Below are positions 1 to 64,000 of a stretch of DNA of 64,000 bases, piece by piece (positions within the stretch are counted from its first letter, which is position 1; every line of letters begins with the position of its first letter). Position numbers and translations under genes: made by a program. Below the pieces are notes generated by a model, which did not search any database, was not told the origin of the DNA, and saw only the letters and a list, made by a program, of their open reading frames with translations. The DNA is taken from assembly GCA_030145195.1 (NCBI GenBank), contig JAQYVY010000013.1, positions 1 through 64,000 on the forward strand, in the 5' to 3' direction. The DNA comes from Desulfuromonadales bacterium (GTDB taxonomy: Bacteria > Desulfobacterota > Desulfuromonadia > Desulfuromonadales > BM103).

Positions 1-35
1 CATTCAGAATAAAATGTAAATCGGGGACCTTAATG

Positions 36-114
36 AACCAACGCGTCAACAAAAAGGCCACCATCAATTGAGATGGAGGCCTTCGCTCTTTAACCAACCC
101 ATTTAAAATCATCC
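36..114. repeat. 79-bp direct repeat, copy 1 (left of HigBA-like module)
   Basis: This 79-bp stretch recurs at 906-984 at a constant offset of 870 bases with only a few mismatches. Inside each copy is a hairpin with arms AAGGCCACCATC and GATGGAGGCCTT (GATGGTGGCCTT in copy 2), followed by an AT-rich tail, so each copy holds a probable terminator. The two copies bracket the toxin-antitoxin pair exactly, which suggests that the module was inserted or duplicated together with one terminator. Confidence 0.8.
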
Positions 115-157
115 AGCCTCACACCCCGACTGCACCTGATCAATTAAAGAAAACAAG

Positions 158-190
158 TTGACATTGGTAACTTTAATGTTACCATATGAG
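158..190 (+). promoter_or_regulatory. promoter and operator of the HigBA-like module
   Basis: A perfect -35 hexamer TTGACA at 158-163 is followed about 16-17 bases later by a weak -10 (TACCAT/ACCATA). The spacer holds a palindrome, GGTAAC at 166-171 and GTTACC at 178-183, separated by TTTAAT. A palindrome between -35 and -10 is the expected place for an antitoxin operator, so this is probably where the downstream antitoxin represses its own operon. Placement is by eye. Confidence 0.6.
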
Positions 191-215
191 CATGTTATGA
201 TTTTTTGGAGGGGAT

Positions 216-545
216 ATGGAGATACGTGAGTATCTGACTGCCGAGGGGCACAGTCCGTTTGCCAGGTGGTTCAATAAACTTGATGCCCGGTCAGCAGTCA
301 AAGTCACTGTCGCACTCAACCGCATGGGACGGGGAAATTTTTCCAACACGAAGGGGTTGGGCGGGATCATTGAATACAAAATCGATTATGGCCCTGGCTA
401 CTGGGTCTATTTCGGACGTGATGGTGATGTCCTGATTTTATTACTGGGTGGCGGCACCAAGAAAACCCAGAGTCAGGATATCTTGTCGGCGAAACGATGT
501 TGGTCCGATTACAAAAACCGCAAAAGAGCAGGAAGGAAATCATAA
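216..545 (+). CDS. HigB-like (RelE/ParE superfamily) toxin
   Basis: This 109-residue protein resembles the phage-derived Gp49/HigB-like 'addiction module killer' family, whose RelE fold usually makes ribosome-dependent mRNA interferases. Visible family features are the N-terminal FARWFNKLDARSAVKV stretch, the central GLGGIIEYKIDYGPGYWVYF strand region and the late LLLGGGTKKTQ-DI segment. The length is normal for the family. The start has a strong GGAGGGG site seven bases upstream. The antitoxin follows after one base, so the order is toxin first, as in HigBA. Both genes lie between two 79-bp repeats with terminators. The family call is firm; the target is inferred from the family. Confidence 0.87.
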   Translation: MEIREYLTAEGHSPFARWFNKLDARSAVKVTVALNRMGRGNFSNTKGLGGIIEYKIDYGPGYWVYFGRDGDVLILLLGGGTKKTQSQDILSAKRCWSDYKNRKRAGRKS

Positions 546-546
546 G

Positions 547-867
547 ATGCCATTATCACGCTCATTCCGGGAAACAGTGATGTCTCGGGTCCAAAATGAT
601 CCTGAATTTCGCGTTGAGTTGATCAGCGAGGCGACATCTGCCTTTCTTGATGGCGACATCGATACAGGCAAAGGGCTCCTGCGCGACTATTTGAACGCGA
701 CGGGGAGTCTCCCCAATATCGCCCGTGCTCTAAATAAAGAGGACAAGAGTCTGCGCCGCATGCTTGGGCCGAAAGGCAATCCGACCCTGAAAAATTTTAT
801 CGAATTGCTGAATGCCTGCCAACAGGTGGAACAAGTGCGCTTCGAAGTGAAGGTTGTGCATCAATAG
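547..867 (+). CDS. HigA-like antitoxin (helix-turn-helix)
   Basis: The 106-residue protein is the partner of the preceding toxin. ATG 547 is preferred because it begins one base after the toxin stop and gives the usual antitoxin length; a longer frame from 448 would run through the toxin gene. The middle (TGSLPNIARALNKEDKSLRRMLGPKGNPTL) matches the helix-turn-helix of the putative addiction-module antitoxin family associated with Gp49-like toxins. It should bind and neutralise the toxin and bind the palindrome at 166-183 to repress the operon. Its terminator is inside the second 79-bp repeat. Confidence 0.86.
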   Translation: MPLSRSFRETVMSRVQNDPEFRVELISEATSAFLDGDIDTGKGLLRDYLNATGSLPNIARALNKEDKSLRRMLGPKGNPTLKNFIELLNACQQVEQVRFEVKVVHQ

Positions 868-905
868 AAAATAATCTCGAGGTTCTTGGGACACCACACC
901 GAATC

Positions 906-984
906 AACCAACCCGTTAACAAAAAGGCCACCATCAATTGAGATGGTGGCCTTCGCTATTTAACCAATCAATTTAAAATCAACC
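906..984. repeat. 79-bp direct repeat, copy 2 (right of HigBA-like module)
   Basis: This is the second copy of the repeat at 36-114. Its hairpin arms, AAGGCCACCATC (924-935) and GATGGTGGCCTT (942-953), pair perfectly around AATTGA, whereas copy 1 has one mismatch. It most likely terminates higBA transcription. Confidence 0.8.
924..960 (+). terminator. terminator after HigA-like gene
   Basis: A perfect 12-bp stem (924-935 with 942-953) and a six-base loop are followed by CGCTATTTAA. The T-run is short, but the stem is strong and nearly symmetric, so it could act on both strands. It sits 57 bases after the antitoxin stop. Confidence 0.6.
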
Positions 985-1046
985 GCCCTCGCAGCGCAAA
1001 AGCCGAAAGGCTATTTTCACGCCCGTTCAATGCATTCACTCAAGTC

Positions 1047-1170
1047 GCACCAAAAGTAGGCGCCATGAGGCGAAGGCGCAAAGCAAATTAAAAACTATTG
1101 TCTTAACCAAGACCTTAAAGGTTTAACTTGGCGGACTTTGCGGCTTTGATGAAGGCTATGATTTTCTGGG
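1047..1170. repeat. dispersed inverted-repeat element (variant copy)
   Basis: This AT-rich stretch of the 364-base gap 868-1230 has outward ends reading AGGCGAAGGCGCAAAGC (about 1068) and GGCGGACTTTGCGGCTTTGATG (about 1132), which pair imperfectly. The left flank CCAAAAGTAGGCGCC is also found, inverted, at 58589-58603 beside another copy of the family. No gene is visible in this gap. Confidence 0.45.
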
Positions 1171-1230
1171 ATGAGATCGAGGGCTTAGAGCGGTAAATGT
1201 CCAAGGTCAGGGGCTGCCCCCCTCTCCGGG

Positions 1231-1524
1231 CTAAAGATGCCTGTCAAAATCCATCTTCTGGTGCAATATTCTCACTACGTCAACGACACCATCTCTGGTC
1301 ACCTTAAAGAAAATGACATGAGAGCCTGACCTTAATTTCCTATATCCTTTTCGCACGTCACCAATATCAACAGATTTTGTCAGATCACGGGTCTGCTCTT
1401 GCATCGTAGCCCATAGCTCACGTATATACTTTTCAGCTTGCTCAACACCCCATTCAGAATAGGTGTAATCCCAAACATCTGAAAGATCTGCTTTTGCTTT
1501 GGGCGATAAAACGACTCCACTCAT
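1231..1524 (-). CDS. parE: ParE-type toxin (RelE/ParE family)
   Basis: This 97-residue protein has the full ParE pattern: N-terminal LSPKAKADLSDVWDYT, a central GDVRKGYRKLRSGSH segment and a C-terminal VVRILHQKMDFDRHL block. Characterised ParE toxins poison DNA gyrase, although some members act otherwise. It begins within the last codons of the antitoxin gene (a 4-base overlap, ATGA), so the two are translationally coupled. It is a distant paralogue of the toxin at 49276-49593: both share the GSHVI(F/Y)F and VRILH motifs. Confidence 0.93.
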   Translation of the reverse strand: MSGVVLSPKAKADLSDVWDYTYSEWGVEQAEKYIRELWATMQEQTRDLTKSVDIGDVRKGYRKLRSGSHVIFFKVTRDGVVDVVRILHQKMDFDRHL

Positions 1525-1754
1525 AAGGATAAGGACTTTTTCTTGTCAGCAATGAAAGCTTCAAGATCCAATCCAGTAGAGGGTCCTGAGTTTTCTCCTT
1601 CAATTAACGCTTGTCGCAATTGCTCCAATTTTATGTGGTCTCTTCTGATCAGGTCTCGCACGTAGTCCGAAGAGTTAGAGTACCTCCCAGAGCGAACGCA
1701 TTCTTCAACCCAGGTCTTCATTTGCTCTGGCAGCGATATGTTCATTGTGGCCAT
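1521..1754 (-). CDS. parD: ParD-type antitoxin (ribbon-helix-helix)
   Basis: The 77-residue protein begins MATMNISLPEQMKTWVEE, the ribbon-helix-helix strand and first helix of the ParD/CC2985 antitoxin family, and continues with GRYSNSSDYVRDLIR, the second helix. The C-terminal part, GENSGPSTGLDLEAF, is the toxin-wrapping tail. It lies immediately upstream of and overlaps the toxin gene. A GGAGG-like site (AAAAAGGAGGCA) precedes the ATG. It should repress its own promoter through the repeats at 1793-1825. Confidence 0.93.
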   Translation of the reverse strand: MATMNISLPEQMKTWVEECVRSGRYSNSSDYVRDLIRRDHIKLEQLRQALIEGENSGPSTGLDLEAFIADKKKSLSL

Positions 1755-1792
1755 AATTGCCTCCTTTTTATTCAGGTCTTAGAAACACCCTA

Positions 1793-1825
1793 TGGCAATC
1801 TTTGCCAATTGTCAATCCTTGCCAA
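1793..1825 (-). promoter_or_regulatory. parDE promoter/operator repeats
   Basis: Read on the minus strand, this has two tandem copies of TTGGCAA(G/A)GATTG, with a TTGACA hexamer at their junction that could serve as the -35. A matching -10 is poor (TAGGGT). Tandem or inverted sites just upstream of parD are what ParD proteins bind, so autoregulation is the likely role. Confidence 0.55.
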
Positions 1826-2027
1826 CATCTTTAGAACTAATAACGGTCTCAATCACCTCGGTGCTGGGCCTGGGGTCACTCAAGATTAAGACCCCAATCC
1901 TTGACCCAACCACGCCCTTCCATTGACCCACCACCATGATTTGATTTGCCCCCCCCCTTTGATACGGAGCCTCCCGGCTCCACCAACGCAACGTTTCTTA
2001 ATCGGTGATGACGCGACCCTACACGGG

Positions 2028-2076
2028 GGAAGGGGCCAGCCCACAACTGCGGACAAAAAGGAGACTGGCCCCTTCC
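2028..2076. repeat. REP-like palindrome GGAAGGGGCCAG
   Basis: The perfect inverted repeat GGAAGGGGCCAG (2028-2039) and CTGGCCCCTTCC (2065-2076) surrounds a 25-base spacer. It resembles other GGGG(A/T)CAG palindromes in this window (32147-32185, 52477-52513) and may belong to REP sequences moved by Y1 (RAYT) transposases. There is no T-run, so it is not an ordinary terminator. Confidence 0.6.
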
Positions 2077-2077
2077 T

Positions 2078-2377
2078 TTAGGTGTAAGGACGGAGACCGT
2101 CTTCATCTTTTGCAAACTGCCTCATGGTGTCGCACATGATCTCCCGGCGGGTCGACTTGGAACCGACAATGGCGACGGTTGAATCCGGCTCGGTGAAGTG
2201 AATCAGCTGGTCGTTCCAGGTCAGGTTGTTGGCAAGTTTTATCCCCATAAACTGTATTTTTTGGCAGATGACCTTGACTGTGGGCATGAGGTCTTCAAGG
2301 TACTTGCTCTGTAAGGGGGGGGGTAAGTTATGTAACTTGTTCATCGTTCGTAATGGTGTTGTAAGCCATGTTCTCAA
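2078..2377 (-). CDS. doubtful 99-aa reading frame, unrecognised
   Basis: This open frame has a fairly protein-like middle (KYLEDLMPTVKVICQKIQF, then DSTVAIVGSKSTRREIM), but I do not recognise a family. Its N-terminal part runs through the short repeat element. No clear ribosome site precedes it. It may be the tail of a decayed mobile-element gene or chance. I list it so that the stretch is not silently dropped. Confidence 0.2.
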   Translation of the reverse strand: MRTWLTTPLRTMNKLHNLPPPLQSKYLEDLMPTVKVICQKIQFMGIKLANNLTWNDQLIHFTEPDSTVAIVGSKSTRREIMCDTMRQFAKDEDGLRPYT

Positions 2378-2397
2378 AAACTTACCAATGTCCCTCT
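2318..2397. repeat. element of the GGGACATTGGTAAG family
   Basis: One end reads GGTAAGTTATGTAACTTG and the other ACTTACCAATGTCCC, which is inverted relative to the copy at 26732-26767. The shared core is GGGACATTGGTAA(C/G)TT with a near-palindromic AACTTATGTAAGTT. It appears to be a short dispersed non-coding repeat. Confidence 0.45.
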
Positions 2398-2672
2398 TAA
2401 ATGTTTCTGTTTCTCTTTGTCTTTCTTTAAAACCAAAAGCAGAGCCGGCGAGACGACACCCGCTGACTTAAAGTTTTTGCCCCCCGCGATTTCCGACTCA
2501 ACGCCCCGATTATTTGTGGTATTATTTATCACATTGGTTATTGTCAGACTTGGCAAGCCATGAGCTCGATCTATCTTTCGAAAATCACCCGTGAGGGTAT
2601 CAAAAGACTGATGGGAACAGATGAGCTTATCTTTTCATGGTGATAAATCACCTAACCCAGAAAGGCCAAAAG

Positions 2673-4043
2673 ATGTTCAAAATGGATGAAGTGATCAAAA
2701 TCAGGGGGATGATGGTGAAAGCCCGCATTGCACAAAGTGTGTTTGAATCGTTCGACCAAGCAGGCGTGGATGCCATTGTCAAAGCAATTGGCAAGGTTGT
2801 TTACGACAATGCAGAAGAACTCGCCAAAGATGCGGTCGAAGAAACCGGCATGGGCGTCTACGCAGACAAGGTTGCCAAGAACAAAGGCAAGGCAAAGGTA
2901 ATTTGGAATCACCTCAAAGATAAAAAATCAGTCGGCATCATTGGCCGTGACGAAAGCAAAGGTCTCGTCTTTGTTGCCAAGCCCAAAGGTGTTGTCGGTG
3001 CAATCATGCCCACCACAAATCCCGTTGTCACCCTCATGTGCAATGCCATGCTGGCACTCAAGGGACGCAATGCGATCATGATTGCGCCGCACCCCCGGGC
3101 AAAAGCCGTTACCATCAAAACTGCCCGCCTTATAAATGAAAAGATTATCAAACTCGGCGGACCGGAGAACCTTATTCAATGTATTGAAGAACCCACCCTC
3201 CCCTTAACCCAGGAGCTGATGAAATCTGTGGATGTGCTTGTGGCAACAGGTGGTCCTGCGATGGTTAATGCTGCTTACAGCAGTGGCAAACCCTCTTATG
3301 GCGTCGGTCCGGGAAACGTTCAGGTTCTCATTGACGAGGGCATCGACTTTAACGACGCAGCACAAAAAGTGATCGACGGACGAAAATTCGATAACGGCAT
3401 CATCTGCTCTGGCGAACAGTCCATTATTGCCCCGGCAGGGAAATATGACGACGTTATGGCTGCTTTTAAAGCAAATGGTGCCTTCTACGTCGAAGATCAA
3501 GCCGTCGTCGATAAATTCAGAACGGCGCTATTTAAAGAAGGACATCTTTGCATTGATGCTGTTGGACAGAGCGTGGCAAAAATGGGCGAGCTAGCAGGGG
3601 TTGAGATCCCCTATAATACGAAAGTGATTCTGTTGCGTTCGAACGATAAGGATGATGACGTCTTGCGTAAAGAGAAGATGTTCCCCGTTATGGTCACCTT
3701 CAAATATGATACGTTTGCGGAGGCAATAACCATCGCCAAACAAAATCTCTTCATTGAAGGTGCCGGTCACTCGGCAGCCATTCATTCAAATAATAAAGAA
3801 AACATTGAAGCCGCCGGCATCCAACTTCCGATCAGTCGTCTGGTCGTCAATGAACCCTGCTCGACGACTGCCGGAGGCAGCTTGTATAACGGTTTCGCAC
3901 CGACCACAACACTGGGGTGCGGCTCATGGGGGAACAATTCAATCTCGGAAAATCTCGATTACATGCACTTGATCAATGTTTCAAGAGTTGGTTATGCCCT
4001 AAAAAACAGACCGGTTCCTACCGATGAGGAGATATGGGCCTAG
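2673..4043 (+). CDS. CoA-acylating aldehyde dehydrogenase, SucD-like
   Basis: The 456-residue protein belongs to the acylating aldehyde dehydrogenases, which convert an aldehyde, CoA and NAD(P)+ to acyl-CoA. The nearest relative I recall is Clostridium kluyveri succinate-semialdehyde dehydrogenase SucD: shared blocks include GKVVYDNAEELAKDAVEETG, GRKFDNGIICSGEQS (catalytic Cys), LPISRLVVN and TLGCGSWGNNSISENL. EutE/AdhE-N-type acetaldehyde dehydrogenase activity is the main alternative. ATG 2673 is chosen over the frame start at 2637 because AAAGG lies seven bases upstream and the family length fits. It stands alone, with no alcohol dehydrogenase or CoA transferase beside it, so the substrate cannot be read from context. 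Confidence 0.9.
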   Translation: MFKMDEVIKIRGMMVKARIAQSVFESFDQAGVDAIVKAIGKVVYDNAEELAKDAVEETGMGVYADKVAKNKGKAKVIWNHLKDKKSVGIIGRDESKGLVFVAKPKGVVGAIMPTTNPVVTLMCNAMLALKGRNAIMIAPHPRAKAVTIKTARLINEKIIKLGGPENLIQCIEEPTLPLTQELMKSVDVLVATGGPAMVNAAYSSGKPSYGVGPGNVQVLIDEGIDFNDAAQKVIDGRKFDNGIICSGEQSIIAPAGKYDDVMAAFKANGAFYVEDQAVVDKFRTALFKEGHLCIDAVGQSVAKMGELAGVEIPYNTKVILLRSNDKDDDVLRKEKMFPVMVTFKYDTFAEAITIAKQNLFIEGAGHSAAIHSNNKENIEAAGIQLPISRLVVNEPCSTTAGGSLYNGFAPTTTLGCGSWGNNSISENLDYMHLINVSRVGYALKNRPVPTDEEIWA

Positions 4044-4337
4044 GGTTACAAAACTGACAAGCTTCATCCCTGCACCACAATTAGGCGTTTGAGAGCACCG
4101 GGGTCGTACCAAATTAACTAGCTGAAATCACATCAATTCAGTGCCGCGGGAAGGGGTCAGCCCTCGACATGGGACAAGAGTAAAGGAAAAGACGTCGATG
4201 AAATCATGCGTTGCCTTGTTTGAGCTCCAGGAACAAGCCCGTGGCCAGGCCAGACCACAAGCCACTGAAACCACATAACCTTCAATAGCACACCATCCCC
4301 CCCTTATAGCCCCATTTTCGGCCCTACGTCATCACCG

Positions 4338-4820
4338 TCAAGCAACCGCGACAATAGTGAAGGTTTTCCGGGCAGCGCCCTTGCCGACATGAATTTCATC
4401 GTCACAGACCTTCCCCAGCAGAGCACGCCCTAAAGGTGACTCCGGTGTGATGACAATACACTCCACATCGCCATCGACCACTTTCAAGCCCCCAGCATCC
4501 GGCCCTAAAAAAACCTGACGGCAACTGCCGTTATCCGCCTCAAGAGTAACAACTGCGGTTAATCGAATAGCTGTTTCCGCGTCAAAAGAACGCAGTGTCA
4601 ACTTCTGGTAACTCGATAACGACCGGCGAATATCCTGGGCACGGTTAGCCTGCCCTTGCGCAACATACGAAGCTTCCAGCCCGGTGGTGTCGTATTTATT
4701 GTCGGGCAGACACTCTGCGTGCGTCGCGGCGGCATGAGCCGTCTTAGCCGCATCGGTCAGCAGTTTAAGGTCGGCAGTCAGGGTTGTGATGATTGTGTCT
4801 AGCAACTCAGCTTTATTCAT
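4338..4820 (-). CDS. GreA/GreB C-terminal-domain protein
   Basis: This 160-residue protein has a helical N-terminal half and a C-terminal Gre domain. TPESPLGRALLGKVCDDEI (about 124-142) corresponds to the conserved SP-GRAL-GK-GD block of GreA/GreB. The N-terminal half is not a clear coiled coil with acidic tip, so it may bind RNA polymerase without promoting transcript cleavage, as some Gre homologues do. It is transcribed alone, divergently from tex. The function in elongation is inferred from the domain. Confidence 0.75.
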   Translation of the reverse strand: MNKAELLDTIITTLTADLKLLTDAAKTAHAAATHAECLPDNKYDTTGLEASYVAQGQANRAQDIRRSLSSYQKLTLRSFDAETAIRLTAVVTLEADNGSCRQVFLGPDAGGLKVVDGDVECIVITPESPLGRALLGKVCDDEIHVGKGAARKTFTIVAVA

Positions 4821-4976
4821 AAAGAAACTTTCTCATAGAGGGAAGGATTGATGCAAGGTGTAGGGCTTTAATTTGGTGACAGTTACCAGTTTTACTCTCG
4901 AACATTTGCTGTTATGTTAGTATCACCCCGCTGAAAAACCACGACCCCAAAAGCTGCTCAAGAGGACAAACCGTCG

Positions 4977-7265
4977 ATGTCAGAAACAACAAAAAGCTCC
5001 ACCCTCAAAATCCTGGTCGAAGAGACCAGCCTGAACATAGCGCAAGTCAAACAAACCGTGGCCCTGCTCGAAGAGGGCGCAACCGTGCCTTTTATCGCCC
5101 GCTACCGCAAAGAGGCCACCGGCGAACTTGATGAAGTACAGATCCGCCTGATACAGGAACGTCTCGAATATCACAAGGCGTTGAACGACCGCCGCGAGAC
5201 GATTCTTAAATCAATCGAGGATCAAGGCAAGTTGTCCCCGGAACTGCGGCAAAAGATTGAGGCGACCCGACAGAAAACCGAACTGGAGGACCTCTACCTG
5301 CCCTTTAAGCCGAAGCGTCGCACCAAGGCGTCAATTGCCAAAGAACGTGGTCTGGAACCACTGGCCGAGCAACTATCAGCCGCACGTGGCAACGGAGCGA
5401 CCGCATTACAACTGGCGGCACCTTTTATCAACCCGGAACTGGAAGTCGCCACTGCGGAAGACGCGTTACTTGGAGCGGGCCATATTCTCGCCGAACAGTT
5501 TGCCGATGTCGCCGAGGCGCGTGCAATTGTCCGCGAGTTGACCTGGCAGCAGGGCCTGTTCTGTTCACAACCGGCCCGAGGCAAGGAAGAGACCGTCAGC
5601 AAATTTGAAATGTACTACGATTTCAGCGAACCGCTCCGGCAGATCCCGTCACACCGCATGCTAGCCATGCGCCGGGGCGAAAAAGAAGATGTATTGCGGT
5701 TGCGGATTGAGGCTCCAGAGGAGGAGATCCTCAGCCGTCTTTCGAGTCTTCTGGTGGCCGGTGAGAGTCGCTTCGCCGAACTGCTGCGGGAATTCATTGC
5801 CGATGCGTACAAACGGCTGCTGGCCCCCTCCATCGAGGTCGATTTGCGGCTACAAACAAAACAGGCGGCCGATGATGCGGCGATTAAAGTTTTCGCCGAG
5901 AACCTGCGCAACCTGCTACTGGCTGCTCCAGCCGGTAGTCACAAAGTTCTCGGGATTGATCCAGGCTTGCGTACCGGCTCCAAACTGGCAGCAATTGATG
6001 CCACCGGGCGTTTTCTGGAACATGTGACCATCTATCCCCATACCGGTGGTGGTGCCAAGGTTGAGTCGGCCAGGCGTGAGCTATTACGCCTGATTTCGGC
6101 TCACGCCATAGAGATGGTGGCGATTGGCAACGGCACCGCTGGTCGCGAAATGGACCAGTTTGTCCGGCTTTGCCTGAAAGACGCCGGAGTAAAGGTGCAG
6201 GTGGTGATGGTCAGTGAAGCCGGGGCCAGCATCTATTCGGCCTCGGATATTGCCCGTGAGGAGTTCCCGGATCTTGACCTGACGGTGCGTGGCGCCATCT
6301 CCATCGCCCGCCGCTTGCAGGATCCTTTGGCCGAACTGGTCAAGGTTGAGCCCAAGAGCATCGGCGTCGGTCAATATCAACACGATGTCAGCCAGACGGC
6401 GCTGAAAAAATCTCTCGATGAAGTGGTTGAATCGTGTGTCAATTATGTGGGGGCCGATCTGAACACTGCCAGTTGGGCGCTCTTAAGCTTTGTCTCGGGT
6501 ATCAGCGAAGCCTTGGCCAAGGCGATTGTTCTACAGCGTGACCAGGAAGGCGCCTTTGTGCGACGGGATCAATTGCTCAAGGTGCCGCGTTTTGGCAAGA
6601 AAGCCTATGAGCAGGCGGCCGGTTTCATGCGGATAAGAAAGGGCGAACAACCGCTGGACAATACCGCGGTTCATCCAGAGCGCTACAAATTGGTCAAACA
6701 AATGGCCAAAGATCTCGGGGTGACTCTGCCAGCGCTGATTGCTGAGCCATCGCGGCTCGACCAAATCATGCTGGAGCAGTATATCGGACCGGACATTGGC
6801 CTGCCCACGTTGCGTGACATTGTCACCGAGCTGAAAAAACCGGGCCGCGACCCGCGCGAAAGTTTTGTTACGGCAAGTTTTCGGGCAGATGTAATGGAGG
6901 TCAAAGATCTTAAAGAAGACATGACCCTTAACGGGATCGTGACTAACGTCGCCGCCTTTGGCGCGTTTGTCGATATTGGCGTACATCAGGACGGGCTGGT
7001 GCATGTCAGTCAACTCGCCGACCGCTTTGTTAAAGACCCGAATCAGGTGGTCAAAGTGGGTCAACAAGTGCAAGTCAGGGTGCTGTCGATTGATTTACAG
7101 CGTAAGCGAATAGGCCTGACCATGCGTAAAGGGGAGCAGGAAAAACCGCCCGTTCAAAAGGAGCGGCCTCGAAAACCACAGCCAGAAAAAAAGGTGGATA
7201 CGTCATCAACCGCGATGGCCGATGCGTTAGCAAAATCTGGGTTTCGGGTAAAGAAGGGGAAGTAA
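4977..7265 (+). CDS. tex: Tex-family RNA-binding transcription accessory protein
   Basis: The 762-residue cytoplasmic protein has the normal Tex layout: helical N-terminal region (VPFIARYRKEATGELDE at about 37-53), a YqgF/RNase H-like domain starting near residue 323 (VLGIDPGLRTGSKLAAID), helix-hairpin-helix repeats (about 470-570, with KVPRFGKKAYEQAAGF) and an S1 domain near 648-718 (GIVTNVAAFGAFVDIGVHQDG). A basic, Lys/Pro-rich tail follows. Tex binds nucleic acids and affects transcription; its exact role is unsettled. An AGAGGA site precedes the ATG. It appears monocistronic. Confidence 0.97.
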   Translation: MSETTKSSTLKILVEETSLNIAQVKQTVALLEEGATVPFIARYRKEATGELDEVQIRLIQERLEYHKALNDRRETILKSIEDQGKLSPELRQKIEATRQKTELEDLYLPFKPKRRTKASIAKERGLEPLAEQLSAARGNGATALQLAAPFINPELEVATAEDALLGAGHILAEQFADVAEARAIVRELTWQQGLFCSQPARGKEETVSKFEMYYDFSEPLRQIPSHRMLAMRRGEKEDVLRLRIEAPEEEILSRLSSLLVAGESRFAELLREFIADAYKRLLAPSIEVDLRLQTKQAADDAAIKVFAENLRNLLLAAPAGSHKVLGIDPGLRTGSKLAAIDATGRFLEHVTIYPHTGGGAKVESARRELLRLISAHAIEMVAIGNGTAGREMDQFVRLCLKDAGVKVQVVMVSEAGASIYSASDIAREEFPDLDLTVRGAISIARRLQDPLAELVKVEPKSIGVGQYQHDVSQTALKKSLDEVVESCVNYVGADLNTASWALLSFVSGISEALAKAIVLQRDQEGAFVRRDQLLKVPRFGKKAYEQAAGFMRIRKGEQPLDNTAVHPERYKLVKQMAKDLGVTLPALIAEPSRLDQIMLEQYIGPDIGLPTLRDIVTELKKPGRDPRESFVTASFRADVMEVKDLKEDMTLNGIVTNVAAFGAFVDIGVHQDGLVHVSQLADRFVKDPNQVVKVGQQVQVRVLSIDLQRKRIGLTMRKGEQEKPPVQKERPRKPQPEKKVDTSSTAMADALAKSGFRVKKGK

Positions 7266-7386
7266 GGTTGAAGGGTCTTGAGCCGTTTGTTCGCCCTAAT
7301 ACTGACGAATGATCCGGCTAATTTGGATAATCGCCCCAACTTGATATACTGATCAAAATAGCTGTACAACGATTGAGTAAAGTACT

Positions 7387-7818
7387 ATGAAAAAGATCCT
7401 GATCATCGATGACGACCGTCTTTTCCTGAAATTCCTCGCCGACTATGTGTGCGAGCACTACCCTGCCCTGAAAATTCTTGTCTGCGACAATCCAATTCAG
7501 GGTCTGGCTTCAATTGATGCGGATCTCGACCTGCTGTTGCTCGACCTCGAAATGCCGGATCTTGACGGCACCAAACTTCTGGCCTACGCCACCGAAAAGG
7601 GACTCGACAAAAGCCGCATCATCATCCTCTCTGGTCATGATGCCGACTATCTGCACAAACGCTTCCCCCTGGGCCAGTGCCTGGCAGTACTGAACAAACA
7701 TGAGGCCCGACAGAAAGCTGTGCTCGATATGGTTTTCGGGGCGTTACAAAAGAAGGATGCTCAGGAGACCAAAAGAGTCAAAAAAGAAATCTTAGCCACG
7801 AAGACACAGAGACACTAA
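7387..7818 (+). CDS. receiver-domain-only response regulator
   Basis: The 143-residue protein is a CheY-like receiver: IDDD acidic cluster (7-10), phospho-acceptor Asp in LLLLDLEMPDLDG and ILSGHD at the Thr/Ser switch position. The conserved Lys is probably in LNKHEARQ rather than the usual KP. No output domain follows. The last residues (ATKTQRH) are encoded by a copy of the dispersed CACGAAGACACAGAGACAC repeat, so the C-terminus has been extended by the element. No kinase is adjacent, so the partner is unknown. Confidence 0.85.
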   Translation: MKKILIIDDDRLFLKFLADYVCEHYPALKILVCDNPIQGLASIDADLDLLLLDLEMPDLDGTKLLAYATEKGLDKSRIIILSGHDADYLHKRFPLGQCLAVLNKHEARQKAVLDMVFGALQKKDAQETKRVKKEILATKTQRH

Positions 7819-7857
7819 GGAAAGATTTACACTGTTTGATTTACTGTATACAACGAA

Positions 7858-7883
7858 CAAGGGCGGCCAATGGGCCGCCCTTG
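7858..7883 (+). terminator. hairpin after the receiver gene
   Basis: An 11-bp stem CAAGGGCGGCC (7858-7868) pairs with GGCCGCCCTTG (7873-7883) around AATG. Only a short T-stretch follows (GTGATTT). It lies between convergent genes and could stop both. Confidence 0.6.
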
Positions 7884-7908
7884 GTGATTTAGACTTTTGA
7901 GTATGCCT

Positions 7909-8045
7909 TTAGCGACTGAGGCGACGGGCCAGTTCGTTCACTGTTTCGGGGATGGCGTCCTGGAACATCTCTTTCACTTTGACTTCGGTGACAGTGGTCT
8001 TGCCGCTGGTGACTGACCGCTGAACTGACGAGCGGTAGCAAGAAC
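7909..8045 (-). pseudogene. possible C-terminal gene remnant
   Basis: On the minus strand an open frame without a start codon runs from inside the end of the CvfB-like gene to a TAA at 7909-7911. It encodes a plausible protein tail: TTVTEVKVKEMFQDAIPETV followed by NELARRLSR. Codon use looks coding, but the frame differs from the gene above and no ribosome site is present. It may be the end of a gene removed by a deletion that joined it to the CvfB-like gene. The family is not recognised. Confidence 0.3.
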
Positions 8046-8879
8046 TCAATCGCAATCCTTCAGCCGCACCCCCTGCTCCGACAACTCCACCAAGCCGTCC
8101 TTATACAGACCGCCCAGACCCTTTTTGAACAGTTTCTTGCTCAGGCCCAACTCCTCCTGAACCGCCTCTGCAGGGCTCTTGTCGTGCAAAGGCAGAAAGC
8201 CGTGATGTGCGTTCAAGGCATTGAGAATTCGGGTTCTGGCGTCCTCTATCCCGTCGCGTGGGGCCATGCTCAAAGTACAGTCAATTTTGCCATCGGCACG
8301 GATCTGACGGACATAACCTTTGACACTGTCAGCATAATTGAGCCGACTGCCAATCTCATCGCGATAGAGCAGACCGTCAAAGCGCTGGTTAACAATCACC
8401 TTGGCCCCAAGCGGCGTGAACCTCCAGACGAGCAGGTCAACCTCCTGACCGTCCACAAGGCTAGCGTCGGCGCTCGACAGGCCCTTTTCAATGCGACAGG
8501 AGCCAATCGGACGGCCCTGGCGATCGAGGCGGACCTTGACCAGATAGCTACGTCCCCGCTTCATCGGTTCCAACTGTTCATTGTTTGGAACCAGCAGATC
8601 TTTATCTAACCCCCAATCCATAAAGGCTCCATGAGCATTGACCTGTGCGACCTCTAGCAGCGCGAATTCGCCAAGCAGGGCTTTCGGCTCTCGCAGGGTC
8701 GCAACCGGCTCCCCGGACATGGCGCAGTAGACAAAGACCGTCATCTTTTGGCCAAGCCGAACATCGTCGGTCAGTTCGCATCTTGGCAGCAAAATCTGTT
8801 CGCCCTCGGCCTGCAGCCAAGCTCCATCGTCATCAATTTCAGTAACCCTGAGGGTGTTCATACGGCCAAGTTCTAGCAT
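8046..8879 (-). CDS. CvfB/YitL-like S1 RNA-binding protein
   Basis: The 277-residue protein has the CvfB pattern: tandem S1-like domains (LLPRCEL around 30; LLEVAQVNAHGAFMDWGLDKDLLVP at about 73-97; a third domain near 145-200 with VNQRFDGLLYRDEI) and a C-terminal winged helix (LGLSKKLFKKGLGGLYKDGL). CvfB homologues bind RNA; in Staphylococcus they affect virulence-gene expression. The start MLELGRMNTL has GGAGA upstream. It is transcribed alone, convergent with the receiver gene. Confidence 0.88.
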   Translation of the reverse strand: MLELGRMNTLRVTEIDDDGAWLQAEGEQILLPRCELTDDVRLGQKMTVFVYCAMSGEPVATLREPKALLGEFALLEVAQVNAHGAFMDWGLDKDLLVPNNEQLEPMKRGRSYLVKVRLDRQGRPIGSCRIEKGLSSADASLVDGQEVDLLVWRFTPLGAKVIVNQRFDGLLYRDEIGSRLNYADSVKGYVRQIRADGKIDCTLSMAPRDGIEDARTRILNALNAHHGFLPLHDKSPAEAVQEELGLSKKLFKKGLGGLYKDGLVELSEQGVRLKDCD

Positions 8880-9125
8880 CTATTTTCTCCAGAAAGGGTG
8901 GTCTCAATTTCTTTATTTTTGCAACTATACACTATCATTCTACGGCAACAAAGCTTGACGGATACAAGCTGAACAGTGACAACCCAAGCAAAACAGGACA
9001 AAACCTGTTATAATTAACCAAATGCATTCGTTTAATAGAGCCATTAAGGACTTCGATTGAGCACTGGCCACCCATGATTGTTATAATTATTTACGGGAGG
9101 TCATGAGACGAAAAGGAGAAAAGCC

Positions 9126-9365
9126 ATGGCCCAAGTTTTTCATCTGCGATGTCGACATTGCGGAGAAACCATGAAGAAAAGTTCGTCAGCCTATTGTCCG
9201 CCTTGCAACCTGTATCTCTGCTATCGCGCTATGCCGATGATCTTGGGCATGCTGATGACTTCAGAGATTATTCCGGCCCTCGCTGAGGCTCCTTCGGTTG
9301 GGTCTGCGCGCAACGGTCAGTCCCGCAGGAAGGCGTATCCGCATTCACGGTATATTCTTGATTAA
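9126..9365 (+). CDS. small Cys-rich protein, putative zinc ribbon
   Basis: This 79-residue protein has two pairs of cysteines, LRCRHCGE (about 8-14) and YCPPCNLYLC (about 24-33), that could bind one metal ion. An AAAAGGAG ribosome site eight bases before the ATG supports translation. The C-terminal half looks less protein-like, and its last residues overlap an AT-rich non-coding stretch, so the true protein may be shorter or frameshifted. No family recognised. Confidence 0.45.
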   Translation: MAQVFHLRCRHCGETMKKSSSAYCPPCNLYLCYRAMPMILGMLMTSEIIPALAEAPSVGSARNGQSRRKAYPHSRYILD

Positions 9366-9521
9366 ACGGCTGGCTCTGCTTACTTACTATCGACTGCTTC
9401 CACATTAGGCGTTGACGATTGTGCTGGATGGCGACCAAAATGGCAGCCGCTTGCTTATTCCTTTCCTTCACCAGATGATTCTGCCATAATCCGCACCTTA
9501 ATTCCTCAAAAGTTGACTCAG

Positions 9522-11405
9522 ATGGCCTTAATCAATCTCCGAAATATCAGCCTTGCCTTTGGCGGGCCGCTCTTACTGGAAGACATCTCCCTGCGCGTAG
9601 AACCGGGTGAACGTATCTGTCTGCTTGGTCGCAACGGCACCGGCAAATCGACTCTGCTCAAGGTGATCGCCGGTGAAGTGCAACCAGATGGCGGCATTAT
9701 CGACCGTCAACAGGGCCTGCAAATTGCACAACTGGAACAGGACGTGCCGCGCAACCTGAGCGGCAGCATCTTCGAAACCATCGCCCGAGGACTCGGCCCG
9801 CTCGGTGAGCAACTCTGTCGCTACCACGACTTAAGTCGCCGACTGGAACAAGGTGACGAAGAACTGATCACGGAACTGGCCGAAGTCCAGAACGCCCTGG
9901 AAAGTGGCGGCGGCTGGCCGCTGCAGCAGCGCGTTGAACAGGTTCTGTCACGACTCAAGCTGGAAGCCGACACCGCAGTGGCCAGCCTCTCTGGCGGGAT
10001 GTTGCGCCGGGTGCTGTTGGCCCGTGCTCTGGCAACCGATCCCGAAATCCTGCTCCTCGACGAACCGACCAACCATCTCGACATCGAGTCGATCACCTGG
10101 CTCGAAGATTTTCTGTTGCGCGCAAAAATGACCTTGATTTTTGTGACTCATGACCGGGCTTTTCTGCGCAATCTGGCCACCCGCATCGTTGAAATCGACC
10201 GCGGCAAATTGTTCGATTTCGCCTGCAACTACGATACGTTTCTGGAACGCAAAGAAGACTTACTGCATGGCGAATCCCAGGAACGGGCGCGCTTCGACAA
10301 AAAGATGGCCGAAGAAGAGGTTTGGATCCGCAAAGGGATCAAGGCCCGCCGCACGCGCAACGAGGGCCGGGTTCGCGCCTTAAAAAAAATGCGTGCGGAG
10401 TTTAGCCAAAGACGCAATCGCCTCGGTACTGCCAAACTCAACCTGCAAGAGGCTGAGCGCAGCGGCAAGCTGGTCGCTAAAGTCGAAGGGCTGAGCTTCG
10501 GCTATGACAAAGAACCATTGGTGAATGATTTCTCAACCACAGTGATCCGCGGTGACCGGATCGGCATTATCGGCCCCAACGGCGTTGGCAAAACCACCCT
10601 GCTTAAGCTGATTCTGGGACAACTTCAGCCCGAACAGGGTTCCGTCAAACTTGGTACCAACCTGCAAGTGCTCTACTTTGACCAATTGCGCGAACAGCTC
10701 GACCCCAACCAGACCGTGCTACAGAACCTGGCCGGCGAGCAAGACACGGTGGTGATCGGCGGTCGCTCCCGCCACGTCATCGGCTATCTGCAAGATTTTC
10801 TTTTCACTCCAGATCGCGCCCGCAGCCCGGTACGCATTCTTTCCGGTGGCGAGCGCAATCGGCTGCTGCTCGCCAGGCTCTTTACCCAGGAAGCCAACGT
10901 GCTGGTGCTTGACGAACCGACCAACGATCTCGACCTGGAGACCCTTGACCTGCTGGAAGAGCTCTTGGCCGACTTTAAGGGCACGCTGTTTCTGGTCAGC
11001 CATGACCGGGCCTTTTTGAACCGGGTAGTGACCAGCACCATCGTCTTTGAGGGTAACGGTCAGGTGGCGGAGTATATTGGCGGCTACGACGATTGGTTGG
11101 CGCAGAGGCCACAATTGAAAAGCGCACCACAGATCGACAAGACAGCAAAGGATAAAACCAAAAAATCCCGCGCTCGCAAATTGAATTTCAAACAAAAGCA
11201 CGAGTTGGAAGCTCTGCCACTGCGGATTGAGCAACTAGAAACCGAACAAACGGAACTCCACGCAACCATGGCCTCACCCGACTTTTATCGAGAAGCTGGT
11301 GAGCAGGTCACCACAATCAAAACCCGTCTCGAACTGATTGAGAGTGAACTAGAGCAGGTTTATGCCCGCTGGGAAGAGCTGGACGCGCTCAACAACCCGG
11401 AGTAA
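9522..11405 (+). CDS. uup: ABC-F ATPase, Uup-like
   Basis: The 627-residue cytoplasmic protein has two ABC domains and no membrane segment. Domain 1 has Walker A GRNGTGKST (near 37), signature SLSGGMLRR (near 155) and Walker B LLLDEPTNHLD (near 177). Domain 2 has GPNGVGKTT (near 350), LSGGERNR and VLVLDEPTNDLD. A charged linker (residues 245-315) and a C-terminal coiled coil (about 550-627) fit Uup, an ABC-F factor linked to ribosome function and transposon excision. ATG 9522 (MALINLRNIS) matches family starts; an in-frame TTG at 9513 is possible. Other ABC-F groups are less likely because of the C-terminal coiled coil. Confidence 0.95.
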   Translation: MALINLRNISLAFGGPLLLEDISLRVEPGERICLLGRNGTGKSTLLKVIAGEVQPDGGIIDRQQGLQIAQLEQDVPRNLSGSIFETIARGLGPLGEQLCRYHDLSRRLEQGDEELITELAEVQNALESGGGWPLQQRVEQVLSRLKLEADTAVASLSGGMLRRVLLARALATDPEILLLDEPTNHLDIESITWLEDFLLRAKMTLIFVTHDRAFLRNLATRIVEIDRGKLFDFACNYDTFLERKEDLLHGESQERARFDKKMAEEEVWIRKGIKARRTRNEGRVRALKKMRAEFSQRRNRLGTAKLNLQEAERSGKLVAKVEGLSFGYDKEPLVNDFSTTVIRGDRIGIIGPNGVGKTTLLKLILGQLQPEQGSVKLGTNLQVLYFDQLREQLDPNQTVLQNLAGEQDTVVIGGRSRHVIGYLQDFLFTPDRARSPVRILSGGERNRLLLARLFTQEANVLVLDEPTNDLDLETLDLLEELLADFKGTLFLVSHDRAFLNRVVTSTIVFEGNGQVAEYIGGYDDWLAQRPQLKSAPQIDKTAKDKTKKSRARKLNFKQKHELEALPLRIEQLETEQTELHATMASPDFYREAGEQVTTIKTRLELIESELEQVYARWEELDALNNPE

Positions 11406-11416
11406 CATTCATAAAG

Positions 11417-11500
11417 TTTTTGCCACAAAGGCACAAAGACACGGAAAAAATCGAACAGAAATTAGCCCGTCCTTTGTGTCTTTGAGCCTTCGTGGCTAGC
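11417..11500. repeat. dispersed inverted-repeat element (CACAAAGACAC family)
   Basis: The left end TGCCACAAAGGCACAAAGAC and the right end, CCTTTGTGTCTTTGAGCCTTCG then TGGC, are inverted copies of each other around about 25 bases. The element fills most of the gap between uup and the RdgC-like gene. The same sequence recurs near 7800, 52345, 54658, 57128 and 58452. Confidence 0.75.
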
Positions 11501-11571
11501 GGTTTTCGATTCGACCTCGACCTGCACTATGAGTCACAGCAAACAAAACCATCCCCCCCGAAGGAGCTATC

Positions 11572-12738
11572 ATGGGAATTCTAAATAACACCGTCAGCCT
11601 TTGCCAATTTCACGTCGTCGGTACCGCGCCAGAGGCGGATATCGCCAGTTGGGCCGGTGAATGTCTGACCAAAGAACGTTTTCGCTCCATCGAACAGAGC
11701 AGCGAAGAGCTTTCGATCGGCTGGGTTCAGCTTGACGATCTGCAAGAAAGCGATTTCACCCAGCCCCACAGCTATCAACACGAACAGTACCTGGCCTTCA
11801 GTCTGCGTCGCGATCAACGCAAGCTGCCGACGGCGCTATTTAAGGCTTACTTGAAGCTATCTGAAGATGAGTTCCTAGCCGCCAACCCCACCTTCAACAG
11901 GGTGCCAAAACAAAAGAAAGAAGATCTGCGCGATGCCGTGCGCGGGGCACTGTTCGCCCGAACGCTGCCGACCCCGGCGGTCTACAATGCGGTCTGGGAT
12001 ACGCAACGCCAGCTGGTGTCCTTTTCCAGCCTGAGCAGCAACGCGGTCGATCTGTTTGTCGATCTATTTAAAAAGACTTTCGATGGTCTCCGGCTGGTGC
12101 CGATCCATCCCTATGCCCGTGCCGCCAAGGTCGCAGACGAAACCCTGCTACCGCTACTGGAGCAGGCAAATTGCGCCTCCAGCGATGCCATCCTCGACCA
12201 GATCGAAGCCAACCAGTGGATTGGTCGCGACTTCCTGCTTTGGCTAATGCACGGCACCATGAATGGCTCCTCTGAATACGCCGTCAGTCAACCGGGACCA
12301 GCCGGCCAGGGCGAAGCCTTTGTCGCCTACCTCAACGATCGCCTGTTGCTGGCCGCGAGCAACGAAAACGGTATACAGAAAGTTTCGGTCACCGGCCCAC
12401 AAGACCACTTTACCGAAGTGCGTACCGCCTTACAGGGTGGTAAAGATATTCTCGAAGCGGTGCTCTATCTGGAGAAAGATGAACTTCTCTGGAAGCTGAC
12501 CCTCAAAGCCGACTTCTTTCACTTCGCGTCTTTCAAGTCGCCGCCGGTCACCATCGAAAAGGATGACCTGACTGACGCCGACAGCGAACGTGACGCGGTC
12601 TTTTTCGAGCGCATGTACCTGATTGAACAAGGCTTGCAGCTCTTTGACAGCCTCTTCACTGCCTTCCTGCGCCAACGGCTCGACGCAAACTGGCCGGCTA
12701 CAGAGCAGACCATCCGCGAATGGCTGGCAAGCAGCTGA
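11572..12738 (+). CDS. rdgC: RdgC-like recombination-associated protein
   Basis: The 388-residue protein resembles the divergent RdgC proteins I recall from Geobacter-type bacteria (beginning MGILNNTVSLCQFHVVG). The layout follows RdgC: an N-terminal domain with RSIEQSSEELSIGWVQLDD, a central KKEDLRDAVRGALFARTLPT helix, then DTQRQLVSFSSLSSNAVDLF and the LRLVPIHPY motif. RdgC forms rings on DNA and limits RecA loading. It is longer than E. coli RdgC (about 300 residues), with a C-terminal extension. GAAGGAG lies upstream of the ATG. The call rests on remembered motif order, so it is good rather than certain. Confidence 0.75.
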   Translation: MGILNNTVSLCQFHVVGTAPEADIASWAGECLTKERFRSIEQSSEELSIGWVQLDDLQESDFTQPHSYQHEQYLAFSLRRDQRKLPTALFKAYLKLSEDEFLAANPTFNRVPKQKKEDLRDAVRGALFARTLPTPAVYNAVWDTQRQLVSFSSLSSNAVDLFVDLFKKTFDGLRLVPIHPYARAAKVADETLLPLLEQANCASSDAILDQIEANQWIGRDFLLWLMHGTMNGSSEYAVSQPGPAGQGEAFVAYLNDRLLLAASNENGIQKVSVTGPQDHFTEVRTALQGGKDILEAVLYLEKDELLWKLTLKADFFHFASFKSPPVTIEKDDLTDADSERDAVFFERMYLIEQGLQLFDSLFTAFLRQRLDANWPATEQTIREWLASS

Positions 12739-12781
12739 GCCCAGACAGGCCGAAAAACCTGTGAACGAACTTCAAACCGAC

Positions 12782-13756
12782 ATGATCGACAGCCACAAAA
12801 GCAACCGTCTGCCCTGGGCCACTGGCAACACGCCCTTGATGCTCGCCCCGATGCAGGGCTTGACCAATCGCGCCATGCGGGCGCTCTTTATCGACTGGGT
12901 CCGGCCCGACGTGGTGTTCACCGAGTTCATGCGGGTCGGCCACGCCAGCCGGAAAGGGCTGATACGGAGTGACCGCAAGGAAGCCAGCAGTCCCCACGGC
13001 GATGTTCCCATGGTGGCGCAACTGGTCGGTCACAGCTATGAGGCGTTGGTGATTGCGGCTCAGGATGCCCAAGAGGCAGGCGTTGAACACCTCAATCTCA
13101 ACCTGGGTTGTCCCTACGGGCGCACGACGTCCGGTGCCACCGGCGGTGCCCTGCTGCAACACATAGCTGTGCTGGAAAAGATGATCCCGGCATTGCGGGC
13201 GGCCATCCACGGCACCTTCTCCATCAAGGTCCGTTCCGGCTACAGCGACCCGCAACAGATCTTCTCCCTGCTGCCGCTATTCGAACAGTCCGGGGTTGAT
13301 TTTCTGATCATCCATCCGCGCACCGTCGTCCAGCAATACCAGGGGCTGGCCGATCACACCATCACTCAAAAAGTCGTCGAGCAATGCTCGTTACCGGTGA
13401 TCGCCAACGGCGATATTCGCACCGCTGCCGCCGGGCGCCGCCTTCTTCAGGAGACCGGTGCCGCCGGGCTGATGCTTGGCCGAGGCGCGATCAACGACCC
13501 ACTGCTTTTCGAACGCTTACGCAACCCGACAGCCGCAGAGCCTACCAGAGCCGAACAGGCGATGATGTTGCAGCGTTACATGCGAGACCTGTTGTCGCGT
13601 TACAGTGAATTGTTTTGTGGAGAGGTTCAGGTGTTAAACAAACTGAAGAAGGTGCTGACTTTTGTCGAAGAACCCGCTTTTGCTAAACAAGTCACGCAAA
13701 TGAAGCGAACCAAGACCATTGAAGCCTTTACCGCGTTGGTCGAAGAGCTGGCATAG
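12782..13756 (+). CDS. tRNA-dihydrouridine synthase family protein
   Basis: This about 324-residue protein is a TIM-barrel flavoenzyme that reduces uridines in tRNA. Family motifs: LMLAPMQGLTNRAMRALF (FMN site), VVFTEFMRVGH, catalytic Cys in LNLGCPYG, IKVRSGY, the HPRT segment, VIANGDI and GLMLGRGAI. A DusC-like assignment is possible but not secure. ATG 12782 is preferred; GTG 12761 in frame is an alternative, while the longer frame from 12623 overlaps the RdgC-like gene. DUF3820 follows after two bases, so the two are an operon. Confidence 0.92.
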   Translation: MIDSHKSNRLPWATGNTPLMLAPMQGLTNRAMRALFIDWVRPDVVFTEFMRVGHASRKGLIRSDRKEASSPHGDVPMVAQLVGHSYEALVIAAQDAQEAGVEHLNLNLGCPYGRTTSGATGGALLQHIAVLEKMIPALRAAIHGTFSIKVRSGYSDPQQIFSLLPLFEQSGVDFLIIHPRTVVQQYQGLADHTITQKVVEQCSLPVIANGDIRTAAAGRRLLQETGAAGLMLGRGAINDPLLFERLRNPTAAEPTRAEQAMMLQRYMRDLLSRYSELFCGEVQVLNKLKKVLTFVEEPAFAKQVTQMKRTKTIEAFTALVEELA

Positions 13757-13758
13757 AG

Positions 13759-13983
13759 ATGAGCGAGACCCCGCAATTTGACCCCAAAGCCATGATCGAA
13801 CTGATCGAAACCCGGATGCCGTTCGGCAAACACCAGGGCTGTCGTATGATCGACCTGCCTGAAACCTACCTGGTCTGGTTCGCCGGGCAAGGTTTCCCGG
13901 AAGGGAAAATCGGCAGGATGATGCAGTCCGTCTATGAGGTCAAACTTAACGGTCTGGAATCGCTCTTTGATCCCTTGAGATAA
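13759..13983 (+). CDS. DUF3820 family protein
   Basis: The 74-residue protein matches DUF3820: MPFGKHQGCRMIDLPETYLV, then WFAGQGFPEGKIGRMM and YEVKLNGLESLFDPLR. These are conserved one-domain bacterial proteins of unknown function, some annotated as quorum-sensing-regulated virulence factors. The start is two bases after the Dus stop, so translation is probably coupled. Confidence 0.9.
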   Translation: MSETPQFDPKAMIELIETRMPFGKHQGCRMIDLPETYLVWFAGQGFPEGKIGRMMQSVYEVKLNGLESLFDPLR

Positions 13984-14032
13984 CAATCGGCGCTATGGCC
14001 TTGTTTCTGTTGCTGGGTTGAGTCTGACAAAG

Positions 14033-14647
14033 CTATAGATCTGCTTCGTCGGGGGTTGGGTTGTCAGGCTCCGGGTCCGGTCGGTATCTGTAAACGGTTT
14101 CAGCGGCAAACAGCCGGCGTAAGACAGCAATCTTTTTTCGATGTTCGGACAGTTTGAAAAAAATCACTGAAAAAACTTCCCAGATGGAAACCCAGGCACC
14201 AATGATCAGCCCTTCGACGAGCAAATCGGAGTGCGGCAGATCGGAGAAAAAATTCTCCAACATTGAAGCTGCAACCAAAAGCATGGTTCCAATGATCAGG
14301 TACTTGATGATCTTTGTGAAATAGCGTCGATAGCGGTTACTTTCCCGGCGAATCCGGTAAGTAAAAAAATTATAAAAACCCTGACTGGCGCGGGCTTCTC
14401 TTTTCGAATCATAAACTGCGGCGGGTAAGTTTATAGCAATTGTCACCCGATCGCGCCGCGGGATTTCATCACAGCAGTCCATCAGGTATTCGAGCAGGTC
14501 ATTATCTAAATCACGATTGCGTTGGGGCGAAAAATCCCATTCGCTATACAATTCTCGATAGAAGTCGAGATCTATATCGATGCAAAAGGAGCCTTTAGCT
14601 TCGTCGAAACGATAGATTTTTCGTGGGTCAAACTTGGGTTCTTGCAT
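14033..14647 (-). CDS. two-TM membrane protein of unknown function
   Basis: This 204-residue protein has a charged N-terminal cytosolic part (residues 1-110, rich in Tyr/Arg/Asp), a first membrane segment near IIKYLIIGTMLLVAASML (about 113-130), a second near LLVEGLIIGAWVSIWEVFSV (about 141-160) and a basic then acidic tail (DPEPDNPTPDEADL). No enzymatic motif seen. It is the first gene of the accessory island after the housekeeping block and is not recognised. Confidence 0.75.
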   Translation of the reverse strand: MQEPKFDPRKIYRFDEAKGSFCIDIDLDFYRELYSEWDFSPQRNRDLDNDLLEYLMDCCDEIPRRDRVTIAINLPAAVYDSKREARASQGFYNFFTYRIRRESNRYRRYFTKIIKYLIIGTMLLVAASMLENFFSDLPHSDLLVEGLIIGAWVSIWEVFSVIFFKLSEHRKKIAVLRRLFAAETVYRYRPDPEPDNPTPDEADL

Positions 14648-14894
14648 CGGGCAGAATTCTCCGGTTAATTTACCAACGCTCCATAGTCACAAGTCTTTTC
14701 AGTTAGTTCTTAATCGCACGCCCCGCTACATTGTCCCATTATATCGCGCAGATTGAAGAGTGAAAGCGGAGAGAGTCTCTTCATCCATGCCGATTCCGGT
14801 GACAGCAATAATAATGTATCTTGGGGATTCATGATATGATTACGAATATTTAAGTTTGTTTTTAACAACCCTAAGCACACCTTCTGGAATCACT

Positions 14895-15239
14895 ATGAGA
14901 AAAACGTTTAAGCTGACCCATCCAAAGATCAAAGTTCCACGGCTGGTTGAAGCCATCAAATTTGAAGTCAAAAAATATCTAAAAAGAGAACGCAGAAAGG
15001 AACTCCCCCCCAAGGTAGATTTTTGGGATTTTGACTGCCGCTACGGTGTTGATGAAGCCAGCAGTGAAGTTATTCATGTTTCTGCCATTAACAAGTGCAT
15101 TTCTCAGGCAGAAGCAGAACAGCTCGAATCTTTTTATTTGGAGATTCTGGTCAAACCGGGACATCGCAGCAAAAGGCCCAAGGAAGAGCAAGTAAACGCG
15201 GAAGATTCAGCAATTGAGAACAAAGAGAAAGAAGAGTAG
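14895..15239 (+). CDS. DUF6172-like small protein
   Basis: The 114-residue protein begins MRKTFKLTHPKIKVPRLVEA and has KYLKRERRKELP, VDFWDFDCRYG and VIHVSAINKCI, a pattern I recall for the DUF6172 family (unknown function). The C-terminus is a charged low-complexity tail. ATG 14895 is chosen because the family starts at this motif; the 13 codons upstream do not look coding. It lies on the opposite strand to its neighbours. Confidence 0.7.
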   Translation: MRKTFKLTHPKIKVPRLVEAIKFEVKKYLKRERRKELPPKVDFWDFDCRYGVDEASSEVIHVSAINKCISQAEAEQLESFYLEILVKPGHRSKRPKEEQVNAEDSAIENKEKEE

Positions 15240-15433
15240 AAAAGCGAGGAAGCTGTCGATCTCTCCCTGCATAGACGATCAATCCGCCCAGCGGTATCTA
15301 CAGACAGAGTTCCGGTGACACGATGGTAACGTGTCACCGGAGCCTATATCAAAACAGGTATTCTCCTCAAATGCACTGCATCTCGGCCCTTTGCGTTAAT
15401 ACCTTGTCTTTGCTTTTGATGAGGAAACGACCT

Positions 15434-15958
15434 TTATTCACTTGGAACAATACTCTCGACGGAAATTTTCAGTACTTCATTTCCAGAATCATCATAACAA
15501 CTGCACGTTCTATCACCCGAGTTTTTCGGCGGCAGACCACTTGCCGAATACCCCTTCTCGAGACAGAAATCACTGCACAACATCCCATCGGTTTTGGGCC
15601 CAATATTACCCACACTCAATTGATGCAGCATGATCAATAAAATGGGGGCAACGGTTAAACCGACTGAAAACAGAAGATGCTTCTTGTTCAGAACCGGATC
15701 GGCTTCAAGTTTTTTCCCGGTCACAAACCCGAGAACGATTGAAGCGATCCACATCAGCAGAAAACTGAGGATCAGCAACAGTGGGAGGAGCGTGCCCGTC
15801 GAAACAGGCCAAGGATTATCACCAAAGACAAAAATCCACAGAAAACCCGCAGTCGCTCCAAAAATCAGAAAAGAGATTATCAGAGAGAAGAAGAACCCTG
15901 GCCCACCGAATAATATGGAATAGAGGTGTCTTTTTTTCATTTTAAAATCAGGTCTCAC
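15434..15958 (-). CDS. three-TM membrane protein with Cys-rich tail
   Basis: The 174-residue protein has membrane segments near 14-42 (FFFSLIISFLIFGATAGFLW), 57-80 (LLPLLLILSFLLMWIASIVL) and 95-112, then a soluble C-terminal domain with four cysteines (CSDFCLEKGY and CSCYDDSG). The family is not recognised. It starts with a GTG overlapping the TGA of the gene above (GTGA), or with ATG 15940. It is the last gene of the minus-strand run. Confidence 0.65.
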   Translation of the reverse strand: MRPDFKMKKRHLYSILFGGPGFFFSLIISFLIFGATAGFLWIFVFGDNPWPVSTGTLLPLLLILSFLLMWIASIVLGFVTGKKLEADPVLNKKHLLFSVGLTVAPILLIMLHQLSVGNIGPKTDGMLCSDFCLEKGYSASGLPPKNSGDRTCSCYDDSGNEVLKISVESIVPSE

Positions 15959-16446
15959 TTAGGAAAAAACTCTGGCATTTCATGGATCTTCTTTTTGTTC
16001 TTATCCATCCCCTCACCCGACAATCTTTTCGCAAACTTTATTGCAGACATCTTGCTGAACTGAACGGAATTGAATCCAATTACAACGGGATGATTCTCTT
16101 CCAATTCATAAAGATATGCTGTGATCAAATCCTTCTCGTCATAATCATGGTCACGATATTCTGCTCGTAATTCAAAGGGGAACTTTTCAATAAGTTCAAT
16201 AGGCTTTACGGTTCCAAACGGTTCGTCAGCTGTCCAGGTATCCCAATGATATTCAACGGCCAAAGAAGGATTTGGCCCGACCTTGTACCTGGAGATCAAA
16301 AAACCTCTTCTGTCCTCTATCCAAACGCCAACATAAGCATTTCTGGCACATATTTTATAACTGTACCCTTCTTTCAATTGCTCCATCTTAAGATAGTCTT
16401 CACTCTCTTGCATGTGACTGTAAAACTCATAACTTTCATCGCTCAT
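15955..16446 (-). CDS. hypothetical protein
   Basis: This 163-residue soluble protein is rich in aromatic and acidic residues and has blocks NAYVGVWIEDRRGFLISRYK and EYHWDTWTADEPFGTVKPIE. No known motif. It overlaps its upstream neighbour by four bases (ATGA) and its downstream neighbour by four, so three small genes form a coupled set. Such small unknowns with overlapping ends are common among polymorphic-toxin immunity genes, but nothing here shows that role. Confidence 0.7.
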   Translation of the reverse strand: MSDESYEFYSHMQESEDYLKMEQLKEGYSYKICARNAYVGVWIEDRRGFLISRYKVGPNPSLAVEYHWDTWTADEPFGTVKPIELIEKFPFELRAEYRDHDYDEKDLITAYLYELEENHPVVIGFNSVQFSKMSAIKFAKRLSGEGMDKNKKKIHEMPEFFPK

Positions 16447-16817
16447 TTATGCCCCTTTTCGCCTGCGGGTGTGTCCGGGTCATCATCGTATGGAGGTGCC
16501 CAATGTTCTGACTTGTTTTTGTTGAATGGGGTGTCTGGTCCACTACGAGGTAATGAATAATTATATATTATGAAGGTTTTATCAGCTTTTTTTAAACGAT
16601 TCATTTCTTTCGTTGCTTCATAGGTAGATATCTTACATTTCTCGAAAAACTCATCACCTTCGTATTCAGAACTTCGAGAAAATACATGCCAATAATATTT
16701 GTAGAATCTAGGATTAGGGTGCATTCTCTGTGAAAAAAGAACCCCTTTACGACCTTGCTCTGCAAATTTTTCAAGATTCTTAAAGTATGGATCTTTAAGA
16801 CTTCGATTTCCTCTCAT
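16443..16817 (-). CDS. hypothetical protein
   Basis: The 124-residue protein is basic in its N-terminal half (MRGNRSLKDPYFKNLEKFAE) and ends in an acidic, Pro-rich segment (PPYDDDPDTPAGEKGHK). A YKYYWHVFSRSSEY segment is notable for aromatics. Not recognised. It overlaps the next gene by ATGA and follows the HAD-like gene by 17 bases. Confidence 0.65.
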   Translation of the reverse strand: MRGNRSLKDPYFKNLEKFAEQGRKGVLFSQRMHPNPRFYKYYWHVFSRSSEYEGDEFFEKCKISTYEATKEMNRLKKADKTFIIYNYSLPRSGPDTPFNKNKSEHWAPPYDDDPDTPAGEKGHK

Positions 16818-16834
16818 TTAGTCTCCCTGTCTCT

Positions 16835-17332
16835 CTATAGTTGCCCCATAATCTCACTGCCGTCGGCAAATAATTCGTAATGGGTCAACAGCAGATTTTT
16901 GTGAACAAGGTTCTCTCTCAAGTGCTCTAACAATCCCTTATCATCATCAATAACCCTGACCTGAGTTGCCTGGCTCAATTGAATCGACTGGCCTATAACA
17001 GAAGCCTTCCAGGCATAATAATCAGCCATGACATACGCATGTTCTTCGGGGTAGTAGAAGATGTTATCGATGTTGAGAGAATGTTCTAGAATGACTTTTT
17101 CTGTGATCTCGGAGAGGTAAGATTTCTTTCGGCCGGTAATGATATTTACCGTCGCGCCATCTGCTTGGTACTCGGACATAATCGTCTTGATTGTATCGCT
17201 AGTGATGGGGTTCTCGTTGTAGGCTTTGGTGACCAGGGCAGTAAAATCTTGTGAGGAAATGTTTGAGGTATTGATGTTGTGCATTTCGTTGCAGACTATG
17301 ACTCCGTCGAAATCGCACCATAGTTCTTTCAT
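16835..17332 (-). CDS. HAD-superfamily hydrolase-like protein
   Basis: The 165-residue protein carries the HAD motifs: I, CDFDGV (Asp7 nucleophile, Asp9); II, IITGRKKSY (Thr after a hydrophobic strand); III, a Lys in YAWKASVI; IV, VIDDDKG. It lacks a large cap, so it may act on macromolecular or phosphate-ester substrates. The substrate is unknown. It lies 31 bases downstream of the SUKH/TPR gene in the same run. Confidence 0.7.
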   Translation of the reverse strand: MKELWCDFDGVIVCNEMHNINTSNISSQDFTALVTKAYNENPITSDTIKTIMSEYQADGATVNIITGRKKSYLSEITEKVILEHSLNIDNIFYYPEEHAYVMADYYAWKASVIGQSIQLSQATQVRVIDDDKGLLEHLRENLVHKNLLLTHYELFADGSEIMGQL

Positions 17333-17363
17333 TCAAGCTTTCTCCAAATTAATTTTGATTCGA

Positions 17364-18845
17364 TCATTCTGAACCGAACATCTCCTCACGCATTTCCAAC
17401 TCTTTTTTTTGACATCGCTGCGCTTCCTCTTCATTACCAATCTTTTCCCATGCCCTTGCACAATCTCCCCAATAGCCAGGATGATCAATAAGCGGTTCCG
17501 CTTTGGTCAGACATCGAGTTGCGGCATCGATGTCTGAAAACTTCTCAAACCACATAGCTGCTGCCCAAGCTAGAGCACTAATATCGTTATCCACTTCGAT
17601 CAGACCCTCGCATTGGATAAGGCATCTTTTGGCATTTTCCATCTCTCCAGTTTTGTACCAGCTATCGGCGATGTAGTAATAGTCATCCACCGACTTAGAC
17701 ACCGCTTCAGCGTTCTTAAGGCAACGGCAAGCCTCGTCCTTCATGCTTAACTCTTCATTCCAGAAATCAGCACAACGATCCCAATCATCGCGATCCACCC
17801 CCATAGACTCAGACATTCTCAAACAGCGAATCGCTTCATCTTTTTGCTTCCTCACATGCAACCAATTCTCAGCGCATTTAAGCCAATCATAGGCTCGATC
17901 TGCTTGCTTTTCAGCCAAAGCTGGGTTAAGACGACACAGTCCCTTTTCCGCCAACTCCCTGACTTCACGTCGTTCATGCTTATGCAGCTTTTCCAGACGT
18001 GCTTTATGGTCCGATGAAACTTTATCCCTAAAGAACAAATCGCTACCAGTTAAAGAAGAGTACCCCTTGTTGATTTGATCCTCTATTTGCGCGAGCGCTT
18101 TTGAAAGCTCATCGTTTCCCCTGAGAAGATCTTTAACAAAGGTCCTCAATCTTGGAATCAGACGCCGTTTTTGATGAGCTTCTTCCATATCCATAAAAAA
18201 GTTCATCATGGAAATTGCCGTAGCCGCTTGAGAGTTTTTACTCTCTCCACAACCATCCGCCTCTTTCCGATCAAAATCAGCAACACGTTGCAAAGCAGCA
18301 GACAGGTTCGCATCTATTTCTAAAAAGTTTTCTTGCTTCAACAAATCCAAAGAGCCGCGTTGTTCTGGTGACAGATCACACTCGCTGAGCAGTTCGGACA
18401 CCTCGACGATGCACTTGATAAGATACATTGGCCACGATGATGCAATGACCTCCTTATCCTCTTTGGAAAGCACAACAGGTGTCAATCCATCCGTGTCGAC
18501 GGCACCTGGTTCAATATCTACGCTGCCAGAATCCCAGCTACTTACATAAACTCCACTCCTCTCACCCAAATAACCATACAGGTGAAAAGTTTCTTGGAGT
18601 TCATACGGGGAAACAATTCGTAGGCTTCCTTCAAGAAATTCAATTCTCCCGGAGCCAAAGTTACTTAACCAGTATCTGAAATCATCCGGGTAGTTAATGT
18701 CGAGCAACCCTTCAAATTCTGAGATCTGTTGCTCGTCCATAGGAACAAGCTTCATATAGTTGATAAGAGGCTTGGCCTTTTCAATGTAATCCCAAGCAAG
18801 TTGTGTTTGACATTTCAGTTCTTCAGAAAATACTTGTTTAGCCAT
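17364..18845 (-). CDS. SUKH (SMI1/KNR4) domain plus TPR-like repeats
   Basis: This about 493-residue protein has an N-terminal SUKH-type domain (EQQISEFEGLLDINYPDDFR, then YWLSNFGSGRIEF; about 40-160), a charged helical middle (190-310) and at least four C-terminal repeats of about 33-35 residues with consensus W-x2-CA-x2-W-x6-(D/E)-EA-RCL-x2-AE (about 325-480). SUKH proteins are frequent immunity or effector-binding proteins; the repeats should form a TPR-like scaffold. ATG 18845 has GGGGAA upstream and is preferred to ATG 18857. Its place in the WYL/DnaB-like run suggests a sensor or scaffold role, which is inference. Confidence 0.75.
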   Translation of the reverse strand: MAKQVFSEELKCQTQLAWDYIEKAKPLINYMKLVPMDEQQISEFEGLLDINYPDDFRYWLSNFGSGRIEFLEGSLRIVSPYELQETFHLYGYLGERSGVYVSSWDSGSVDIEPGAVDTDGLTPVVLSKEDKEVIASSWPMYLIKCIVEVSELLSECDLSPEQRGSLDLLKQENFLEIDANLSAALQRVADFDRKEADGCGESKNSQAATAISMMNFFMDMEEAHQKRRLIPRLRTFVKDLLRGNDELSKALAQIEDQINKGYSSLTGSDLFFRDKVSSDHKARLEKLHKHERREVRELAEKGLCRLNPALAEKQADRAYDWLKCAENWLHVRKQKDEAIRCLRMSESMGVDRDDWDRCADFWNEELSMKDEACRCLKNAEAVSKSVDDYYYIADSWYKTGEMENAKRCLIQCEGLIEVDNDISALAWAAAMWFEKFSDIDAATRCLTKAEPLIDHPGYWGDCARAWEKIGNEEEAQRCQKKELEMREEMFGSE

Positions 18846-18895
18846 TGTTTTCCCCATAGTTGGCAGATAACCAATTCACGCTTGCAATATTCCCG

Positions 18896-19288
18896 CTAGC
18901 CCCAATCGTCTTCATCGAAAAGAGCAGAAAGGTCTTCTGATCTTGTGGTGTAGTGGGAGTCTGTTTTCCACTTCACCTCGCACCCGTCGAGTTCAAAAAA
19001 AGCGATGATCCTCTCTTTGTTTTCCGTGCTGAACAGTGTTGAGTCCATGTAGACAATTGCGTGCTGGTCGTTCTTATTCCAAAGCACCCGACCGCGCGGG
19101 ATACTGTAATACTCTTGGCCGCGCAACTCAGGGAAGTCAGCCAGCAGAGTTCGCTCTTCGTCCCAAACGTCGGTGTGATTTTTGGGACTGTCTATCAGGC
19201 CTGGATAAGACTCTTCCCCTGCCGAAACAGGGGAAGCATGGCCGATGACTTTTTCTTTGTAGAACCAGAAGATTCCGATTTTAGGCAT
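18896..19288 (-). CDS. conserved-looking 130-aa hypothetical protein
   Basis: The protein starts MPKIGIFWFYKEKVIGHASP and has RGQEYYSIPRGRVLWNK and HAIVYMDSTL, a pattern I remember from small unnamed proteins in many proteobacteria, without known function. It follows the PD-(D/E)XK-like gene by 14 bases and precedes the SUKH gene. Soluble, no metal motif. Confidence 0.75.
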   Translation of the reverse strand: MPKIGIFWFYKEKVIGHASPVSAGEESYPGLIDSPKNHTDVWDEERTLLADFPELRGQEYYSIPRGRVLWNKNDQHAIVYMDSTLFSTENKERIIAFFELDGCEVKWKTDSHYTTRSEDLSALFDEDDWG

Positions 19289-19302
19289 GATCTCTTCTTT
19301 GC

Positions 19303-20298
19303 CTAGAGCTTTTTGCCCTGGCCACCTATCTGCTCAGCGAAAGTATCCTTGAAGCTTTTCAAATCATACATGCACTTGTCGTAGAGCGAATATCCCGTAA
19401 AGTTAGCCACGGCAATTTTGAGTTCGGCATTTTTCATGGGTAGTAACCCATCGGCCTCCATCTGAGTTAATATCTTTAGGAGCAGTGGGCTATTAGGGCT
19501 ATGAGCAGCAAGGAGCAAAATAAATTCTGGTTTTTCATCCGAAAGCGCCTCAATCTCATTATCATTATGAATTTCATTTTCCTTGGTCCCTTGCAGGCTT
19601 CTGATGATGCCAAGTTCACGTTTTTGCTTAAAAACGCCCTTCATTTCTTTTATAAAACTCGCTTTATTGTCAGAACCACCCAACAAATCTTCGACATCTT
19701 TTACATGCTGAACAAGACCGGAGGGGTCACCGAGGCTTTTGTCGCCAAACTTCATCTCGATTAAAGCGAGCCTGACCCGCTTCCCAGGAGAGGACCTATG
19801 TTTGGTTTGCCATTTAAAAGCGACCATATCGCAACGACCAACGTTGGCGTATTCAATGTCAGCAATGAAGTAATCTGATCTGGTAGCCACATCCATGGCT
19901 GCATTATTGTTCTCGCGAACCACGTGTTGTTGATACTCTCTCTCCAGCTTTTCACTTTCCCCGCGATGTTCATCAATAGACTGCTTGATAAAGGGGATTG
20001 CATCAAGCCACAGAGAAACATCATCTGAAGTATTCAATTTTGAAGGTAGTTTCTTTAACCCTTCTTCGTAACGATTATTCTTACAATAGTTGGTATCAAA
20101 CGAAGCCGCATAACTGCCGTTCTTCTGTTCAACAACTAACACCCTGCCGCCCCGATAATAGATATGGACCTCGTTGGCACGAATATGAAAATCCAGGGTC
20201 ATGTCACGCTTAACCATTTGGATAATCCCTTCAAGCATGCCACCGTTACTCAAAGCACCCATAAAAGCGTTGTTAAGAGTTCTCAGTTTTTTTAACAT
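19303..20298 (-). CDS. PD-(D/E)XK nuclease-like protein
   Basis: The 331-residue protein has a candidate PD-(D/E)XK core: an acidic residue in strand GRCDMVAFKW (Asp157) followed by LALIEMKFGD (Glu181-x-Lys183), with IADIEY just before. The N-terminal part (1-130) contains a strand-rich region and a charged helix. Recall of the family is lacking, so nuclease activity is inferred from these residues only. ATG 20298 is selected over the frame start at 20346 because GGAGGTG lies just upstream. It lies 61 bases below the DnaB-like gene. Confidence 0.65.
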   Translation of the reverse strand: MLKKLRTLNNAFMGALSNGGMLEGIIQMVKRDMTLDFHIRANEVHIYYRGGRVLVVEQKNGSYAASFDTNYCKNNRYEEGLKKLPSKLNTSDDVSLWLDAIPFIKQSIDEHRGESEKLEREYQQHVVRENNNAAMDVATRSDYFIADIEYANVGRCDMVAFKWQTKHRSSPGKRVRLALIEMKFGDKSLGDPSGLVQHVKDVEDLLGGSDNKASFIKEMKGVFKQKRELGIIRSLQGTKENEIHNDNEIEALSDEKPEFILLLAAHSPNSPLLLKILTQMEADGLLPMKNAELKIAVANFTGYSLYDKCMYDLKSFKDTFAEQIGGQGKKL

Positions 20299-20359
20299 TT
20301 TCACCTCCGTTGATTTTGTGGTGATCCATTCATTGCAAAAATGCATTCCAAATGGAAAT

Positions 20360-21265
20360 TCAGCAGAACAGCCAGCCGTTGATTAAAGTTGAAGCTAAGT
20401 GTACGCATCCAGCACAATTTTTGCGACTTTTTTCAATGATTACACTCAATATGCAGTTGTCAGGCGAAGGGCCACCACTTCTCTCAGGCATAACATTCCG
20501 ATGAAAAAACATGACGGTATCAGCATATTTGTCGATCGAGGAAGTTTCGGGAACACTCATCAAATCAGCCAGAATCGGCATTTGCCCAGTATAGTGAGTC
20601 TGACCGCCACGGCACTCCGGGTAGAGCAGAGAGTTAAGTATCAATGGGACGTTTCCGGATCGGGCAATATCTGCCAATTCAGAGAGAATCGCATCGATCT
20701 CGTCCTTTCTGGTAGCAGCGCCCCCCCACCCCTGGATGAGTTGTAAATAGTCAACAATAACCAAACCAGGCAGCACTCCATATTCTCCAACTAGACATTC
20801 ATCCAAGTGGCGGCGGATGTCATGTGCGGTAAGTCCATTTGAGTCGTTGATATAGAGAGGTATCTCTTGGAAGTTCTTCTGCACTGCCTGAACCTTTTCT
20901 TCGTCTTCCTTTCTCAAGTGTCCAGTTGCCAAACGGGATCTATCAACCTGCGCTATTTTGGCTAACAGCCTTTCGGCCAACTTCCAGCGCTTTCGGCCCA
21001 AGCTGAAATAAGCCACCGGAACCTTCTGCTTGCTGGCAACATCCCAAGCCAGACATTCTAGAAAATCGTCTTGTCCCATATGGGGGAAACCGGAGACGAT
21101 TACCAACTCCCCTGGATGGAAACCTCCCGTGAAATCATCCAAGGTTTTCAGCCCAGTCTTGATGCCGGTAACCTCACCCAACTTTATAGAGGGGGTATCC
21201 ATATACTGTTGAACAATGGCCCCAATTTTCAGGAAAGGATATTGCTGGTCATGTTGGTCAATCAT
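20360..21265 (-). CDS. DnaB-like RecA-fold protein with degenerate ATPase site
   Basis: The 301-residue protein aligns by eye with the C-terminal motor domain of replicative helicase DnaB: IKTGLKTLDDFTGGFHPGEL, LVIVDYLQLIQ (Walker B), DKYADTVMFFHR and IEKSRKN (arginine-finger region). Key residues are lost: Walker A reads FPHMGQDDF instead of PSMGKTTF, so the Lys and Thr are gone; the FSLEMS catalytic Glu is Gly (FSLGRK); the motif-3 Gln is missing (LILNSLLY). The DnaB N-terminal domain is absent. It is probably a non-hydrolysing partner or decoy of DnaB. It lies in the WYL-controlled run. Confidence 0.8.
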   Translation of the reverse strand: MIDQHDQQYPFLKIGAIVQQYMDTPSIKLGEVTGIKTGLKTLDDFTGGFHPGELVIVSGFPHMGQDDFLECLAWDVASKQKVPVAYFSLGRKRWKLAERLLAKIAQVDRSRLATGHLRKEDEEKVQAVQKNFQEIPLYINDSNGLTAHDIRRHLDECLVGEYGVLPGLVIVDYLQLIQGWGGAATRKDEIDAILSELADIARSGNVPLILNSLLYPECRGGQTHYTGQMPILADLMSVPETSSIDKYADTVMFFHRNVMPERSGGPSPDNCILSVIIEKSRKNCAGCVHLASTLINGWLFC

Positions 21266-21350
21266 ATTTGTTTCCCGATTACTTTAGTTCAAGAGGACAG
21301 AGAAGGAGATTCTAGTATCTGCCCTGCTCATATTGGATACAAAGAAGCCT

Positions 21351-21695
21351 TCAATCAACCTCAACAATCATAGGCTTACTCCATTTTGAGGTTATTCGCT
21401 TTGCGGGGGCAGGAAGCTCATTGCCCAGAGACTTCTGGTACTCGAACCAGATTCGCTCTGTTGCAACATCAATGCGATCCTCTGGCATATATGACGGATT
21501 ACCAAACCAATGATTAAAGACCTCGACAATGACCTGCCTGATATCATCGGCTGTTTTGCACTCGCCTAGACGACCAGTGATATCCTTTGCTTCAGGCTCA
21601 TATTCATCCTCTGGAGCATTAAAACCTGCATCAGTTGATTGAGAGACGATACCGACTAAATCGCACAAGAAGAGTATCTTGGTGATTTCATTCAT
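21351..21695 (-). CDS. DUF1871-like small protein
   Basis: This 114-residue protein has the segment YEPEAKDITGRLGECKTADD, then IRQVIVEVFNHWFG, a Y-x-x-E-x4-I...I-x3-F pattern reminiscent of DUF1871 proteins (unknown function, often beside toxin/immunity genes). The match is loose. It lies 63 bases after the metallo-beta-lactamase gene and 85 before the DnaB-like gene. Confidence 0.6.
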   Translation of the reverse strand: MNEITKILFLCDLVGIVSQSTDAGFNAPEDEYEPEAKDITGRLGECKTADDIRQVIVEVFNHWFGNPSYMPEDRIDVATERIWFEYQKSLGNELPAPAKRITSKWSKPMIVEVD

Positions 21696-21758
21696 TGGCT
21701 TGCCTTATTTAAGAATTGAGACATTGCGTCTGCTGTATCGACCATGACCCTCTCCCGT

Positions 21759-23003
21759 TTATTCCAGCACAAAAGGGCAGTCATCTTCGATAGACACAAT
21801 ATTCTCAAAATTATCTGAATAGTCTTCTGCAAACTCGGTATGAATAGGCACTAAAGCCTTTGGGCTTATGGCCTGGGCAAAAGCTTTTAGATCATCCAGA
21901 GTCGCATGACCACTGGTATGTGCATAAGTGAAAGCGACCTTGGGATCGTCCTTCAAGCCAGCAATCTCCTCTGCTCCGTAATAATCATCGTTCGAATAGT
22001 CCAGATACCCTTGCCACTGGGAGTAGATAAGGTTGATCAGGCCACTTTCCTTAAACCTGCGCATCCATTTGAAGTGAGACATCTTGGCGAAGAATAGATA
22101 GTCAGCAGGCTTAGCTTCCAACTCGTCCACGGTGACCCGGTTATGCCAAATGCGACTGACAAAGCTTTTAAAGTAGTCATCACGGTTTGCCAGCAGGGTC
22201 TGATACTGGCTGTTACTGACGTACACTTTGATTAAGGGCCAGTTCATGTCTGGGACGTTTCTAGTGACAAGTTCCATCTTTTCGAGAACCCAGGCGGTAT
22301 AGACATCAAGAACCAGTATCTTCTCCGGCCCCATGCAAGCCTTGTAGGCAGAAACCAGCCGGTCAATGTTCTGTGATGACGAGATCAGAAAAGACATATT
22401 CTGTTGATCCTGAATCAACTCGGCAATCTTATGCTCGACATGTTCTTCGCTTGGGAATTCGCTGTTGTCCCGCCGCAGCATAGTCCCCTCCATGAAGAGC
22501 AGGTCAATATCGGCTGGTGGATTTTTGATCATCCGATCGAAGAGAACATTTCTGCGACCATGGGCACGAAAATCGCCACTATAGAAGATGCGTTTACCCT
22601 CCGCCTCGATGAGAAAGGCGTAGGCGTCAACGGCGGAATGATCTACCAGGTAGGGCGTGATCATAAAATCACCCACTTGGAATTTCTGGTTTTTTGTGAA
22701 GTGCTTGAAATTGTTCCTTGGCAAATCACGCTTCAGGAAGATGCGCGTGGCATCAATTAGGGACTTGCCGAGAGCGCCAATGTAGACTGGCGTCTCGGTA
22801 TCGAGTTGTTCAATGAGACCGTAGTGGTCTTGATGAGGGTGGCTGATCAATACAGCATCAGCTTTTAACTGTGTCGGATCAAGAATCCGACTGGCTTTAC
22901 TGAGAGGTGCGCCCAGATCCAAAAGAATGTTTGTCTGGCGGGTTGCAAGTTCAATGCATGTCCCGCCGATTTCTTTACTGCCGCGATGAATCGTAATCTT
23001 CAA
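21759..23003 (-). CDS. RNase J-like metallo-beta-lactamase-fold hydrolase
   Basis: The 414-residue protein has the complete metal site: HPHQDHYG (about 55-62), VDHSAVDAYAF (His about 120), SGDFRAHG (Asp about 143), TSGHA and PIHTEFA near the C-terminus. The N-terminal EIGGTCIELATRQTNILLDLG and the late His motifs resemble RNase J and beta-CASP nucleases, but the CASP insert is atypical. A hydrolytic nuclease role is likely, not shown. It starts at TTG 23003 with TAAGGAG upstream, the stop of a 19-codon leader frame overlapping that site. Preceded by a 298-base gap with the regulon palindrome. Confidence 0.85.
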   Translation of the reverse strand: MKITIHRGSKEIGGTCIELATRQTNILLDLGAPLSKASRILDPTQLKADAVLISHPHQDHYGLIEQLDTETPVYIGALGKSLIDATRIFLKRDLPRNNFKHFTKNQKFQVGDFMITPYLVDHSAVDAYAFLIEAEGKRIFYSGDFRAHGRRNVLFDRMIKNPPADIDLLFMEGTMLRRDNSEFPSEEHVEHKIAELIQDQQNMSFLISSSQNIDRLVSAYKACMGPEKILVLDVYTAWVLEKMELVTRNVPDMNWPLIKVYVSNSQYQTLLANRDDYFKSFVSRIWHNRVTVDELEAKPADYLFFAKMSHFKWMRRFKESGLINLIYSQWQGYLDYSNDDYYGAEEIAGLKDDPKVAFTYAHTSGHATLDDLKAFAQAISPKALVPIHTEFAEDYSDNFENIVSIEDDCPFVLE

Positions 23004-23013
23004 ATAGATCTCC

Positions 23014-23073
23014 TTATCTTAGGAGGTTGTACGAGAATGAATGACCGGCTGCAAACCCAGCGGTTTGGCCCAT
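23014..23073 (-). CDS. 19-codon leader reading frame before the metallo-beta-lactamase gene
   Basis: A small frame, ATG at 23073, encodes MGQTAGFAAGHSFSYNLLR and stops with TAA at 23014-23016. AAGGAG lies seven bases before the ATG, and the TAA forms the start of the next ribosome site (TAAGGAG), ten bases before the TTG of the next gene. The same TAAGGAG...CTATTTGAA junction joins the WYL and deacetylase genes. It could be a coupling peptide; no family. Confidence 0.4.
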   Translation of the reverse strand: MGQTAGFAAGHSFSYNLLR

Positions 23074-23207
23074 ATTTCAGCTCCTTTTCGGCCCATAGCT
23101 ACTGCTATGAGCTCTCAAACGATGCTAAAATCTGTTCTCAAACTTCTGGACTTTCGCTTCGACCCCTATTCTCGGACAGCCTCCTGTTAAAGTTTTGTCC
23201 TTACAGC

Positions 23208-23243
23208 TCTATAGAACCACACCTTCGCGACAGAATGTGTCGC
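23208..23243 (-). promoter_or_regulatory. promoter with regulon palindrome (site 1)
   Basis: GCGACAGAATGTGTCGC at 23227-23243 is a palindrome with perfect six-base arms around GAATG. On the minus strand a TATAGA -10 candidate (23208-23213) lies 14 bases below the 15-bp core, putting the site over the -35 region. The same core occurs twice upstream of the WYL gene, with similar -10 spacing. It probably controls the metallo-beta-lactamase gene and those downstream. Confidence 0.6.
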
Positions 23244-23301
23244 CCAAAAACTGATCACAGCATTTTGACATTATGCGCAGGCAGTGCCCGTGCCTTTGAA
23301 A

Positions 23302-24285
23302 CTATGAAATAGCTATGACTCTGGTTATCAAATTTTCAATGGAATCTGCAATGATTGAAGCACTGGTCTTGGTATAACCACCGGACAACAGCATGAGAAT
23401 AGGTATGTCCCGGTTTATTGCATTCAAAAAGACGATTTCATCCCTTTTGATAATGCCCGCCCGGCTGATGTTCATTGCTCCGAGCGGATCTTCCTCATAA
23501 ATATCCGTCCCAGCATTGTAGATGACAAAATCGGCCTGACAGGCATCCATCGCCTCAGGGATGACGCGTTCCAACAGTGAAAGATACTCGGCATCCTCAA
23601 TATTGGCCAAAACCGGAATAGGAATGTGGACATGTCTCTCCGCCTCCATGTCATCTGGGAAAATCTGGCAGTTATATACATCCAGAATGGAGAGATCAGG
23701 AATCGACTGCAAGGTATCTGAAACTCCGTTGCCCTGATGTGCGTCCAGGTCAATCACCAGTATTTTGATCCCAGGATTGGTGTTACGCAGTTTCATAACC
23801 GCCAGAGGAATGTCGGCAAAGAAGCAGAAACCGCTGCCGCAATCTCGCTTGGCATGATGGTACCCGCCCGAGAGGTTAATGGACCAGCCATGTTTGAGCG
23901 CCAGGTCGGCGCCCATCAAAGTGCCTGCCGTAGCGTAACGCATTGGCTCTATCAGGCAGCTTTGGAGAACGTCGCTAGCCAAAAGCCCAAGAAAAGGGAC
24001 CTCTGCAATTTGTGCCACAGTAGAAGGATTTTTTAAAGACTCCAGATAGTCTGGATGATGAATCTCCAGAAGATCCTCATCGCTGATCGCTTCCGGGTGG
24101 TGGATATCTGTATAGGCAAGCCCGAGTCTCTCCGACAGCATTTCAAATACGCGGCCATATTTCTTGGAGTCAAAGGGATGCAGCTTTTCCAAGCCCATGA
24201 AAGAGATGTTGTACTCATCCGAATAAACGATAGGGAGTTTCTCTTTTGTCTGCTTACAGGTATCCGTTGCGGTATTTTTTTTCAA
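23302..24285 (-). CDS. histone-deacetylase-fold (HDAC/AcuC superfamily) protein
   Basis: The 327-residue protein has arginase/deacetylase motifs: NLSGGYHHAKRDCGSGFCFF (tandem His and metal-site region), VIDLDAHQGNG (metal-binding DxH), YNAGTDIYEEDPLG (second metal Asp) and LSGGYTK. It resembles HDAC11-type bacterial homologues; substrates could be acetyl-lysine or other acyl amides. TTG 24285 is chosen: AAGGAG starts at the WYL stop codon (TAAGGAG), leaving a ten-base junction and giving normal N-terminal KLPIVYSDEY. The longer frame to 24453 overlaps the WYL gene. Tight coupling suggests joint function. Confidence 0.88.
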   Translation of the reverse strand: MKKNTATDTCKQTKEKLPIVYSDEYNISFMGLEKLHPFDSKKYGRVFEMLSERLGLAYTDIHHPEAISDEDLLEIHHPDYLESLKNPSTVAQIAEVPFLGLLASDVLQSCLIEPMRYATAGTLMGADLALKHGWSINLSGGYHHAKRDCGSGFCFFADIPLAVMKLRNTNPGIKILVIDLDAHQGNGVSDTLQSIPDLSILDVYNCQIFPDDMEAERHVHIPIPVLANIEDAEYLSLLERVIPEAMDACQADFVIYNAGTDIYEEDPLGAMNISRAGIIKRDEIVFLNAINRDIPILMLLSGGYTKTSASIIADSIENLITRVIAIS

Positions 24286-24295
24286 ATAGTTCTCC

Positions 24296-25309
24296 TTACG
24301 GTTTGTACATCTGACACATATTCCGACAGGCTTCAGCAACCTGTTGCCTGAGATCCTGCGGTTCCAAAACTTCAACCTTGTCTCCAAAGCCCATAACCCA
24401 CCATTGAAGTTGCGAACTGTTGCGTACCCTTGCCTCGACTTTGACCCGGCCATCGGCTTGTATCGTCACCCTCTGATCGTCGGCAAGAGGTGCTTCATCC
24501 AGATGCTCCGCGACCTCTTTATCAAAAAGCGCCTTAAATCTCACCTTCCCTTCATCTTTGGTAAATTCGAAGCCACCAGCTTCAATATAGCGGTGGAGAT
24601 CAAACCCCTCAATCGGCGTGGAATCCGCGTCTAAGCATTTCGCTTCTACGATCCTGTGGAGGGCTAATTTATAGATGCCCCTCTGATCGGCAAAGTTACA
24701 AACCAGATAGAGAGTGGCGTCGACAAAGACCACCCCAAGCGGAGTGATTGTGTACTTTTCAGGTTGTTCTGTTCCCCTCTTTCTGTAGAAAAGCTCGATT
24801 TGCTGATTCATCAACAGCCCATCGTAGACGGCTGAAAGATGTTGTGTATTGATCTTGGGCGGCCGTAAAGACAAGTGACGCGAGATCCTGGCAATCTTTT
24901 TCGGCCACCCTCCGACCCCAGCACCGTCCAGCCCTTTTAAAACTTCACGCGCTTTGCTCATGTGAGGATTCAAAAACGATAGACAGCTTTCAGGCATCAG
25001 GGCTCCCAGATGCAACTTGGCCATCATGAAGGTCAGGGCGGTAAAGGGGTCCATCCCCGGGATCTCCAGAAAACTGGCATCTTCCGCCCAACGCCAACCT
25101 TTGACCGAGGCTTCGTCGCTTACCAACGGGAAGTTCAAGCGTGACAATTCGATTAAGTCTCGCTGAATCGTCCGTAACGACACGTCAACGCCAGCCTGCC
25201 GCAAAGAGATCTGCAACTCTCGTGTGCCGATAAATCTTTTGCGTGGAATCCTCTGCAAAAGCAACCAATGTCTCCAAACTGTTTCATGACTTTTTGCGCT
25301 GCCCATCAT
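24296..25309 (-). CDS. WYL-domain transcriptional regulator
   Basis: The 337-residue protein has an N-terminal winged helix (ELQISLRQAGVDVSLRTIQR, DLIELSRLNFPL) and a C-terminal WYL domain (IELFYRKRGTEQPEKYTITP, then LGVVFVDATLYLVCN and YKLALHRI), followed by a WCX-like end. WYL regulators such as BrxR and CapW repress phage-defence operons and may respond to nucleic acid. The gene starts with GGAGG four to seven bases upstream. Palindromes upstream (25350-25364, 25405-25419) suggest autoregulation. It is the first gene of the deacetylase operon. Confidence 0.9.
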   Translation of the reverse strand: MMGSAKSHETVWRHWLLLQRIPRKRFIGTRELQISLRQAGVDVSLRTIQRDLIELSRLNFPLVSDEASVKGWRWAEDASFLEIPGMDPFTALTFMMAKLHLGALMPESCLSFLNPHMSKAREVLKGLDGAGVGGWPKKIARISRHLSLRPPKINTQHLSAVYDGLLMNQQIELFYRKRGTEQPEKYTITPLGVVFVDATLYLVCNFADQRGIYKLALHRIVEAKCLDADSTPIEGFDLHRYIEAGGFEFTKDEGKVRFKALFDKEVAEHLDEAPLADDQRVTIQADGRVKVEARVRNSSQLQWWVMGFGDKVEVLEPQDLRQQVAEACRNMCQMYKP

Positions 25310-25349
25310 TAATCCTCCAACGACTTCTATCTAGCGTCTCATGGTTGCA

Positions 25350-25364
25350 CGACAAAATGCGTCG
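25350..25364 (-). promoter_or_regulatory. regulon palindrome (site 2)
   Basis: CGACAAAATGCGTCG has the core CGACA-N5-(T/C)GTCG with one arm mismatch. It lies 41 bases before the WYL start, likely in the leader of that transcript. It shares AATG in the spacer with site 1. Confidence 0.55.
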
Positions 25365-25383
25365 CCGCGATTCAATCAAGCAA

Positions 25384-25437
25384 AATATAGCGCAAAAAGC
25401 ACAACGACACAACTTGTCGCCCGCAATCATTATAAAT
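25384..25437. promoter_or_regulatory. divergent promoters with regulon palindrome (site 3)
   Basis: CGACACAACTTGTCG (25405-25419) has perfect five-base arms. On the plus strand TATAAAT (25431-25437) follows after 11 bases; on the minus strand TATATT (25384-25389) follows after 15. Both -35 regions would therefore lie inside this one palindrome, so a bound repressor would block both the WYL operon and the ankyrin gene. Inference from position; WYL binding is untested. Confidence 0.6.
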
Positions 25438-25462
25438 ACCTCCAGAACAAAGGAGGTTGGTA

Positions 25463-26026
25463 ATGAGAATGCCGAAGAAGATGACCGATGCCGCGTTAAA
25501 AGATGCCTTTAAAATCATTAAAGAGGGCACTCTTAACGAAATCAGACGACTCTTTGCTGAGGGCTTTGACCCAAAGTTTAACCATGACTTTATCTTGAGC
25601 CTGGCAGCCTCGCGTGGCTATTTGCCTCTGGTCGAATTTCTTGTTGAAACTCACAAACTGAATATCAATTGCTGGGAGGACTCACCGCTACGACATGCAG
25701 CAGGAGAGGGCCACCTTGAAGTCGTTGAGTATCTGGTTAGGAAAGGTGCGTACATCAGCTCAGAAGATTACAAAGCATTGCACTGGGCGGTCTGGCGAGG
25801 TCGTTACAAGGTTGTCCAATTCATACTCAGCCTTGGGGTTGACACAAAAGCATTAACTTCGGGAGATTTGACCATGGTCTGCTGTGCGGGTCATCTTGAT
25901 ATGGTTAAGCTGCTTGTCGAAGAATTGAATGTAAAAGCAAACAGCAACCATCTTCGGCTTGCTCGTATGGAAAAGCATGAAGAGGTCGCTGAGTATCTTG
26001 CGGGTCAAACAGGTCAAAAAGGATAA
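25463..26026 (+). CDS. ankyrin-repeat protein
   Basis: The 187-residue protein consists of about five ankyrin repeats from residue 30 on: LSLAASRGYLPLVEFLVE, LRHAAGEGHLEVVEYLVRKG, LHWAVWRGRYKVVQFIL and VCCAGHLDMVKLLVEE are typical helix pairs. It probably mediates protein binding. ATG 25463 follows AGGAGG by six bases; an in-frame TTG at 25457 is less likely. It is divergent from the WYL operon and shares its palindrome, and is followed by the Cys-rich gene after six bases. Confidence 0.88.
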   Translation: MRMPKKMTDAALKDAFKIIKEGTLNEIRRLFAEGFDPKFNHDFILSLAASRGYLPLVEFLVETHKLNINCWEDSPLRHAAGEGHLEVVEYLVRKGAYISSEDYKALHWAVWRGRYKVVQFILSLGVDTKALTSGDLTMVCCAGHLDMVKLLVEELNVKANSNHLRLARMEKHEEVAEYLAGQTGQKG

Positions 26027-26032
26027 GAGTCT

Positions 26033-26281
26033 ATGAGCAATATAAATGAAAAAATCTGTCCGTTATGTGAACTCACTTCATCTGTAGCGGAGAAATACTG
26101 TCCCGTCACCCAAAGGGATATCTGCTACGACTGTGACGACCTGATAGGTCTGGGCTTCTCCAATTATGATGATCAGCCACCCTCACATTTTTATCCGGCA
26201 ACGTGGGTCTACGACAGGATCAAGGAGCTGACCGGATTAAGTTACCAGGAGGCGAAAAAGCTCTGGTTGGAAGATAGATAA
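26033..26281 (+). CDS. small Cys-rich protein (putative zinc-binding)
   Basis: The 82-residue protein has three cysteine groups, CPLCE (near 9), YCPV (near 22) and CYDCDD (near 31-35), that could form a treble-clef or zinc-ribbon. The C-terminal half (DRIKELTGLSYQEAKKLWLE) is a helical segment. It follows the ankyrin gene by six bases, so the two are probably co-transcribed and co-regulated. Function unknown. Confidence 0.7.
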   Translation: MSNINEKICPLCELTSSVAEKYCPVTQRDICYDCDDLIGLGFSNYDDQPPSHFYPATWVYDRIKELTGLSYQEAKKLWLEDR

Positions 26282-26352
26282 AACTGTTGTCAACTCTTCT
26301 CCGTCAGCATCTCGGCGAGCGGGAAAAGCAACTCCCGAGTGATAATTCAAAC

Positions 26353-26661
26353 CTAATCTTTTACTTCATTCAAGATATCCTGAACTCGATCTCTAATGGC
26401 TTGAATATCGTAGCGGGCATTTTCAAGGTATTCATTGATGCAGATCGAATAGCTTTGAACTTCGTCCTTATAGCTATTCACCTCAGCATTGTATGAGTCA
26501 ACCTCGCCTTGGTTATTAAATGAGCTTGGCCGATAAGGTGCTGTTGGCTTAAAGCAATCAGCAGAAGGGTATCCCATAATTCCGAGATTGCTGTCACCGA
26601 ACACCAAGGTGTGAGTCGGGACCAGGAAAATCACCAGACATAAAACAATTAACTTCTTCAT
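26353..26661 (-). CDS. small exported protein, hypothetical
   Basis: Starting at ATG 26661, the 102-residue protein has a clear signal peptide (MKKLIVLCLVIFLVPTHTLV) and a mature part with Asn/Tyr/Ser-rich helices (VDSYNAEVNSYKDEVQSYSI), two cysteines and a C-terminal helix. The pattern suggests a short coiled-coil periplasmic protein. Family not recognised. The frame start at 26703 would put residues before the signal sequence and is rejected. Confidence 0.6.
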   Translation of the reverse strand: MKKLIVLCLVIFLVPTHTLVFGDSNLGIMGYPSADCFKPTAPYRPSSFNNQGEVDSYNAEVNSYKDEVQSYSICINEYLENARYDIQAIRDRVQDILNEVKD

Positions 26662-26731
26662 TGTTAATATAAAGAGACTGCAGGAAAACCCAAGCCGTCT
26701 CAACTCCTTAAATATGCCTCTTCCGCAGAAT

Positions 26732-26767
26732 CTGTCATAGGGGACATTGGTAACTTATGTAAGTTGT
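26732..26767. repeat. GGGGACATTGGTAAC repeat copy
   Basis: The sequence GTCATAGGGGACATTGGTAA, followed by CTTATGTAAGTTG, matches the end of the element at 2318-2397 and the GTCATAGGGGAC pair at 29707-29740. It is an intergenic repeat in the 660-base gap before the porin gene; the rest of that gap holds AT-rich sequence and the Fur-like sites, no gene seen. Confidence 0.5.
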
Positions 26768-27183
26768 TATTCCTCGACAGAAGCACCATTCCGATCAGAT
26801 CTCCTGCTCAATCTCCATCATGAAAAAGGGTAATAATTTAACATCGAAGTTCAGGCATACAGCTTTGCGCCTCCAAGCCTAGCTAGGTTGTCGCGGCATC
26901 TCTCCTACTCATTTTTTCAGTTAATTCAATTCAATAACTTACCAACGCCCCCCCCTTACATGAAGTCAATGATGGCAGTCTTACTGACAAATGCTGGGTC
27001 TGATTCTTCCCTGAGAGACTCTCTCACCACCTCTGACTCACAGTTCCAACAAAACACACCCTTTATAAAATTCATACAATTCGATTAGTTACAACCCTCC
27101 CCCTAGAAGCTCCAAGGGCCTCACCTCTAATTTGCCCTTGCCCCTCAAACCACATAGCGAAACATCTTAGAAATAGTTTATTT

Positions 27184-27260
27184 GAAATTAAAAATCATTT
27201 TCTATTTGACGATCCCGCTCATTCGGTTTAGTTTCTGAAATCGATTTTCAAAATCGTTTC
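27184..27260 (+). promoter_or_regulatory. Fur-like boxes upstream of the porin operon
   Basis: GAAATTAAAAATCATTTTC (27184-27202) matches the 19-bp Fur consensus at 14 positions. A second palindrome, GATTTTCAAAATC inside 27237-27260, flanked by GAAATC and GTTTC, may be a second Fur-family site. They lie 60-140 bases before the porin gene, in the promoter region, so iron repression is the likely control. Confidence 0.6.
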
Positions 27261-27322
27261 CGGCCGAGCCCACTTTCAGGTTTACCGGGAGAGGCTATCA
27301 ACCACTCAAAAGGAGTAGATTA

Positions 27323-28552
27323 ATGTTGAAACGTTGTCTGAGTATGTTCGGGGTTCTCACTGTTCTGTTTATCATGACACCTCAGGTCGGGATGTCAGCC
27401 ACCATGGAAGAGCTGGAAAGGCGTCTGGATCTTCTTACCACTGAAATACAAAAAATGAAAAATGAAGCTGCGGTAGTTGAGCCTGAATACGAGTCCAGTT
27501 TCGGCTCTGGCCCAGCGGCATCGAAAGTTTACCAGCTCGCCAAAGGCCTTTCCATTGGTGGCTATGGTGAATCTCACTACACAAACTATGTCAGCGACAA
27601 AGGGGATAAGCTTGACACCGCGGACGCACTCCGTTTTGTCCTCTATGCCGGCTATAAATTTACCGACAAGATTGTAATGAATACAGAGATCGAGTTCGAG
27701 CATGGGTCGACTGGCGAGGACGGTGAAGTTTCTGTTGAGTTTGCCACTTTGGATTTTCTCCTTGATGACGCGTTCAACATCCGGACCGGCCTGGTGCTGG
27801 TTCCGGTTGGTATTGCTAACGAGTTGCACGAGCCGACCCTCTTCCATGGGAATGACCGGCCGCTGGTTGAGCGACAAGTCATTCCTTCCACCTGGCGTGA
27901 AATGGGTCTGGGGGCCTTTGGTGAAATCACCGAAGGTCTTGATTACAAGCTGTATCTTGTTAACGGCATGGACGCTGCCGGCTTTGACAGCAAGGGCCTC
28001 CGTGGTGGCCGTCAAGATGGTTCAAAAGCGAAAGCAGAAGACTGGGCGGTCGTTGCCCGGTTGGATTACGAGCCAGTTCTCGGGCTAAACCTCGGCAGCA
28101 GCGCCTACCTTGGTGGTTCTGGTCAAGGACAAGATTTTGCTGGCAAAAAAGTTGATGTATTTACCCAGGTCTATGAAGCTCACGGGCAATACAAAGTCTC
28201 TGGGCTTGAACTGAAAGCCCTCGCATCTCTGGTTGAAATTGATGACGCCGACCAAGTCTCTGCTGAAGTTGGCGAAGACGTTCCTGATCGAATCTCTGGC
28301 TGGTATAGCGAGGTGGCGTATGACGTACTGCCCCTGATCGCCCCTGGCACAACTCAGTATCTGGCGCCTTTTGTTCGCTATGAGCAGATTGACTATAAAG
28401 GTTCGAACGAAGACGTCGATCTGCTTGCCACTGGCATCAGCTACAAGCCGATTCCTAACGTGGTCATCAAAGCGGACTATCGCAACTTCAGAAACAAGCA
28501 TAAAACCGACACAGCCGACGAGGTAAATCTCGGACTGGGCTTCATCTTCTAA
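27323..28552 (+). CDS. outer-membrane porin with N-terminal coiled coil
   Basis: The 409-residue protein has a signal peptide (MLKRCLSMFGVLTVLFIMTP, cleavage near SA), a coiled coil (MEELERRLDLLTTEIQKMKNE, about 28-48) and a beta-barrel from about residue 75 on that ends in aromatic strands (NLGLGFIF). Such porins are found with phosphate- or iron-related operons. Fur-like boxes precede it. It heads the operon with the FMN-binding and 4-TM genes. A hairpin follows. The substrate is unknown; ferric or small-anion uptake is inference. Confidence 0.85.
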   Translation: MLKRCLSMFGVLTVLFIMTPQVGMSATMEELERRLDLLTTEIQKMKNEAAVVEPEYESSFGSGPAASKVYQLAKGLSIGGYGESHYTNYVSDKGDKLDTADALRFVLYAGYKFTDKIVMNTEIEFEHGSTGEDGEVSVEFATLDFLLDDAFNIRTGLVLVPVGIANELHEPTLFHGNDRPLVERQVIPSTWREMGLGAFGEITEGLDYKLYLVNGMDAAGFDSKGLRGGRQDGSKAKAEDWAVVARLDYEPVLGLNLGSSAYLGGSGQGQDFAGKKVDVFTQVYEAHGQYKVSGLELKALASLVEIDDADQVSAEVGEDVPDRISGWYSEVAYDVLPLIAPGTTQYLAPFVRYEQIDYKGSNEDVDLLATGISYKPIPNVVIKADYRNFRNKHKTDTADEVNLGLGFIF

Positions 28553-28572
28553 ATTCCGCTGCAACTTAAGCT

Positions 28573-28601
28573 GTGAACCGGAGGCAAACCCTCCGGTTCA
28601 C
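28573..28601 (+). terminator. strong intercistronic hairpin, partial terminator or mRNA stabiliser
   Basis: A perfect 12-bp stem GTGAACCGGAGG (28573-28584) pairs with CCTCCGGTTCAC (28590-28601). There is no T-run after it. Lying between porin and FMN-binding genes, it may protect the porin transcript 3' end and lower expression of the next two genes. Confidence 0.6.
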
Positions 28602-28613
28602 CTAGGCGATAAC

Positions 28614-29159
28614 ATGACCAGAGCACTATTTTTCACCGCCCTTCTCTTGGGCCTGCTTTGCCAAGCACCATCCGTCCACGCCAGGGCCTATACAACCAAG
28701 GCCGAGGCTTTGAAGTTCGCTTTCCCCGATGTGGAACGGGTTGAAACACTTAATCTCTTTCTGACTGAAGCCGAGGTGGCTGGTGTTGCCAAAAAGTCGG
28801 GGGCCTCTTTAGATTCGCCCCTCTACACCTTCTATGTGGGCAAGTCAGGAGAGAGCGTTACCGGTTATGTGGCCATTGAAGCCGCAACTGTCCGGACCCA
28901 TCAGGAGACCGTTATGGTAACCCTCAACCCAGATGGCGAGGTCCGCTTTGTAGAGATCCTGGCTTTTTTTGAGCCGGAAGAATACCTGCCATCAAAGCGA
29001 TGGCTCGATCAATTCATAGACCTCCAGCTATCGAAGCAACTGAGAATTGGTGGGGACATTCAGGGGATCACCGGAGCAACCTTGTCGGCACAGTCGGTCA
29101 CCCGTCAAGTGCGCAAAACGGCCGCGTTACTGCAAACCTATCTTGAGAGGACAGAGTAA
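28614..29159 (+). CDS. FMN-binding-domain exported protein
   Basis: The 181-residue protein has a signal peptide (MTRALFFTALLLGLLCQAPS) and an FMN-binding domain as in NqrC/RnfG: VTGYVAIEAATVRTHQETVM and the flavinylation motif GITGATLSAQSVT, whose Thr would carry FMN covalently (attached by ApbE). It probably works in the periplasm as an electron carrier. The 4-TM gene overlaps its stop by one base. With a Fur-controlled porin this suggests a flavin-based ferric-reductase step. Confidence 0.85.
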   Translation: MTRALFFTALLLGLLCQAPSVHARAYTTKAEALKFAFPDVERVETLNLFLTEAEVAGVAKKSGASLDSPLYTFYVGKSGESVTGYVAIEAATVRTHQETVMVTLNPDGEVRFVEILAFFEPEEYLPSKRWLDQFIDLQLSKQLRIGGDIQGITGATLSAQSVTRQVRKTAALLQTYLERTE

Positions 29160-29671
29160 TGCGAGTCATGACCTCAGGCCCCGGGTTTCAACAATCGAAC
29201 AAGGCCATTATGGGCTTTTTCTTCCTTTATTTTTTCCTGCACTGGACCACTGGTTTTTTTATGTTTCACACAAAGCTCGGCTTCTCCTATGAAGGTGTCG
29301 TGCGCTATTACCTGGGAGACCCCGACCAGTTCATCAACCCACGAAGCTTTGCTGGCTTGCTCGAAGTTTCCCACTTTCACCTATTTGCTATGGGACTCTT
29401 CTTTGTTGTTTTTGCACACCTTCTGGTCTTTACCCCCTTCCGCAAACCTCTTAAAAACGGTTTGACCTGGGGCCTGGCCATCGCGCTATTGTCTGACATG
29501 GCATCCGGGTGGCTGGTCAGGTACGCGGATGGAAGCTTTGCCTGGCTCAAACTGGGCTCCTTCTGGGCGGTTCAGGGTGGATCCTTGATGATTATGTGTG
29601 GTCTGGTTTGGGCTCTGGTCCTGAGGGCAGACCAACACAAAAAGCCAAGAGCTAAACACGCAAACGAATAG
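29159..29671 (+). CDS. four-TM membrane protein, probable electron-transfer partner
   Basis: The 170-residue protein has membrane segments near 18-36 (IMGFFFLYFFLHWTTGFFMF), 68-90 (HFHLFAMGLFFVVFAHLLVF), 100-120 and 130-152. Several membrane His residues (HWT, SHFHLF, AHLL) could ligand heme b. The family is not recognised; it may pass electrons from the membrane to the FMN protein. The start overlaps the previous stop (TAATG). Confidence 0.75.
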   Translation: MRVMTSGPGFQQSNKAIMGFFFLYFFLHWTTGFFMFHTKLGFSYEGVVRYYLGDPDQFINPRSFAGLLEVSHFHLFAMGLFFVVFAHLLVFTPFRKPLKNGLTWGLAIALLSDMASGWLVRYADGSFAWLKLGSFWAVQGGSLMIMCGLVWALVLRADQHKKPRAKHANE

Positions 29672-29706
29672 TGAGAACAACAGGGCTTTCCCAGAAATCA
29701 CAAATA

Positions 29707-29740
29707 TGTCATAGGGGACGTTTGGTCATAGGGGACATTC
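29707..29740. repeat. tandem GTCATAGGGGAC repeat
   Basis: Two copies of GTCATAGGGGAC, 17 bases apart, lie between convergent genes. They are related to the repeat at 26732-26767. Function unknown. Confidence 0.4.
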
Positions 29741-30240
29741 TATCTTCCCCCCTTATATTTGTTAGCTGCCTTTTTCGGGTCCATATTCTCTGGCATCACA
29801 ACAGCAACCACACGCCCTTTTGCGCAGACTCTTCCCTCTGCAGATACGGATATCTCTAGAATTACTTTACGTTCTTTAATTTCGATGACAACTCCGAGGA
29901 GCTCTAATTCGACTCCTAGAGGGGTTGGGGCTAAGTAGTCCACTTTGAGAGAGCCAGTAACAAATCGAAGGTTCGGATTTGTACCAAGCTCTATCCCTGA
30001 ATTCCGGGCTGCAGCTGCTGAAGCACTGGCGGTACCGTGGCAATCGATTAAAGAAGCTATGAGCCCGCCATAAACATAGCCCGGAATCGCCATATGGTAT
30101 GATTCGGGCAAAAAATGAGCAATTGTTTCATCACCCTTCCAGTAGCTCTTCAACTGGTGTCCATCTGTATTATTCTTACCGCATCCATAACAATGACTTA
30201 GCTCTTCCGGGTAGCAGTCTTGGAACGCTCTCTGTTTCAT
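29740..30240 (-). CDS. PaaI-family hotdog thioesterase
   Basis: The 166-residue protein has the hotdog thioesterase pattern: HCYGCGKNN at the N-terminus, GYVYGGLIASLIDCHGTASA as the central helix, LKVDYLAPTPLGVELEL and AEGRVCAKGRVVAVVMPENM. The substrate, an acyl-CoA, cannot be told. It is transcribed alone; the following genes on the same strand are 188 bases upstream. Confidence 0.88.
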   Translation of the reverse strand: MKQRAFQDCYPEELSHCYGCGKNNTDGHQLKSYWKGDETIAHFLPESYHMAIPGYVYGGLIASLIDCHGTASASAAAARNSGIELGTNPNLRFVTGSLKVDYLAPTPLGVELELLGVVIEIKERKVILEISVSAEGRVCAKGRVVAVVMPENMDPKKAANKYKGGR

Positions 30241-30428
30241 TTAGAGATCCTTATTAGTGATGATTGGTACGCCCTAGAAGAAAGGAAATAGATCTATTAT
30301 ATTGGCAGCTAATGGTTCGCTATAAGCGGTGGTGGCGATAAGGTTCGGCCTACTACCTCAATTTGATTTTGTTTTTCGGGAAACACCCAGCTATTTTCCA
30401 TCAGCTTGATTTGCTTGGCAGGTGGATT

Positions 30429-30902
30429 TTACTTTGTATTTTCAGATATTACTTTTCCCTGACTCACAAATGAAATTCCTTGTCCCGATTTTGCTCCGAT
30501 CATTACACTTTCGATAATTGGTGTGTTGATTTCTTTATTTGCCTTCCATTTGACGATGAAATTCGCACCAAAACCACCAGCTTCGTCATTTTCTTTTATT
30601 GAAAAGTGCTGTGAAGCGAGAGGTGCTAAATTTAATGATTTTGGAACAAATTCTTTTATGGAATTGCCGTTATTGTCGAGGTATTCGGCAGAGACAATAG
30701 TGATTTGATTGTGTAAGTCTGTGTTTCTGATGCTCAGCATTGCTGCTAAATTGAAAGGGAGCTCTTTGGGACCGGTAAAAACATTCGAGTATATAGCCAC
30801 ATAAACAGTTTGACCGGACGATAGATTAATTATTGATTCTGTTGAAAAAACCGGAGAAGCAAAGAGTAGGATGGAAAATAAAATTGTGGCCATTTTTTTC
30901 AT
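30429..30902 (-). CDS. DUF3124 exported protein
   Basis: The protein from ATG 30902 (157 residues) has a signal peptide (MKKMATILFSILLFASPVFS) and the DUF3124 domain: GQTVYVAIYSNVFTGPKELP, LSIRNTDLHNQITIVSAEYL, GGFGANFIVKWKA and VMIGAKSGQGISFVSQGKVI. Function unknown. It is AT-rich relative to its surroundings. The start has GGAAG upstream. It follows an attC-like site, which suggests arrival as an integron-type cassette. Confidence 0.85.
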   Translation of the reverse strand: MKKMATILFSILLFASPVFSTESIINLSSGQTVYVAIYSNVFTGPKELPFNLAAMLSIRNTDLHNQITIVSAEYLDNNGNSIKEFVPKSLNLAPLASQHFSIKENDEAGGFGANFIVKWKANKEINTPIIESVMIGAKSGQGISFVSQGKVISENTK

Positions 30903-30936
30903 GTTTGTACTTCCTTTGTTTTTCGATTCTTCCACC

Positions 30937-31004
30937 TAACGTTGCGGGTGAGACGCGGTAAAACCGCCAGGTTTTACCCGTCGAACTCGACCCGATTGTT
31001 ATGG
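30937..31004 (-). other. attC-like integron recombination site
   Basis: On the minus strand the left end reads CCATAACAATCGGGTCGAG and the right end CTCACCCGCAACGTTAGGTG. The right core GTTAGGT fits GTTRRRY. The arms pair imperfectly (TAAC..CGGGT..GGTAAAACC with GGTTTTACC..ACCCG..GTTA), as in attC sites. The left core has one extra base versus RYYYAAC. It lies just after the stop of the lipoprotein gene and before the DUF3124 gene, where an attC should be. Confidence 0.6.
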
Positions 31005-31010
31005 CGATTT

Positions 31011-31637
31011 TTATCTTATTTTGAATTTTGACTGTTTCCAAGCTTGCATCATTTTATTTTTGTAAGACTCATTGTTGTAGTTAATGTTAACTCCAACATC
31101 AAACCCGTTAATATACCTGCTATATATATCTTGTTTTAAAATCACATTACCCTTAGGTCCATAGATTGTGAAATTATAGGTTATGAAGTCAAGCTCATCA
31201 ATTTTTTCAGTTTTTGTTTGAGATGCAACAACCCTTATTCCCTGTTGTTTAAATGCGGAAAGCATAAGGTTTTTTAAAGCTTCATTGCTTTTTTCCCATT
31301 CTCCTTCGTATTCTATTTTGAATGGTTCAGATGTTGACATGAAAATGTTGTGTGAGTTTTTTTGAAAACTTATTAGGTGTCGGAGACCTTTTGAAGTTCC
31401 TTCAATATCAGCAACTTCCCCCATTGCTTTTGAGCCTTTTTGCTCGAATTCCTCCACTTTGTCTTTAGCTACTACGGACCATCCTTTGGGGATTTTTATT
31501 GTCCAACCAATTTCTTGGTTTGAATATGTGTTGTTTTCAATTTCCCCTTCGTCAACTTGACTGTTGGGGGGAGCGTCTCCACATGATGATAGTGATAATA
31601 AAAGCGCACAAAATATTAGGCTTAAAATGTGTTTCAT
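31011..31637 (-). CDS. lipoprotein, hypothetical
   Basis: The 208-residue protein has a signal peptide with a lipobox (LLLSLSSCGD) and a soluble domain with IGWTIKIPKGWSVVAKDKVE and FITYNFTIYGPKGNVILKQD, resembling PsbP/DUF1795-like domains in outline only. The gene is AT-rich compared with the housekeeping genes. An attC-like site follows its stop, consistent with a gene cassette. Confidence 0.75.
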   Translation of the reverse strand: MKHILSLIFCALLLSLSSCGDAPPNSQVDEGEIENNTYSNQEIGWTIKIPKGWSVVAKDKVEEFEQKGSKAMGEVADIEGTSKGLRHLISFQKNSHNIFMSTSEPFKIEYEGEWEKSNEALKNLMLSAFKQQGIRVVASQTKTEKIDELDFITYNFTIYGPKGNVILKQDIYSRYINGFDVGVNINYNNESYKNKMMQAWKQSKFKIR

Positions 31638-32458
31638 AAATATTGCTCTTGTATGTATTGGGGACTGGGAGCCATAACATTTGATTCAACGTCATTTATA
31701 TATCCAGAAACAATTTCCAAATACAGACGTCTACTTTATAAATATAGGTTTCCAGTTTCCAAAGATAGAAACTAGAAACCTAGTTCCTCATCCATCACCC
31801 TGTTCTCCAACCCCAACTGTAAAACCTTATCGAAAGACAACGGCCACGTCTTCTTGTCTGGATTCAAATACTTACCGGCCACCTTAACCTGCTGGCGAAG
31901 TTCAGTTGAGCCCCTCCACAAGGTCATTGCATCAAAACCGAAGCAGAGAACTTAATCCCTGAAGTTAAAAATACAAAACGCCGCAGAGCTCCTGGGGATG
32001 CAGGATTTTTACGGCGTGTTTTTCGGTAAAAAGCAGTAATGTCAAGGTGTTCCCCCAGAACAACAACTGCGCCTACCATAACTTGTATAGAGGATTTTAA
32101 CAAGAGCTCCAACACCATTGCTATGACTGTGCGAAGAGGGGTCGCAGGGGACAGCCTCGTGTGAGTGTCCCGCGAGGCTGTCCCCCTCGCCGGAAGTAGA
32201 GACACCCTATTTGAAAAAATTTGCTTGAGATCATGAGAAACTGGTCATATCATTAACCTCTATGTAGAGCAGAGATGCCCCGAACGTAAAAGGACGAAGA
32301 GTTCGTCAAAACTCTCCGCCCACTTTATATCGACGGCGTCAAAAAAGAGCCTTCCGTAACAGGCTCATAGTCTCTGACAATCTTTACAATAAGATCAACT
32401 CAAACTGAAAACATCTCCACTCTTAGAATCCTTTTCGTGGAGACAACAAGGTGTAAAC
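31638..32458. other. 820-base gap with repeat and possible fragment
   Basis: The gap holds a REP-like palindrome (32147-32185), a doubtful 51-aa minus frame (31772-31927: MTLWRGSTELRQQVKVAG then KYLNPDKKTWPLSFDKVL) and otherwise featureless sequence. The short frame looks somewhat protein-like, without a ribosome site, and may be the tail of a decayed gene. Confidence 0.4.
32147..32185. repeat. REP-like palindrome GGGGACAGCCTCG
   Basis: GGGGACAGCCTCG (32147-32159) and CGAGGCTGTCCCC (32173-32185) are perfect inverted arms around 13 bases. It resembles the GGGGACAGGCACC palindrome at 52477-52513. These are probably REP sequences mobilised by a Y1 transposase elsewhere in the genome. Confidence 0.65.
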
Positions 32459-32668
32459 ATGAAATGTCCAAATTGCCAGAATATGGATTTTAATATCTAC
32501 GAAGCACTAGGGTTCACATCGAAAGAAAGCCCTATAAAAGAATGTGAGTGTGGACATGTTTGGCGCTTGGTTCCTCTTGCAGGGGGCAACAAAAGGATAG
32601 ACACTCTAAGGCAAGGTCACTCTTGCGGGAGACTCACGGGGGAGACCTGCCCATCAACAGGCTGCTAG
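32459..32668 (+). CDS. small zinc-ribbon protein
   Basis: The 69-residue protein starts MKCPNCQNMDFNIYEALGFT and has ECECGHVWRLVP, so four cysteines (CPNC, CECG) probably bind zinc. AAGGTG precedes the ATG. The last 20 residues look less natural and may follow a frameshift. Function unknown. Confidence 0.55.
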   Translation: MKCPNCQNMDFNIYEALGFTSKESPIKECECGHVWRLVPLAGGNKRIDTLRQGHSCGRLTGETCPSTGC

Positions 32669-32696
32669 CAACCGGTCGGACTATCAATGAACTGGC

Positions 32697-32728
32697 TGCA
32701 AAGCCGCCTGATACAGGGCGGCTTTGCA
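32697..32728. terminator. hairpin between convergent genes
   Basis: A 12-bp stem TGCAAAGCCGCC (32697-32708) pairs with GGCGGCTTTGCA (32717-32728). It lies between the zinc-ribbon gene and the convergent metallo-hydrolase gene. No T-run is seen, so its efficiency is uncertain. Confidence 0.55.
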
Positions 32729-32735
32729 ACAGGGC

Positions 32736-33629
32736 TCAGTAAACTCCCGAATAGACCAATTCGATCCAACGATCACTCTTGAACAGCCCATTTCCCCATT
32801 GTTCTTCAAGATCAGCCAGAGGTTTAGCGGCGATCGCTTCTGTCGTGGTAAGACCCTCGGCTTTAAGTTGTTTCAGCCGATGATAAGCGGTTTCTAGCAT
32901 CTGCCGATAAGTGGTTAATTGCGCCTTGTTGCCTAAGGGTCCGTGCCCGGCAATGATCTTCGTGTTGTCATCAGCTAAGGCCAAAATCGTGTTTGTTGCT
33001 GCGATCATCCCTTTTAAGGAGCCACCGTGGTTGACATCGATAAAGGGATAGAAGCCATTGAAGAAAATGTCGCCAGCGTGGATGACATTGGCCCCTTTGA
33101 AATAGATGAAGCTGTCACCATCGGTATGAGCGTGAGGGACATGAATAGCTTGTACCCGGTCGCCATTGAGATGGAAACTGATATCTTCGGAAAAGGTCAC
33201 CACGGGTAAGCCTTCAGGGGCAACGGCCGCTCTCTTGATCTGGAAGGCTTCGACAAATGAGCCTGTGCTCAATCGTTCGCGAACGTTATCGTGGGAGAAG
33301 ATCAAGGTGCCGCTTTGCCCCAGGGTTTCGTTCCCACCGGTGTGGTCGCCGTGGTAGTGGGTGTTGAGCAAAAACTTCGGGATGTCACCGCCAACAGCTT
33401 TGATAGCGGCGATGATTTTATCTGTGAGTGGGGCGTACTGGTCATCAATCAGAAAGGTTCCATCAGGGCCAACAAATAGACCGATATTGCCACCTTTGCC
33501 AGCGAGCAGGTAGATCTGTTCCGTGACCGGGGTGGTGACAATCTGGACCTCTTCTGCTAGTACCGTTGTGGTGAAGGTGACGACTGTTATGGTCAGAGCT
33601 AAAAGTATTGTCGTAAGATTTTTAGTCAT
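32736..33629 (-). CDS. periplasmic metallo-beta-lactamase-fold hydrolase
   Basis: From ATG 33629, the 297-residue protein has a signal peptide (LTTILLALTITVVTFTTTVLA) and the metal motif THYHGDHTGGN, then HVPHAHTDGD, HAGDIFFNGF and AGHGP. This is the glyoxalase II/SoxH-like or quinoprotein-relay MBL family, often exported; its substrate is unknown. GGAGG lies 6-9 bases before the ATG, so the frame start at 33716 is rejected. Confidence 0.88.
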   Translation of the reverse strand: MTKNLTTILLALTITVVTFTTTVLAEEVQIVTTPVTEQIYLLAGKGGNIGLFVGPDGTFLIDDQYAPLTDKIIAAIKAVGGDIPKFLLNTHYHGDHTGGNETLGQSGTLIFSHDNVRERLSTGSFVEAFQIKRAAVAPEGLPVVTFSEDISFHLNGDRVQAIHVPHAHTDGDSFIYFKGANVIHAGDIFFNGFYPFIDVNHGGSLKGMIAATNTILALADDNTKIIAGHGPLGNKAQLTTYRQMLETAYHRLKQLKAEGLTTTEAIAAKPLADLEEQWGNGLFKSDRWIELVYSGVY

Positions 33630-33776
33630 TTTTAAACCTCCGTATTTTTCATTCCGTGCAACTTCGAAAAAAGGGGTCAGCCTTCTCCCCAAGCTACCAG
33701 AGTTATATCTTATCATTCAATACGTTACATAAGATACCAGCGCCTCTCTTAGTAATGTGTCACGGAACTTTTTCTG

Positions 33777-34568
33777 TCAGACGACAATCCGCCGCACCAT
33801 CAAGGCAATCGCCAGCGGCAACAGCAGGAGCGTGGCGACCAGCAGATAGAGGAGGCTGAACCAGAGATCCCCCGACCAGACGTGCAGACTGCAGCCGCGG
33901 GCCAGTGTCACCAGGTGGGTCAGCGGCAGGAACTGCGCCAGAACCTGGGCCCAATTCGGCAGGTTCTGCAAGGGAAAGAAGGTGCCGCTAAAGAGGAACA
34001 TCGGCGTGATGCCGAGAAAGATAGGCAGGTTAAACATTTCGATCCCCGGCACCAGGGCGGTGCAAATCATCCCCAGCGCGGCGAACAAGAGACCGCCGAG
34101 CAACGCCAGCGGGATCAAGAGCAGCGTGCCGGGAAACGAGAAGAAACCGCAGAGCGAGATCACGCATGTCATCAGGGTTACGGCGATGACCGACTTGGTC
34201 GCCGCCCAGAGCATCTCGCCAAGGATAATTTCTTCAAGGTTGAGCGGCGTCGCCAGTAGCGCATCGAAGGTCTTTTGATAATACATGCGCACAAAACTGT
34301 TATAGGTGGTCTCAAAAAAAGCATTGTACATAATCGCCACCGAAACCAGCCCCGGGGCGATAAAGGTTGTGTAGGAGATTTTTTCGCCACCGTACTCCAG
34401 CTCGCCAACCATCACCGCAAGACCGACGCCGAAGGCGAGAATATAGAGCAAGGGTTCGAGCAGCGGTGGCACGAAAGAGATCTTCCAGTTCTGCCGATAG
34501 ATGGAAAAATTGCGCTGCCAGACCCTTAACGACCGGGCGCTTATCTGCGAGGGAGTGGGCCACTTCAT
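33777..34568 (-). CDS. ABC-2 type transporter permease
   Basis: This 263-residue permease has six hydrophobic segments, such as LLYILAFGVGLAVMVGEL (about 40) and LLLIPLALLGGLLFAALGM (about 155), and the NodJ-type sequence FLFSGTFFPLQNLPNWAQ. With its ATPase partner (start overlaps by four bases) it forms an exporter of the NodIJ/DrrAB type. The substrate may be a lipid, glycolipid or drug. Confidence 0.9.
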   Translation of the reverse strand: MKWPTPSQISARSLRVWQRNFSIYRQNWKISFVPPLLEPLLYILAFGVGLAVMVGELEYGGEKISYTTFIAPGLVSVAIMYNAFFETTYNSFVRMYYQKTFDALLATPLNLEEIILGEMLWAATKSVIAVTLMTCVISLCGFFSFPGTLLLIPLALLGGLLFAALGMICTALVPGIEMFNLPIFLGITPMFLFSGTFFPLQNLPNWAQVLAQFLPLTHLVTLARGCSLHVWSGDLWFSLLYLLVATLLLLPLAIALMVRRIVV

Positions 34569-35473
34569 TCGCGCAACTCCCGTCCGGTCAGATTCAGGAA
34601 GAGGTCTTCAAGACCCGCCGGGCGCAGCATGCACCCTTCGGCCCGCACCTCGCGGGTCAGCTTGAGAAAGAGTTCATCACCGTGGTCGAGATAGACCAAC
34701 AGACGACTGCCAAGGTCTTCGACCCGGCACTTCTCCCGAGCCAGAAAATCACGCAGCGGCTGGTCCGGATCGGCAATCTCCAGCACCGAATGCCCCACCC
34801 TTTCCTGCACCAGCGCAGCGGGTTTGCCTTCGACCAGAATCCGGCCATGATCAACGATCACCAACCGATCGCACAGCCGCTCGGCCTCTTCCATGTAATG
34901 TGTCGTGAGTAGAATCGTTAGCCCCTGCTTTTTCAACTCGGCGAGCTTTTCCCACAACAGTTGCCGGCTCTGCGGGTCGAGCCCGGTGGTCGGCTCGTCA
35001 AGAATGAGCAGTTCGGGCTGGTTAACCAGCGCGCGGGCCAGCATTAGGCGCCGCTTCAAGCCGCCAGAGAGGACCATAATTTTATCTTTAGCGCGGTTTT
35101 GCAGAGCAAAAAAACCGAGCAACTCATCGGCTCTGCGTTCGGCCTCTGGCTTGGGAATCGCAAAGTACCGGGCGTAGCCGATCAGGTTGTCGCGCACGCT
35201 CAGGTCGGGATCAAGGGAATCCTCCTGCTGGCAGATGCCGATGCGCCGCTTGATCTCGCGCAGGCCCTTATCGATATCGAGGCCGAACACTTCCAGCAGC
35301 CCGGAGTCACGTGGCGTGTAGCCATAAAGCATGCGGATGGTCGAGGTTTTTCCGGCGCCGTTCGGACCAAGCAGGCCGAAACACTCGCCCGACTGCACAT
35401 CGAAGGAGATGCCATCGACAGCGGTCAAGGTACCGTAGTTTTTACGCAGGGATTCAACCTTAAGGATAGGCAT
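34565..35473 (-). CDS. ABC transporter ATP-binding protein (NodI-like)
   Basis: From ATG 35473 (MPILKVESLRKNYG), the 302-residue ATPase has Walker A GPNGAGKTST, signature LSGGLKRRL, Walker B LLILDEPTTGLDP and the switch His in LTTHYMEEAE. A C-terminal domain (200-302, LEIADPDQPLRDFL) is as in NodI/CcmA-like export ATPases. It overlaps the permease by four bases. The frame start at 35548 is rejected because the N-terminal extension is unlike the family. Confidence 0.93.
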   Translation of the reverse strand: MPILKVESLRKNYGTLTAVDGISFDVQSGECFGLLGPNGAGKTSTIRMLYGYTPRDSGLLEVFGLDIDKGLREIKRRIGICQQEDSLDPDLSVRDNLIGYARYFAIPKPEAERRADELLGFFALQNRAKDKIMVLSGGLKRRLMLARALVNQPELLILDEPTTGLDPQSRQLLWEKLAELKKQGLTILLTTHYMEEAERLCDRLVIVDHGRILVEGKPAALVQERVGHSVLEIADPDQPLRDFLAREKCRVEDLGSRLLVYLDHGDELFLKLTREVRAEGCMLRPAGLEDLFLNLTGRELRE

Positions 35474-35681
35474 GGGGTGTCTGTCTCTCTGGGAGGTCGG
35501 GCTGTTGCTGTACTTTAGGATTTTACGCCGATGGGAGGGAGATGACAAGTTGGGAGGTGGGTGTTAAACCCCGAGATTTGCCTTTCCTGAGCCTCTTAAA
35601 AGGTTACGGCAATGCCAACCCTAGAATAGGTATTATGTCCCCCCGTTGCCCAACCATCTGCAAAGCATATCAAGCGAACCA

Positions 35682-36047
35682 TCAACGCTGGGGTTTCTCC
35701 ATGGGTTGATAGGGAATCTCTTTAAAGGAAATTTTGTAATTGGTTGGTTTTTCTCTTTGTAGCTCAATGCCACAATGGGCGCATTGTTTTTTGCTCCGGA
35801 GTCCACCGTATGCATGCCCACATTTCGGACAAGGGGTATGTTGAACCCAGTACCAAATTCTGAGATGAGCGACAATAGGGATGATAAGAGCAATTAACTG
35901 TGTGTGCTTGCCTAAAATCGTCGACGTTGACATTGAGAGGAGGAGTGCGAGCGTAGCCAGAGAGCACATGCTGACAATGAGGAGTTTTTCTCTTCGCCAA
36001 ATTTCAGCGAAACCACGTTGCAGGTTTTCATCCTGTTGATGCGTCAT
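35682..36047 (-). CDS. small membrane protein with zinc ribbon
   Basis: The 121-residue protein has two membrane segments (about 22-42 and 48-64) and a C-terminal zinc ribbon (PCPKCGHAYGG, then CAHCGIEL). AGGAAGG precedes the ATG. Function unknown. It stands alone. Confidence 0.65.
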   Translation of the reverse strand: MTHQQDENLQRGFAEIWRREKLLIVSMCSLATLALLLSMSTSTILGKHTQLIALIIPIVAHLRIWYWVQHTPCPKCGHAYGGLRSKKQCAHCGIELQREKPTNYKISFKEIPYQPMEKPQR

Positions 36048-36504
36048 ATAACCTTCCTATGGACCAGTTAAAGTGATTGTACCATTCAAAATTTTTACGC
36101 CAAAGCCTTTGGGTACCTGATACCCGATTAGCTCTTGCCCCCTTAATTTCCTGCCACCTGGTGCGTGTTTTATTCTCTAAACGTCGCACCACAGAGCTCA
36201 AGGTGAAGCCCACCGCCTGTCAAGCCATTGCAACAATTCTACCAAGGTAGCGTCACTCAATTCATCAACAGCGCAAGCTAAAATAGCACGAACCTCTGAG
36301 ATATACACCCCTTGCCCACTATTGAGAATGGCAGCATCACTCACATCGAAAACAGCTCTGACTGCTCCGGGGCAACCACCATTCCAGCGCGGACCGGGTT
36401 CAAGGGCAAAGCTGCAGTCAATTGCCGCCCCCGACCGGGGTCCCATCTCAAACTCCGAAAAGCAGCAGACGAACAGGTCTACCTCAACAACAACCGCCTC
36501 CAAA
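36048..36504. other. intergenic/decayed region before the phosphoethanolamine-transferase fragment
   Basis: Open frames on both strands (for example 36198-36503 minus and 36312-36521 plus) overlap here but none shows a family. The plus frame continues without break into the sulfatase-like fragment, suggesting decayed coding sequence. No promoter or RNA gene identified. Confidence 0.4.
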
Positions 36505-36834
36505 ATGCCAGTGGCCTATGACGGTGCCGTACTCGAACCCTTCGACAAGATTATGCAAGACCCTGCTGAGCGCAAATTTATCGTCGTGCATCTACTCGGC
36601 ACGCATATGAATTACCAGTACCGTTACCCTGATAATTTCGTTAAGTATGTCACCTCAGAAGGGGCAACTCAGTGGTTGGATCAAGCTCAGCTTGAGCTGT
36701 ACAACCCTTATGATGTTCATTCCTTAAGAAATCTTGCAAAAGACCCCCTGGAAACCGGCCAACATGAGGCTGACACTGTTTTAATCTCTTATGCGGGGCA
36801 CACCCACAATAGCATTCCGAACCAACGGCTTTAA
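36505..36834 (+). pseudogene. phosphoethanolamine transferase (EptA/CptA-like) fragment
   Basis: The frame includes LEPFDKIMQDPAERKFIVVH, then LLGTHMNYQYRYPDNF, which matches the conserved K-FIV-HLLGTH...RYP-F segment of sulfatase-fold phosphoethanolamine transferases that modify lipid A. The N-terminal membrane domain, the catalytic Thr region and the C-terminal HSE(D) part are absent, and YNPYD leads into unrelated residues, so only an internal piece remains. It lies next to an OmpR/HK pair, the usual neighbour of eptA (pmrAB), suggesting loss of a lipid A-modifying unit. Confidence 0.7.
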
Positions 36835-36874
36835 ACTCAGCTCAAAACGACAAAAATATCCAGAGAAACTCAAC

Positions 36875-36890
36875 ATTACATACATGTAAT
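36875..36890. promoter_or_regulatory. palindrome ATTACATACATGTAAT
   Basis: A two-fold symmetric site, ATTACAT and ATGTAAT around AC, lies about 280 bases upstream of the response-regulator start and about 90 upstream of the branched terminator. It could be an operator of the two-component system or of a small RNA ending at the terminator. No -10 is clear. Confidence 0.35.
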
Positions 36891-36976
36891 CTGGAGGTAA
36901 GCTTTACGTAATCTAGATCAGGTAGAGTCTGTCACCACAACAAAGACACTCTTCAAGAAAAGAACCAGCTTCCCTT

Positions 36977-37041
36977 GAGCACCTGTGGCCTCCTGATGTC
37001 GGTCGAGAGACCGGACAACCAATCACAGGTGCTCTTTTTTT
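36977..37041 (+). terminator. branched intrinsic terminator (possible small RNA 3' end)
   Basis: GAGCACCTGTG (36977-36987) pairs with CACAGGTGCTC (37024-37034), followed by seven T. Inside the loop a second hairpin forms, GGTC/GACC around GAGA. No complete gene reads into it on this strand except the decayed fragment ending at 36834, so it may end a short non-coding RNA starting after 36840. Confidence 0.7.
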
Positions 37042-37165
37042 AAATTTGTCCCCCTCCCCAGTTTGAACCGCCGATTGAAATTTACTACCAATGCAGGGCA
37101 TGATTGAATATGGTGGTTCTTTAAGCACGAGTAAACTTCTTCACTGACCCCTGAGGTGATCTGTC

Positions 37166-37843
37166 TTGCGCATACTATTCATTGAAGATGATTCGAACAT
37201 TGCCGCCTTTGTCGTCAACGGCCTGGAATCCAGCGGATATGCCGTTGATCATGTCTCCGATGGCGAGAATGGTCTGCACATGGCTTTGTCCGAGCCTTAC
37301 GATTTGGCGGTCATTGATCTGATGCTACCGAAGTTGGACGGCTTCTCCGTAATTGAAAGCCTGAGGGCTAAAAAGAGCAACCTGCCCATCCTCATCCTCA
37401 GTGCAAAACGGTCGGTTGATGATCGGGTTAAGGGCCTGCAGCTTGGCAGCGACGATTATCTGACCAAGCCCTTTTCTTTCTCGGAGCTTTTAGCCAGGAT
37501 CCAGGCCTTGATCCGTCGCTCCAGCGGCGTGGCGGAGCCAACCTCACTGACCGTTGGCGGCCTGACCATGCACCTTCTGACCCGAGAAATCACCCGAGAC
37601 GGACAGGTGATAAACCTGCAACCTGCTGAGTTTTCCCTGCTTGAATATCTGATGCGAAGTGCTGGCAGAGTTGTGTCAAAAACCATGATCATGGAACACG
37701 TGTGGAACTACAATTTCGACCCCCAAACCAATGTGGTCGAAGTCCGGATGTGTCGGCTGCGCGACAAGGTAGACAAGGAGTTCAGCACCAAACTCATCCA
37801 TACGGTTCGTGGAGTTGGTTATGTCCTCAAAGCAGAACTTTGA
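37166..37843 (+). CDS. OmpR-family response regulator
   Basis: The 225-residue protein has a receiver domain (IEDD at 6-9, phospho-Asp in LAVIDLMLPKLDG, Lys in DDYLTKPFSF) and a winged-helix output domain (about 130-222, ending IHTVRGVGYVL). It starts at TTG 37166 after a GAGGTG site. The kinase gene overlaps its end by 23 bases. The adjacent eptA-like remnant suggests an envelope-stress or PmrA/CusR-like role; the target genes are unknown. Confidence 0.95.
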   Translation: MRILFIEDDSNIAAFVVNGLESSGYAVDHVSDGENGLHMALSEPYDLAVIDLMLPKLDGFSVIESLRAKKSNLPILILSAKRSVDDRVKGLQLGSDDYLTKPFSFSELLARIQALIRRSSGVAEPTSLTVGGLTMHLLTREITRDGQVINLQPAEFSLLEYLMRSAGRVVSKTMIMEHVWNYNFDPQTNVVEVRMCRLRDKVDKEFSTKLIHTVRGVGYVLKAEL

Positions 37844-39284
37844 TTTTTACAAAACCCTCTCGTTTCGGTTGACGCTCCTTTATACGGGCCTCTTTGCCGT
37901 TTCCATCGTCATTGTCTTCTACTCGATTTATGCAATGACGGTGATCGCTCTGGAGACGCACAACAACACGAATCTGCTTGAGAACGTTGAAGAGTTTGCC
38001 TTGATTCTTGAGGAGCAGGGTTTTGAATCACTGGTCGATGAAGTGTATTGGGAAGCGAAAACCGAGGGCGAGGACACGCTCTTCTTCCGCCTGTTTGACA
38101 GTAACGGCAGGGGCTTGTTAACAACCAACATATCGACATGGGGAGCGCTTGAAAGTGGCCCGGCGGTCGTGCAAAAACACCAAGCTCAGCTTGAACCGGT
38201 CTTCACCACAATAACGCCGCCGCATCGCGAATTTGAAGCCAGGGTGGTCGTTGCGTCCCTGGGAGATGGCCTGATTATTCAAATCGGGAAATCCCTGGCA
38301 GAACAAGAGGAATACCTGACAGCTTTCGGCAAAATTTTTGGCATAGTCACACCCATCATGATTATCATTGCCGCCCTGATTGGTTGGTTCATGGCCCGTA
38401 AGGCGATGGTGGGGGTCGAAGAAGTCACCCAGACGGCTTTTCGAATTGCTAAAGGAGAGTACACGCAGCACATACCGGTCAAGTCTCGCGGACTTGAAAT
38501 TGAACGTCTGGCGGCGGCGTTCAACTATATGTCAGAACGGATCCATGCTTTGATTAATGGACTCCATGAAGTCACAGACAACATTGCGCATGACCTGCGC
38601 AGCCCGTTAACCAGCTTGCGCGGGACCGCCGAAATGGCTTTGATCAATGGCAAAACCATCGATGATTATCAATTTATGGCGGCAAACACCGTCGAGGAAT
38701 GTGATCGACTAATAGCAATGATCAACATCATGCTTGATATTTCTGAAGCGGAAGCAGGGGCCAGTAAATTAGAGGTCGAAGAGATCGATTTGACGCAAGA
38801 GGTTAAACGGGCCTGTGACCTCTACTTGCCACTTGCGGAGGAAAAAGAGTTATCGCTAAGCCTGCAAGCACCGACAAGTTGCCAGCTCAAAGCTGACCGC
38901 AAAAAAATTCAACGTCTTATCAGTAACTTGCTGGACAACGCGCTGAAATACACGCCTGCAGGTGGCGCTGTTAACATTAGAGTGAAGCGCAACGGTTCCA
39001 CACTGGAATTTGCCGTAGAAGACAACGGGGTCGGGATCGAGAAAAAAGATCTGGAGCACATTTTCCAACGATTCTTCAGGTGCGACCAAAGTCGTTCTCA
39101 GGAAGGCAGTGGCCTCGGACTCAGTCTGGCTCAGGCGATTGTCCATGCTCATGGCGGCAAGCTTCAGGTCTCCAGCACGCTCGGCTCCGGCAGCTGCTTT
39201 ACGGCAACCTTCCCAATATCGGAAGGCAACGTGCTCACGCCTGAATCAATGGGCTCATTGCTGGCAGAGGGCACAATTCTTTGA
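37821..39284 (+). CDS. sensor histidine kinase (HAMP, HisKA, HATPase)
   Basis: From ATG 37821, the 487-residue kinase has two membrane segments (about 15-38 and 166-190), a periplasmic sensor region between, a HAMP domain (ARKAMVGVEEVTQTAFRIAK), the H box VTDNIAHDLRSPLTSLRG with its phospho-acceptor His, and HATPase N (LISNLLDNALKYTP), G1 (VEDNGVGI) and G2 (GSGLGLSLA) boxes. It overlaps the regulator gene, and both are co-translated. GTG 37809 is a less likely start. Confidence 0.95.
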   Translation: MSSKQNFDFYKTLSFRLTLLYTGLFAVSIVIVFYSIYAMTVIALETHNNTNLLENVEEFALILEEQGFESLVDEVYWEAKTEGEDTLFFRLFDSNGRGLLTTNISTWGALESGPAVVQKHQAQLEPVFTTITPPHREFEARVVVASLGDGLIIQIGKSLAEQEEYLTAFGKIFGIVTPIMIIIAALIGWFMARKAMVGVEEVTQTAFRIAKGEYTQHIPVKSRGLEIERLAAAFNYMSERIHALINGLHEVTDNIAHDLRSPLTSLRGTAEMALINGKTIDDYQFMAANTVEECDRLIAMINIMLDISEAEAGASKLEVEEIDLTQEVKRACDLYLPLAEEKELSLSLQAPTSCQLKADRKKIQRLISNLLDNALKYTPAGGAVNIRVKRNGSTLEFAVEDNGVGIEKKDLEHIFQRFFRCDQSRSQEGSGLGLSLAQAIVHAHGGKLQVSSTLGSGSCFTATFPISEGNVLTPESMGSLLAEGTIL

Positions 39285-39334
39285 GCCATTCTAGCGATGC
39301 AAAAGTCATCACCCGCGACTAGAGAGATACGCGC

Positions 39335-41173
39335 ATGTTTTTGAAAATTTCCCGTTTGAAAAGAGAGCTAACGCTTGCTTTAATTTTAATCCTCGCCCCC
39401 ACAGTGCCCGTCTGGGCTGGTTTTATACAAAAGATTAGTGCGGACATGACTGTCAAATCGGCCTATCTGGTTGCGGCAGTAGAGGATATGTGGCTAATTG
39501 ATGCTGATGCCAAGGCGGGTGTCCAGGTCGGTGATCTGTTCACCGTCATCCACAAGGGTGAGCCAATTATTCATCCGGTGACCAAGGAAACAATCGGCTG
39601 GAGGGACGAAGTCAGCGGCGTCCTACGGGTGACCAAGGTCAAGTCTGGCTACTCATACACCGAAGTTGTCAGTGGCTCGGGACCGTTCAAGTTTGGCACC
39701 AAAGTCAAACGCTTCGCCAATCTCCCGGCAACCTTCTGGGATTATACAGAACAGGGGGAAGCTGTTTTTATTGATCTGCAAAAGACTCTGACAGAACTGG
39801 ACTGGGTGACTTATAGTGCCGCCCAGCAAACCAGACCCGAGGTTCCCGCGGTTGAGCCCGAGAGCCCTTATGGCCTCCTGTTCATACTCACCGATCATGG
39901 CCTGGCGGTCAAAGACACCAAGCTCCAACCGATCCGCTTCTATCGTTCGCAGGAACTGACCAGAGTGCCAAGGGTTGCGACGCAGAGAACAACAGCGACA
40001 CCCGCACTGTTGACGGTAATCTCAACCGTCGAGACTATTCCGCAAGCGACAGGAATAGTCGTCGCCCCGCCTCAAGGCATCACAATGCCCGGCAATAGAA
40101 GCAGCGGGTTTGCTAACGGACTATTACCCAACAGGCTACAGGCCCAACGCGGCGGCCTGATCTTCAACCAGATGAGCAACAAGGCTGGAGTTTGGCACGG
40201 ACCGCGTATGCACGGCCAGCCGATCGGGGTTGACGTTGGTGATTTTGACGGCGACGGCAAGAATGATATTGCTATCTGCTTCAAAGACCGCCTGGTCGTG
40301 GCTAAGATCGAGCAAGGTCAGTTCACACCACTGGCCGACTATGCCTTCGGCGTCTACGGCGACGCCTTAAGCCTTGACGTCATGGATCTGAACAACGATG
40401 GTCGTTTGGAGTTCTATGTCTCGGTGGTGTTGATGAATTCAGTCAGGTCAGTCGTTCTTGAGCTTCAGGGCAAGAAGCTGGTTCGAGTGATAGCACAGGT
40501 GCCTTACTTTCTGCGCAAGATCCAGCTGGGGAGTGAGGGCTACGTCCTGCTCGGCCAAGAGCTCAATCCAAACTTACTGGAACATGACAAGGATCTGGCC
40601 GGTCCAATTTTCCGGGTCAGTCGGGAAGGCAACCACCTGCAAAGGGCCGGTGACGTCGTTCTGCCAAACACCTTGACCCTCTACGGTTTCGTGCCATTTG
40701 AGAGTGCAGGTCGACCATTAATCGCCAATATCAATATCAATAGCAGGCTTCAGGCACTGGAAATGGGTGGGGCTTCAATCTGGGAAAGTTTTGAACACTT
40801 CGGTGGCTCTGAAGCGTCTTTCGAACGCCCGGATGGACTCTATGAGATGGGCAGCCGCTATGCCTTCCTCAAGACTCGAATCGAGCGCGGACCGAACCAG
40901 ACGGTATTGGTCCCGGTCAATGAGGGCAATCACCTGTTCGGCGCGTTTCGACAGTACAACAACAGTCACTTGCGTGCCGTTGCCTTTGACGGCTACGCCA
41001 TGGTGGAACGTTGGCGAACCAAGCCGCAGGGTGGCTACCTGGCCGACTTCCGGTTGGCCGATGCTGACAATGACGGTACCGACGAAATCGTCATGCTGGT
41101 CATGTTCTCTCACGGCAGCAGGTTAAGGACCAGGGACGGCAACACGACTCTGTTGATTTATGAAATGCAATGA
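39335..41173 (+). CDS. VCBS/FG-GAP-repeat exported protein
   Basis: The 612-residue protein has a signal peptide (LTLALILILAPTVPVWA), an N-terminal domain (30-150), a Pro/Ser/Thr-rich linker (170-260) and a beta-propeller with Ca-binding loops: VDVGDFDGDGKNDIAI, LDVMDLNNDGRLEFYV and ADADNDGTDEIVMLV. Such propellers act extracellularly or at the outer membrane. It follows the two-component pair by 50 bases and may be co-regulated. Function not known. Confidence 0.8.
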   Translation: MFLKISRLKRELTLALILILAPTVPVWAGFIQKISADMTVKSAYLVAAVEDMWLIDADAKAGVQVGDLFTVIHKGEPIIHPVTKETIGWRDEVSGVLRVTKVKSGYSYTEVVSGSGPFKFGTKVKRFANLPATFWDYTEQGEAVFIDLQKTLTELDWVTYSAAQQTRPEVPAVEPESPYGLLFILTDHGLAVKDTKLQPIRFYRSQELTRVPRVATQRTTATPALLTVISTVETIPQATGIVVAPPQGITMPGNRSSGFANGLLPNRLQAQRGGLIFNQMSNKAGVWHGPRMHGQPIGVDVGDFDGDGKNDIAICFKDRLVVAKIEQGQFTPLADYAFGVYGDALSLDVMDLNNDGRLEFYVSVVLMNSVRSVVLELQGKKLVRVIAQVPYFLRKIQLGSEGYVLLGQELNPNLLEHDKDLAGPIFRVSREGNHLQRAGDVVLPNTLTLYGFVPFESAGRPLIANININSRLQALEMGGASIWESFEHFGGSEASFERPDGLYEMGSRYAFLKTRIERGPNQTVLVPVNEGNHLFGAFRQYNNSHLRAVAFDGYAMVERWRTKPQGGYLADFRLADADNDGTDEIVMLVMFSHGSRLRTRDGNTTLLIYEMQ

Positions 41174-41209
41174 AAGGGCAGTGAAGAGTGATGCGTAACG
41201 GAGTGAGGG

Positions 41210-42391
41210 CTAAAAGCTCCAGCGGAGTCGCCCGGAGAGGAGATCGGTCGGTGCCGCGCCAAACAGGCTGTGATCACTGCCGTTGAAGTGCTGCCAGACC
41301 AGCAACAGCTCCCAGTCGTCGGCAAGCGAGATCGCGTTGCTGGCAATAGCGTAGAGAGACCCGTCATCATAGGCACTGACGGCCAGAGTCTGCCGACTGA
41401 GCGCAGTGACATCAAACCCCAACTCGGCGTAGCCGGTCCAACGGGTGAAACTGAGGGTCTTTGCCGTGAGTGCTCGGTTCAGATACAGCAGTGAACTGAC
41501 CGGCTCAACCGGGCTGTCAATATAGAGTAGAGCCGTCCTCCCGGCCAAGTTGCGCCGACCACCAAAGCTGTAATCGAGATCAAGCGTGGCAACAGTCACC
41601 CGCCGTTGTTCTTCGCCCTGCCACCAGCTCTGGTCCGGATCAAATCTGCTGACTTCTCCACGCAGGCCGGCACCGAGAACACTGCCAGCAAACCCCAAAC
41701 CCAGCACCCGGTTCACATTATTTTTCCCGGCCAACAGCTGAATATCATAACCGCCCGCATTGAACTGATAGCGCCCGGCCAAGCTGGTCGCATCCCAATT
41801 ATCTCCGAACGCCCAGACCATTTCTGCCCGCGAAGCAAAACCGAGGTCACGACCGAACAGTAGCGCATCAGTTCCTGGGCGCTCTTCGTAATCGAAATCA
41901 AACATTGAGTAAGAGTTAAACAAATCGTTCGGATTCCACAACACCGCCATGCCCCAACCGATGCGGTGGCGACCGAAGCGGAGCTGATTATCGCCAGGTT
42001 GCCAGTCAAGGTAAAGTCGGTCCAGGCTGCTGTTGCCAACAACGTCACCATGCTCCGACCAGTTTTTGGAAAGATCCCAATAACCCGGATCAGAGGAAAT
42101 CACCTTGTCGAACGCTGGGAAATCAAGATTGTCGCCGGAAATGACCCGGTTGCGCATCCCCGCAGCCAGTGCCAATTCAGGCATCGGCCGATACTCCAGG
42201 TTGAACCGCTGCTGAAGCAGATGATTGACCTTTTCACCGCCTGCCTCCGGGAGGTTCACCTCCATCAGGTATTTCACGTAGCCACCGAAAGAGAGTGGAC
42301 TCTCCGGTGCGACCCCTGGAACCTGGGCCTGTCCCACAAAAGCTGGCAGACAGGCACAGACCAGCAGGAGAAAAAGTCGCAAGCCATTCAC
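41210..42391 (-). CDS. outer-membrane beta-barrel protein of the Lol-like operon
   Basis: The 393-residue protein has a signal peptide (LRLFLLLVCACLPAFVGQAQ) and alternating beta strands ending in LSGRLRWSF, a typical barrel C-terminus. Strand blocks such as RLYLDWQPGDNQLRFGRHRI and WGMAVLWNPNDLFN resemble DUF1302/alginate-type porins. It is last in a five-gene operon; its start overlaps the ATPase stop (ATGA). It probably receives or anchors what the transporter moves. Confidence 0.85.
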   Translation of the reverse strand: MNGLRLFLLLVCACLPAFVGQAQVPGVAPESPLSFGGYVKYLMEVNLPEAGGEKVNHLLQQRFNLEYRPMPELALAAGMRNRVISGDNLDFPAFDKVISSDPGYWDLSKNWSEHGDVVGNSSLDRLYLDWQPGDNQLRFGRHRIGWGMAVLWNPNDLFNSYSMFDFDYEERPGTDALLFGRDLGFASRAEMVWAFGDNWDATSLAGRYQFNAGGYDIQLLAGKNNVNRVLGLGFAGSVLGAGLRGEVSRFDPDQSWWQGEEQRRVTVATLDLDYSFGGRRNLAGRTALLYIDSPVEPVSSLLYLNRALTAKTLSFTRWTGYAELGFDVTALSRQTLAVSAYDDGSLYAIASNAISLADDWELLLVWQHFNGSDHSLFGAAPTDLLSGRLRWSF

Positions 42392-43071
42392 TGCACCCTA
42401 TCCTCCTTGATTATACCGTCCTCAAAGACGATCACCCGCCGGGCCCGTTCGATCACTCGCGGATCATGGGTTGAGAAGATAAAGGTCACCCCTTCCTTCT
42501 CGTTGAGTTGCTGCATGATGTCGAGCAGATCGCGCGTGGTGACGGCATCCAGGTTTGCGGTCGGTTCGTCAGCCAGCACAAACTTCGGCTTGGGCGCCAG
42601 CGCTCTGGCAACAGCCACTCGCTGCTGCTGCCCCCCTGAAAGCTTGCCGGGCACACAGTTCAGACGATCGCCGAGGCCTACGTCGTTAAGCAGTTGTAGC
42701 GATCGGGTCGCACACTCCACATGGCTACGCCCTTGAAGCTGCATAACAAATTCAACATTCTCCTTTGCAGTGAGCACCGGCAGCAAGCTGAAGTCCTGAA
42801 AGATAAAGCCGATGTTGTCGCGGCGGAAGCTGATCAACTCCTTATCACCCAAGGCCGTAATATCAGAATCGTCAATCCGCACCGTGCCCGAACTCGGGCG
42901 GTCGATCCCGCCGAGCATATTCAACAGCGTGGTCTTGCCGGAACCAGACGGCCCCATCACCGCGACAAACTCGCCCGGCTTGACCTCAAGCGACACATTA
43001 TTGACCGCAGTAATCGGGAAATCGGTGTCAGGATTATAAATTCTGGTCAACTGATCAACGACGATACTCAT
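42388..43071 (-). CDS. LolD/MacB-type ABC ATPase
   Basis: From ATG 43071 (MSIVVDQLTRIY), the 227-residue ATPase has Walker A GPSGSGKTTLLN, signature LSGGQQQRVAVARAL, Walker B FVLADEPTANLD and switch His in FSTHDPRV. It matches LolD/MacB/FtsE-like ATPases. It starts one base after the permease stop and overlaps the barrel gene by four. The longer frame to 43257 lies within the permease gene and is rejected. Confidence 0.95.
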   Translation of the reverse strand: MSIVVDQLTRIYNPDTDFPITAVNNVSLEVKPGEFVAVMGPSGSGKTTLLNMLGGIDRPSSGTVRIDDSDITALGDKELISFRRDNIGFIFQDFSLLPVLTAKENVEFVMQLQGRSHVECATRSLQLLNDVGLGDRLNCVPGKLSGGQQQRVAVARALAPKPKFVLADEPTANLDAVTTRDLLDIMQQLNEKEGVTFIFSTHDPRVIERARRVIVFEDGIIKEDRVQ

Positions 43072-43072
43072 C

Positions 43073-44293
43073 TCAATGTCTCTCCGTAAGGGCCTCAACC
43101 GGGCTTTTCTTGAGAATCTGCCGAGCCGGATAGAACGCGGCCAACAAGCTGGTGACCAGCACCAGGGCGAACATCGACAGGTAATACGAACCCGGTACCT
43201 CAGGGTAAAGCACCGTATCGACGCCGTAGACCCCCAAGCCCTCGGCCATGGCACCAAAGGGCAGACCGACCCGACCGAGCAGCGCCAAAACCAACCAACT
43301 GACCGCCATCCCCAACAAACCGCCAGATCCGCCGAGGAAGAGCGCTTCGATGATGATCAGAGTCAGCACCTTGGCCTTGGTCATGCCGGTGGCCATCAAC
43401 ACCCCGAATTCGCGAGTGCGCTCGAACACCGACATCAGCATGATGTTGACGATACCAAAACCAAGGGCCGCCATGAACACCGCCGCCAGGATACTGTTGG
43501 TTTGATCCACGCTTGCGGTCATGGCGGCTAAAATCGGTTGCACCTCACCCCAGTCCCGCACCGTGGCCTGAGCTCCGACCAGGGCGACGAGCGCGGTTTT
43601 GACTTGGTCCGATAAAGCGTCAGATTCAAGGCGAACCGCCAGCTCGTGGGCCTGGTCAAGTCCGGTCAATCCGGCCAGGTCACTGCGTCGAACATAAACG
43701 TTGGCGTCATCAAACCCGCTCAGAGGGGTCTTGAAAAAACCACAGACCCGAAACGCCGCGCCGGTCACCTCACCGCCAGCATCGGTGAAAGTCAACACCA
43801 CTTTCGAGCCGATCCGCAGGTTAAGCCGTTCGGCATTACGTCGACTGACCATGATCGGGTTACGTCCGTCCGCTGGCAGCAAACCGCCTTCGGCCAAACT
43901 CTCTGCCAACGCCGTCACCGCAACTTCTTGCTCAAGATCGATGCCGTTGATGCGCACGCCCCGGGTGCTGGCCGCCGAAGCCAGCATACCGTCGACCAGT
44001 TGCCGTACGGTCACCGCCGCAACCCCGGGCTGTTGTCGAATCTGTGTCGCTAAGCCATCAGCCTCTGGCAACCAGGCCGCAAGTTCCTCACCGACAATGA
44101 ATTTAGGATTATGCAACTGCAAATGCGAAGTCTGATACTTGATCGCGTTCTCAATCATGCTGTTGGTCATGGCGATCACGAAGCCGCTCATCAGCACCGC
44201 GCCAAGCAAACCAAACACCATGGCCGCCACCATGATGCTGCTGCGCAAACGGTTGCGCCAGACATTGCGCCAGGCCAGTCGCAGCAACATCAC
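43073..44293 (-). CDS. FtsX/LolE-type ABC permease (second)
   Basis: The 406-residue permease has an N-terminal segment (LAWRNVWRNRLRSSIMVAAM), a large periplasmic domain (45-265) and three C-terminal segments (FMAALGFGIVNIMLMSVFER and following). MFERTREFGVLMATGM-like text (VFERTREFGVLMATGM) is the coupling-helix motif of FtsX/MacB/LolCE proteins. It pairs with the previous permease and LolD-like ATPase. Overlap with upstream permease is four bases. Confidence 0.93.
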   Translation of the reverse strand: MMLLRLAWRNVWRNRLRSSIMVAAMVFGLLGAVLMSGFVIAMTNSMIENAIKYQTSHLQLHNPKFIVGEELAAWLPEADGLATQIRQQPGVAAVTVRQLVDGMLASAASTRGVRINGIDLEQEVAVTALAESLAEGGLLPADGRNPIMVSRRNAERLNLRIGSKVVLTFTDAGGEVTGAAFRVCGFFKTPLSGFDDANVYVRRSDLAGLTGLDQAHELAVRLESDALSDQVKTALVALVGAQATVRDWGEVQPILAAMTASVDQTNSILAAVFMAALGFGIVNIMLMSVFERTREFGVLMATGMTKAKVLTLIIIEALFLGGSGGLLGMAVSWLVLALLGRVGLPFGAMAEGLGVYGVDTVLYPEVPGSYYLSMFALVLVTSLLAAFYPARQILKKSPVEALTERH

Positions 44294-45525
44294 AGCCCCC
44301 CCCGCAACGACTGCATAACCCGCATCCGCCCGATCCGAATCAACGGATAAAACGAACAGAGCGCAAGAATGCCGAGAATCGCCAGCATGTGAACACCGAA
44401 CAGTTTCGGCTCCAGAGAAAACGGAATCACCGGCTCCCAGCCCATTTCAACCATCATCATCGCCAAGTCACCCGACAAAGGGATGGGATGATAATAAAAC
44501 CACCCCAGCACCGGCAAGGTAACCAGCAGGCCCAGAGCCATCCCCGTTACAGCAATCAGCAAGGATTCCAGCAATAGCAAACCTTGCAATTTGCGCCGGG
44601 GCATTCCGGTCGCTAACATGACGGCGAACTCTCGCTGCCGTTCAAGTGTCATCATCACAATCGTGGCAAAGAGGCCGAAACCGACGATGCCATACAGAAC
44701 AAAGACCAAGAACTGGCCACTGACGCGATCCATGTCAATCTGTTGCGACAACTCCGGTGAGATATCGGCCCAGTTACGGACCCTGACCTTTGGTCCCATC
44801 GTTTCGCGGGCCGATTTTTCCAGGGCATCGATGTGGAAGACATCGTCACCATGCAACACCCAGGCAGTGACCTGCTCGCCGCAGACGAAGAAATCCTGAG
44901 CTGTCTGTAAAGGCAGGTAGACGATCCGGCCGTCGAGTTGCTTGATCGGGAAATTAACCACCCCGGCCACAGTGAAGATCCCAGCGGCCGTGTTACCGTG
45001 ATAGCCTTGGCCGTAAAGTGTCAGTTGATCGCCCGGCTTCAAACCGAAATAAGTCGCCAGATGGCCACCGACCAGGACCGCCTGCTCATCGTCGGCGTTG
45101 AAATAGCGGCCAAGCTTGACCCTTTCCGCCAGGCCGGAGTAGGCATTCTCCGGTTGCGGCGCCACCCCCATGACCACCACTCCCTTCGACTTGTCATTGA
45201 AGGCACCAAGCGCCATCGATTCGATGCGCGGCACCATCTGGCTGACCCCTTCGATTCGAGCTATGCGTGCCGCAAAGGCAGCATCAGCGGGCAACAACTT
45301 GTCGATCGAACTGTGTTCAGCGAAGTCGGGATGTTGGAGTTGCAGGTAACCGGAGTAAAAACGGGTGGCATTGTCGAGGTTGTTGCTGTAGGAGCCTTCC
45401 TGCATCGAACGCATGAACAGGCAGAGCAGCATGGCGAGGGCGATGGCCACTGAGGTAATCAAGGTGCGGCGCTTTTGTCGCCAGATGTTGCGCCAGGCCA
45501 TTTTTGCCATAAAGACCGGGGTCAT
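44290..45525 (-). CDS. FtsX/LolC-type ABC permease (first)
   Basis: The 411-residue permease starts KMAWRNIWRQKRRTLITSVA and has the same four-segment FtsX-type layout as its neighbour, with LERQREFAVMLATGMPRRK as coupling motif and last segments LLLLESLLIAVTGMALGLLV and LAILGILALCSFYPL. The two permeases form a heterodimer with the LolD-like ATPase. Start overlaps the LolA-like gene by four bases. Confidence 0.93.
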   Translation of the reverse strand: MTPVFMAKMAWRNIWRQKRRTLITSVAIALAMLLCLFMRSMQEGSYSNNLDNATRFYSGYLQLQHPDFAEHSSIDKLLPADAAFAARIARIEGVSQMVPRIESMALGAFNDKSKGVVVMGVAPQPENAYSGLAERVKLGRYFNADDEQAVLVGGHLATYFGLKPGDQLTLYGQGYHGNTAAGIFTVAGVVNFPIKQLDGRIVYLPLQTAQDFFVCGEQVTAWVLHGDDVFHIDALEKSARETMGPKVRVRNWADISPELSQQIDMDRVSGQFLVFVLYGIVGFGLFATIVMMTLERQREFAVMLATGMPRRKLQGLLLLESLLIAVTGMALGLLVTLPVLGWFYYHPIPLSGDLAMMMVEMGWEPVIPFSLEPKLFGVHMLAILGILALCSFYPLIRIGRMRVMQSLRGGL

Positions 45526-46271
45526 TGCCGCAACTCTTTCATCTGGCTTTGGGAGAAAAAGCTCTCGGCGATGAGGAAATCAAAAGCGGCCGTGTGATAG
45601 GTCATAGCCGTTTTCTGCTCCGGCTTGTCCGCTGGCTGCATTTCCAGCCGAGTCGGAATCAGACGGTCACCCAGCAGTTTAACCTCGTAGGTGCTCATTG
45701 TATTAATCAGGTCATCAAACTCATCGTAATACTCGACCTGGCGCAAGTTGTACTCACGGCGGCTGACCCACAGCTGCAGCTTGCCCCACACCACCGGCGC
45801 TTCCGGTTTCGGGGTGGCAGCAACCACCCAGCAGGAGACACCATCAAACTCTTCCTCGCGCAACAGCTCATGGGTGTAATCAACCACGATGGAAGACTGA
45901 TTGATCAGGTCGTCATTGGTAAAATCAGAACCCATCCACGACTGCCCGAGCATCGACGGTGCCACCTTGATAACCCGCTCAATGCTCGGGATCCAGTTCC
46001 ACATTTCATTGCCGCGCTTCAAAGAGCTGCTGCCTTTGTCGCGAGCAGGAGCCGTAACCAGCACCAGAGAGAAGTCGGTGCCCTTGGTCCAGGCCTTCAT
46101 GCTCATAGTGCGAGTCCAGTCAGGGCGTAGAATCTCCATGGTCGCTTCGGTGTAACTCGACTCGCCACGCATCTTCAGGTCAGCTTTGCGGACAATCTCT
46201 GCGGCGGTTTCCGCCCAGGCGGAGGACACCAGTAGCAATAAGATCAGGCTTTTTGCGATCAGGATTTTCAT
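45522..46271 (-). CDS. LolA-like outer-membrane lipoprotein-sorting protein
   Basis: The 249-residue protein has a signal peptide (MKILIAKSLILLLLVSSAWA) and the LolA-like family pattern AAEIVRKADLKMRGESSYTE, GNEMWNWIPSIERVIKVAPS, LQLWVSRREYNLRQVEYYDE and RLIPTRLEMQPADK. It should carry a lipid or lipoprotein through the periplasm. First gene of the operon; overlaps the next by four bases. Confidence 0.9.
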   Translation of the reverse strand: MKILIAKSLILLLLVSSAWAETAAEIVRKADLKMRGESSYTEATMEILRPDWTRTMSMKAWTKGTDFSLVLVTAPARDKGSSSLKRGNEMWNWIPSIERVIKVAPSMLGQSWMGSDFTNDDLINQSSIVVDYTHELLREEEFDGVSCWVVAATPKPEAPVVWGKLQLWVSRREYNLRQVEYYDEFDDLINTMSTYEVKLLGDRLIPTRLEMQPADKPEQKTAMTYHTAAFDFLIAESFFSQSQMKELRQ

Positions 46272-46622
46272 CAGGGTTCCTCGCAGACCGTTTGCTTTTG
46301 AGCAATTATACCTAAATCAATTGGGTTTGCGGTGGAGGATAGCAAGAAAGGGCTTAGTCTGGACTTGGGGTAGAAAAACCAGGGTTCCGACAAACAATAA
46401 ATGTGTCTTCATCTGACAGGTCATGCACGCTTCAGGTTAAAGCTCTGGCACCAGAAACAACCATGGCATGGTTACCCAGAAAAACACCCTATGGGGAGCG
46501 TAAGTTTCGTGACGCAAGCATTGACAGAGATCAACCCTCGGGGGCCATTGAGGAGCATTAGAACTAGAGCAACTGGAACAAAAATTGACCTTCAAAACCC
46601 TTAATATAGCAAAGAGCAGTTT
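46272..46622. other. 351-base gap, no gene seen
   Basis: Between the LolA-like gene and the ELWxxDGT gene the frames are short and unlike proteins. The first bases upstream of 46271 should hold the promoter of the five-gene operon, but no clear hexamers were picked out. Confidence 0.4.
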
Positions 46623-48035
46623 CTAATTTGAAGAAACTGGGATTGCGTGCCCGGGCCCCAGATTGTAATCAACAATCATTACAGTACCAGCCTCGGTTCC
46701 ATCTGTTTTCCAGAGTTCATAGCCGTTCGTATCATTGTTCACAAAGAAGAAGATTTCAGAATTGTAGAGTGTGAAACCGGTGGGGGCACCGGAGCCCCCG
46801 GTAAAGACATCCTTTACCATAGCGGTACCCGACTCGGTACCATCCGTTTTCCAAAGCTCAAATCCGTTGGTTCCATCATTAGCGCGGAACAGGATCATGT
46901 TGCTCCAAACCGTCATTTCACCCGGCTGGGATTGATTGGTGAGCCCAGGGTTAATATCCTTGACCTCCTCGGTGATCGTGCCATTAGTTCGCCATAACTC
47001 ATAGTAACCGCTTCCATCCAGGCTGCTATCTCCAGAGAAATAGATATAGCCGTTCAGGTAAGTGTATTGATGTTGGTCACCAAAATCCTGTTGATCTATA
47101 TCAGCTATTTTATCCAAAACTCCATATTTATCGATTCTGTAGATACTATAAAGGCTGCCGGTATTGTCCCAAGCATTGAAAAACATACCGTCTGGGGTGA
47201 CAGTGAACCAATCAGGTGCCGAACTCCCACCAACCCAGAGGTCGTGAGCGAGAACAGTACCATCCTCGGTGCCATCGCTCTGCCACAGTTCATCACCATA
47301 GATTCCGTCATTGGCAGTAAAATAGAGGAGGTTATTGAAAGAAGTAATACCGTAAACACCACTACTATCACCACCAAGCCTAATGTTTTTCACCATTGCG
47401 GTGCCGGCTAAGGTGCCGTCGCTTTTCCAGAGTTCTCGACCGTTATAGAGGGAAGTATCACTGGCTGAAAAATAGACTTCGTTATTGTAGCAGACCAAAT
47501 CTCTCGGATACGAGCCGGCCGAATCAGCAATATCCATGACCATTACAGTTCCTGCTGCGGAACCATCAGTCCTCCAGAGCTCAACATCGTTGATGCCGTC
47601 ATCAGCGCTAAAAAAGAGAATCCCGCGACACTCCGTGTAATTATCCGGGTTAGAATCAGAGGTTCCGTATCTGATGTCCTTGACTAAGCTCGTTCCCGCT
47701 TCTGTGCCATCACTTTTCCAGAGTTCCTTCCCTGCTGCTGAAGTTCTTGCGGTGAAATACATTGCGTTGTTGAAGACAGTAAAACGACTTGGGGCTGAGC
47801 TGTCTGGACCCAATTCGATATCTTTCACCAGAACCGTTCCGACTTCTGTTCCGTCACTGCTGACTAACTCAAAGCCATGCGAACCATCAGTCATAGAAAA
47901 CAACATCACATCTTCCAGCACATTTTCAGAGGTGCTGCTACTGCCACTGCTGCCGCCACCACCACAAGCGGACAGACACAACACGAAAAAGCAAGGAATC
48001 AAAATGAGTGTAAAACACCACGGAGACTTTTGCAT
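46623..48035 (-). CDS. ELWxxDGT-repeat lipoprotein
   Basis: From ATG 48035, the 470-residue protein has a lipobox (LCLSACGGGG) with a Gly/Ser linker and eight spaced ELWxxDGT-type units, for example ELWKSDGTEAGT, ELWRTDGSAAGT, ELWQSDGTEDGT and ELWKTDGTESGT, about 48-50 residues apart. They are predicted to form a beta-propeller, surface exposed. Function unknown; such proteins are common in marine bacteria. GGGAGG lies upstream of the ATG. Confidence 0.9.
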   Translation of the reverse strand: MQKSPWCFTLILIPCFFVLCLSACGGGGSSGSSSTSENVLEDVMLFSMTDGSHGFELVSSDGTEVGTVLVKDIELGPDSSAPSRFTVFNNAMYFTARTSAAGKELWKSDGTEAGTSLVKDIRYGTSDSNPDNYTECRGILFFSADDGINDVELWRTDGSAAGTVMVMDIADSAGSYPRDLVCYNNEVYFSASDTSLYNGRELWKSDGTLAGTAMVKNIRLGGDSSGVYGITSFNNLLYFTANDGIYGDELWQSDGTEDGTVLAHDLWVGGSSAPDWFTVTPDGMFFNAWDNTGSLYSIYRIDKYGVLDKIADIDQQDFGDQHQYTYLNGYIYFSGDSSLDGSGYYELWRTNGTITEEVKDINPGLTNQSQPGEMTVWSNMILFRANDGTNGFELWKTDGTESGTAMVKDVFTGGSGAPTGFTLYNSEIFFFVNNDTNGYELWKTDGTEAGTVMIVDYNLGPGHAIPVSSN

Positions 48036-48540
48036 AAGATCCTCCCGTAACAATTATCTTGCAGAATTATAATTTAGAATCAACGAAAGGCAAGCAATGG
48101 CAGGTTCGCAAGAAGCTTAACCAGAGGGCACAAAAGGCTCCCCTCTCAATTGGCAGGAACGAAGGTGGTTAAGACTGGTCGTGATTCCCCCGTTAGTCGT
48201 TAAGACCATAAGTTACCGCTTCGGACAGATCCGACCTGATAAGGGCCAATATGGTGACTTTGCTAGGTTCCATTCGAAAAAAGGCGAGAAAATATCTGAG
48301 AAGATATATGTAAGCCTCCATAACAAAAATGACGTTAAATATATAAGAGTTGTCAGCAAGCCACTTAAAGAGAAAATTCTTTATGATTGTGGTAGAAACC
48401 TTGAGAACATCTGCATAGTTAAACAGAGAATAAATGTGTCAACAGCACGCTAGTGGAACGCAAAATCTGGTGTGTCAGCACCGAGGTGAACAGGACAGTG
48501 TTAAGAGGTTATCAACTTAGGAAAGAGTGATTAAATATCC
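48036..48540. other. 505-base gap with repeats
   Basis: The gap holds the first copy of a 51-bp repeat (48435-48485) before the 87-aa gene. A GTG-started 90-codon frame (48181-48453) has some protein-like text (KISEKIYVSLHNKNDVKYIR) but runs into the repeat and has no ribosome site; I do not call it. Confidence 0.4.
48435..48485. repeat. 51-bp imperfect direct repeat, copy 1
   Basis: This stretch matches 48881-48931 at about 36 of 51 positions at a constant offset of 446, with conserved TGTGTCA, GCACGC, TGGAAC and GTGTGTCA blocks. The pair brackets the 87-aa gene. Confidence 0.5.
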
Positions 48541-48804
48541 ATGTTATCTGCAAAGAAAACGTCCAAAGCCCTCCAGCAGGCCGGTATAAAAGTTGTTAAT
48601 TACGAGGAGTCAAAAGACCCGAAGTTTATGGATGGCGAGGTCGCCCTTGAAAACTCACTCAATGTTCAGTTGGGTTTTGATTATGCTTGCCTCTGCCTCG
48701 TCAAAGAGGATGGTATCGACTATCTTTTAGAAGTGGAGGAAGTCCATAATGGGGCCGACGTTGCAACCCAGATTGCAAGGTTCCTTCAAACATGGCAACC
48801 GTAG
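48541..48804 (+). CDS. hypothetical 87-aa protein
   Basis: The protein is MLSAKKTSKALQQAGIKVVN, then mostly acidic, with a strand-like DYACLCLVKEDGIDYLLEVE and a helix VATQIARFLQTW. The family is not recognised. No strong ribosome site is visible. It lies between two copies of a 51-bp repeat, so it may be a mobile cassette like the neighbouring toxin-antitoxin pair. Confidence 0.5.
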   Translation: MLSAKKTSKALQQAGIKVVNYEESKDPKFMDGEVALENSLNVQLGFDYACLCLVKEDGIDYLLEVEEVHNGADVATQIARFLQTWQP

Positions 48805-48880
48805 AAGATTTCACAGCATGATTATGAACGTATGCGAGTTTAACTTCCTAAGTCTCCCGGCCCTGGATCATGAAGCCATG

Positions 48881-48931
48881 TGTGTCAGTTGCACGCCTCT
48901 GGAACAAGAAATTGAGTGTGTCAAGACCGCG
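48881..48931. repeat. 51-bp imperfect direct repeat, copy 2
   Basis: Partner of 48435-48485. TGTGTCA also occurs, inverted, at 49616-49622 downstream of the ParE-like gene, so the ParDE pair is bracketed by related sequence too. Confidence 0.5.
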
Positions 48932-49033
48932 ATTTCGAGACGCGTGCAACTATGAGTTCACAGTAGATAATCACACTTGATTGATACCAGATAATATTAG
49001 ATAATAATATATCTGCAATCTTGGAGGTATATT

Positions 49034-49276
49034 ATGCCCAAAAATACAAGCGTAACCCTCGGGCCTCATTTTGAGGAATTCATTAGCCAACAGGTTGCCA
49101 CCGGCCACTATGGCTCAGCAAGTGAAGCAGTTCGCGCTGGCCTTCGTCTGTTAGAGGAAAGAGAAACCAAGCTTCGTTGCCTTCGCAAGGCTCTTGAAGA
49201 AGGTGAAAACAGTGGGGCAGCTGATTACTCTCTCGACGGTTTGATTCGTGAACTTGATGCCGAAGACCTAAAGTAA
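49034..49276 (+). CDS. parD: ParD-type antitoxin
   Basis: The 80-residue protein begins [20 protein letters not shown], the ribbon-helix-helix strand and helix of the ParD family, then [20 protein letters not shown] and the toxin-binding tail [25 protein letters not shown] lies upstream of the ATG. Its TAA overlaps the toxin ATG by one base (TAATG). An AT-rich inverted-repeat region (ATAATATTAGATAATAATAT near 49000) may be its operator. Confidence 0.94.
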
Positions 49277-49593
49277 TGCCAAATTTCTACCTTACGGAAA
49301 AAGCCAAAAGCGACTTAAAGAACATTGCTCGATTTACTCAAAAGCGCTGGGGGAAAGAGCAACGAAATCTTTATCTGAAATCAATGGATGAGTGTTTTCA
49401 ACAACTTAGCATCAACCCAGCGATGGGCAGGGCTTGCAGTGAGGTCAAGTCTGGATTTCATAAGTTCCCAACTGGCAGTCATGTTATTTATTTTCGGAGC
49501 AAGAATGAGAAGCAAATAGAGATCGTACGTATCCTCCATGAGAGTATGGATGTTGAGCTACAGCTTTCAAGCGAAGTGGGAAGTTCAAACTGA
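49276..49593 (+). CDS. parE: ParE-type toxin
   Basis: The 105-residue protein has LTEKAKSDLKNIARFTQKRW at the N-terminus, then GRACSEVKSGFHKFPTGSHV and IVRILHESMD, typical for ParE. It is coupled to the antitoxin by TAATG. It is a distant relative of the toxin at 1231-1524. ParE family members usually inhibit DNA gyrase. Confidence 0.94.
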   Translation: MPNFYLTEKAKSDLKNIARFTQKRWGKEQRNLYLKSMDECFQQLSINPAMGRACSEVKSGFHKFPTGSHVIYFRSKNEKQIEIVRILHESMDVELQLSSEVGSSN

Positions 49594-49890
49594 TCTGTCT
49601 CGTATTCCACGCTCTTGACACACCATAGAATTACTGATTTAAAATTCCATTTCCGACACTGAAATTGTTCTGTTCACCTTGGTGCTTAGGGCAATTTAAG
49701 TTGGATGCCTTACCCGTAGTTCCCGCAGCAATTCCCTGGATTACCTTAGATAATGCGAGACTCTTTTCTTTTCCGGTGGGGGGAGATATCGATTTCTTTA
49801 AACCACGCTTGGCTTAAGCCATGCTTTTCTATTCTTCACCGCAAACTCAGCGGACAATTCCTGAATACCCTGCCGCTGACACACCCGCCC

Positions 49891-50217
49891 TCATGATACG
49901 GAGACAGAGAGAGACCAGTTAAGAGATGGCCCCAGCTTATCAACTTCGCTAAGTACGACTTCTGCTGCTTGAATTAAATCAATAACCAGCCGTTCATTGA
50001 TTTCGAGGAAGCCTTCATACTCCCCTCGATTTCGTAAGTTATGGCAGTGTGCCAGAACTCGCCAGACTTCAGGATTTACCCCCAACGTGTGGGGTAAACA
50101 CTGGAAAACTATGTAGCGGTTATCTGAACGATAACCCTTCCAGCGTAAAGCGGCTAAAGCAAGTGCGTGAGCAGCATTTGTCGTTCCCTTATTGGGAGTT
50201 TGCAAGAAGAAAAACAA
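49891..50217 (-). pseudogene. N-terminally truncated HEPN-like protein
   Basis: The 108-residue frame has ALAALRWKGYRSDNRYIVFQ, CLPHTLGVNPEVWRVLAHCH and NLRNRGEYEGFLEI, a pattern I recall from full-length proteins of about 150 residues in toxin-antitoxin or MNT/HEPN-like pairs. The first third is missing or out of frame: the upstream bases do not continue the family. So the gene is probably broken. It lies 297 bases after the ParE gene; the gap has no gene. Confidence 0.55.
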
Positions 50218-50453
50218 GAAGCTAGGTTTTCATCATATTCAACGGACTTGGGCAAGGTTGGCCTGAGAGAAAGGATTTTATCATGGGAGATTTGGCTATG
50301 CCAGGGTGAGTACAGTAGGTCAAAAGCTCGATGTTACGTTGGACCGATTATCCGATTGCGACCGAATCTTCAAGGAGAAGGCCTCTGCGGGGACAACAGA
50401 GAAGCGCCTAACTCTTCATCAGAAAGTGAAGCCGCTGCTAAAACTGTGGCCAA

Positions 50454-51449
50454 TCAATTCCCAGCGAAGCCTGTTATCGCCAGATGCGCTGGCATGATTT
50501 CTCCCGCTGGCGAGACATAACGGACCTCACAACAAAGCTCGAAACCGATTTTCTGTTGCACCACCTGTCGAATATGCGCAATCAGCGCCAACACGTCCTG
50601 TGAGGTTGCGCCGTTACGATTGACGATAAAGTTGGCGTGCTGTTGTGAGACTTCAGCAGCTCCGATGCGGGCACCTTTGAGGCCCGCCTCTTCGATGATT
50701 TTACCGGGGGGGCCAACGCTGGCGTGCATTTCGCTGCTACTGAGAAAAACGGATCCACAGTTGGGTTGTTTGCGGGGGAACTTGCGCCGCCGTTCACGTA
50801 AATCTTCGAGCATCTGCTGACGAATCAGCTTCGTCTCACCGCGTTCACACTCCAGTTCGGCTTTAACCACCACCGCACCGGTGCCCTGCAAAGCACTCTG
50901 CCGATAGGAGAAAGCACAGGCCTCACGGCTGAGCTCCACCAGATCTCCTTCACGATTGACCACCCAGACCCGGCGCACATTGTCGCCGATGCCCTTGCGC
51001 TGACTGCCGCCGTTCATCAACACCAACCCACCCAGGGTCCCAGGGATGCCGATCGTATGTTCCAGCCCGGCCAGCCCGGCCAGCATCGCCTTGCGCGCCA
51101 GACCCGGAACCCAGGCGCCAGCCTCGACGGTGATCCGGTTATCGCTGATGTCAATGCGCGACAGATTGTGCCCCAGCTTAAGGACGATGCCGCGCAGGCC
51201 GGAATCGTCAAACAACAGGTTGGTGCCCTGGCCAATCACCAACAGCGGAATCTCGTGGCGACGGGCGAAAGAAACTACCACCGCCACCTGGTCAATGTTC
51301 TCCGGCTCGACCAGCAGATCAGCCGGACCGCCGATCTGCCAGCTGGAGTGATCCGCGAGCGGGGCATCAAACGCGCACGCACCAACACCAAGAGCAAGCA
51401 GCGGCTCAAGTTGGGCACGAGATAAATTATTGTGAACAGCTTTTGACAT
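50454..51449 (-). CDS. murB: UDP-N-acetylenolpyruvoylglucosamine reductase (MurB)
   Basis: The about 331-residue flavoenzyme makes UDP-N-acetylmuramate in peptidoglycan synthesis. Motifs: SSWQIGGPADLLVEPENIDQ, VIGQGTNLLFDDSGLRGIVL (FAD site), TIGIPGTLGGLVLMNGGSQR, SYRQSALQG, PNCGSVFLSS (catalytic Ser) and HANFIVNRNGATSQDVLALI. The C-terminus fits the type II MurB. It stands alone here rather than in an mra/mur cluster, so it may be a stray copy or the only one. Confidence 0.95.
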   Translation of the reverse strand: MSKAVHNNLSRAQLEPLLALGVGACAFDAPLADHSSWQIGGPADLLVEPENIDQVAVVVSFARRHEIPLLVIGQGTNLLFDDSGLRGIVLKLGHNLSRIDISDNRITVEAGAWVPGLARKAMLAGLAGLEHTIGIPGTLGGLVLMNGGSQRKGIGDNVRRVWVVNREGDLVELSREACAFSYRQSALQGTGAVVVKAELECERGETKLIRQQMLEDLRERRRKFPRKQPNCGSVFLSSSEMHASVGPPGKIIEEAGLKGARIGAAEVSQQHANFIVNRNGATSQDVLALIAHIRQVVQQKIGFELCCEVRYVSPAGEIMPAHLAITGFAGN

Positions 51450-51552
51450 AAAGCTCACAGAAATAATGTGTCAGGGGGGCTTTTTCAACCTACTTCAAAA
51501 TACAGAAGACCTCTGACCCAGGAAAGAAAAAACCGGTCAGACATCTCAGCTT

Positions 51553-52287
51553 TCATCTCCGCGAAGATGGCTTACGTCGAACCGACGGTTTTGCCACCGA
51601 CTCCTGTCGCGCCGCGACAAACACCACGTGCCGCAAGCCACCCCGCCCCGGCCGTTCATGTTTGACAGAAAAGCCCGCAGCGCAGAGCCGTTTATCAAAG
51701 CCTTCATCGTAGTTCTCACCCCAGATCGAAAACACCCCACCGGGTTTCAGCGCAGCGTGGGCATTTTCAATCGCCCGGCTGCCATAAAGTGGATCCTTGC
51801 GTGCATCGGTACGAAAATGTGGCCCCTTGTAGAGGTCAAAAACGATCGCATCGAAGTGCTCAGCGGCAGGGGCCTTGGCAGCCCGACGAACCCGCTCGGC
51901 GACATCGACAATCTCAACCGTGACGCGCGGGTCGCTGGCCGCGCCAGCAGTCAAATCAGCCAACGGGCCACGACACCACTCAAGCACCACCGGGTTGAGC
52001 TCAGCCACCACCACCTCGGCGGTTGCCGGCAGTGAATCGAGCACCGCCCGTAGCGTACAGCCCATCCCCAGACCGCCAACCAGAACCCGTGGCGCAGGAT
52101 GGTTCTGCAGATGCTTGCAACCCAGTTGACCGAGCACCACTTCAGAGCGGTTGGCCATGCTGTTCATCAGCACCAGGCCACCGACAGTGATCAGAAAATC
52201 ACGTTCATCGCGCTGACGCAGTTCGAGCACACCTTCGTCGGTGTCGATACTTTCAATCGTCTTCCAGGGTTTGGCCATACGTGACAT
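51553..52287 (-). CDS. spermidine-synthase-like methyltransferase-fold protein
   Basis: From ATG 52287 (MSRMAKPWKTIE), the 244-residue protein has the Rossmann-like motifs VLVGGLGMGCTLRAVLDSLP, VVVAELNPVVLEWCRGPL and FDAIVFDLYKGP, as in polyamine-synthase-fold proteins. Aminopropyltransferase activity is uncertain because the substrate motif DG...GGG...R is atypical. It lies 103 bases downstream of MurB on the same strand. Confidence 0.8.
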   Translation of the reverse strand: MSRMAKPWKTIESIDTDEGVLELRQRDERDFLITVGGLVLMNSMANRSEVVLGQLGCKHLQNHPAPRVLVGGLGMGCTLRAVLDSLPATAEVVVAELNPVVLEWCRGPLADLTAGAASDPRVTVEIVDVAERVRRAAKAPAAEHFDAIVFDLYKGPHFRTDARKDPLYGSRAIENAHAALKPGGVFSIWGENYDEGFDKRLCAAGFSVKHERPGRGGLRHVVFVAARQESVAKPSVRRKPSSRR

Positions 52288-52344
52288 CCATATGAATGGT
52301 GCGTAACAAAAAAACGAACTAAAACCAAGCAAAGCCTTAGGGAT

Positions 52345-52460
52345 TTAACGCAAAGGCGCTAAGAAAAGCCAAGAAAGACGCAAAGGGTGACTATCCTCGC
52401 TTTTGGGAGCGGTTTTCTTTGCGGGCTTTCTCTACCTCTTTGCGTCTTTGCGATATTTTT
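52345..52460. repeat. dispersed inverted-repeat element (CACAAAGACAC family)
   Basis: The ends GGATTTAACGCAAAGGCGCT and CTTTGCGTCTTTGCGATATT are inverted copies with 11-base periodic AAAG/GACGCAAAG motifs, as seen at 11417 and 57127. Between them is a short AT/GC-mixed loop. It lies between the methyltransferase-like and HflC genes. Confidence 0.6.
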
Positions 52461-52476
52461 TTTGCTTTTACAACAA

Positions 52477-52513
52477 GAGAGGGGACAGGCACCTGCGGAG
52501 CCAGTCCCCTCTC
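52477..52513. repeat. REP-like palindrome GAGAGGGGAC..GTCCCCTCTC
   Basis: GAGAGGGGACAGGC (52477-52490) pairs with GCCAGTCCCCTCTC (52500-52513). The motif GGGGACAGGCACCTGCGGAG is known to me as a recurrent palindrome in deltaproteobacterial genomes. It lies 54 bases after hflC. Confidence 0.65.
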
Positions 52514-52566
52514 ATTACTCTGCAGTTAAAAATGGGGCCGCCCGCAGGGGACCGCCCCAATCTCAG

Positions 52567-53496
52567 CTACTTTGCCTGCTTCAGGTACCGGTAATAATCC
52601 GAGTCAGTGGAAATCACCAGTCGACCGTTTTTCTGGATCGACTTTTTGTAGGATTCCAGCGTCCGCAGGAAGGTATAGAAATCCTTGTCCTTGTTGTAAG
52701 CGTTTGCATAAATTGATGCCGCTTCGGCATCAGCTCCACCGCGCACCTCAAGCACTTTGCGGTAGGCCTCCGAGCTGATTTCTTTCAGCTCACGCTCCAT
52801 CTGACCGAGAATGTCAGCCTTCTCGCCCTCACCCTCGGAGCGATACTGGGCGGCAACTTTCTTCCGCTCGTTGATCATGCGCTCGTAGACCCGGGTACGG
52901 ACCTGCTCGACATAGTTGATCCGTTTGATCTGCACGTCGAGCAGCTCGATACCGTAATCGGGGGTATTGGCGCGCGCTTTTTCGAGGATTCCGGCCATGA
53001 TCTCTTCACGACCGACCAGGGTTTCCTTGGCGACAACCACGCCTTCAACTTCGAAGCGCTCTTCACCCCCACCTTGTGCCTGATAATCACTACCACGCAC
53101 CAGTTCCACCAACAGACGACCGGAGACTGCGTCACGCACCACCGAGTCGATAATATCGTCAAGGCGGCTCATTGCACCATTCTCGGTGGCAACCGTGGTG
53201 TAAAAGAGGAGAGGCTCTTTGATGCGCCAGCGCGCCGTGGTGTCAATCCAAATGAACCTTTTGTCCTTGGTTGGAATCTGGTTCGGGTCACCATCCCATT
53301 TCAGGATGCGTTTCTCGAAACGAGTGACTTTCTGGACAAAAGGCAACTTGAAATGCAGCCCCGGCACAGAGACATCACCCACCGGCTTGCCGAACTGAGT
53401 CACGATAGCCTGCTCCGCTTCGTTCACCACGTAGAGGCCATCCATGCCAACTAAGACTAATGCGACTATGAGTACAATAATAACAGGTGCTTTCAT
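52567..53496 (-). CDS. hflC: HflC protease-modulating protein
   Basis: The 309-residue membrane protein has an N-terminal anchor (VIIVLIVALVLVGMDGLYVV) and the SPFH/Band 7 domain: EQAIVTQFGKPVGDVSVPGL, HFKLPFVQKVTRFEKRIL, VRDAVSGRLLVELVRGSD. With HflK it forms a complex around the membrane protease FtsH. It overlaps the HflK stop by one base. Length is normal. Confidence 0.96.
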   Translation of the reverse strand: MKAPVIIVLIVALVLVGMDGLYVVNEAEQAIVTQFGKPVGDVSVPGLHFKLPFVQKVTRFEKRILKWDGDPNQIPTKDKRFIWIDTTARWRIKEPLLFYTTVATENGAMSRLDDIIDSVVRDAVSGRLLVELVRGSDYQAQGGGEERFEVEGVVVAKETLVGREEIMAGILEKARANTPDYGIELLDVQIKRINYVEQVRTRVYERMINERKKVAAQYRSEGEGEKADILGQMERELKEISSEAYRKVLEVRGGADAEAASIYANAYNKDKDFYTFLRTLESYKKSIQKNGRLVISTDSDYYRYLKQAK

Positions 53497-54524
53497 TATT
53501 TAGCCCCTCCTTGCAACGACTTGCGCAGGGGAAGCAGCGGTAACGCCCCACCATTTTTATCGTCCATAATGTAGATCTCATCCAAACGGGGCAGAACCTC
53601 TTCAAGCGTCTCCAGATAAATGCGACTCCGGGTCACTGACGGGGCCTTGCGATATTCGGTGAGCAGGGCTAAAAAGCGGTTGGTCTCACCACGGGCTTTG
53701 TTGACTCGTTCGACCGCATAACCTTCGGCTTCTTGCAAGACCTTCTTCGCCTCGCCGCGAGCACGCGGCACCTCACGATTGTACTGCTCTCGGGCCTGGA
53801 AGATCAGGCTCTCCCGCTGCTGCTCAGACTCGTTGACCTCATTGTAGGCCGCCTTGACTGGATCTGGCGGGGTCACGTCCTGAAACTTGACCGTAACAAT
53901 GCGCACCCCGATGTCATACTGGTTAAGCGTCGACTGCAAATCCAGCTCAATCTCGTTGGCCAGATTGGCACGCTCGGTGGTCAGGACCTCGGTCACGTTA
54001 GCATTGCCGATGGCCTTACGCACCATCGCTTCAGCGATGTCACGAATGGTACCGACCGGATCCTTGATGCGGAAGATGAACTTGAAGGGGTCGGAGACCT
54101 GAAACTGCACGATCCACTCAACATCACTGACATTGAGGTCGCCAGTCAGAGTCAACGATTCCTCTTCCAGGCCTTTCTTGCTATAGGTCGTGCGCACATT
54201 AGGCTTAACGGTCCGGAAACCGAATTCCTCTTTGAGCACGCGCCCGGTCGGCACCAGGTAAACCCGGTCAATGCCGAGGGGCATCTTGAAATTCAGGCCC
54301 GGGTCGGCAAAGCCGAGAAATTTACCGAAACGCAAGACCACTCCGGTCTCTTCAGTATCGACCTCATACATACTGCTATAGGCACCGATCACCAACAGGA
54401 CAACCACGATCAGAAGTGGCAATATCCCCTTCTGCGCTGAAAATTTCTTTTTGAAATGGTCGGCTATTTCAACGACCTTTCGTTCCAAGTCCTCGCTAGA
54501 GGGCCCTTTGCCCCAATCCTGCAT
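53496..54524 (-). CDS. hflK: HflK protease-modulating protein
   Basis: The 342-residue protein has a cytosolic N-terminal part (MQDWGKGPSSEDLERKVVEI), a membrane anchor (LPLLIVVVLLVIGAYSSMYE) and an SPFH domain (EETGVVLRFGKFLGFADPGL, NFKMPLGIDRVYLVPTGRVL). It forms the HflKC complex with the next gene, which modulates FtsH. hflK precedes hflC, as usual. Confidence 0.96.
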   Translation of the reverse strand: MQDWGKGPSSEDLERKVVEIADHFKKKFSAQKGILPLLIVVVLLVIGAYSSMYEVDTEETGVVLRFGKFLGFADPGLNFKMPLGIDRVYLVPTGRVLKEEFGFRTVKPNVRTTYSKKGLEEESLTLTGDLNVSDVEWIVQFQVSDPFKFIFRIKDPVGTIRDIAEAMVRKAIGNANVTEVLTTERANLANEIELDLQSTLNQYDIGVRIVTVKFQDVTPPDPVKAAYNEVNESEQQRESLIFQAREQYNREVPRARGEAKKVLQEAEGYAVERVNKARGETNRFLALLTEYRKAPSVTRSRIYLETLEEVLPRLDEIYIMDDKNGGALPLLPLRKSLQGGAK

Positions 54525-54655
54525 AAATCCTCCTCAACGAACAGTAAAGGCCAGAAATGGCCAGAAATTTAACTCTCAACCCATACTTATAACAGCTTTA
54601 CCGACAAGAACAAACACATCACTACATCGAAAACGGACTAAAGCCAAAAACACCG

Positions 54656-54787
54656 GGCAGCCACGAAGGCTCGAAGACACCGAGAATTTCCTGATTATAC
54701 TGGAACATCAACACTATTAAGCTCAAAAGGACAACCTTTTTGTCCAGCGAACAGCCATCTTTGAGTCTTTGTGACTTCGTGGCGAGC
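54656..54787. repeat. dispersed inverted-repeat element (CACAAAGACAC family)
   Basis: CAGCCACGAAGGCTCGAAGA (54659-54678) and the right end GTCTTTGTGACTTCGTGGCG (54764-54783) are inverted ends, separated by about 85 bases. Same family as at 11417 and 57127. It fills the gap between hflK and the ferredoxin-domain gene. Confidence 0.7.
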
Positions 54788-54831
54788 ACAACTAAGTCTC
54801 AGGCCTGTGATAACAGGGCCTGATAGAGCGC

Positions 54832-55695
54832 TCAGAGCGGGCAGCTCTTTTCACAAGGAATCTTCACCTGGCAGAGACCGCAAGGGGTCGCTTCGGTACC
54901 ATAGGTTCGCTGAGCATAAGGCGCCGACACTTCACGGATATAGGCGAGGCATTTGTCCTTATCGTGTCCCGCCTCATTGATAGCCTCGGCCGGACAGCGT
55001 TTGATGCACATGCCACAGGTGCCCTTGGCAAACCACAGGCACCAATCCTGGTAACCGGAGTAGGCTGCAGCCGTTGCCGGCAGATCAATCCGCGCGACCA
55101 CCGAGCCAATCCGGACCGCCTTGCCCCGCACTGTGATCAAGCCATCGCTCAGACCAAAGGTGCCAAGACCGGCAATGTGAGCGGTGTGGCGCTCGGACCA
55201 GTTGGAAGCGATACCGAACTGCCCTGAGTGTTGATAAGCGAAAGCTGGCAACCGCTCCGGAGCGACCGCCGGATAACCAGCAGCCGTCAAACTGGCAGCC
55301 AGCTGCAAGCGTAGCGCGCAGTTGAATTTTTCACCAAAATCTCGCGAACGAGCCCAACGCTCAGCGGGCATGTTCGTCTCACGGCTCTGGTCGGCACAGG
55401 TCTCTGCGGTCTGTGGCAGCACCCAACAGATCACGCTCAGTTCAGCAGCAGGCACAGGCTCTGCTGGAAATGCCAGCTGAAAAGCTTGCTCCGGAGACCA
55501 GTAGAAGGGCGACAGGTCCTCACAGTATTTTTTAAAAAGCGGATGGGTCGCACGAGCGAAACCGACCAAGGGTTGTCCCCAAGCCTTTTCACCCGTGCCG
55601 TTATTCAGAGTGTTCTGTGGGCTGGTCGCCCAGAATTCGTGAATCAGCTTTTCCACCCAGGCCGCTGAACCGGTCTTAGTGCTCCCGTTCTCCAC
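54832..55695 (-). CDS. 4Fe-4S protein related to epoxyqueuosine reductase
   Basis: The 287-residue protein has an N-terminal catalytic-like domain (GQFGIASNWSERHTAHIAGL, GTFGLSDGLITVRGKAVRIG) and two 4Fe-4S clusters at the C-terminus (GTCGMCIKRCPAEAI and CGLCQVKIPCEKSCP). It resembles QueG or a corrinoid-linked ferredoxin protein, but it is shorter than QueG and its cobalamin site was not checked. It lies 12 bases downstream of the YhiN-like gene. Confidence 0.8.
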   Translation of the reverse strand: MENGSTKTGSAAWVEKLIHEFWATSPQNTLNNGTGEKAWGQPLVGFARATHPLFKKYCEDLSPFYWSPEQAFQLAFPAEPVPAAELSVICWVLPQTAETCADQSRETNMPAERWARSRDFGEKFNCALRLQLAASLTAAGYPAVAPERLPAFAYQHSGQFGIASNWSERHTAHIAGLGTFGLSDGLITVRGKAVRIGSVVARIDLPATAAAYSGYQDWCLWFAKGTCGMCIKRCPAEAINEAGHDKDKCLAYIREVSAPYAQRTYGTEATPCGLCQVKIPCEKSCPL

Positions 55696-55707
55696 TTTAA
55701 CCTCCCC

Positions 55708-56955
55708 TCACTCCTCACTACCGACTGCATTCACCCCAGCCAGATATCCGGTCGACCAGCATTCCTGCAGATTGAAGCCACCGGTCGGGCCATCAAGATC
55801 AATCATTTCTCCGGCAAAGAAGAGGTTGGAAAGCTTTTTGGAGCGCATGGTGCGCATATCGATATCCTTGATCGACACCCCGCCTGCGGTAATAATTGCC
55901 CGCGAGAAGCCTTCGCAGCCTTTAACTTGAAGCTCCAGGCTTTTGAAGAGTTCCAGCAAGCGCTGGCGCTCCACCTTGGTCACCGAATGGCATTTTTTCT
56001 TCGGATCGATCCCAACTAACCGCAAAAAGACCGGGATCATGTCCCTTGGCAGCAAACCACCCAGCGAATAGGCGAAATCCTGATTGCTATGTTCGGCCAA
56101 CTCACGCTGCAAACGTTTATCAAACAACTCAACAGAAACAGCGGGTTTAAGGTCGAGCAACAAGGAGACCTTGCCCTGTTTCAGCGCGTCGCGAATCCGG
56201 CTGCTCATATCAAGGATGATTGGGCCACCGATACCGGAACGGGTAAAGAACGCCTCGCCGAAGCGCTCATCAACTTTTTTGCCATCGACACAGAGTGCGA
56301 CATTCACATTCTTCAGGTTGAAGCGGCTGACCTCACTGGTCCACACATCACTCAGCTTGACCGCGACCAACGCAGGAACCGGCTTGACCAGACGATGTCC
56401 GCTTTCGGTCGCCCACGCGTAACCGTCACCGGTGCAGCCGGTCTCAGGATAGGAAAGACCTCCGGTCGCCAGCACGATATTGTCAGCCTCGAACGTGCCG
56501 CGGGTGGTCTCGACCGCTGTAATTTTGCCTTCGGCGACAACCAGCTTTTTCACCTCACACGAGGAGTGGACGGCAACCCCTGCGGCTTCAACAAAAGCGA
56601 TCAGCGCCTGCTGCACATCTTTGGCCTCACCACCGTCAGGGAAAATGCGTCCGCCTCGTTCAAGCTTGAGCGGCACCCCCTGCTCGGCAAAGAAATCGAG
56701 CGTATCCTTAACCCCAAAAGCATACAGCGCTGTCAGCAAGGCCTTACCGTTGCGGCCGAAGGGTTCAACAAACTTGCGGGGGTCTTCTTCATCGTGGGTG
56801 ACGTTGCAACGACCTTTGCCGGTGATCAGAACCTTGGCACCGCAGTGCGAATTCTTTTCCAACAGCGCCACCTGCGCACCCTGGCGGGCAGCGAAACCAG
56901 CAGCGAACATCCCGGCCGGACCGCCGCCAACAACTATGACATCATATTTTTGCAT
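55708..56955 (-). CDS. FAD-dependent oxidoreductase, HI0933/YhiN-like
   Basis: The 415-residue flavoprotein has the dinucleotide fold VVGGGPAGMFAAGFAARQGA, the family motif VLITGKGRCNVTHD, GGRIFPDGGEAKDVQQAL, VLATGGLSYPETGCTGDGYA and a C-terminal SNLFFAGEMIDLDGPTGGFN. Physiological role unknown. The gene is probably co-transcribed with the 4Fe-4S gene. Confidence 0.92.
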   Translation of the reverse strand: MQKYDVIVVGGGPAGMFAAGFAARQGAQVALLEKNSHCGAKVLITGKGRCNVTHDEEDPRKFVEPFGRNGKALLTALYAFGVKDTLDFFAEQGVPLKLERGGRIFPDGGEAKDVQQALIAFVEAAGVAVHSSCEVKKLVVAEGKITAVETTRGTFEADNIVLATGGLSYPETGCTGDGYAWATESGHRLVKPVPALVAVKLSDVWTSEVSRFNLKNVNVALCVDGKKVDERFGEAFFTRSGIGGPIILDMSSRIRDALKQGKVSLLLDLKPAVSVELFDKRLQRELAEHSNQDFAYSLGGLLPRDMIPVFLRLVGIDPKKKCHSVTKVERQRLLELFKSLELQVKGCEGFSRAIITAGGVSIKDIDMRTMRSKKLSNLFFAGEMIDLDGPTGGFNLQECWSTGYLAGVNAVGSEE

Positions 56956-57126
56956 CAGACCTCTTTTTTCTGTTTAAATCGGAAGAGCCCGCGTTTCAAT
57001 CTTGTCAGAATATCAGGTTTACCGTTGCGGCGGGCAAATTATGCCTCGTCATGACGAAATTAAGCGCCTTAAGTCATGACAGATGCTTTAAAGATGCCTA
57101 TAATGATAGCTTTAAATCGATAAATC

Positions 57127-57211
57127 AGCCACAAAGGCACGAAGTCACAGAGAGGAAAACCTTAAGGTCATGACTTGCGGGGGGTTTTCTCTGTGTCTTT
57201 GTGGCAAAAGA
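57127..57211. repeat. dispersed inverted-repeat element (CACAAAGACAC family)
   Basis: AGCCACAAAGGCACGAAGTC (57127-57146) and TTCTCTGTGTCTTTGTGGCA (57187-57206) are inverted ends. The element ends about 40 bases before the start of the S1-domain gene, so it is part of that gene's leader. Confidence 0.7.
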
Positions 57212-57250
57212 TTTGTTATAGCTTTAAACCCCTTTTGGAAGAGGAAGACC

Positions 57251-58432
57251 ATGACTGACGAAAATTTCGACCAGGACGAAACCCTAGAGGACGAAGACTT
57301 TGCCGCCATGTTTGAAAAGAGCATCGTTGGTGGCGCCCGACTCGAACCGGGACAGAAGATTGAGGCCAAAGTGTTGCAACTCGGCAACGAATGGATCTTT
57401 CTCGATGTCGGCCAGAAGGGCGAGGGAATTCTCGATGTCAAGGAGCTGCTCGATGAGGACGGCAACCTGACCGTCGCCGTTGGTGACAAGGTCAGCGCCT
57501 ACTTCATGTCAAGCCAGGGCGGTGAAATGCGCTTTACCATGCGCCTCGGCGGTGGTTCATCAGGAACCGCCCAACTTGAAGAGGCCTGGCGTAGCAGCAT
57601 CCCGGTCGAGGGTCGCGTTGAAAAAGAGATCAAGGGCGGCTACGAAATCAAACTGCCCGGCAATGTCCGCGCTTTCTGCCCTTTCTCGCAACTCGGTCTG
57701 CGCCGTCTGGAGAACGCTGAAGAAGTCGTTGACCAAACCTATTCCTTCCGGATTACCAAGTTCGAGGAACAGGGCCGCAACATCGTCGTTTCGCACCGGG
57801 TCATTCTGGAGGAAGAGCGCCAACAGCAGCGCGAAGAACTGATGAAAACTTTGAAAGTGGGGATGGTGGTCAAGGGCTTTGTGACCAACATTCGCGACTT
57901 CGGGGCCTTCATCGACATCGGTGGGCTCGAAGGACTCTTGCCGATTTCCGAGATTTCCTACGGCCGCGTAGAAAACATCGAAGAAGTTTTGCAGGTGGGC
58001 CAGGAGCTCGAAGTCGCCATCAAGAGCTGCGACTGGGAAAAAGAGCGCTTCGCTTTCAGCCTGCGCGACACCCTGGCTGACCCATGGGGCAAGGTCGGCA
58101 CGATTTTCAAAGTTGGCGCAAGCTACCCTGGCAAGGTCTCGCGGCTGGCTCAATTTGGCGCCTTTGTCACCCTCGAAGAGGGGATTGATGGCCTGATGCA
58201 CATTTCGAAGATTGCTGGCGAAAAGCGCATCAAGCATCCCAAAGATGTCTTAAGCGTGGGCCAGGAACTGTCGGTCACGATCGAAAAGATCGACGCTGCA
58301 GAGCGCCGAATCTCGCTGGTTCCAGTCAGGGATCAGTCAGAAGAATCACTGGAGACCTCCTACGAAGAGAAGGTCTCTGGCGGCATGGGCTCTTTTGCCG
58401 ACCTGTTCAAAAAAGCTCAAGAGAAGAAATAA
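57251..58432 (+). CDS. S1 RNA-binding protein (RpsA-like, four S1 domains)
   Basis: From ATG 57251 (MTDENFDQDETLEDED), the 393-residue protein has an acidic N-terminus and four S1-type domains: about 32-100 (LQLGNEWIFLDVGQKGEGIL), 115-190 (GRVEKEIKGGYEIKLPGNVR), 200-275 (GFVTNIRDFGAFIDIGGLEG) and 290-365 (GKVSRLAQFGAFVTLEEGID). It is shorter than ribosomal protein S1, so it is an S1-related RNA-binding protein, perhaps a translation factor. GAGGAAG lies upstream. The frame start at 57170 lies in the repeat. Confidence 0.92.
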   Translation: MTDENFDQDETLEDEDFAAMFEKSIVGGARLEPGQKIEAKVLQLGNEWIFLDVGQKGEGILDVKELLDEDGNLTVAVGDKVSAYFMSSQGGEMRFTMRLGGGSSGTAQLEEAWRSSIPVEGRVEKEIKGGYEIKLPGNVRAFCPFSQLGLRRLENAEEVVDQTYSFRITKFEEQGRNIVVSHRVILEEERQQQREELMKTLKVGMVVKGFVTNIRDFGAFIDIGGLEGLLPISEISYGRVENIEEVLQVGQELEVAIKSCDWEKERFAFSLRDTLADPWGKVGTIFKVGASYPGKVSRLAQFGAFVTLEEGIDGLMHISKIAGEKRIKHPKDVLSVGQELSVTIEKIDAAERRISLVPVRDQSEESLETSYEEKVSGGMGSFADLFKKAQEKK

Positions 58433-58451
58433 CGGAGCTACAATAAAAACA

Positions 58452-58603
58452 AAGGTTAGCCACTAAGTCACAAAGACACGGGAACAAAACTTGTGTTTTT
58501 GTGCAAACATCAAAAGTGCAAAATCGAAAAAGATCCTTTCTTACCCAGTAAAACGTACTTCTTGGTGCCTTCGTGTCTCGCCTGAAGGCGCCTACTTTTG
58601 GTA
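58452..58603. repeat. dispersed inverted-repeat element (CACAAAGACAC family), variant
   Basis: The left end AGCCACTAAGTCACAAAGAC and the right end GTGCCTTCGTGTCTCGCCTG, with GGCGCCTACTTTTGG next to it, are inverted copies. The right flank matches, inverted, the stretch at 1047-1062. The rarD start codon may lie inside its right edge. Confidence 0.6.
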
Positions 58604-59572
58604 GTGGCAGAGATCAAAGCTTTGGCCTTTATTAACAACAACCAGGCGACTCCGTCGCAAAATCAGGACAGCACCCGGACCGGCGTGATCTTCGGGCTGG
58701 CGGCGTATTTGACATGGGGCTCATTTCCGGTTTTTTTCAAGGCCCTCGAAGGGGCCGCCCCGCTGGAGATCGTCTGTCATCGCATCGTCTGGTCGGTTGT
58801 CTTCCTCTTGGTGCTGGTGACGTCTCGGCATCAACTCGGCCAGGTCATGATGGCCATGCGGAACCGTCAGAATCTGTTGACCTTGTGTGGTTCAACGCTG
58901 CTGATCGCCACTAACTGGCTGGTATTCATCTACGCCGTCCAGCATGGAGAAGTCCTCCAGTCGAGCCTGGGATACTTCATCACCCCGCTGATCAGCGTTT
59001 TACTCGGCTACATTTTTTTACGAGAAAGATTAAATCGTTGGCAGCAACTCAGCACCCTGCTCGCGCTGCTCGGCGTCTTGAATTTGACTTTCCATCACAG
59101 CCAACTGCCCTGGATTGCGTTGGTTCTGGCAACCTCCTTCGGCCTCTATGGCCTGTTGCGCAAAATCGCCCAAGTCGAAGCCATGGTCGGCCTGACGATT
59201 GAGACTTTACTGCTCGGCCCAATCGCTCTCGGCTATCTGGTGTACCTTTCCATGCAGCAGGAGAGTGTGTTTCTGATGGGGTCGCTACGACTTGACCTGC
59301 TCCTGCCGCTCTCTGGCGTGGTGACGGCGATCCCCCTGATTCTGTTTGTCGTCGCCGCCCGCCGTTTACAGTTAACCACCATCGGCTTTCTGCAATACAT
59401 CACTCCCAGCCTGCACTTTATCCTGGCTGTCTGGCTTTACAACGAACCCTTCTCATTAGGGCATCTGATCAGTTTCCTGTTGATCTGGGCTGGGCTGGGG
59501 GTCTACTCAAGTGATGCCCTCTGGAAAAACCGGGCGGCTTGGCGGAAGAGGCGGAGCGGACAGATAGACTGA
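58598..59572 (+). CDS. rarD: RarD-like EamA-family transporter
   Basis: The about 324-residue protein has ten hydrophobic segments, with GVIFGLAAYLTWGSFPVFFK and SLGYFITPLISVLLGYIFLR in the first EamA half and LQLTTIGFLQYITPSLHFIL near the end, the RarD signature. Substrate unknown; RarD gives chloramphenicol sensitivity in Pseudomonas. The start is uncertain: TTG 58598, GTG 58604 or TTG 58622 are all in frame and no ATG is near. Confidence 0.9.
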   Translation: MVVAEIKALAFINNNQATPSQNQDSTRTGVIFGLAAYLTWGSFPVFFKALEGAAPLEIVCHRIVWSVVFLLVLVTSRHQLGQVMMAMRNRQNLLTLCGSTLLIATNWLVFIYAVQHGEVLQSSLGYFITPLISVLLGYIFLRERLNRWQQLSTLLALLGVLNLTFHHSQLPWIALVLATSFGLYGLLRKIAQVEAMVGLTIETLLLGPIALGYLVYLSMQQESVFLMGSLRLDLLLPLSGVVTAIPLILFVVAARRLQLTTIGFLQYITPSLHFILAVWLYNEPFSLGHLISFLLIWAGLGVYSSDALWKNRAAWRKRRSGQID

Positions 59573-59578
59573 AAAGAG

Positions 59579-60235
59579 CTAACGCCGAACGAGCAACAGG
59601 GCAAACTCGGTCAATTGCGTTACGCCACGATCAGACATCCCCTGATGGGACCAGAGGACATCTTCTTTAACCAGCAACTCAACCTGGAATTCGTCACCAA
59701 ACAAGCGCTCAATTTCTTGTTGTGAGACCGAGAATGGCGGTCCCGCGGTCTCGCTCTGAGGGTATTCGTAGCTGACCAGAAGCATCCGACTGCCAGAAGG
59801 GAGCAATGCCGCAAGGTGCGCCGCGTAACGAGTGCGCATCTCGGGCGGCAGAGCGACCAGCGAGCCGCGGTCATATACGGTGCGAACACCAGCCAGAGCA
59901 GTACCAGTCAGCGCAAAGAAATCTCCGCAGAAAAGGGTGTAACCCTCAGTACAACAACAAGGCATCCCGGCCTGGGTGGTCCATTTCCCAGCCAAACAAT
60001 TCTCACGCAAAAAATCGTCAAGCGCTATATGACTCAGCTCAATGCCAATCACCTTGAGGCCCTGTTCGCGCAACCAGACCAGATCGGGGCTCTTGCCGCA
60101 GAGTGGGACGAAACAGGTCGCGCCCGACTGCGTTTGCAGAGCGGCAAAGAATCTCTGCAGATAATGATGCGGCTCGGTTTTGTGAAAACCGATCTCATTC
60201 TTTTGCCAACGTCTGAACCAGAACTCTTTATCCAT
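59579..60235 (-). CDS. thiopurine S-methyltransferase-family protein (TPMT)
   Basis: From ATG 60235 (MDKEFWFRRWQKNEIGFH), the 218-residue protein fits the bacterial TPMT family: FVPLCGKSPDLVWLREQGLK, VIGIELSHIALDDFL, GDFFALTGTALAGVRTVYDR and GSLVALPPEMRTRYAAHLAA. These enzymes methylate thiopurines and selenium or tellurium oxyanions in bacteria. It overlaps the YqaA gene by eight bases. Convergent with rarD (6 bases). Confidence 0.94.
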   Translation of the reverse strand: MDKEFWFRRWQKNEIGFHKTEPHHYLQRFFAALQTQSGATCFVPLCGKSPDLVWLREQGLKVIGIELSHIALDDFLRENCLAGKWTTQAGMPCCCTEGYTLFCGDFFALTGTALAGVRTVYDRGSLVALPPEMRTRYAAHLAALLPSGSRMLLVSYEYPQSETAGPPFSVSQQEIERLFGDEFQVELLVKEDVLWSHQGMSDRGVTQLTEFALLLVRR

Positions 60236-60683
60236 AAAATTTAGTTCCCTCCAGAACCAGCTTAGCAACCACCAGGTAGCGGACAAACTTGCCAAAAGCG
60301 ACGAGCACAAGAAATCTCCAGAGCCCGACCCTGAGGACACCACCGGCCAAACAGAGCGGATCGCCCAGCACCGGCACCCAGGAAAAAAGCAGTGCCCAGC
60401 TGCCGAAGCAGGTGAACGTTTGCTCGGCCCGCTGCTGGCTCTCCGGGCTGATCCGCAACAGTCGTTGCACCAGAAAAGGCCCACCCCACCAGCCGAGGGC
60501 GTAAGTCGTCAATGCGCCACAACTGTTGCCGACGGTGGCGACCAGCACAACCACTGAGGCATCAAATCCATGCAGCAACAGCACCGCCAGCAGCCACTCG
60601 CTGCCAAGCGGCACCAACGTGGAGGCCAAAAAGCTGAGCAAAAAAAGCGCCGGATAGCCCTGTTCCAGAAGCCACTGTTCCAA
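60228..60683 (-). CDS. YqaA/DedA-like membrane protein
   Basis: The 151-residue protein has several membrane segments (LFLLSFLASTLVPLGSEWLL, VVVLVATVGNSCGALTTYAL, FLVLVAFGKFVRYLVVAKLV) of the SNARE-associated/DedA-like YqaA family (TTG start, AAAGGAA upstream). Role unclear, maybe lipid-flippase-like. It is upstream of and overlaps the TPMT gene. Confidence 0.88.
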   Translation of the reverse strand: MEQWLLEQGYPALFLLSFLASTLVPLGSEWLLAVLLLHGFDASVVVLVATVGNSCGALTTYALGWWGGPFLVQRLLRISPESQQRAEQTFTCFGSWALLFSWVPVLGDPLCLAGGVLRVGLWRFLVLVAFGKFVRYLVVAKLVLEGTKFYG

Positions 60684-60764
60684 CTGGAGTATTCCTTTAT
60701 AGAGGTCATCTATGCCATGATAAGAACTGGTTGGTCTCTCTCACCATCTTGGCACGAGGTCGTC

Positions 60765-61379
60765 ATGCGTCGAAACCTTTTCTTGATCTTGACCCTGTTT
60801 TTTTTCGTCAGCACCTTTACCGGCTGTGATTCTGGTCCAAAGATAACGCCGCTACCAGCGGACGCGGTCATTCTGGCGTTTGGCGACAGCCTGACCCACG
60901 GTACCGGGGCCGCTGATGGTCAATCATACCCAGAGGTCCTCGCCGAGCTGCTCGGCCGACAGGTCATAAACGAGGGCATTCCAGGCGAAGTCTCGGCACG
61001 GGGACTGAAACGACTGCCGGAAGTTCTCGACGAATATGCACCGGATTTGGTCATCCTCTGTCACGGCGGCAATGACTTTTTGCGGCACATGGATCAAGAC
61101 CGCATCCTCAGCAACCTCAAGTCTATGATTGGACTGATCAAAGCGCACGGGGCCGAGGTGATTCTGGTTGGCGTACCGAAGCTGGGTTTTGGCATTCAGG
61201 TGCCAGAATTCTACGCGAAGCTCGCAGAGGAGCAGGCCATCCCTTTCGAGGGCGACATTCTGGTCGACCTGTTGAGTGACAACAACATGAAGAGTGACAC
61301 CATCCACCCCAACGCCATCGGCTACCGCTTGATGGCCGAGGCCATTTACCAGGTCATCAACCAGGCACAGCAGAAGTAG
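60765..61379 (+). CDS. SGNH-fold esterase, lipoprotein (TesA-like)
   Basis: From ATG 60765 (MRRNLFLILTLFFFVSTFTG), the 204-residue protein has a lipobox (TFTGCDS), then block I AFGDSLTHGTGAADG (Ser), block III LCHGGNDFL (Asn) and block V DTIHPNAIGY (Asp/His). It is an arylesterase/lysophospholipase-type SGNH hydrolase. It precedes the YgiQ gene by seven bases. Confidence 0.93.
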   Translation: MRRNLFLILTLFFFVSTFTGCDSGPKITPLPADAVILAFGDSLTHGTGAADGQSYPEVLAELLGRQVINEGIPGEVSARGLKRLPEVLDEYAPDLVILCHGGNDFLRHMDQDRILSNLKSMIGLIKAHGAEVILVGVPKLGFGIQVPEFYAKLAEEQAIPFEGDILVDLLSDNNMKSDTIHPNAIGYRLMAEAIYQVINQAQQK

Positions 61380-61386
61380 GTTCCCC

Positions 61387-63213
61387 TTGGCAGAAATAAC
61401 TCACAACAGTTTCATCCCGTGTAATCGGGCAGAGATGACACAGCGCGGCTGGGACGAACTAGACATCCTGTTTGTGACCGGGGACGCCTATATTGATCAT
61501 CCGACCTTTGGCACCCCCCTGCTGGCACGGCTGCTTGAAGCCGAGGGTTTTCACGTCGGCATCCTGGCCCAACCGGACTGGCGCGATCCAGAGGCTTTAA
61601 AAATCATGGGCCGACCACGCCTCTTTGCCGCCATTTCAGCTGGGGCCATGGATTCGATGGTCAATCATTACACCGCAGCCAAAAAGGTGCGCAACGACGA
61701 CGCCTACACTCCGGGGGGGCGTTCGGGCGCGCGGCCAAATCGGGCGGTCATCGCTTACACGGCAGCAGTCAAGGGTGCTTTCAAGGGCTTGCCGACGGTC
61801 ATCGGCGGGATCGAAGCCAGTCTGCGGCGGCTGGCGCACTACGATTACTGGGACAACAAGGTCAGGCGCTCGGTGCTGGTTGACAGCAAAGCGGACCTGT
61901 TGCTCTTCGGCATGGCCGAATCTGCACTCACTGCTCTGGCCTGGCGCATGCACCAGGGAGAAACCATCGACAGCATCACCGATCTGCGCGGAACCGCCTA
62001 CCTCGCCAGAACCGGCCCTGATGATGCGGTTCAGCTGCCCGCCTACGAAGAGGTCAGCAGCAGCACCGCGGCCTATAATCTTGCCTTCAAGCTGGCTTCC
62101 GAACAGAAGAACCCTTATAGCGGTAAAGCATTGCTCCAGCCCCATGGCAACCGTATGGTCATAGTCAATCCGCCGACAATGCCCCTGGAAGCAGAGCAAC
62201 TCGACCGGATCTACGCCCTGCCCTTCACCAAACGGCCGCATCCATCGTACCGCGAGCCGATCCCGGCCTACGCTCAGATCAAATTTTCGATCACCAGCCA
62301 CCGTGGTTGCTTTGGCGGCTGTGCCTTCTGCGCGATCACCCATCACCAGGGTAAGACCATCCAGTCGCGTTCCGAAAAATCCGTAGTCGATGAGCTCGAC
62401 CGTTTGAGCCGTCACCCGGAATTTCGCGGCACGGTCACAGACGTCGGCGGCCCAACCGCAAACATGTACGGCCTGCATTGCAACGACCCACAGGCCCAGG
62501 CCGCCTGCCGCCGCGAGAGTTGTCTTTACCCGCAGATCTGCAAACACCTCGACACCAGCGACCAGCAGGCCGTAGCGCTCCTGCGCAAACTGCGGTCACA
62601 CCCGGCGGTGAAGCATCTGTTTGTCGCTTCGGGGATTCGCTTCGATCTACTCAACCGGCAGCCGGAGTACTTTGCCGACCTAATCAAACATCACGTCGGT
62701 GGCCTGCTCAAAGTGGCCCCTGAATCGACCAGCCCCAAGGTCACAAAAGTCATGCGCAAACCGGGACCACAGGTTTTTGAGAAATTCTTGCAGAAGTTTC
62801 GCGAACAGAGTCAAAAACTGGACAAAAAACAGGCGGTCATCCCCTACTTCATCAGCTCCCACCCCGGCTGCACTCTCGACGATATGATCGATGTCGCGCT
62901 CTTCTTGAAAGAGCACAACTTGCGCGTCGAACAGGTTCAGGAGTTCACCCCGACTCCGGGCAGCCTGGCGACCTGTATCTACCATACGGGCCAGGACCCA
63001 TTTACAGGAGAAGTGGTGCATGTCCCTCGCAACCCCAATGAGCGGCGGCAGCAAAAAGCGTTACTGCTCTGGCATCTTCCGGAAAACCGCAAGGATGTGA
63101 TCGATGCCCTGCGCAGCTGCAACCGTGAGAAGCTGACAGGACAACTGCTGCCAGACTCCACGCAAAAAGCCAAACCTTCCCATCGAACAAAAAAGGGGAG
63201 CAGGCGCAACTGA
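61387..63213 (+). CDS. YgiQ-family radical SAM protein
   Basis: The 608-residue protein begins with the YgiQ N-terminal domain (GDAYIDHPTFGTPLLARLLE, GRPRLFAAISAGAMDSMVNH) and carries the radical-SAM CxxxCxxC motif in HRGCFGGCAFCAITHHQG, with further conserved PESTSPKVTKVMRKPG and PYFISSHPGC blocks. Biochemical role unknown. It begins with TTG 61387 (MAEITHNSFIP); ATG 61435 would cut the domain. Confidence 0.95.
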   Translation: MAEITHNSFIPCNRAEMTQRGWDELDILFVTGDAYIDHPTFGTPLLARLLEAEGFHVGILAQPDWRDPEALKIMGRPRLFAAISAGAMDSMVNHYTAAKKVRNDDAYTPGGRSGARPNRAVIAYTAAVKGAFKGLPTVIGGIEASLRRLAHYDYWDNKVRRSVLVDSKADLLLFGMAESALTALAWRMHQGETIDSITDLRGTAYLARTGPDDAVQLPAYEEVSSSTAAYNLAFKLASEQKNPYSGKALLQPHGNRMVIVNPPTMPLEAEQLDRIYALPFTKRPHPSYREPIPAYAQIKFSITSHRGCFGGCAFCAITHHQGKTIQSRSEKSVVDELDRLSRHPEFRGTVTDVGGPTANMYGLHCNDPQAQAACRRESCLYPQICKHLDTSDQQAVALLRKLRSHPAVKHLFVASGIRFDLLNRQPEYFADLIKHHVGGLLKVAPESTSPKVTKVMRKPGPQVFEKFLQKFREQSQKLDKKQAVIPYFISSHPGCTLDDMIDVALFLKEHNLRVEQVQEFTPTPGSLATCIYHTGQDPFTGEVVHVPRNPNERRQQKALLLWHLPENRKDVIDALRSCNREKLTGQLLPDSTQKAKPSHRTKKGSRRN

Positions 63214-63577
63214 CTCGCGCTCTATTCCATCATCCCGCCCCCCCTTGCATATACAAGTGAACTGACGGATGCGCTTGCGGGCAAGGCAACCGGAATGAGT
63301 ATCCGTGGTTAAGCACACGGCGGTTCAAGATCCTGGGGGTTTGAAGCTGAGGGTATTCAGGCAGGGTTGAAGGCTTACCGTTGGTTGTCAACCATGAAAC
63401 CCAACAAGGCTCTGGCAAGTGAGTGAAGATCTTTTCGCTGGTCGAGAAAACCGATGGACCTTGCGACTATGTTTTAGTGGAGAAACTGAGCAGATGATGG
63501 CGACAGCATCATGCCTCCAAATAAAGCAGTTACCAAAACACCCCCTTCATTTTAATAAATCAGGTTCTCAAAGAAAG
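63214..63577. other. 364-base gap, no gene seen
   Basis: Between YgiQ and the acetyltransferase the frames are short, without ribosome sites or motifs. No hairpin with T-run was identified. Confidence 0.4.
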
Positions 63578-64000
63578 TCATATAGCGCGAGAATTATTCC
63601 GGGTAATTTCGACTCGTTTATAGCTTGCAAGTTCTGGTTTGCTGATGTTTTGGAGTGAAGCAAGAAAAGCTTCGGGCTGATCCAAGGGCAACTGCAGCAA
63701 AAACTCAACAGGCAATTCCCACCAGGCGCTATGGATTAAACCCTCGACAACTTCGGGCGCATGCCGCCGCTTTATGACCCGCGCAGGCATCCCGGCGACA
63801 ATTGTATAGGGGGGCACGTCGCGAGTCACCAGGGACCATGCGGAGACAACGGCTCCGGTGCCGATGTGAACACCTTCCATTATAATTGCTCCGCGCCCAA
63901 TCCAGACATCGTGCTCAATCCTCGTCGGAGTGCTTGCAACAGCGTACTTCAGAGGGGCGTCGACGAATTGAAACGGGTGCGAGCTCACCCAGTCTAAGGG
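63578..64000 (-). CDS. hexapeptide-repeat acetyltransferase (partial)
   Basis: The partial protein has hexapeptide repeats (IEHDVWIGRGAIIMEGVHIG, TGAVVSAWSLVTRDVPPYTI, VAGMPARVIKRR), as in CatB/LbH xenobiotic or sugar acetyltransferases. The frame remains open to the window edge (PLDWVSSHPF), so the N-terminal part lies outside; the internal GTG at 63988 is not the true start. Substrate unknown. Confidence 0.9.
   Translation of the reverse strand, partial: PLDWVSSHPFQFVDAPLKYAVASTPTRIEHDVWIGRGAIIMEGVHIGTGAVVSAWSLVTRDVPPYTIVAGMPARVIKRRHAPEVVEGLIHSAWWELPVEFLLQLPLDQPEAFLASLQNISKPELASYKRVEITRNNSRAI

Follow-up and report, generated by a model that had tools for sequence, protein, structure and literature searches.

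A stand-alone DnaB C-terminal domain with a dead ATPase site beside a metallo-beta-lactamase and nuclease gene pair in a Desulfuromonadales bacterium

The window, which is the whole 64,000-nucleotide stretch of DNA that was analysed, contains a lower-GC stretch at 14.0-25.3 kb, where GC content is 37-50% per gene compared with 51-56% in the flanking genes. On the minus strand, this stretch encodes a WYL-domain regulator (24296..25309; Pfam WYL 1.3e-10, WCX 1.1e-19), an RNase-J-like beta-CASP metallo-beta-lactamase (MBL) of 414 aa (21759..23003), a 114-aa ORF without a Pfam, NCBIfam or PADLOC family (21351..21695), the DnaB-like ORF under study, here called DL (20360..21265), a PD-(D/E)xK-like nuclease (19303..20298; 331 aa from an ATG with a strong ribosome-binding site), the small protein o130 next to the nuclease (18896..19288) and a SUKH/TPR-like protein of 497 aa (17364..18857), whose SUKH-1 match is weak (0.001, below the cut-off) and which shares 37% identity with a gene of locus L034. 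DL and the adjoining 114-aa ORF sit between the MBL gene and the nuclease gene. A histone-deacetylase-family protein (23302-24453, Pfam 3.5e-51) is encoded between the WYL regulator and the MBL gene. At the other end lies a HAD-type protein (16835-17332) that weakly resembles phage polynucleotide kinase (PHROG 7e-11) and RNA-repair HAD domains, and RNA-repair genes (RlaP) were also seen near the MBL-nuclease module elsewhere. None of the 10 cluster proteins matched a PADLOC system model, and no repeats marking an inserted cassette were found around DL. DL lies in an island of the bacterial chromosome and not in a phage: the genes around it are bacterial ones of the island type, and searches of viral-contig, phage and plasmid collections did not recover the nuclease of the module, so that a phage origin was rejected. 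An earlier note on this DNA had named host and phage DnaB alike as possible targets of DL; a phage setting is not supported.

DL is read from 21265 to 20360 and comprises 301 stop-free codons with GC by codon position of the coding type; no clear strong ribosome-binding site was found upstream. Pfam DnaB_C matched residues 34-291 (2e-44), DnaB of known structure was matched by sequence at 1e-29, and the AlphaFold model was a DnaB RecA domain (pLDDT 88.4) whose best PDB fold matches were DnaB entries (E 2e-24). These results bear out the earlier description of a DnaB C-terminal-like protein with an intact reading frame. DL scored 166 bits with TIGR00665, the equivalog model of full-length DnaB, which is below the cut-off of 385. 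Both the ORF and the alignment start in the DnaB linker helix region, and the N-terminal collar domain is absent; the linker helix (residues 14-22; 21200..21226, minus strand) is helix H14-22 in the model and aligns with the linker region of DnaB. DL is a stand-alone linker helix and RecA domain whose cis ATPase site is dead. The host's own DnaB is encoded elsewhere in the genome as an open frame of 476 aa (G000:C37) with an intact Walker A, and shares only about 33% identity with DL.

For comparison of individual residues, we used 41 other DnaB relatives (39 viral proteins, one host DnaB and the stand-alone domain of locus L051) and regarded a position as family-conserved when it was at least 85% conserved among them, which gave 50 positions. 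DL kept 30 of these and lost 20. Its Walker A region reads GFPHMGQDDF, in which GQD replaces GK[T/S] (degenerate motif PHMGQDDF, residues 61-68; 21062..21085, minus strand): K65 is replaced by Gln and T/S66 by Asp, although Lys and Thr or Ser, respectively, were present in 41/41 relatives. The catalytic Glu, which follows the second strand and was also found in 41/41 relatives, is Gly (E90G; 20996..20998, minus strand), and the sensor Gln of the SQL motif, present in 40/41, is Leu (Q213L; 20627..20629, minus strand). By the same comparison, the Walker B motif VIVDYLQL is kept with Asp172 (20738..20761, minus strand), as are the fold residues and the Arg-finger region K279-S-R281 (20423..20431, minus strand), a K-x-R motif made up of the piston Lys and the Arg finger, both present in 41/41 relatives. 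The earlier note had named the altered Walker A, the Glu-to-Gly change, the missing motif-3 Gln and the remaining Walker B and Arg-finger region, and each of these observations was confirmed. Further losses are R216, E219, R221, R236, S241, G242 and E245, with R236M and G242S among the substitutions, at positions that we assign, from DnaB structures in general, to the loops in contact with ssDNA or to their vicinity. Alignment with DnaB and structure prediction, two of the checks proposed at that time, recovered the DnaB RecA fold and added two features to the description, namely the missing N-terminal domain and the loss of ssDNA-loop residues R236, S241 and G242. In DL the engine is gone and a surface is left, made up of the linker helix, the fold and the trans-acting K-x-R.

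Walker A was GK[T/S] wherever the alignment covered the site in 80 viral relatives, and also in every other DnaB relative examined. Only the stand-alone DnaB C-domain of L051, with 17/50 family-conserved positions lost, was comparably degenerate, the next highest number among the comparison proteins being 8. No ortholog of DL was found in the genomes of the order, in 277 genomes of the class or in 395 of the phylum, and neither pattern scans nor the order, class and phylum searches gave an ortholog with the same dead motif; many related genomes are drafts or metagenome bins, and several clusters are truncated by contig ends. Since DL is a singleton, conservation of its altered motifs cannot be shown, and of the "conserved but inactive" helicase mimic proposed earlier, the loss of ATP-site residues stands and the conservation is unsupported. 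In the DnaB tree, DL occupied the longest branch, apart from the stand-alone DnaB C-domains of Geobacterales (L034 and L115-L118), with weak support of 0.19. The stand-alone C-domains of comparable clusters (L034, L051, L236 and L237) carry an intact Walker A (GKS). According to the earlier note, such homologues would mean that this copy is just decaying, but they share only 25-29% identity with DL (26% for L051) and none of them is its ortholog, so their presence does not decide the question. Judged by these sequences, a dead Walker A is not a rule of the stand-alone group, as the related genes are intact. A small family without a Pfam match always adjoins the Geobacterales stand-alone domains (L238 8799-9329, L239 5988-6377 and L034 12239-12610). 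The 114-aa ORF of the window was considered as a counterpart of the 123-aa companion gene of these domains and rejected, as its BLAST match was weak and its profile score was no better than those of shuffled sequences.

The two genes that enclose DL form a recurrent pair. The MBL matched Pfam MBL families and RMMBL as well as RNase J structures (5e-13). In the nuclease, E119, D157 and E181-x-K183 were invariant across 57 homologues, which is the PD-(D/E)xK signature, and its model had a pLDDT of 89.7, with no PDB match at E <= 0.001 in the fold search. An MBL homologue was present in 63 of the 78 nuclease loci, in many phyla and mostly adjacent, and in two relatives of the same class the MBL and nuclease genes directly adjoin each other. 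The pair (window; L030-L113) is patchily distributed across many phyla and appears to be uncharacterised; the titles and abstracts listed by literature searches described neither such an MBL-nuclease system nor dead DnaB paralogues. Homologues of the WYL regulator were found in the L034, L051 and L075 clusters.

Derivatives of replisome proteins recur beside this widespread bacterial module. Stand-alone DnaB C-domains accompany both MBL and nuclease genes in L034 and L051, the MBL gene in L237 (no nuclease was seen on its short contig) and a WYL gene in L236; in L238 and L239 they occur with the 123-aa companion gene, in islands without an MBL gene. L056 has a DnaE ORF reduced to the fingers and a PHP ORF beside the module, and the o130 profile matched L056 residues 329-432 (E 1.2e-10), showing that the o130 domain is fused there to the DnaE PHP piece. 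The DnaE beside the module in L105 has its catalytic Asp region replaced, the DnaE paralogue of L237 is frameshifted and has PDIWVDF in place of PDFDVDF, and the DnaE derivatives of L067, L082 and L083 keep the motif, as PDIDLNF. In L075, a DnaQ-like gene whose product is 50% identical to E. coli DnaQ lies between the MBL and nuclease genes. Five independent DnaB/DnaE-type genes were counted among 197 directon neighbours, where an assumed genome-wide rate predicts about 0.18 (P ~1e-6), and the comparison with other ORFs in the same loci gave P 0.003-0.013; the test was post hoc, as the pattern had been noticed first, and the counts are small. Most of the 78 nuclease loci had no replisome-like neighbour. 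A DnaB near the module in L075 was left out of the count, because it is the dnaB of the host itself, located at rplI, and so was the DnaE of L068, which is possibly the host's own.

In L105 (2004-15626; Butyrivibrio sp. VCB2006), the DnaE piece without the catalytic Asp region lies by the MBL and nuclease genes together with an FtsH-like AAA+M41 protein and a ParB_N and SMC-hinge fusion, and a short DnaX-like gene and an FtsZ-like gene are found further off. In the Clostridia, L067 (12493-15957), L082 and L083 have PolC/DnaE-like genes after the module with degenerate or missing PHP metal residues, and the L067 gene is fused to a domain that L082 and L083 encode separately. A full-length MreB gene in L064 (4265-5302) starts 18 bases after the nuclease match and is followed by the beginning of a DnaE-like sequence at the contig end.

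The P-loop codons GGA CAA GAC GAT TTT yield GKT in the +1 frame when one C is dropped. By background expectation, 1.9% of Gly codons would be followed by a hidden KT or KS, and this is the sole such site among the 25 Gly codons of DL, which suggests that a GKT ancestor underwent two one-base indels that compensated each other. An indel pair at the P-loop cannot explain the other lost motifs. The same trace might come from two compensating base errors in the sequence, in which case DL would be an active DnaB-C ATPase, but both errors would have to fall within about 7 bases and E90G, Q213L, R236M and G242S would be left unexplained, which makes a sequencing artefact highly improbable. The main rival to the reading preferred below is that DL is decaying cargo: a stand-alone DnaB-C ATPase, active in the past, would have become non-functional recently, and only its open frame would persist in the island. 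The hidden GKT agrees with this, as do the lack of orthologs, the longest branch of the tree, the existence of relatives with an intact Walker A and the frameshifted DnaE paralogue in the related L237 cluster. Against it, the 301 codons are free of stops at strong divergence: in simulated neutral decay to 57% protein identity only 0.7% of the runs retained a stop-free frame, and in decay to 47% or less none of 300 runs did. The retained fold residues, Walker B and Arg finger also speak against decay. Because simulated decay so rarely left a stop-free frame and GC by codon position is of the coding type, constraint at the protein level probably held while most of the divergence of DL took place. 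A recent loss of function is still compatible with these data, and the "just decaying" alternative is weakened by the simulations; we consider it rather unlikely.

Loss of the cis site together with retention of the trans-acting K-x-R agrees, as far as the residues tell, with DL being able to partner an active subunit of DnaB. In line with the proposal of the earlier note that it inserts into or blocks DnaB hexamers, DL might then act as a poison subunit that docks into host or phage DnaB hexamers by its linker helix and completes the neighbour's site with its Arg finger, without binding ATP or ssDNA itself, so that the ring would stall with a toxic or antiviral outcome depending on expression. 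Subunits that combine a dead P-loop with a working Arg finger occur in other oligomeric ATPases, such as the delta-prime subunit of the clamp loader. A mixed ring is uncertain, however, given the low identity between DL and the DnaB of its host; DL also lacks the N-terminal collar, and the operon context suggests a larger module over a lone inhibitor. This role is improbable in our judgement.

We tentatively prefer the reading that DL mimics the replicative helicase for interaction only, possibly as a bait or adapter within a module of the conflict type that is as yet undescribed. DL would be unable to unwind DNA and may contact DnaB-type rings or loaders, of the host or of an invader, through the retained linker-helix and Arg-finger surfaces. 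Such contact might bring the nucleases of the module to replicating foreign DNA or, alternatively, sense a phage acting on the replisome, and the module would presumably serve in defence against phages. The dead cis site with its trans residues kept, the frame intact despite divergence and the confident DnaB fold argue for the mimic, together with the conserved MBL and nuclease pair, the recurrent DnaB-C and DnaE/DnaQ derivatives, the o130-PHP fusion and the neighbour enrichment. Its singleton state, the intact Walker A of its stand-alone relatives, the post hoc nature of the enrichment and the lack of a clear strong ribosome-binding site argue against it. On a broader and clearly more doubtful reading, the window would contain an example of a widespread but as yet undescribed immune module of bacteria (WYL regulator, beta-CASP MBL and PD-(D/E)xK-like nuclease) in which exchangeable and often catalytically crippled replisome copies (DnaB C-domain, DnaE fingers or PHP, DnaQ) serve as baits, drawing in those phage factors that attack the replisome or hijack it. 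If the replisome fragments are baits or poisons beside the nuclease pair, they would represent a new bacterial way to detect or stop replication-hijacking phages, and the pair is of interest even if DL itself is decaying.

Compared with known systems, DL shares the RecA fold, linker helix, Walker B Asp and K-x-R with the DnaB helicase (TIGR00665, Pfam DnaB_C; PDB 4ESV and 2R6A), whereas the N-terminal domain, Walker A, catalytic Glu, sensor Gln and ssDNA-loop residues of the latter are missing. The Geobacterales domains likewise consist of linker helix and RecA domain only and have partly the same neighbours (MBL, WYL and nuclease), but differ in their intact Walker A and 123-aa companion gene. 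The L051 domain, from Nitrospinales, resembles DL in its kind of operon (WYL, nuclease, MBL and o130), its strong degeneracy and the loss of the sensor Gln, but has kept both Walker A and the catalytic Glu. The MBL of the window shares the MBL and RMMBL domains with RNase J and other beta-CASP ribonucleases, EF2904 and RNase J being its closest solved relatives; unlike RNase J, it is 414 aa long, scores far below the RNase J model cut-offs, has no PADLOC match and is paired with a PD-(D/E)xK-like gene.

Follow-up and report, generated by a model that had tools for sequence, protein, structure and literature searches.

Which protein reads the palindromic boxes that recur beside the genes of this island, and does it switch those genes on or off? 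The window analysed here is a stretch of 64,000 nucleotides from a Desulfuromonadales bacterium, and the initial annotation had described in it three copies of the palindrome CGACA-N5-TGTCG, through which a single repressor would control the metallo-beta-lactamase, WYL and ankyrin transcripts. Two of these copies are exact (CGACANNNNNTGTCG, at 23228-23242 and 25405-25419), whereas 100 dinucleotide shuffles of the window gave a mean of 0.11 exact palindromes and in no case as many as two. The third, at 25350-25364 (CGACAAAATGCGTCG), has the right arm CGTCG and thus one mismatch to CGACA-N5-TGTCG. Taken as 17-mers, all three sites fit the form RCGACR-N5-YGTCGY derived below for the WYL family.

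23227..23243, minus strand: box 1, GCGACACATTCTGTCGC, toward the metallo-beta-lactamase (MBL) operon, 12/12 to RCGACRN5YGTCGY
25349..25365, minus strand: box 2, GCGACGCATTTTGTCGT, toward the WYL gene and proximal to it, 12/12 to the family form
25404..25420, plus strand: box 3, ACGACACAACTTGTCGC, toward the ankyrin gene and proximal to it

Our preferred answer, to which we give a probability of about 0.65, is that the WYL regulator encoded in the island itself reads the boxes, as a homodimer of the DriD type that would activate all three units; binding, dimerisation, activation and the operon limits are what we infer in this proposal. The genes concerned are the following.

24296..25309, minus strand: WYL regulator of 337 aa (wHTH, three-helix region, WYL, WCX), the proposed reader of the boxes
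23302..24285, minus strand: HDAC-family enzyme (histone deacetylase), with a TTG start preceded by AAGGAG, 10 bp after the WYL stop
21759..23003, minus strand: MBL with an RMMBL domain and RNase J/beta-CASP-like matches
15434..21695, minus strand: nine more ORFs, in the same direction and following the MBL gene, separated by gaps of less than 90 bp or overlapping
25463..26026, plus strand: ankyrin-repeat protein of 187 aa behind box 3, present as a single copy in the genome
26033..26281, plus strand: ORF of 82 aa, 6 bp behind the ankyrin gene, with no Pfam match

The three boxes could serve three transcripts. The HDAC and WYL genes are likely to share one of them, and the 82-aa ORF probably belongs to the same unit as the ankyrin gene, 103 bp upstream of whose divergent neighbour, the WYL gene, box 3 also lies. 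Box 1 sits in the gap behind the HDAC gene, approximately 60 bp past its stop, and the first full-size gene behind it encodes the MBL. The nine ORFs that follow encode proteins of 114 aa, 301 aa (DnaB_C-like), 347, 130 and 497 aa, 165 aa (HAD-like), and 124, 163 and 174 aa; judging by their spacing, we propose that they form with the MBL gene a single ten-gene operon read from box 1. Among those island proteins that were scanned with PADLOC models, matches were confined to the WYL protein and, at a weak level, the ankyrin protein.

Several smaller features of the putative operon were recorded. Between box 1 and the MBL gene lies a 19-codon ORF (23014-23073, minus strand; MGQTAGFAAGHSFSYNLLR), with AAGGAG before its ATG and its end 10 bp before the MBL start, which possibly encodes a small protein or leader peptide; upstream of it, the operon leader contains a perfect short hairpin, CATAGC-AGTA-GCTATG (23094-23109, minus strand). 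The 497-aa protein (17364-18857, minus strand) has only a sub-threshold SMI1/KNR4 match, and a 36% identical relative is encoded directly behind the WYL gene of locus L080. The 347-aa protein (19303-20346, minus strand) has no Pfam match, and a D...ExK arrangement (IEMK), noted by eye, suggests a PD-(D/E)XK nuclease. The comparison of the L080 proteins of 133 and 357 aa with the 130- and 347-aa proteins of the window failed, and they were not retained as relatives.

The search pattern was derived from the upstream DNA of the first 15 family members, the window included, in most of which the box is seen, and 80 loci were then drawn from GTDB genomes; scanning genome contigs with the single protein returned no relative, and the relatives were found by an alignment-based scan. 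A first pass over 96 loci gave 12/12 matches in 34 and matches of at least 11/12 in 55, compared with 0 and 0 for the reversed pattern and 0 and 1 for a gene-body control. This pass left out L059 and L083, which have short upstream DNA, and counted at least one locus twice (as L060 and L145); L066, L068, L081 and L087 were removed from later counts as repeats of earlier loci. The independent test comprised 71 of 76 loci kept from L055-L134, the remaining five being left out because the gene match was short or the upstream DNA insufficient. Among these 71 loci, from Desulfuromonadales, Beta- and Gammaproteobacteria, an upstream box was present at 12/12 in 22, at 11/12 or better in 40 and at 10/12 or better in 55 (reversed pattern: 0, 1 and 6, respectively), which leaves 16 without any site of at least 10/12. 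Permitting A or T at half-site position 4 gave 12/12 matches in 38 of the 71 (control 0), in a form picked after these loci had been seen. Recognition-helix residues were compared with the base at this position, and columns 44 and 53 differ; we set this correlation aside, as kinship may equally explain it.

Among 20 more distant WYL loci, 19 have no site of at least 11/12, and the exception, L022, is a fragment of the present family; the box therefore belongs to this WYL family and not to WYL proteins generally. A GTGACAGAAT-like repeat by four distant WYL genes was dropped, as its match offsets place it probably within their coding sequence.

The distribution of the palindrome within the genome itself (3.40 Mb) points the same way. 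Eight exact copies occur there, against three of the reversed control; the window accounts for two of the eight, the surroundings of a second WYL gene in contig C69 for three, and other places for the remaining three. The C69 protein is the genome's other member of this family, 36% identical to the WYL protein of the window, and two boxes lie inside its upstream gap, which was the earliest strong indication that the box is read by the WYL protein; the third C69 box (13779) matches 11/12 and has no -10 at +19. The box is thus scarce outside WYL loci, as the earlier proposal of one regulon had required, and copies lying inside long open frames (C81, C77 and C92) or at the end of such a frame (C93) were discounted as probably due to chance. 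It is against this background that one must judge whether the boxes belong to some other regulator of this genome or are chance palindromes. Two points favour this explanation, the shortness of the motif and the location of three exact copies out of eight away from WYL loci, those in C81 and C93 within or at the end of long frames; set against the motif's conservation with the WYL family over the 71 independent loci and its absence at the more distant WYL loci, this explanation appears very improbable. That the WYL protein ties the separate parts of the island into one regulon, as first suggested, is well supported by these sequence comparisons, the box being conserved with the family and rare elsewhere in the genome.

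The palindrome alone is not diagnostic across the genomes of relatives, since its counts there are unremarkable in most and often lower than those of the reversed control. Single copies in two relatives without the family (G002 and G005) both fall within coding frames and were rejected. One 17-mer, GCGACATGATACGTCGT, is found unchanged in ten or more genomes of the family; in G000 (C82:9041-9057) it lies outside any long open frame, and it is probably an unrelated conserved element.

What kind of regulator, then, is the WYL protein? Its Pfam matches are WYL and WCX, and its recognition helix spans approximately residues 45-57. A PDB search with the 15-member profile returned DriD of Caulobacter first and PafBC second, and Foldseek, queried with the AlphaFold model (pLDDT 89.9), again placed DriD first over the whole length, followed by PafBC, with CapW and BrxR lower; a second structural aligner placed PafBC, CapW and BrxR close together. 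Alignment to DriD chain 8tp8_D (326 residues) covers 281 residues with a high rmsd of 13 A, which we read as a different domain orientation in the predicted model. As in DriD-type activators, wHTH, three-helix bundle, WYL and WCX are found in a single chain. All 87 of the 87 members have R46 and R50 in the recognition helix; the DriD residues aligned with this part read RRT..R, in a low-scoring stretch too weak to count alone.

Relatives of the protein also occur on mobile elements: an unannotated phage record from human faeces (MT835507, 19570-20577) encodes one that is 35% identical, and further relatives are found on plasmids. At some Nitrosomonadales loci (L099, L102 and L114) a second, shorter WYL ORF of 173-184 aa follows the first.

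DriD is the WYL activator of an SOS-independent DNA-damage response in Caulobacter crescentus. In the available text of PMC12340889 its consensus site is ATACGAC(X)7GTCGTAT, and it acts as an activator whose site overlaps a poor -35, located at the centre of the site, at a constant distance to the -10. The CGAC-N7-GTCG core and its spacing are common to that consensus, to the family consensus and to all three boxes of the window.

The promoter geometry of the family boxes is of the same kind. Each 12/12 box was paired with a nearby gene, and near-identical site sequences (at least 75%) were merged, reducing 185 pairs to 165. A -10-like hexamer with at least 5/6 of TATAAT is located at centre+19 in 22 of the 165 deduplicated pairs, and no other offset between 9 and 73 has one in more than five pairs; in 500 shuffles the best-offset maxima had a mean of 4.9 and a top value of 9. 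At the 4/6 threshold the +19 hexamer is seen in 53 of 165 pairs against a background of 5%, with T at +16 and G at +17 enriched in the manner of an extended -10. Among 79 sites, such a hexamer faces the nearest gene in 31 and away from it in 13 (sign test, p 2e-4). The best -35 match at the 53 promoters averages 2.06, compared with 2.59 at random flank positions. Like those of DriD, therefore, the family boxes lie over the -35, at a constant -10 distance and with a poor -35; in the window this arrangement is clear only at box 3. A scan for consensus sigma-70 promoters found none at the boxes, an outcome expected without a -35 and no support by itself. In the three Caulobacter promoters printed in the accessible part of PMC12340889, aligned by eye, G stands at centre+17 and A at centre+20, so that, in our reading and not that of the paper, the Caulobacter -12 would also fall at centre+19.

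The corresponding hexamers of the window are of unequal quality.

25431..25436, plus strand: TATAAA, -10-like element of the ankyrin unit, exactly at centre+19 of box 3, 5/6
23211..23216, minus strand: TTCTAT, weak candidate -10 of the MBL operon, at centre+19 of box 1, preceded by TGG
25333..25338, minus strand: GACGCT, weak candidate -10 of the WYL-HDAC unit, at centre+19 of box 2, preceded by TGA

Both weak hexamers are thus preceded by TG plus one base. For the MBL operon, TATAGA at +22 of box 1 is an alternative, and the MBL gene starts approximately 207 bp past the candidate -10. The initial annotation had placed -10-like hexamers 11-15 bases from the first and third sites in each direction. 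This is borne out at the third (TATAAA follows after 11 bp on the right, and TATATT stands 15 bp away on the left) and on one side of the first, where TATAGA lies 14 bp to the left and no good -10 was seen to the right.

A composite of box and -10 was also searched for. In the genome of the window there was no exact match, and with up to one mismatch there were eight, compared with ten for the reversed control, a result not significant alone; the eight include all three boxes of the window, in the orientation of their nearest genes, and the C69 box that faces an AAA+ gene. Across 136 genomes of the order, the exact composite occurs in 12 of the 17 that have the family and in 12 of the 119 that lack it (p 2e-7). 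The reversed control is enriched with the family as well (11/17 versus 35/119, p 0.006), so the co-occurrence is only partly specific, and part of it reflects composition.

Activation from these sites would proceed as follows. The dimer would place a wHTH domain on each CGAC half-site, spanning the -35 region of a promoter that lacks a good -35 of its own, and RNA polymerase would be recruited by it to the -10, whose distance from the box centre is 19 bp. The ankyrin unit would be activated in this way from box 3 and the ten-gene MBL operon from box 1, and activation of the WYL-HDAC unit from box 2 would amount to positive feedback.

The repressor originally envisaged would resemble BrxR or CapW, bound to the boxes and blocking polymerase until a ligand frees it. 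There are precedents and local features in its favour: BrxR is a repressor whose inverted-repeat targets, according to the available text of PMC9122601, lie close to its own promoter; in a plausible WYL promoter, TTGTGT-17-TATATT, the -35 would be covered by box 3 and the start site would fall at box 2, an arrangement suited to autorepression; and paired boxes occur in several divergent gaps. A repressor, however, needs neither a fixed -10 register nor a missing -35, yet both are seen, and the activators DriD and PafBC outrank BrxR and CapW in fold and are the only ones to appear in the sequence search. Because of the fixed 19-bp register, the absent -35 and the kinship with DriD, we prefer activation and regard repression as less likely and, for the boxes as a whole, improbable.

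Equally improbable in our judgement is a mixed action, in which the dimer would use boxes 2 and 3 to repress the WYL gene while activating the ankyrin unit and the MBL operon. The register of box 3 is good toward the ankyrin gene, whereas the WYL-facing boxes of the window and of C69 have poor +19 hexamers; Caulobacter DriD, in the text available from PMC12340889, activates a divergent operon and not its own gene, and repression of the WYL gene itself from a DriD-like site is possible. Over the whole set, however, WYL-facing pairs carry a +19 hexamer of at least 4/6 as often (17/53) as all pairs do (53/165).

The activation of all three units by a DriD-type protein, which we continue to prefer, does not imply identity with DriD. 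The WYL protein of the window is approximately 21% identical to it, its half-site is GCGWCA as opposed to ATACGAC, its boxes serve its own gene as well as accessory gene islands, and one arginine of the ssDNA pair is replaced. That pair, two arginines three residues apart, is required for ssDNA binding in PafBC (PMC11804915, in its available text). By our residue mapping, the second arginine corresponds to R219, an Arg in 87 of 87 members, and the first to A216, an Ala in 59 of 87; Y201 is present in 81 of 87. The ligand may accordingly be ssDNA held differently or another nucleic-acid species, and the signal may be, for example, ssDNA or a related nucleic-acid ligand arising from DNA damage or invading DNA.

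PafBC of mycobacteria is likewise a WYL-WCX activator triggered by ssDNA (PMC11804915, available text), and differs in being a heterodimer that, in the accessible text of PMC12340889, binds promoters only with polymerase, and in ranking lower as a match. BrxR and CapW, from BREX and CBASS islands, are WYL regulators beside defence-like genes, and the operators of BrxR are inverted repeats with a 5-bp spacer; they differ in being repressors, in the longer BrxR half-sites of 10-11 bp (both from the text available for PMC9122601), and in a lower fold match with 11-14% identity to the WYL protein of the window.

The genes near the WYL gene vary from locus to locus. In 90 loci these include a tandem AAA+ ATPase (29), a DUF2779 Cas4-like nuclease (21), a DnaB_C ATPase (9), AddB-like (7) and AddA-like (6) proteins, MBL (6), sirtuin (6) and HDAC (2); the AAA+ protein matches IetA models of PADLOC. 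In other loci, boxes are also found upstream of several of these neighbours (AAA+, nuclease and helicase-like genes). At the six MBL loci, a 12/12 box precedes the MBL unit in four (the window, L041, L080 and L119), with weaker sites in L057 (10/12) and L062 (11/12). In the C69 WYL island (L039, 6551-13727) the WYL gene is accompanied by a tandem AAA+ ATPase gene in divergent orientation and, at a greater distance, by one for a GmrSD type IV restriction enzyme. A broader reading, which we hold tentatively and with somewhat less than even confidence, is that a DriD-type box ties changing sets of defence- or repair-like genes (AAA+, DUF2779, DnaB-like ATPase, sirtuin/HDAC, MBL nuclease, AddAB) to a nucleic-acid signal outside SOS in Desulfuromonadales, Beta- and Gammaproteobacteria, the window being one such island.

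In the literature searched, which mostly excluded subscription journals, we found no description of the operator of this WYL family, literal motif strings included. For this family there are now a proposed operator, the geometry of its promoters and a prediction of whether control is positive or negative, all of which can be tested with one protein and three short DNAs. As the box is recognisable together with its -10, it allows one to list what these islands would switch on together, and it raises the question of whether DNA-damage-style sensing may induce defence-like genes in bacteria far from Caulobacter.
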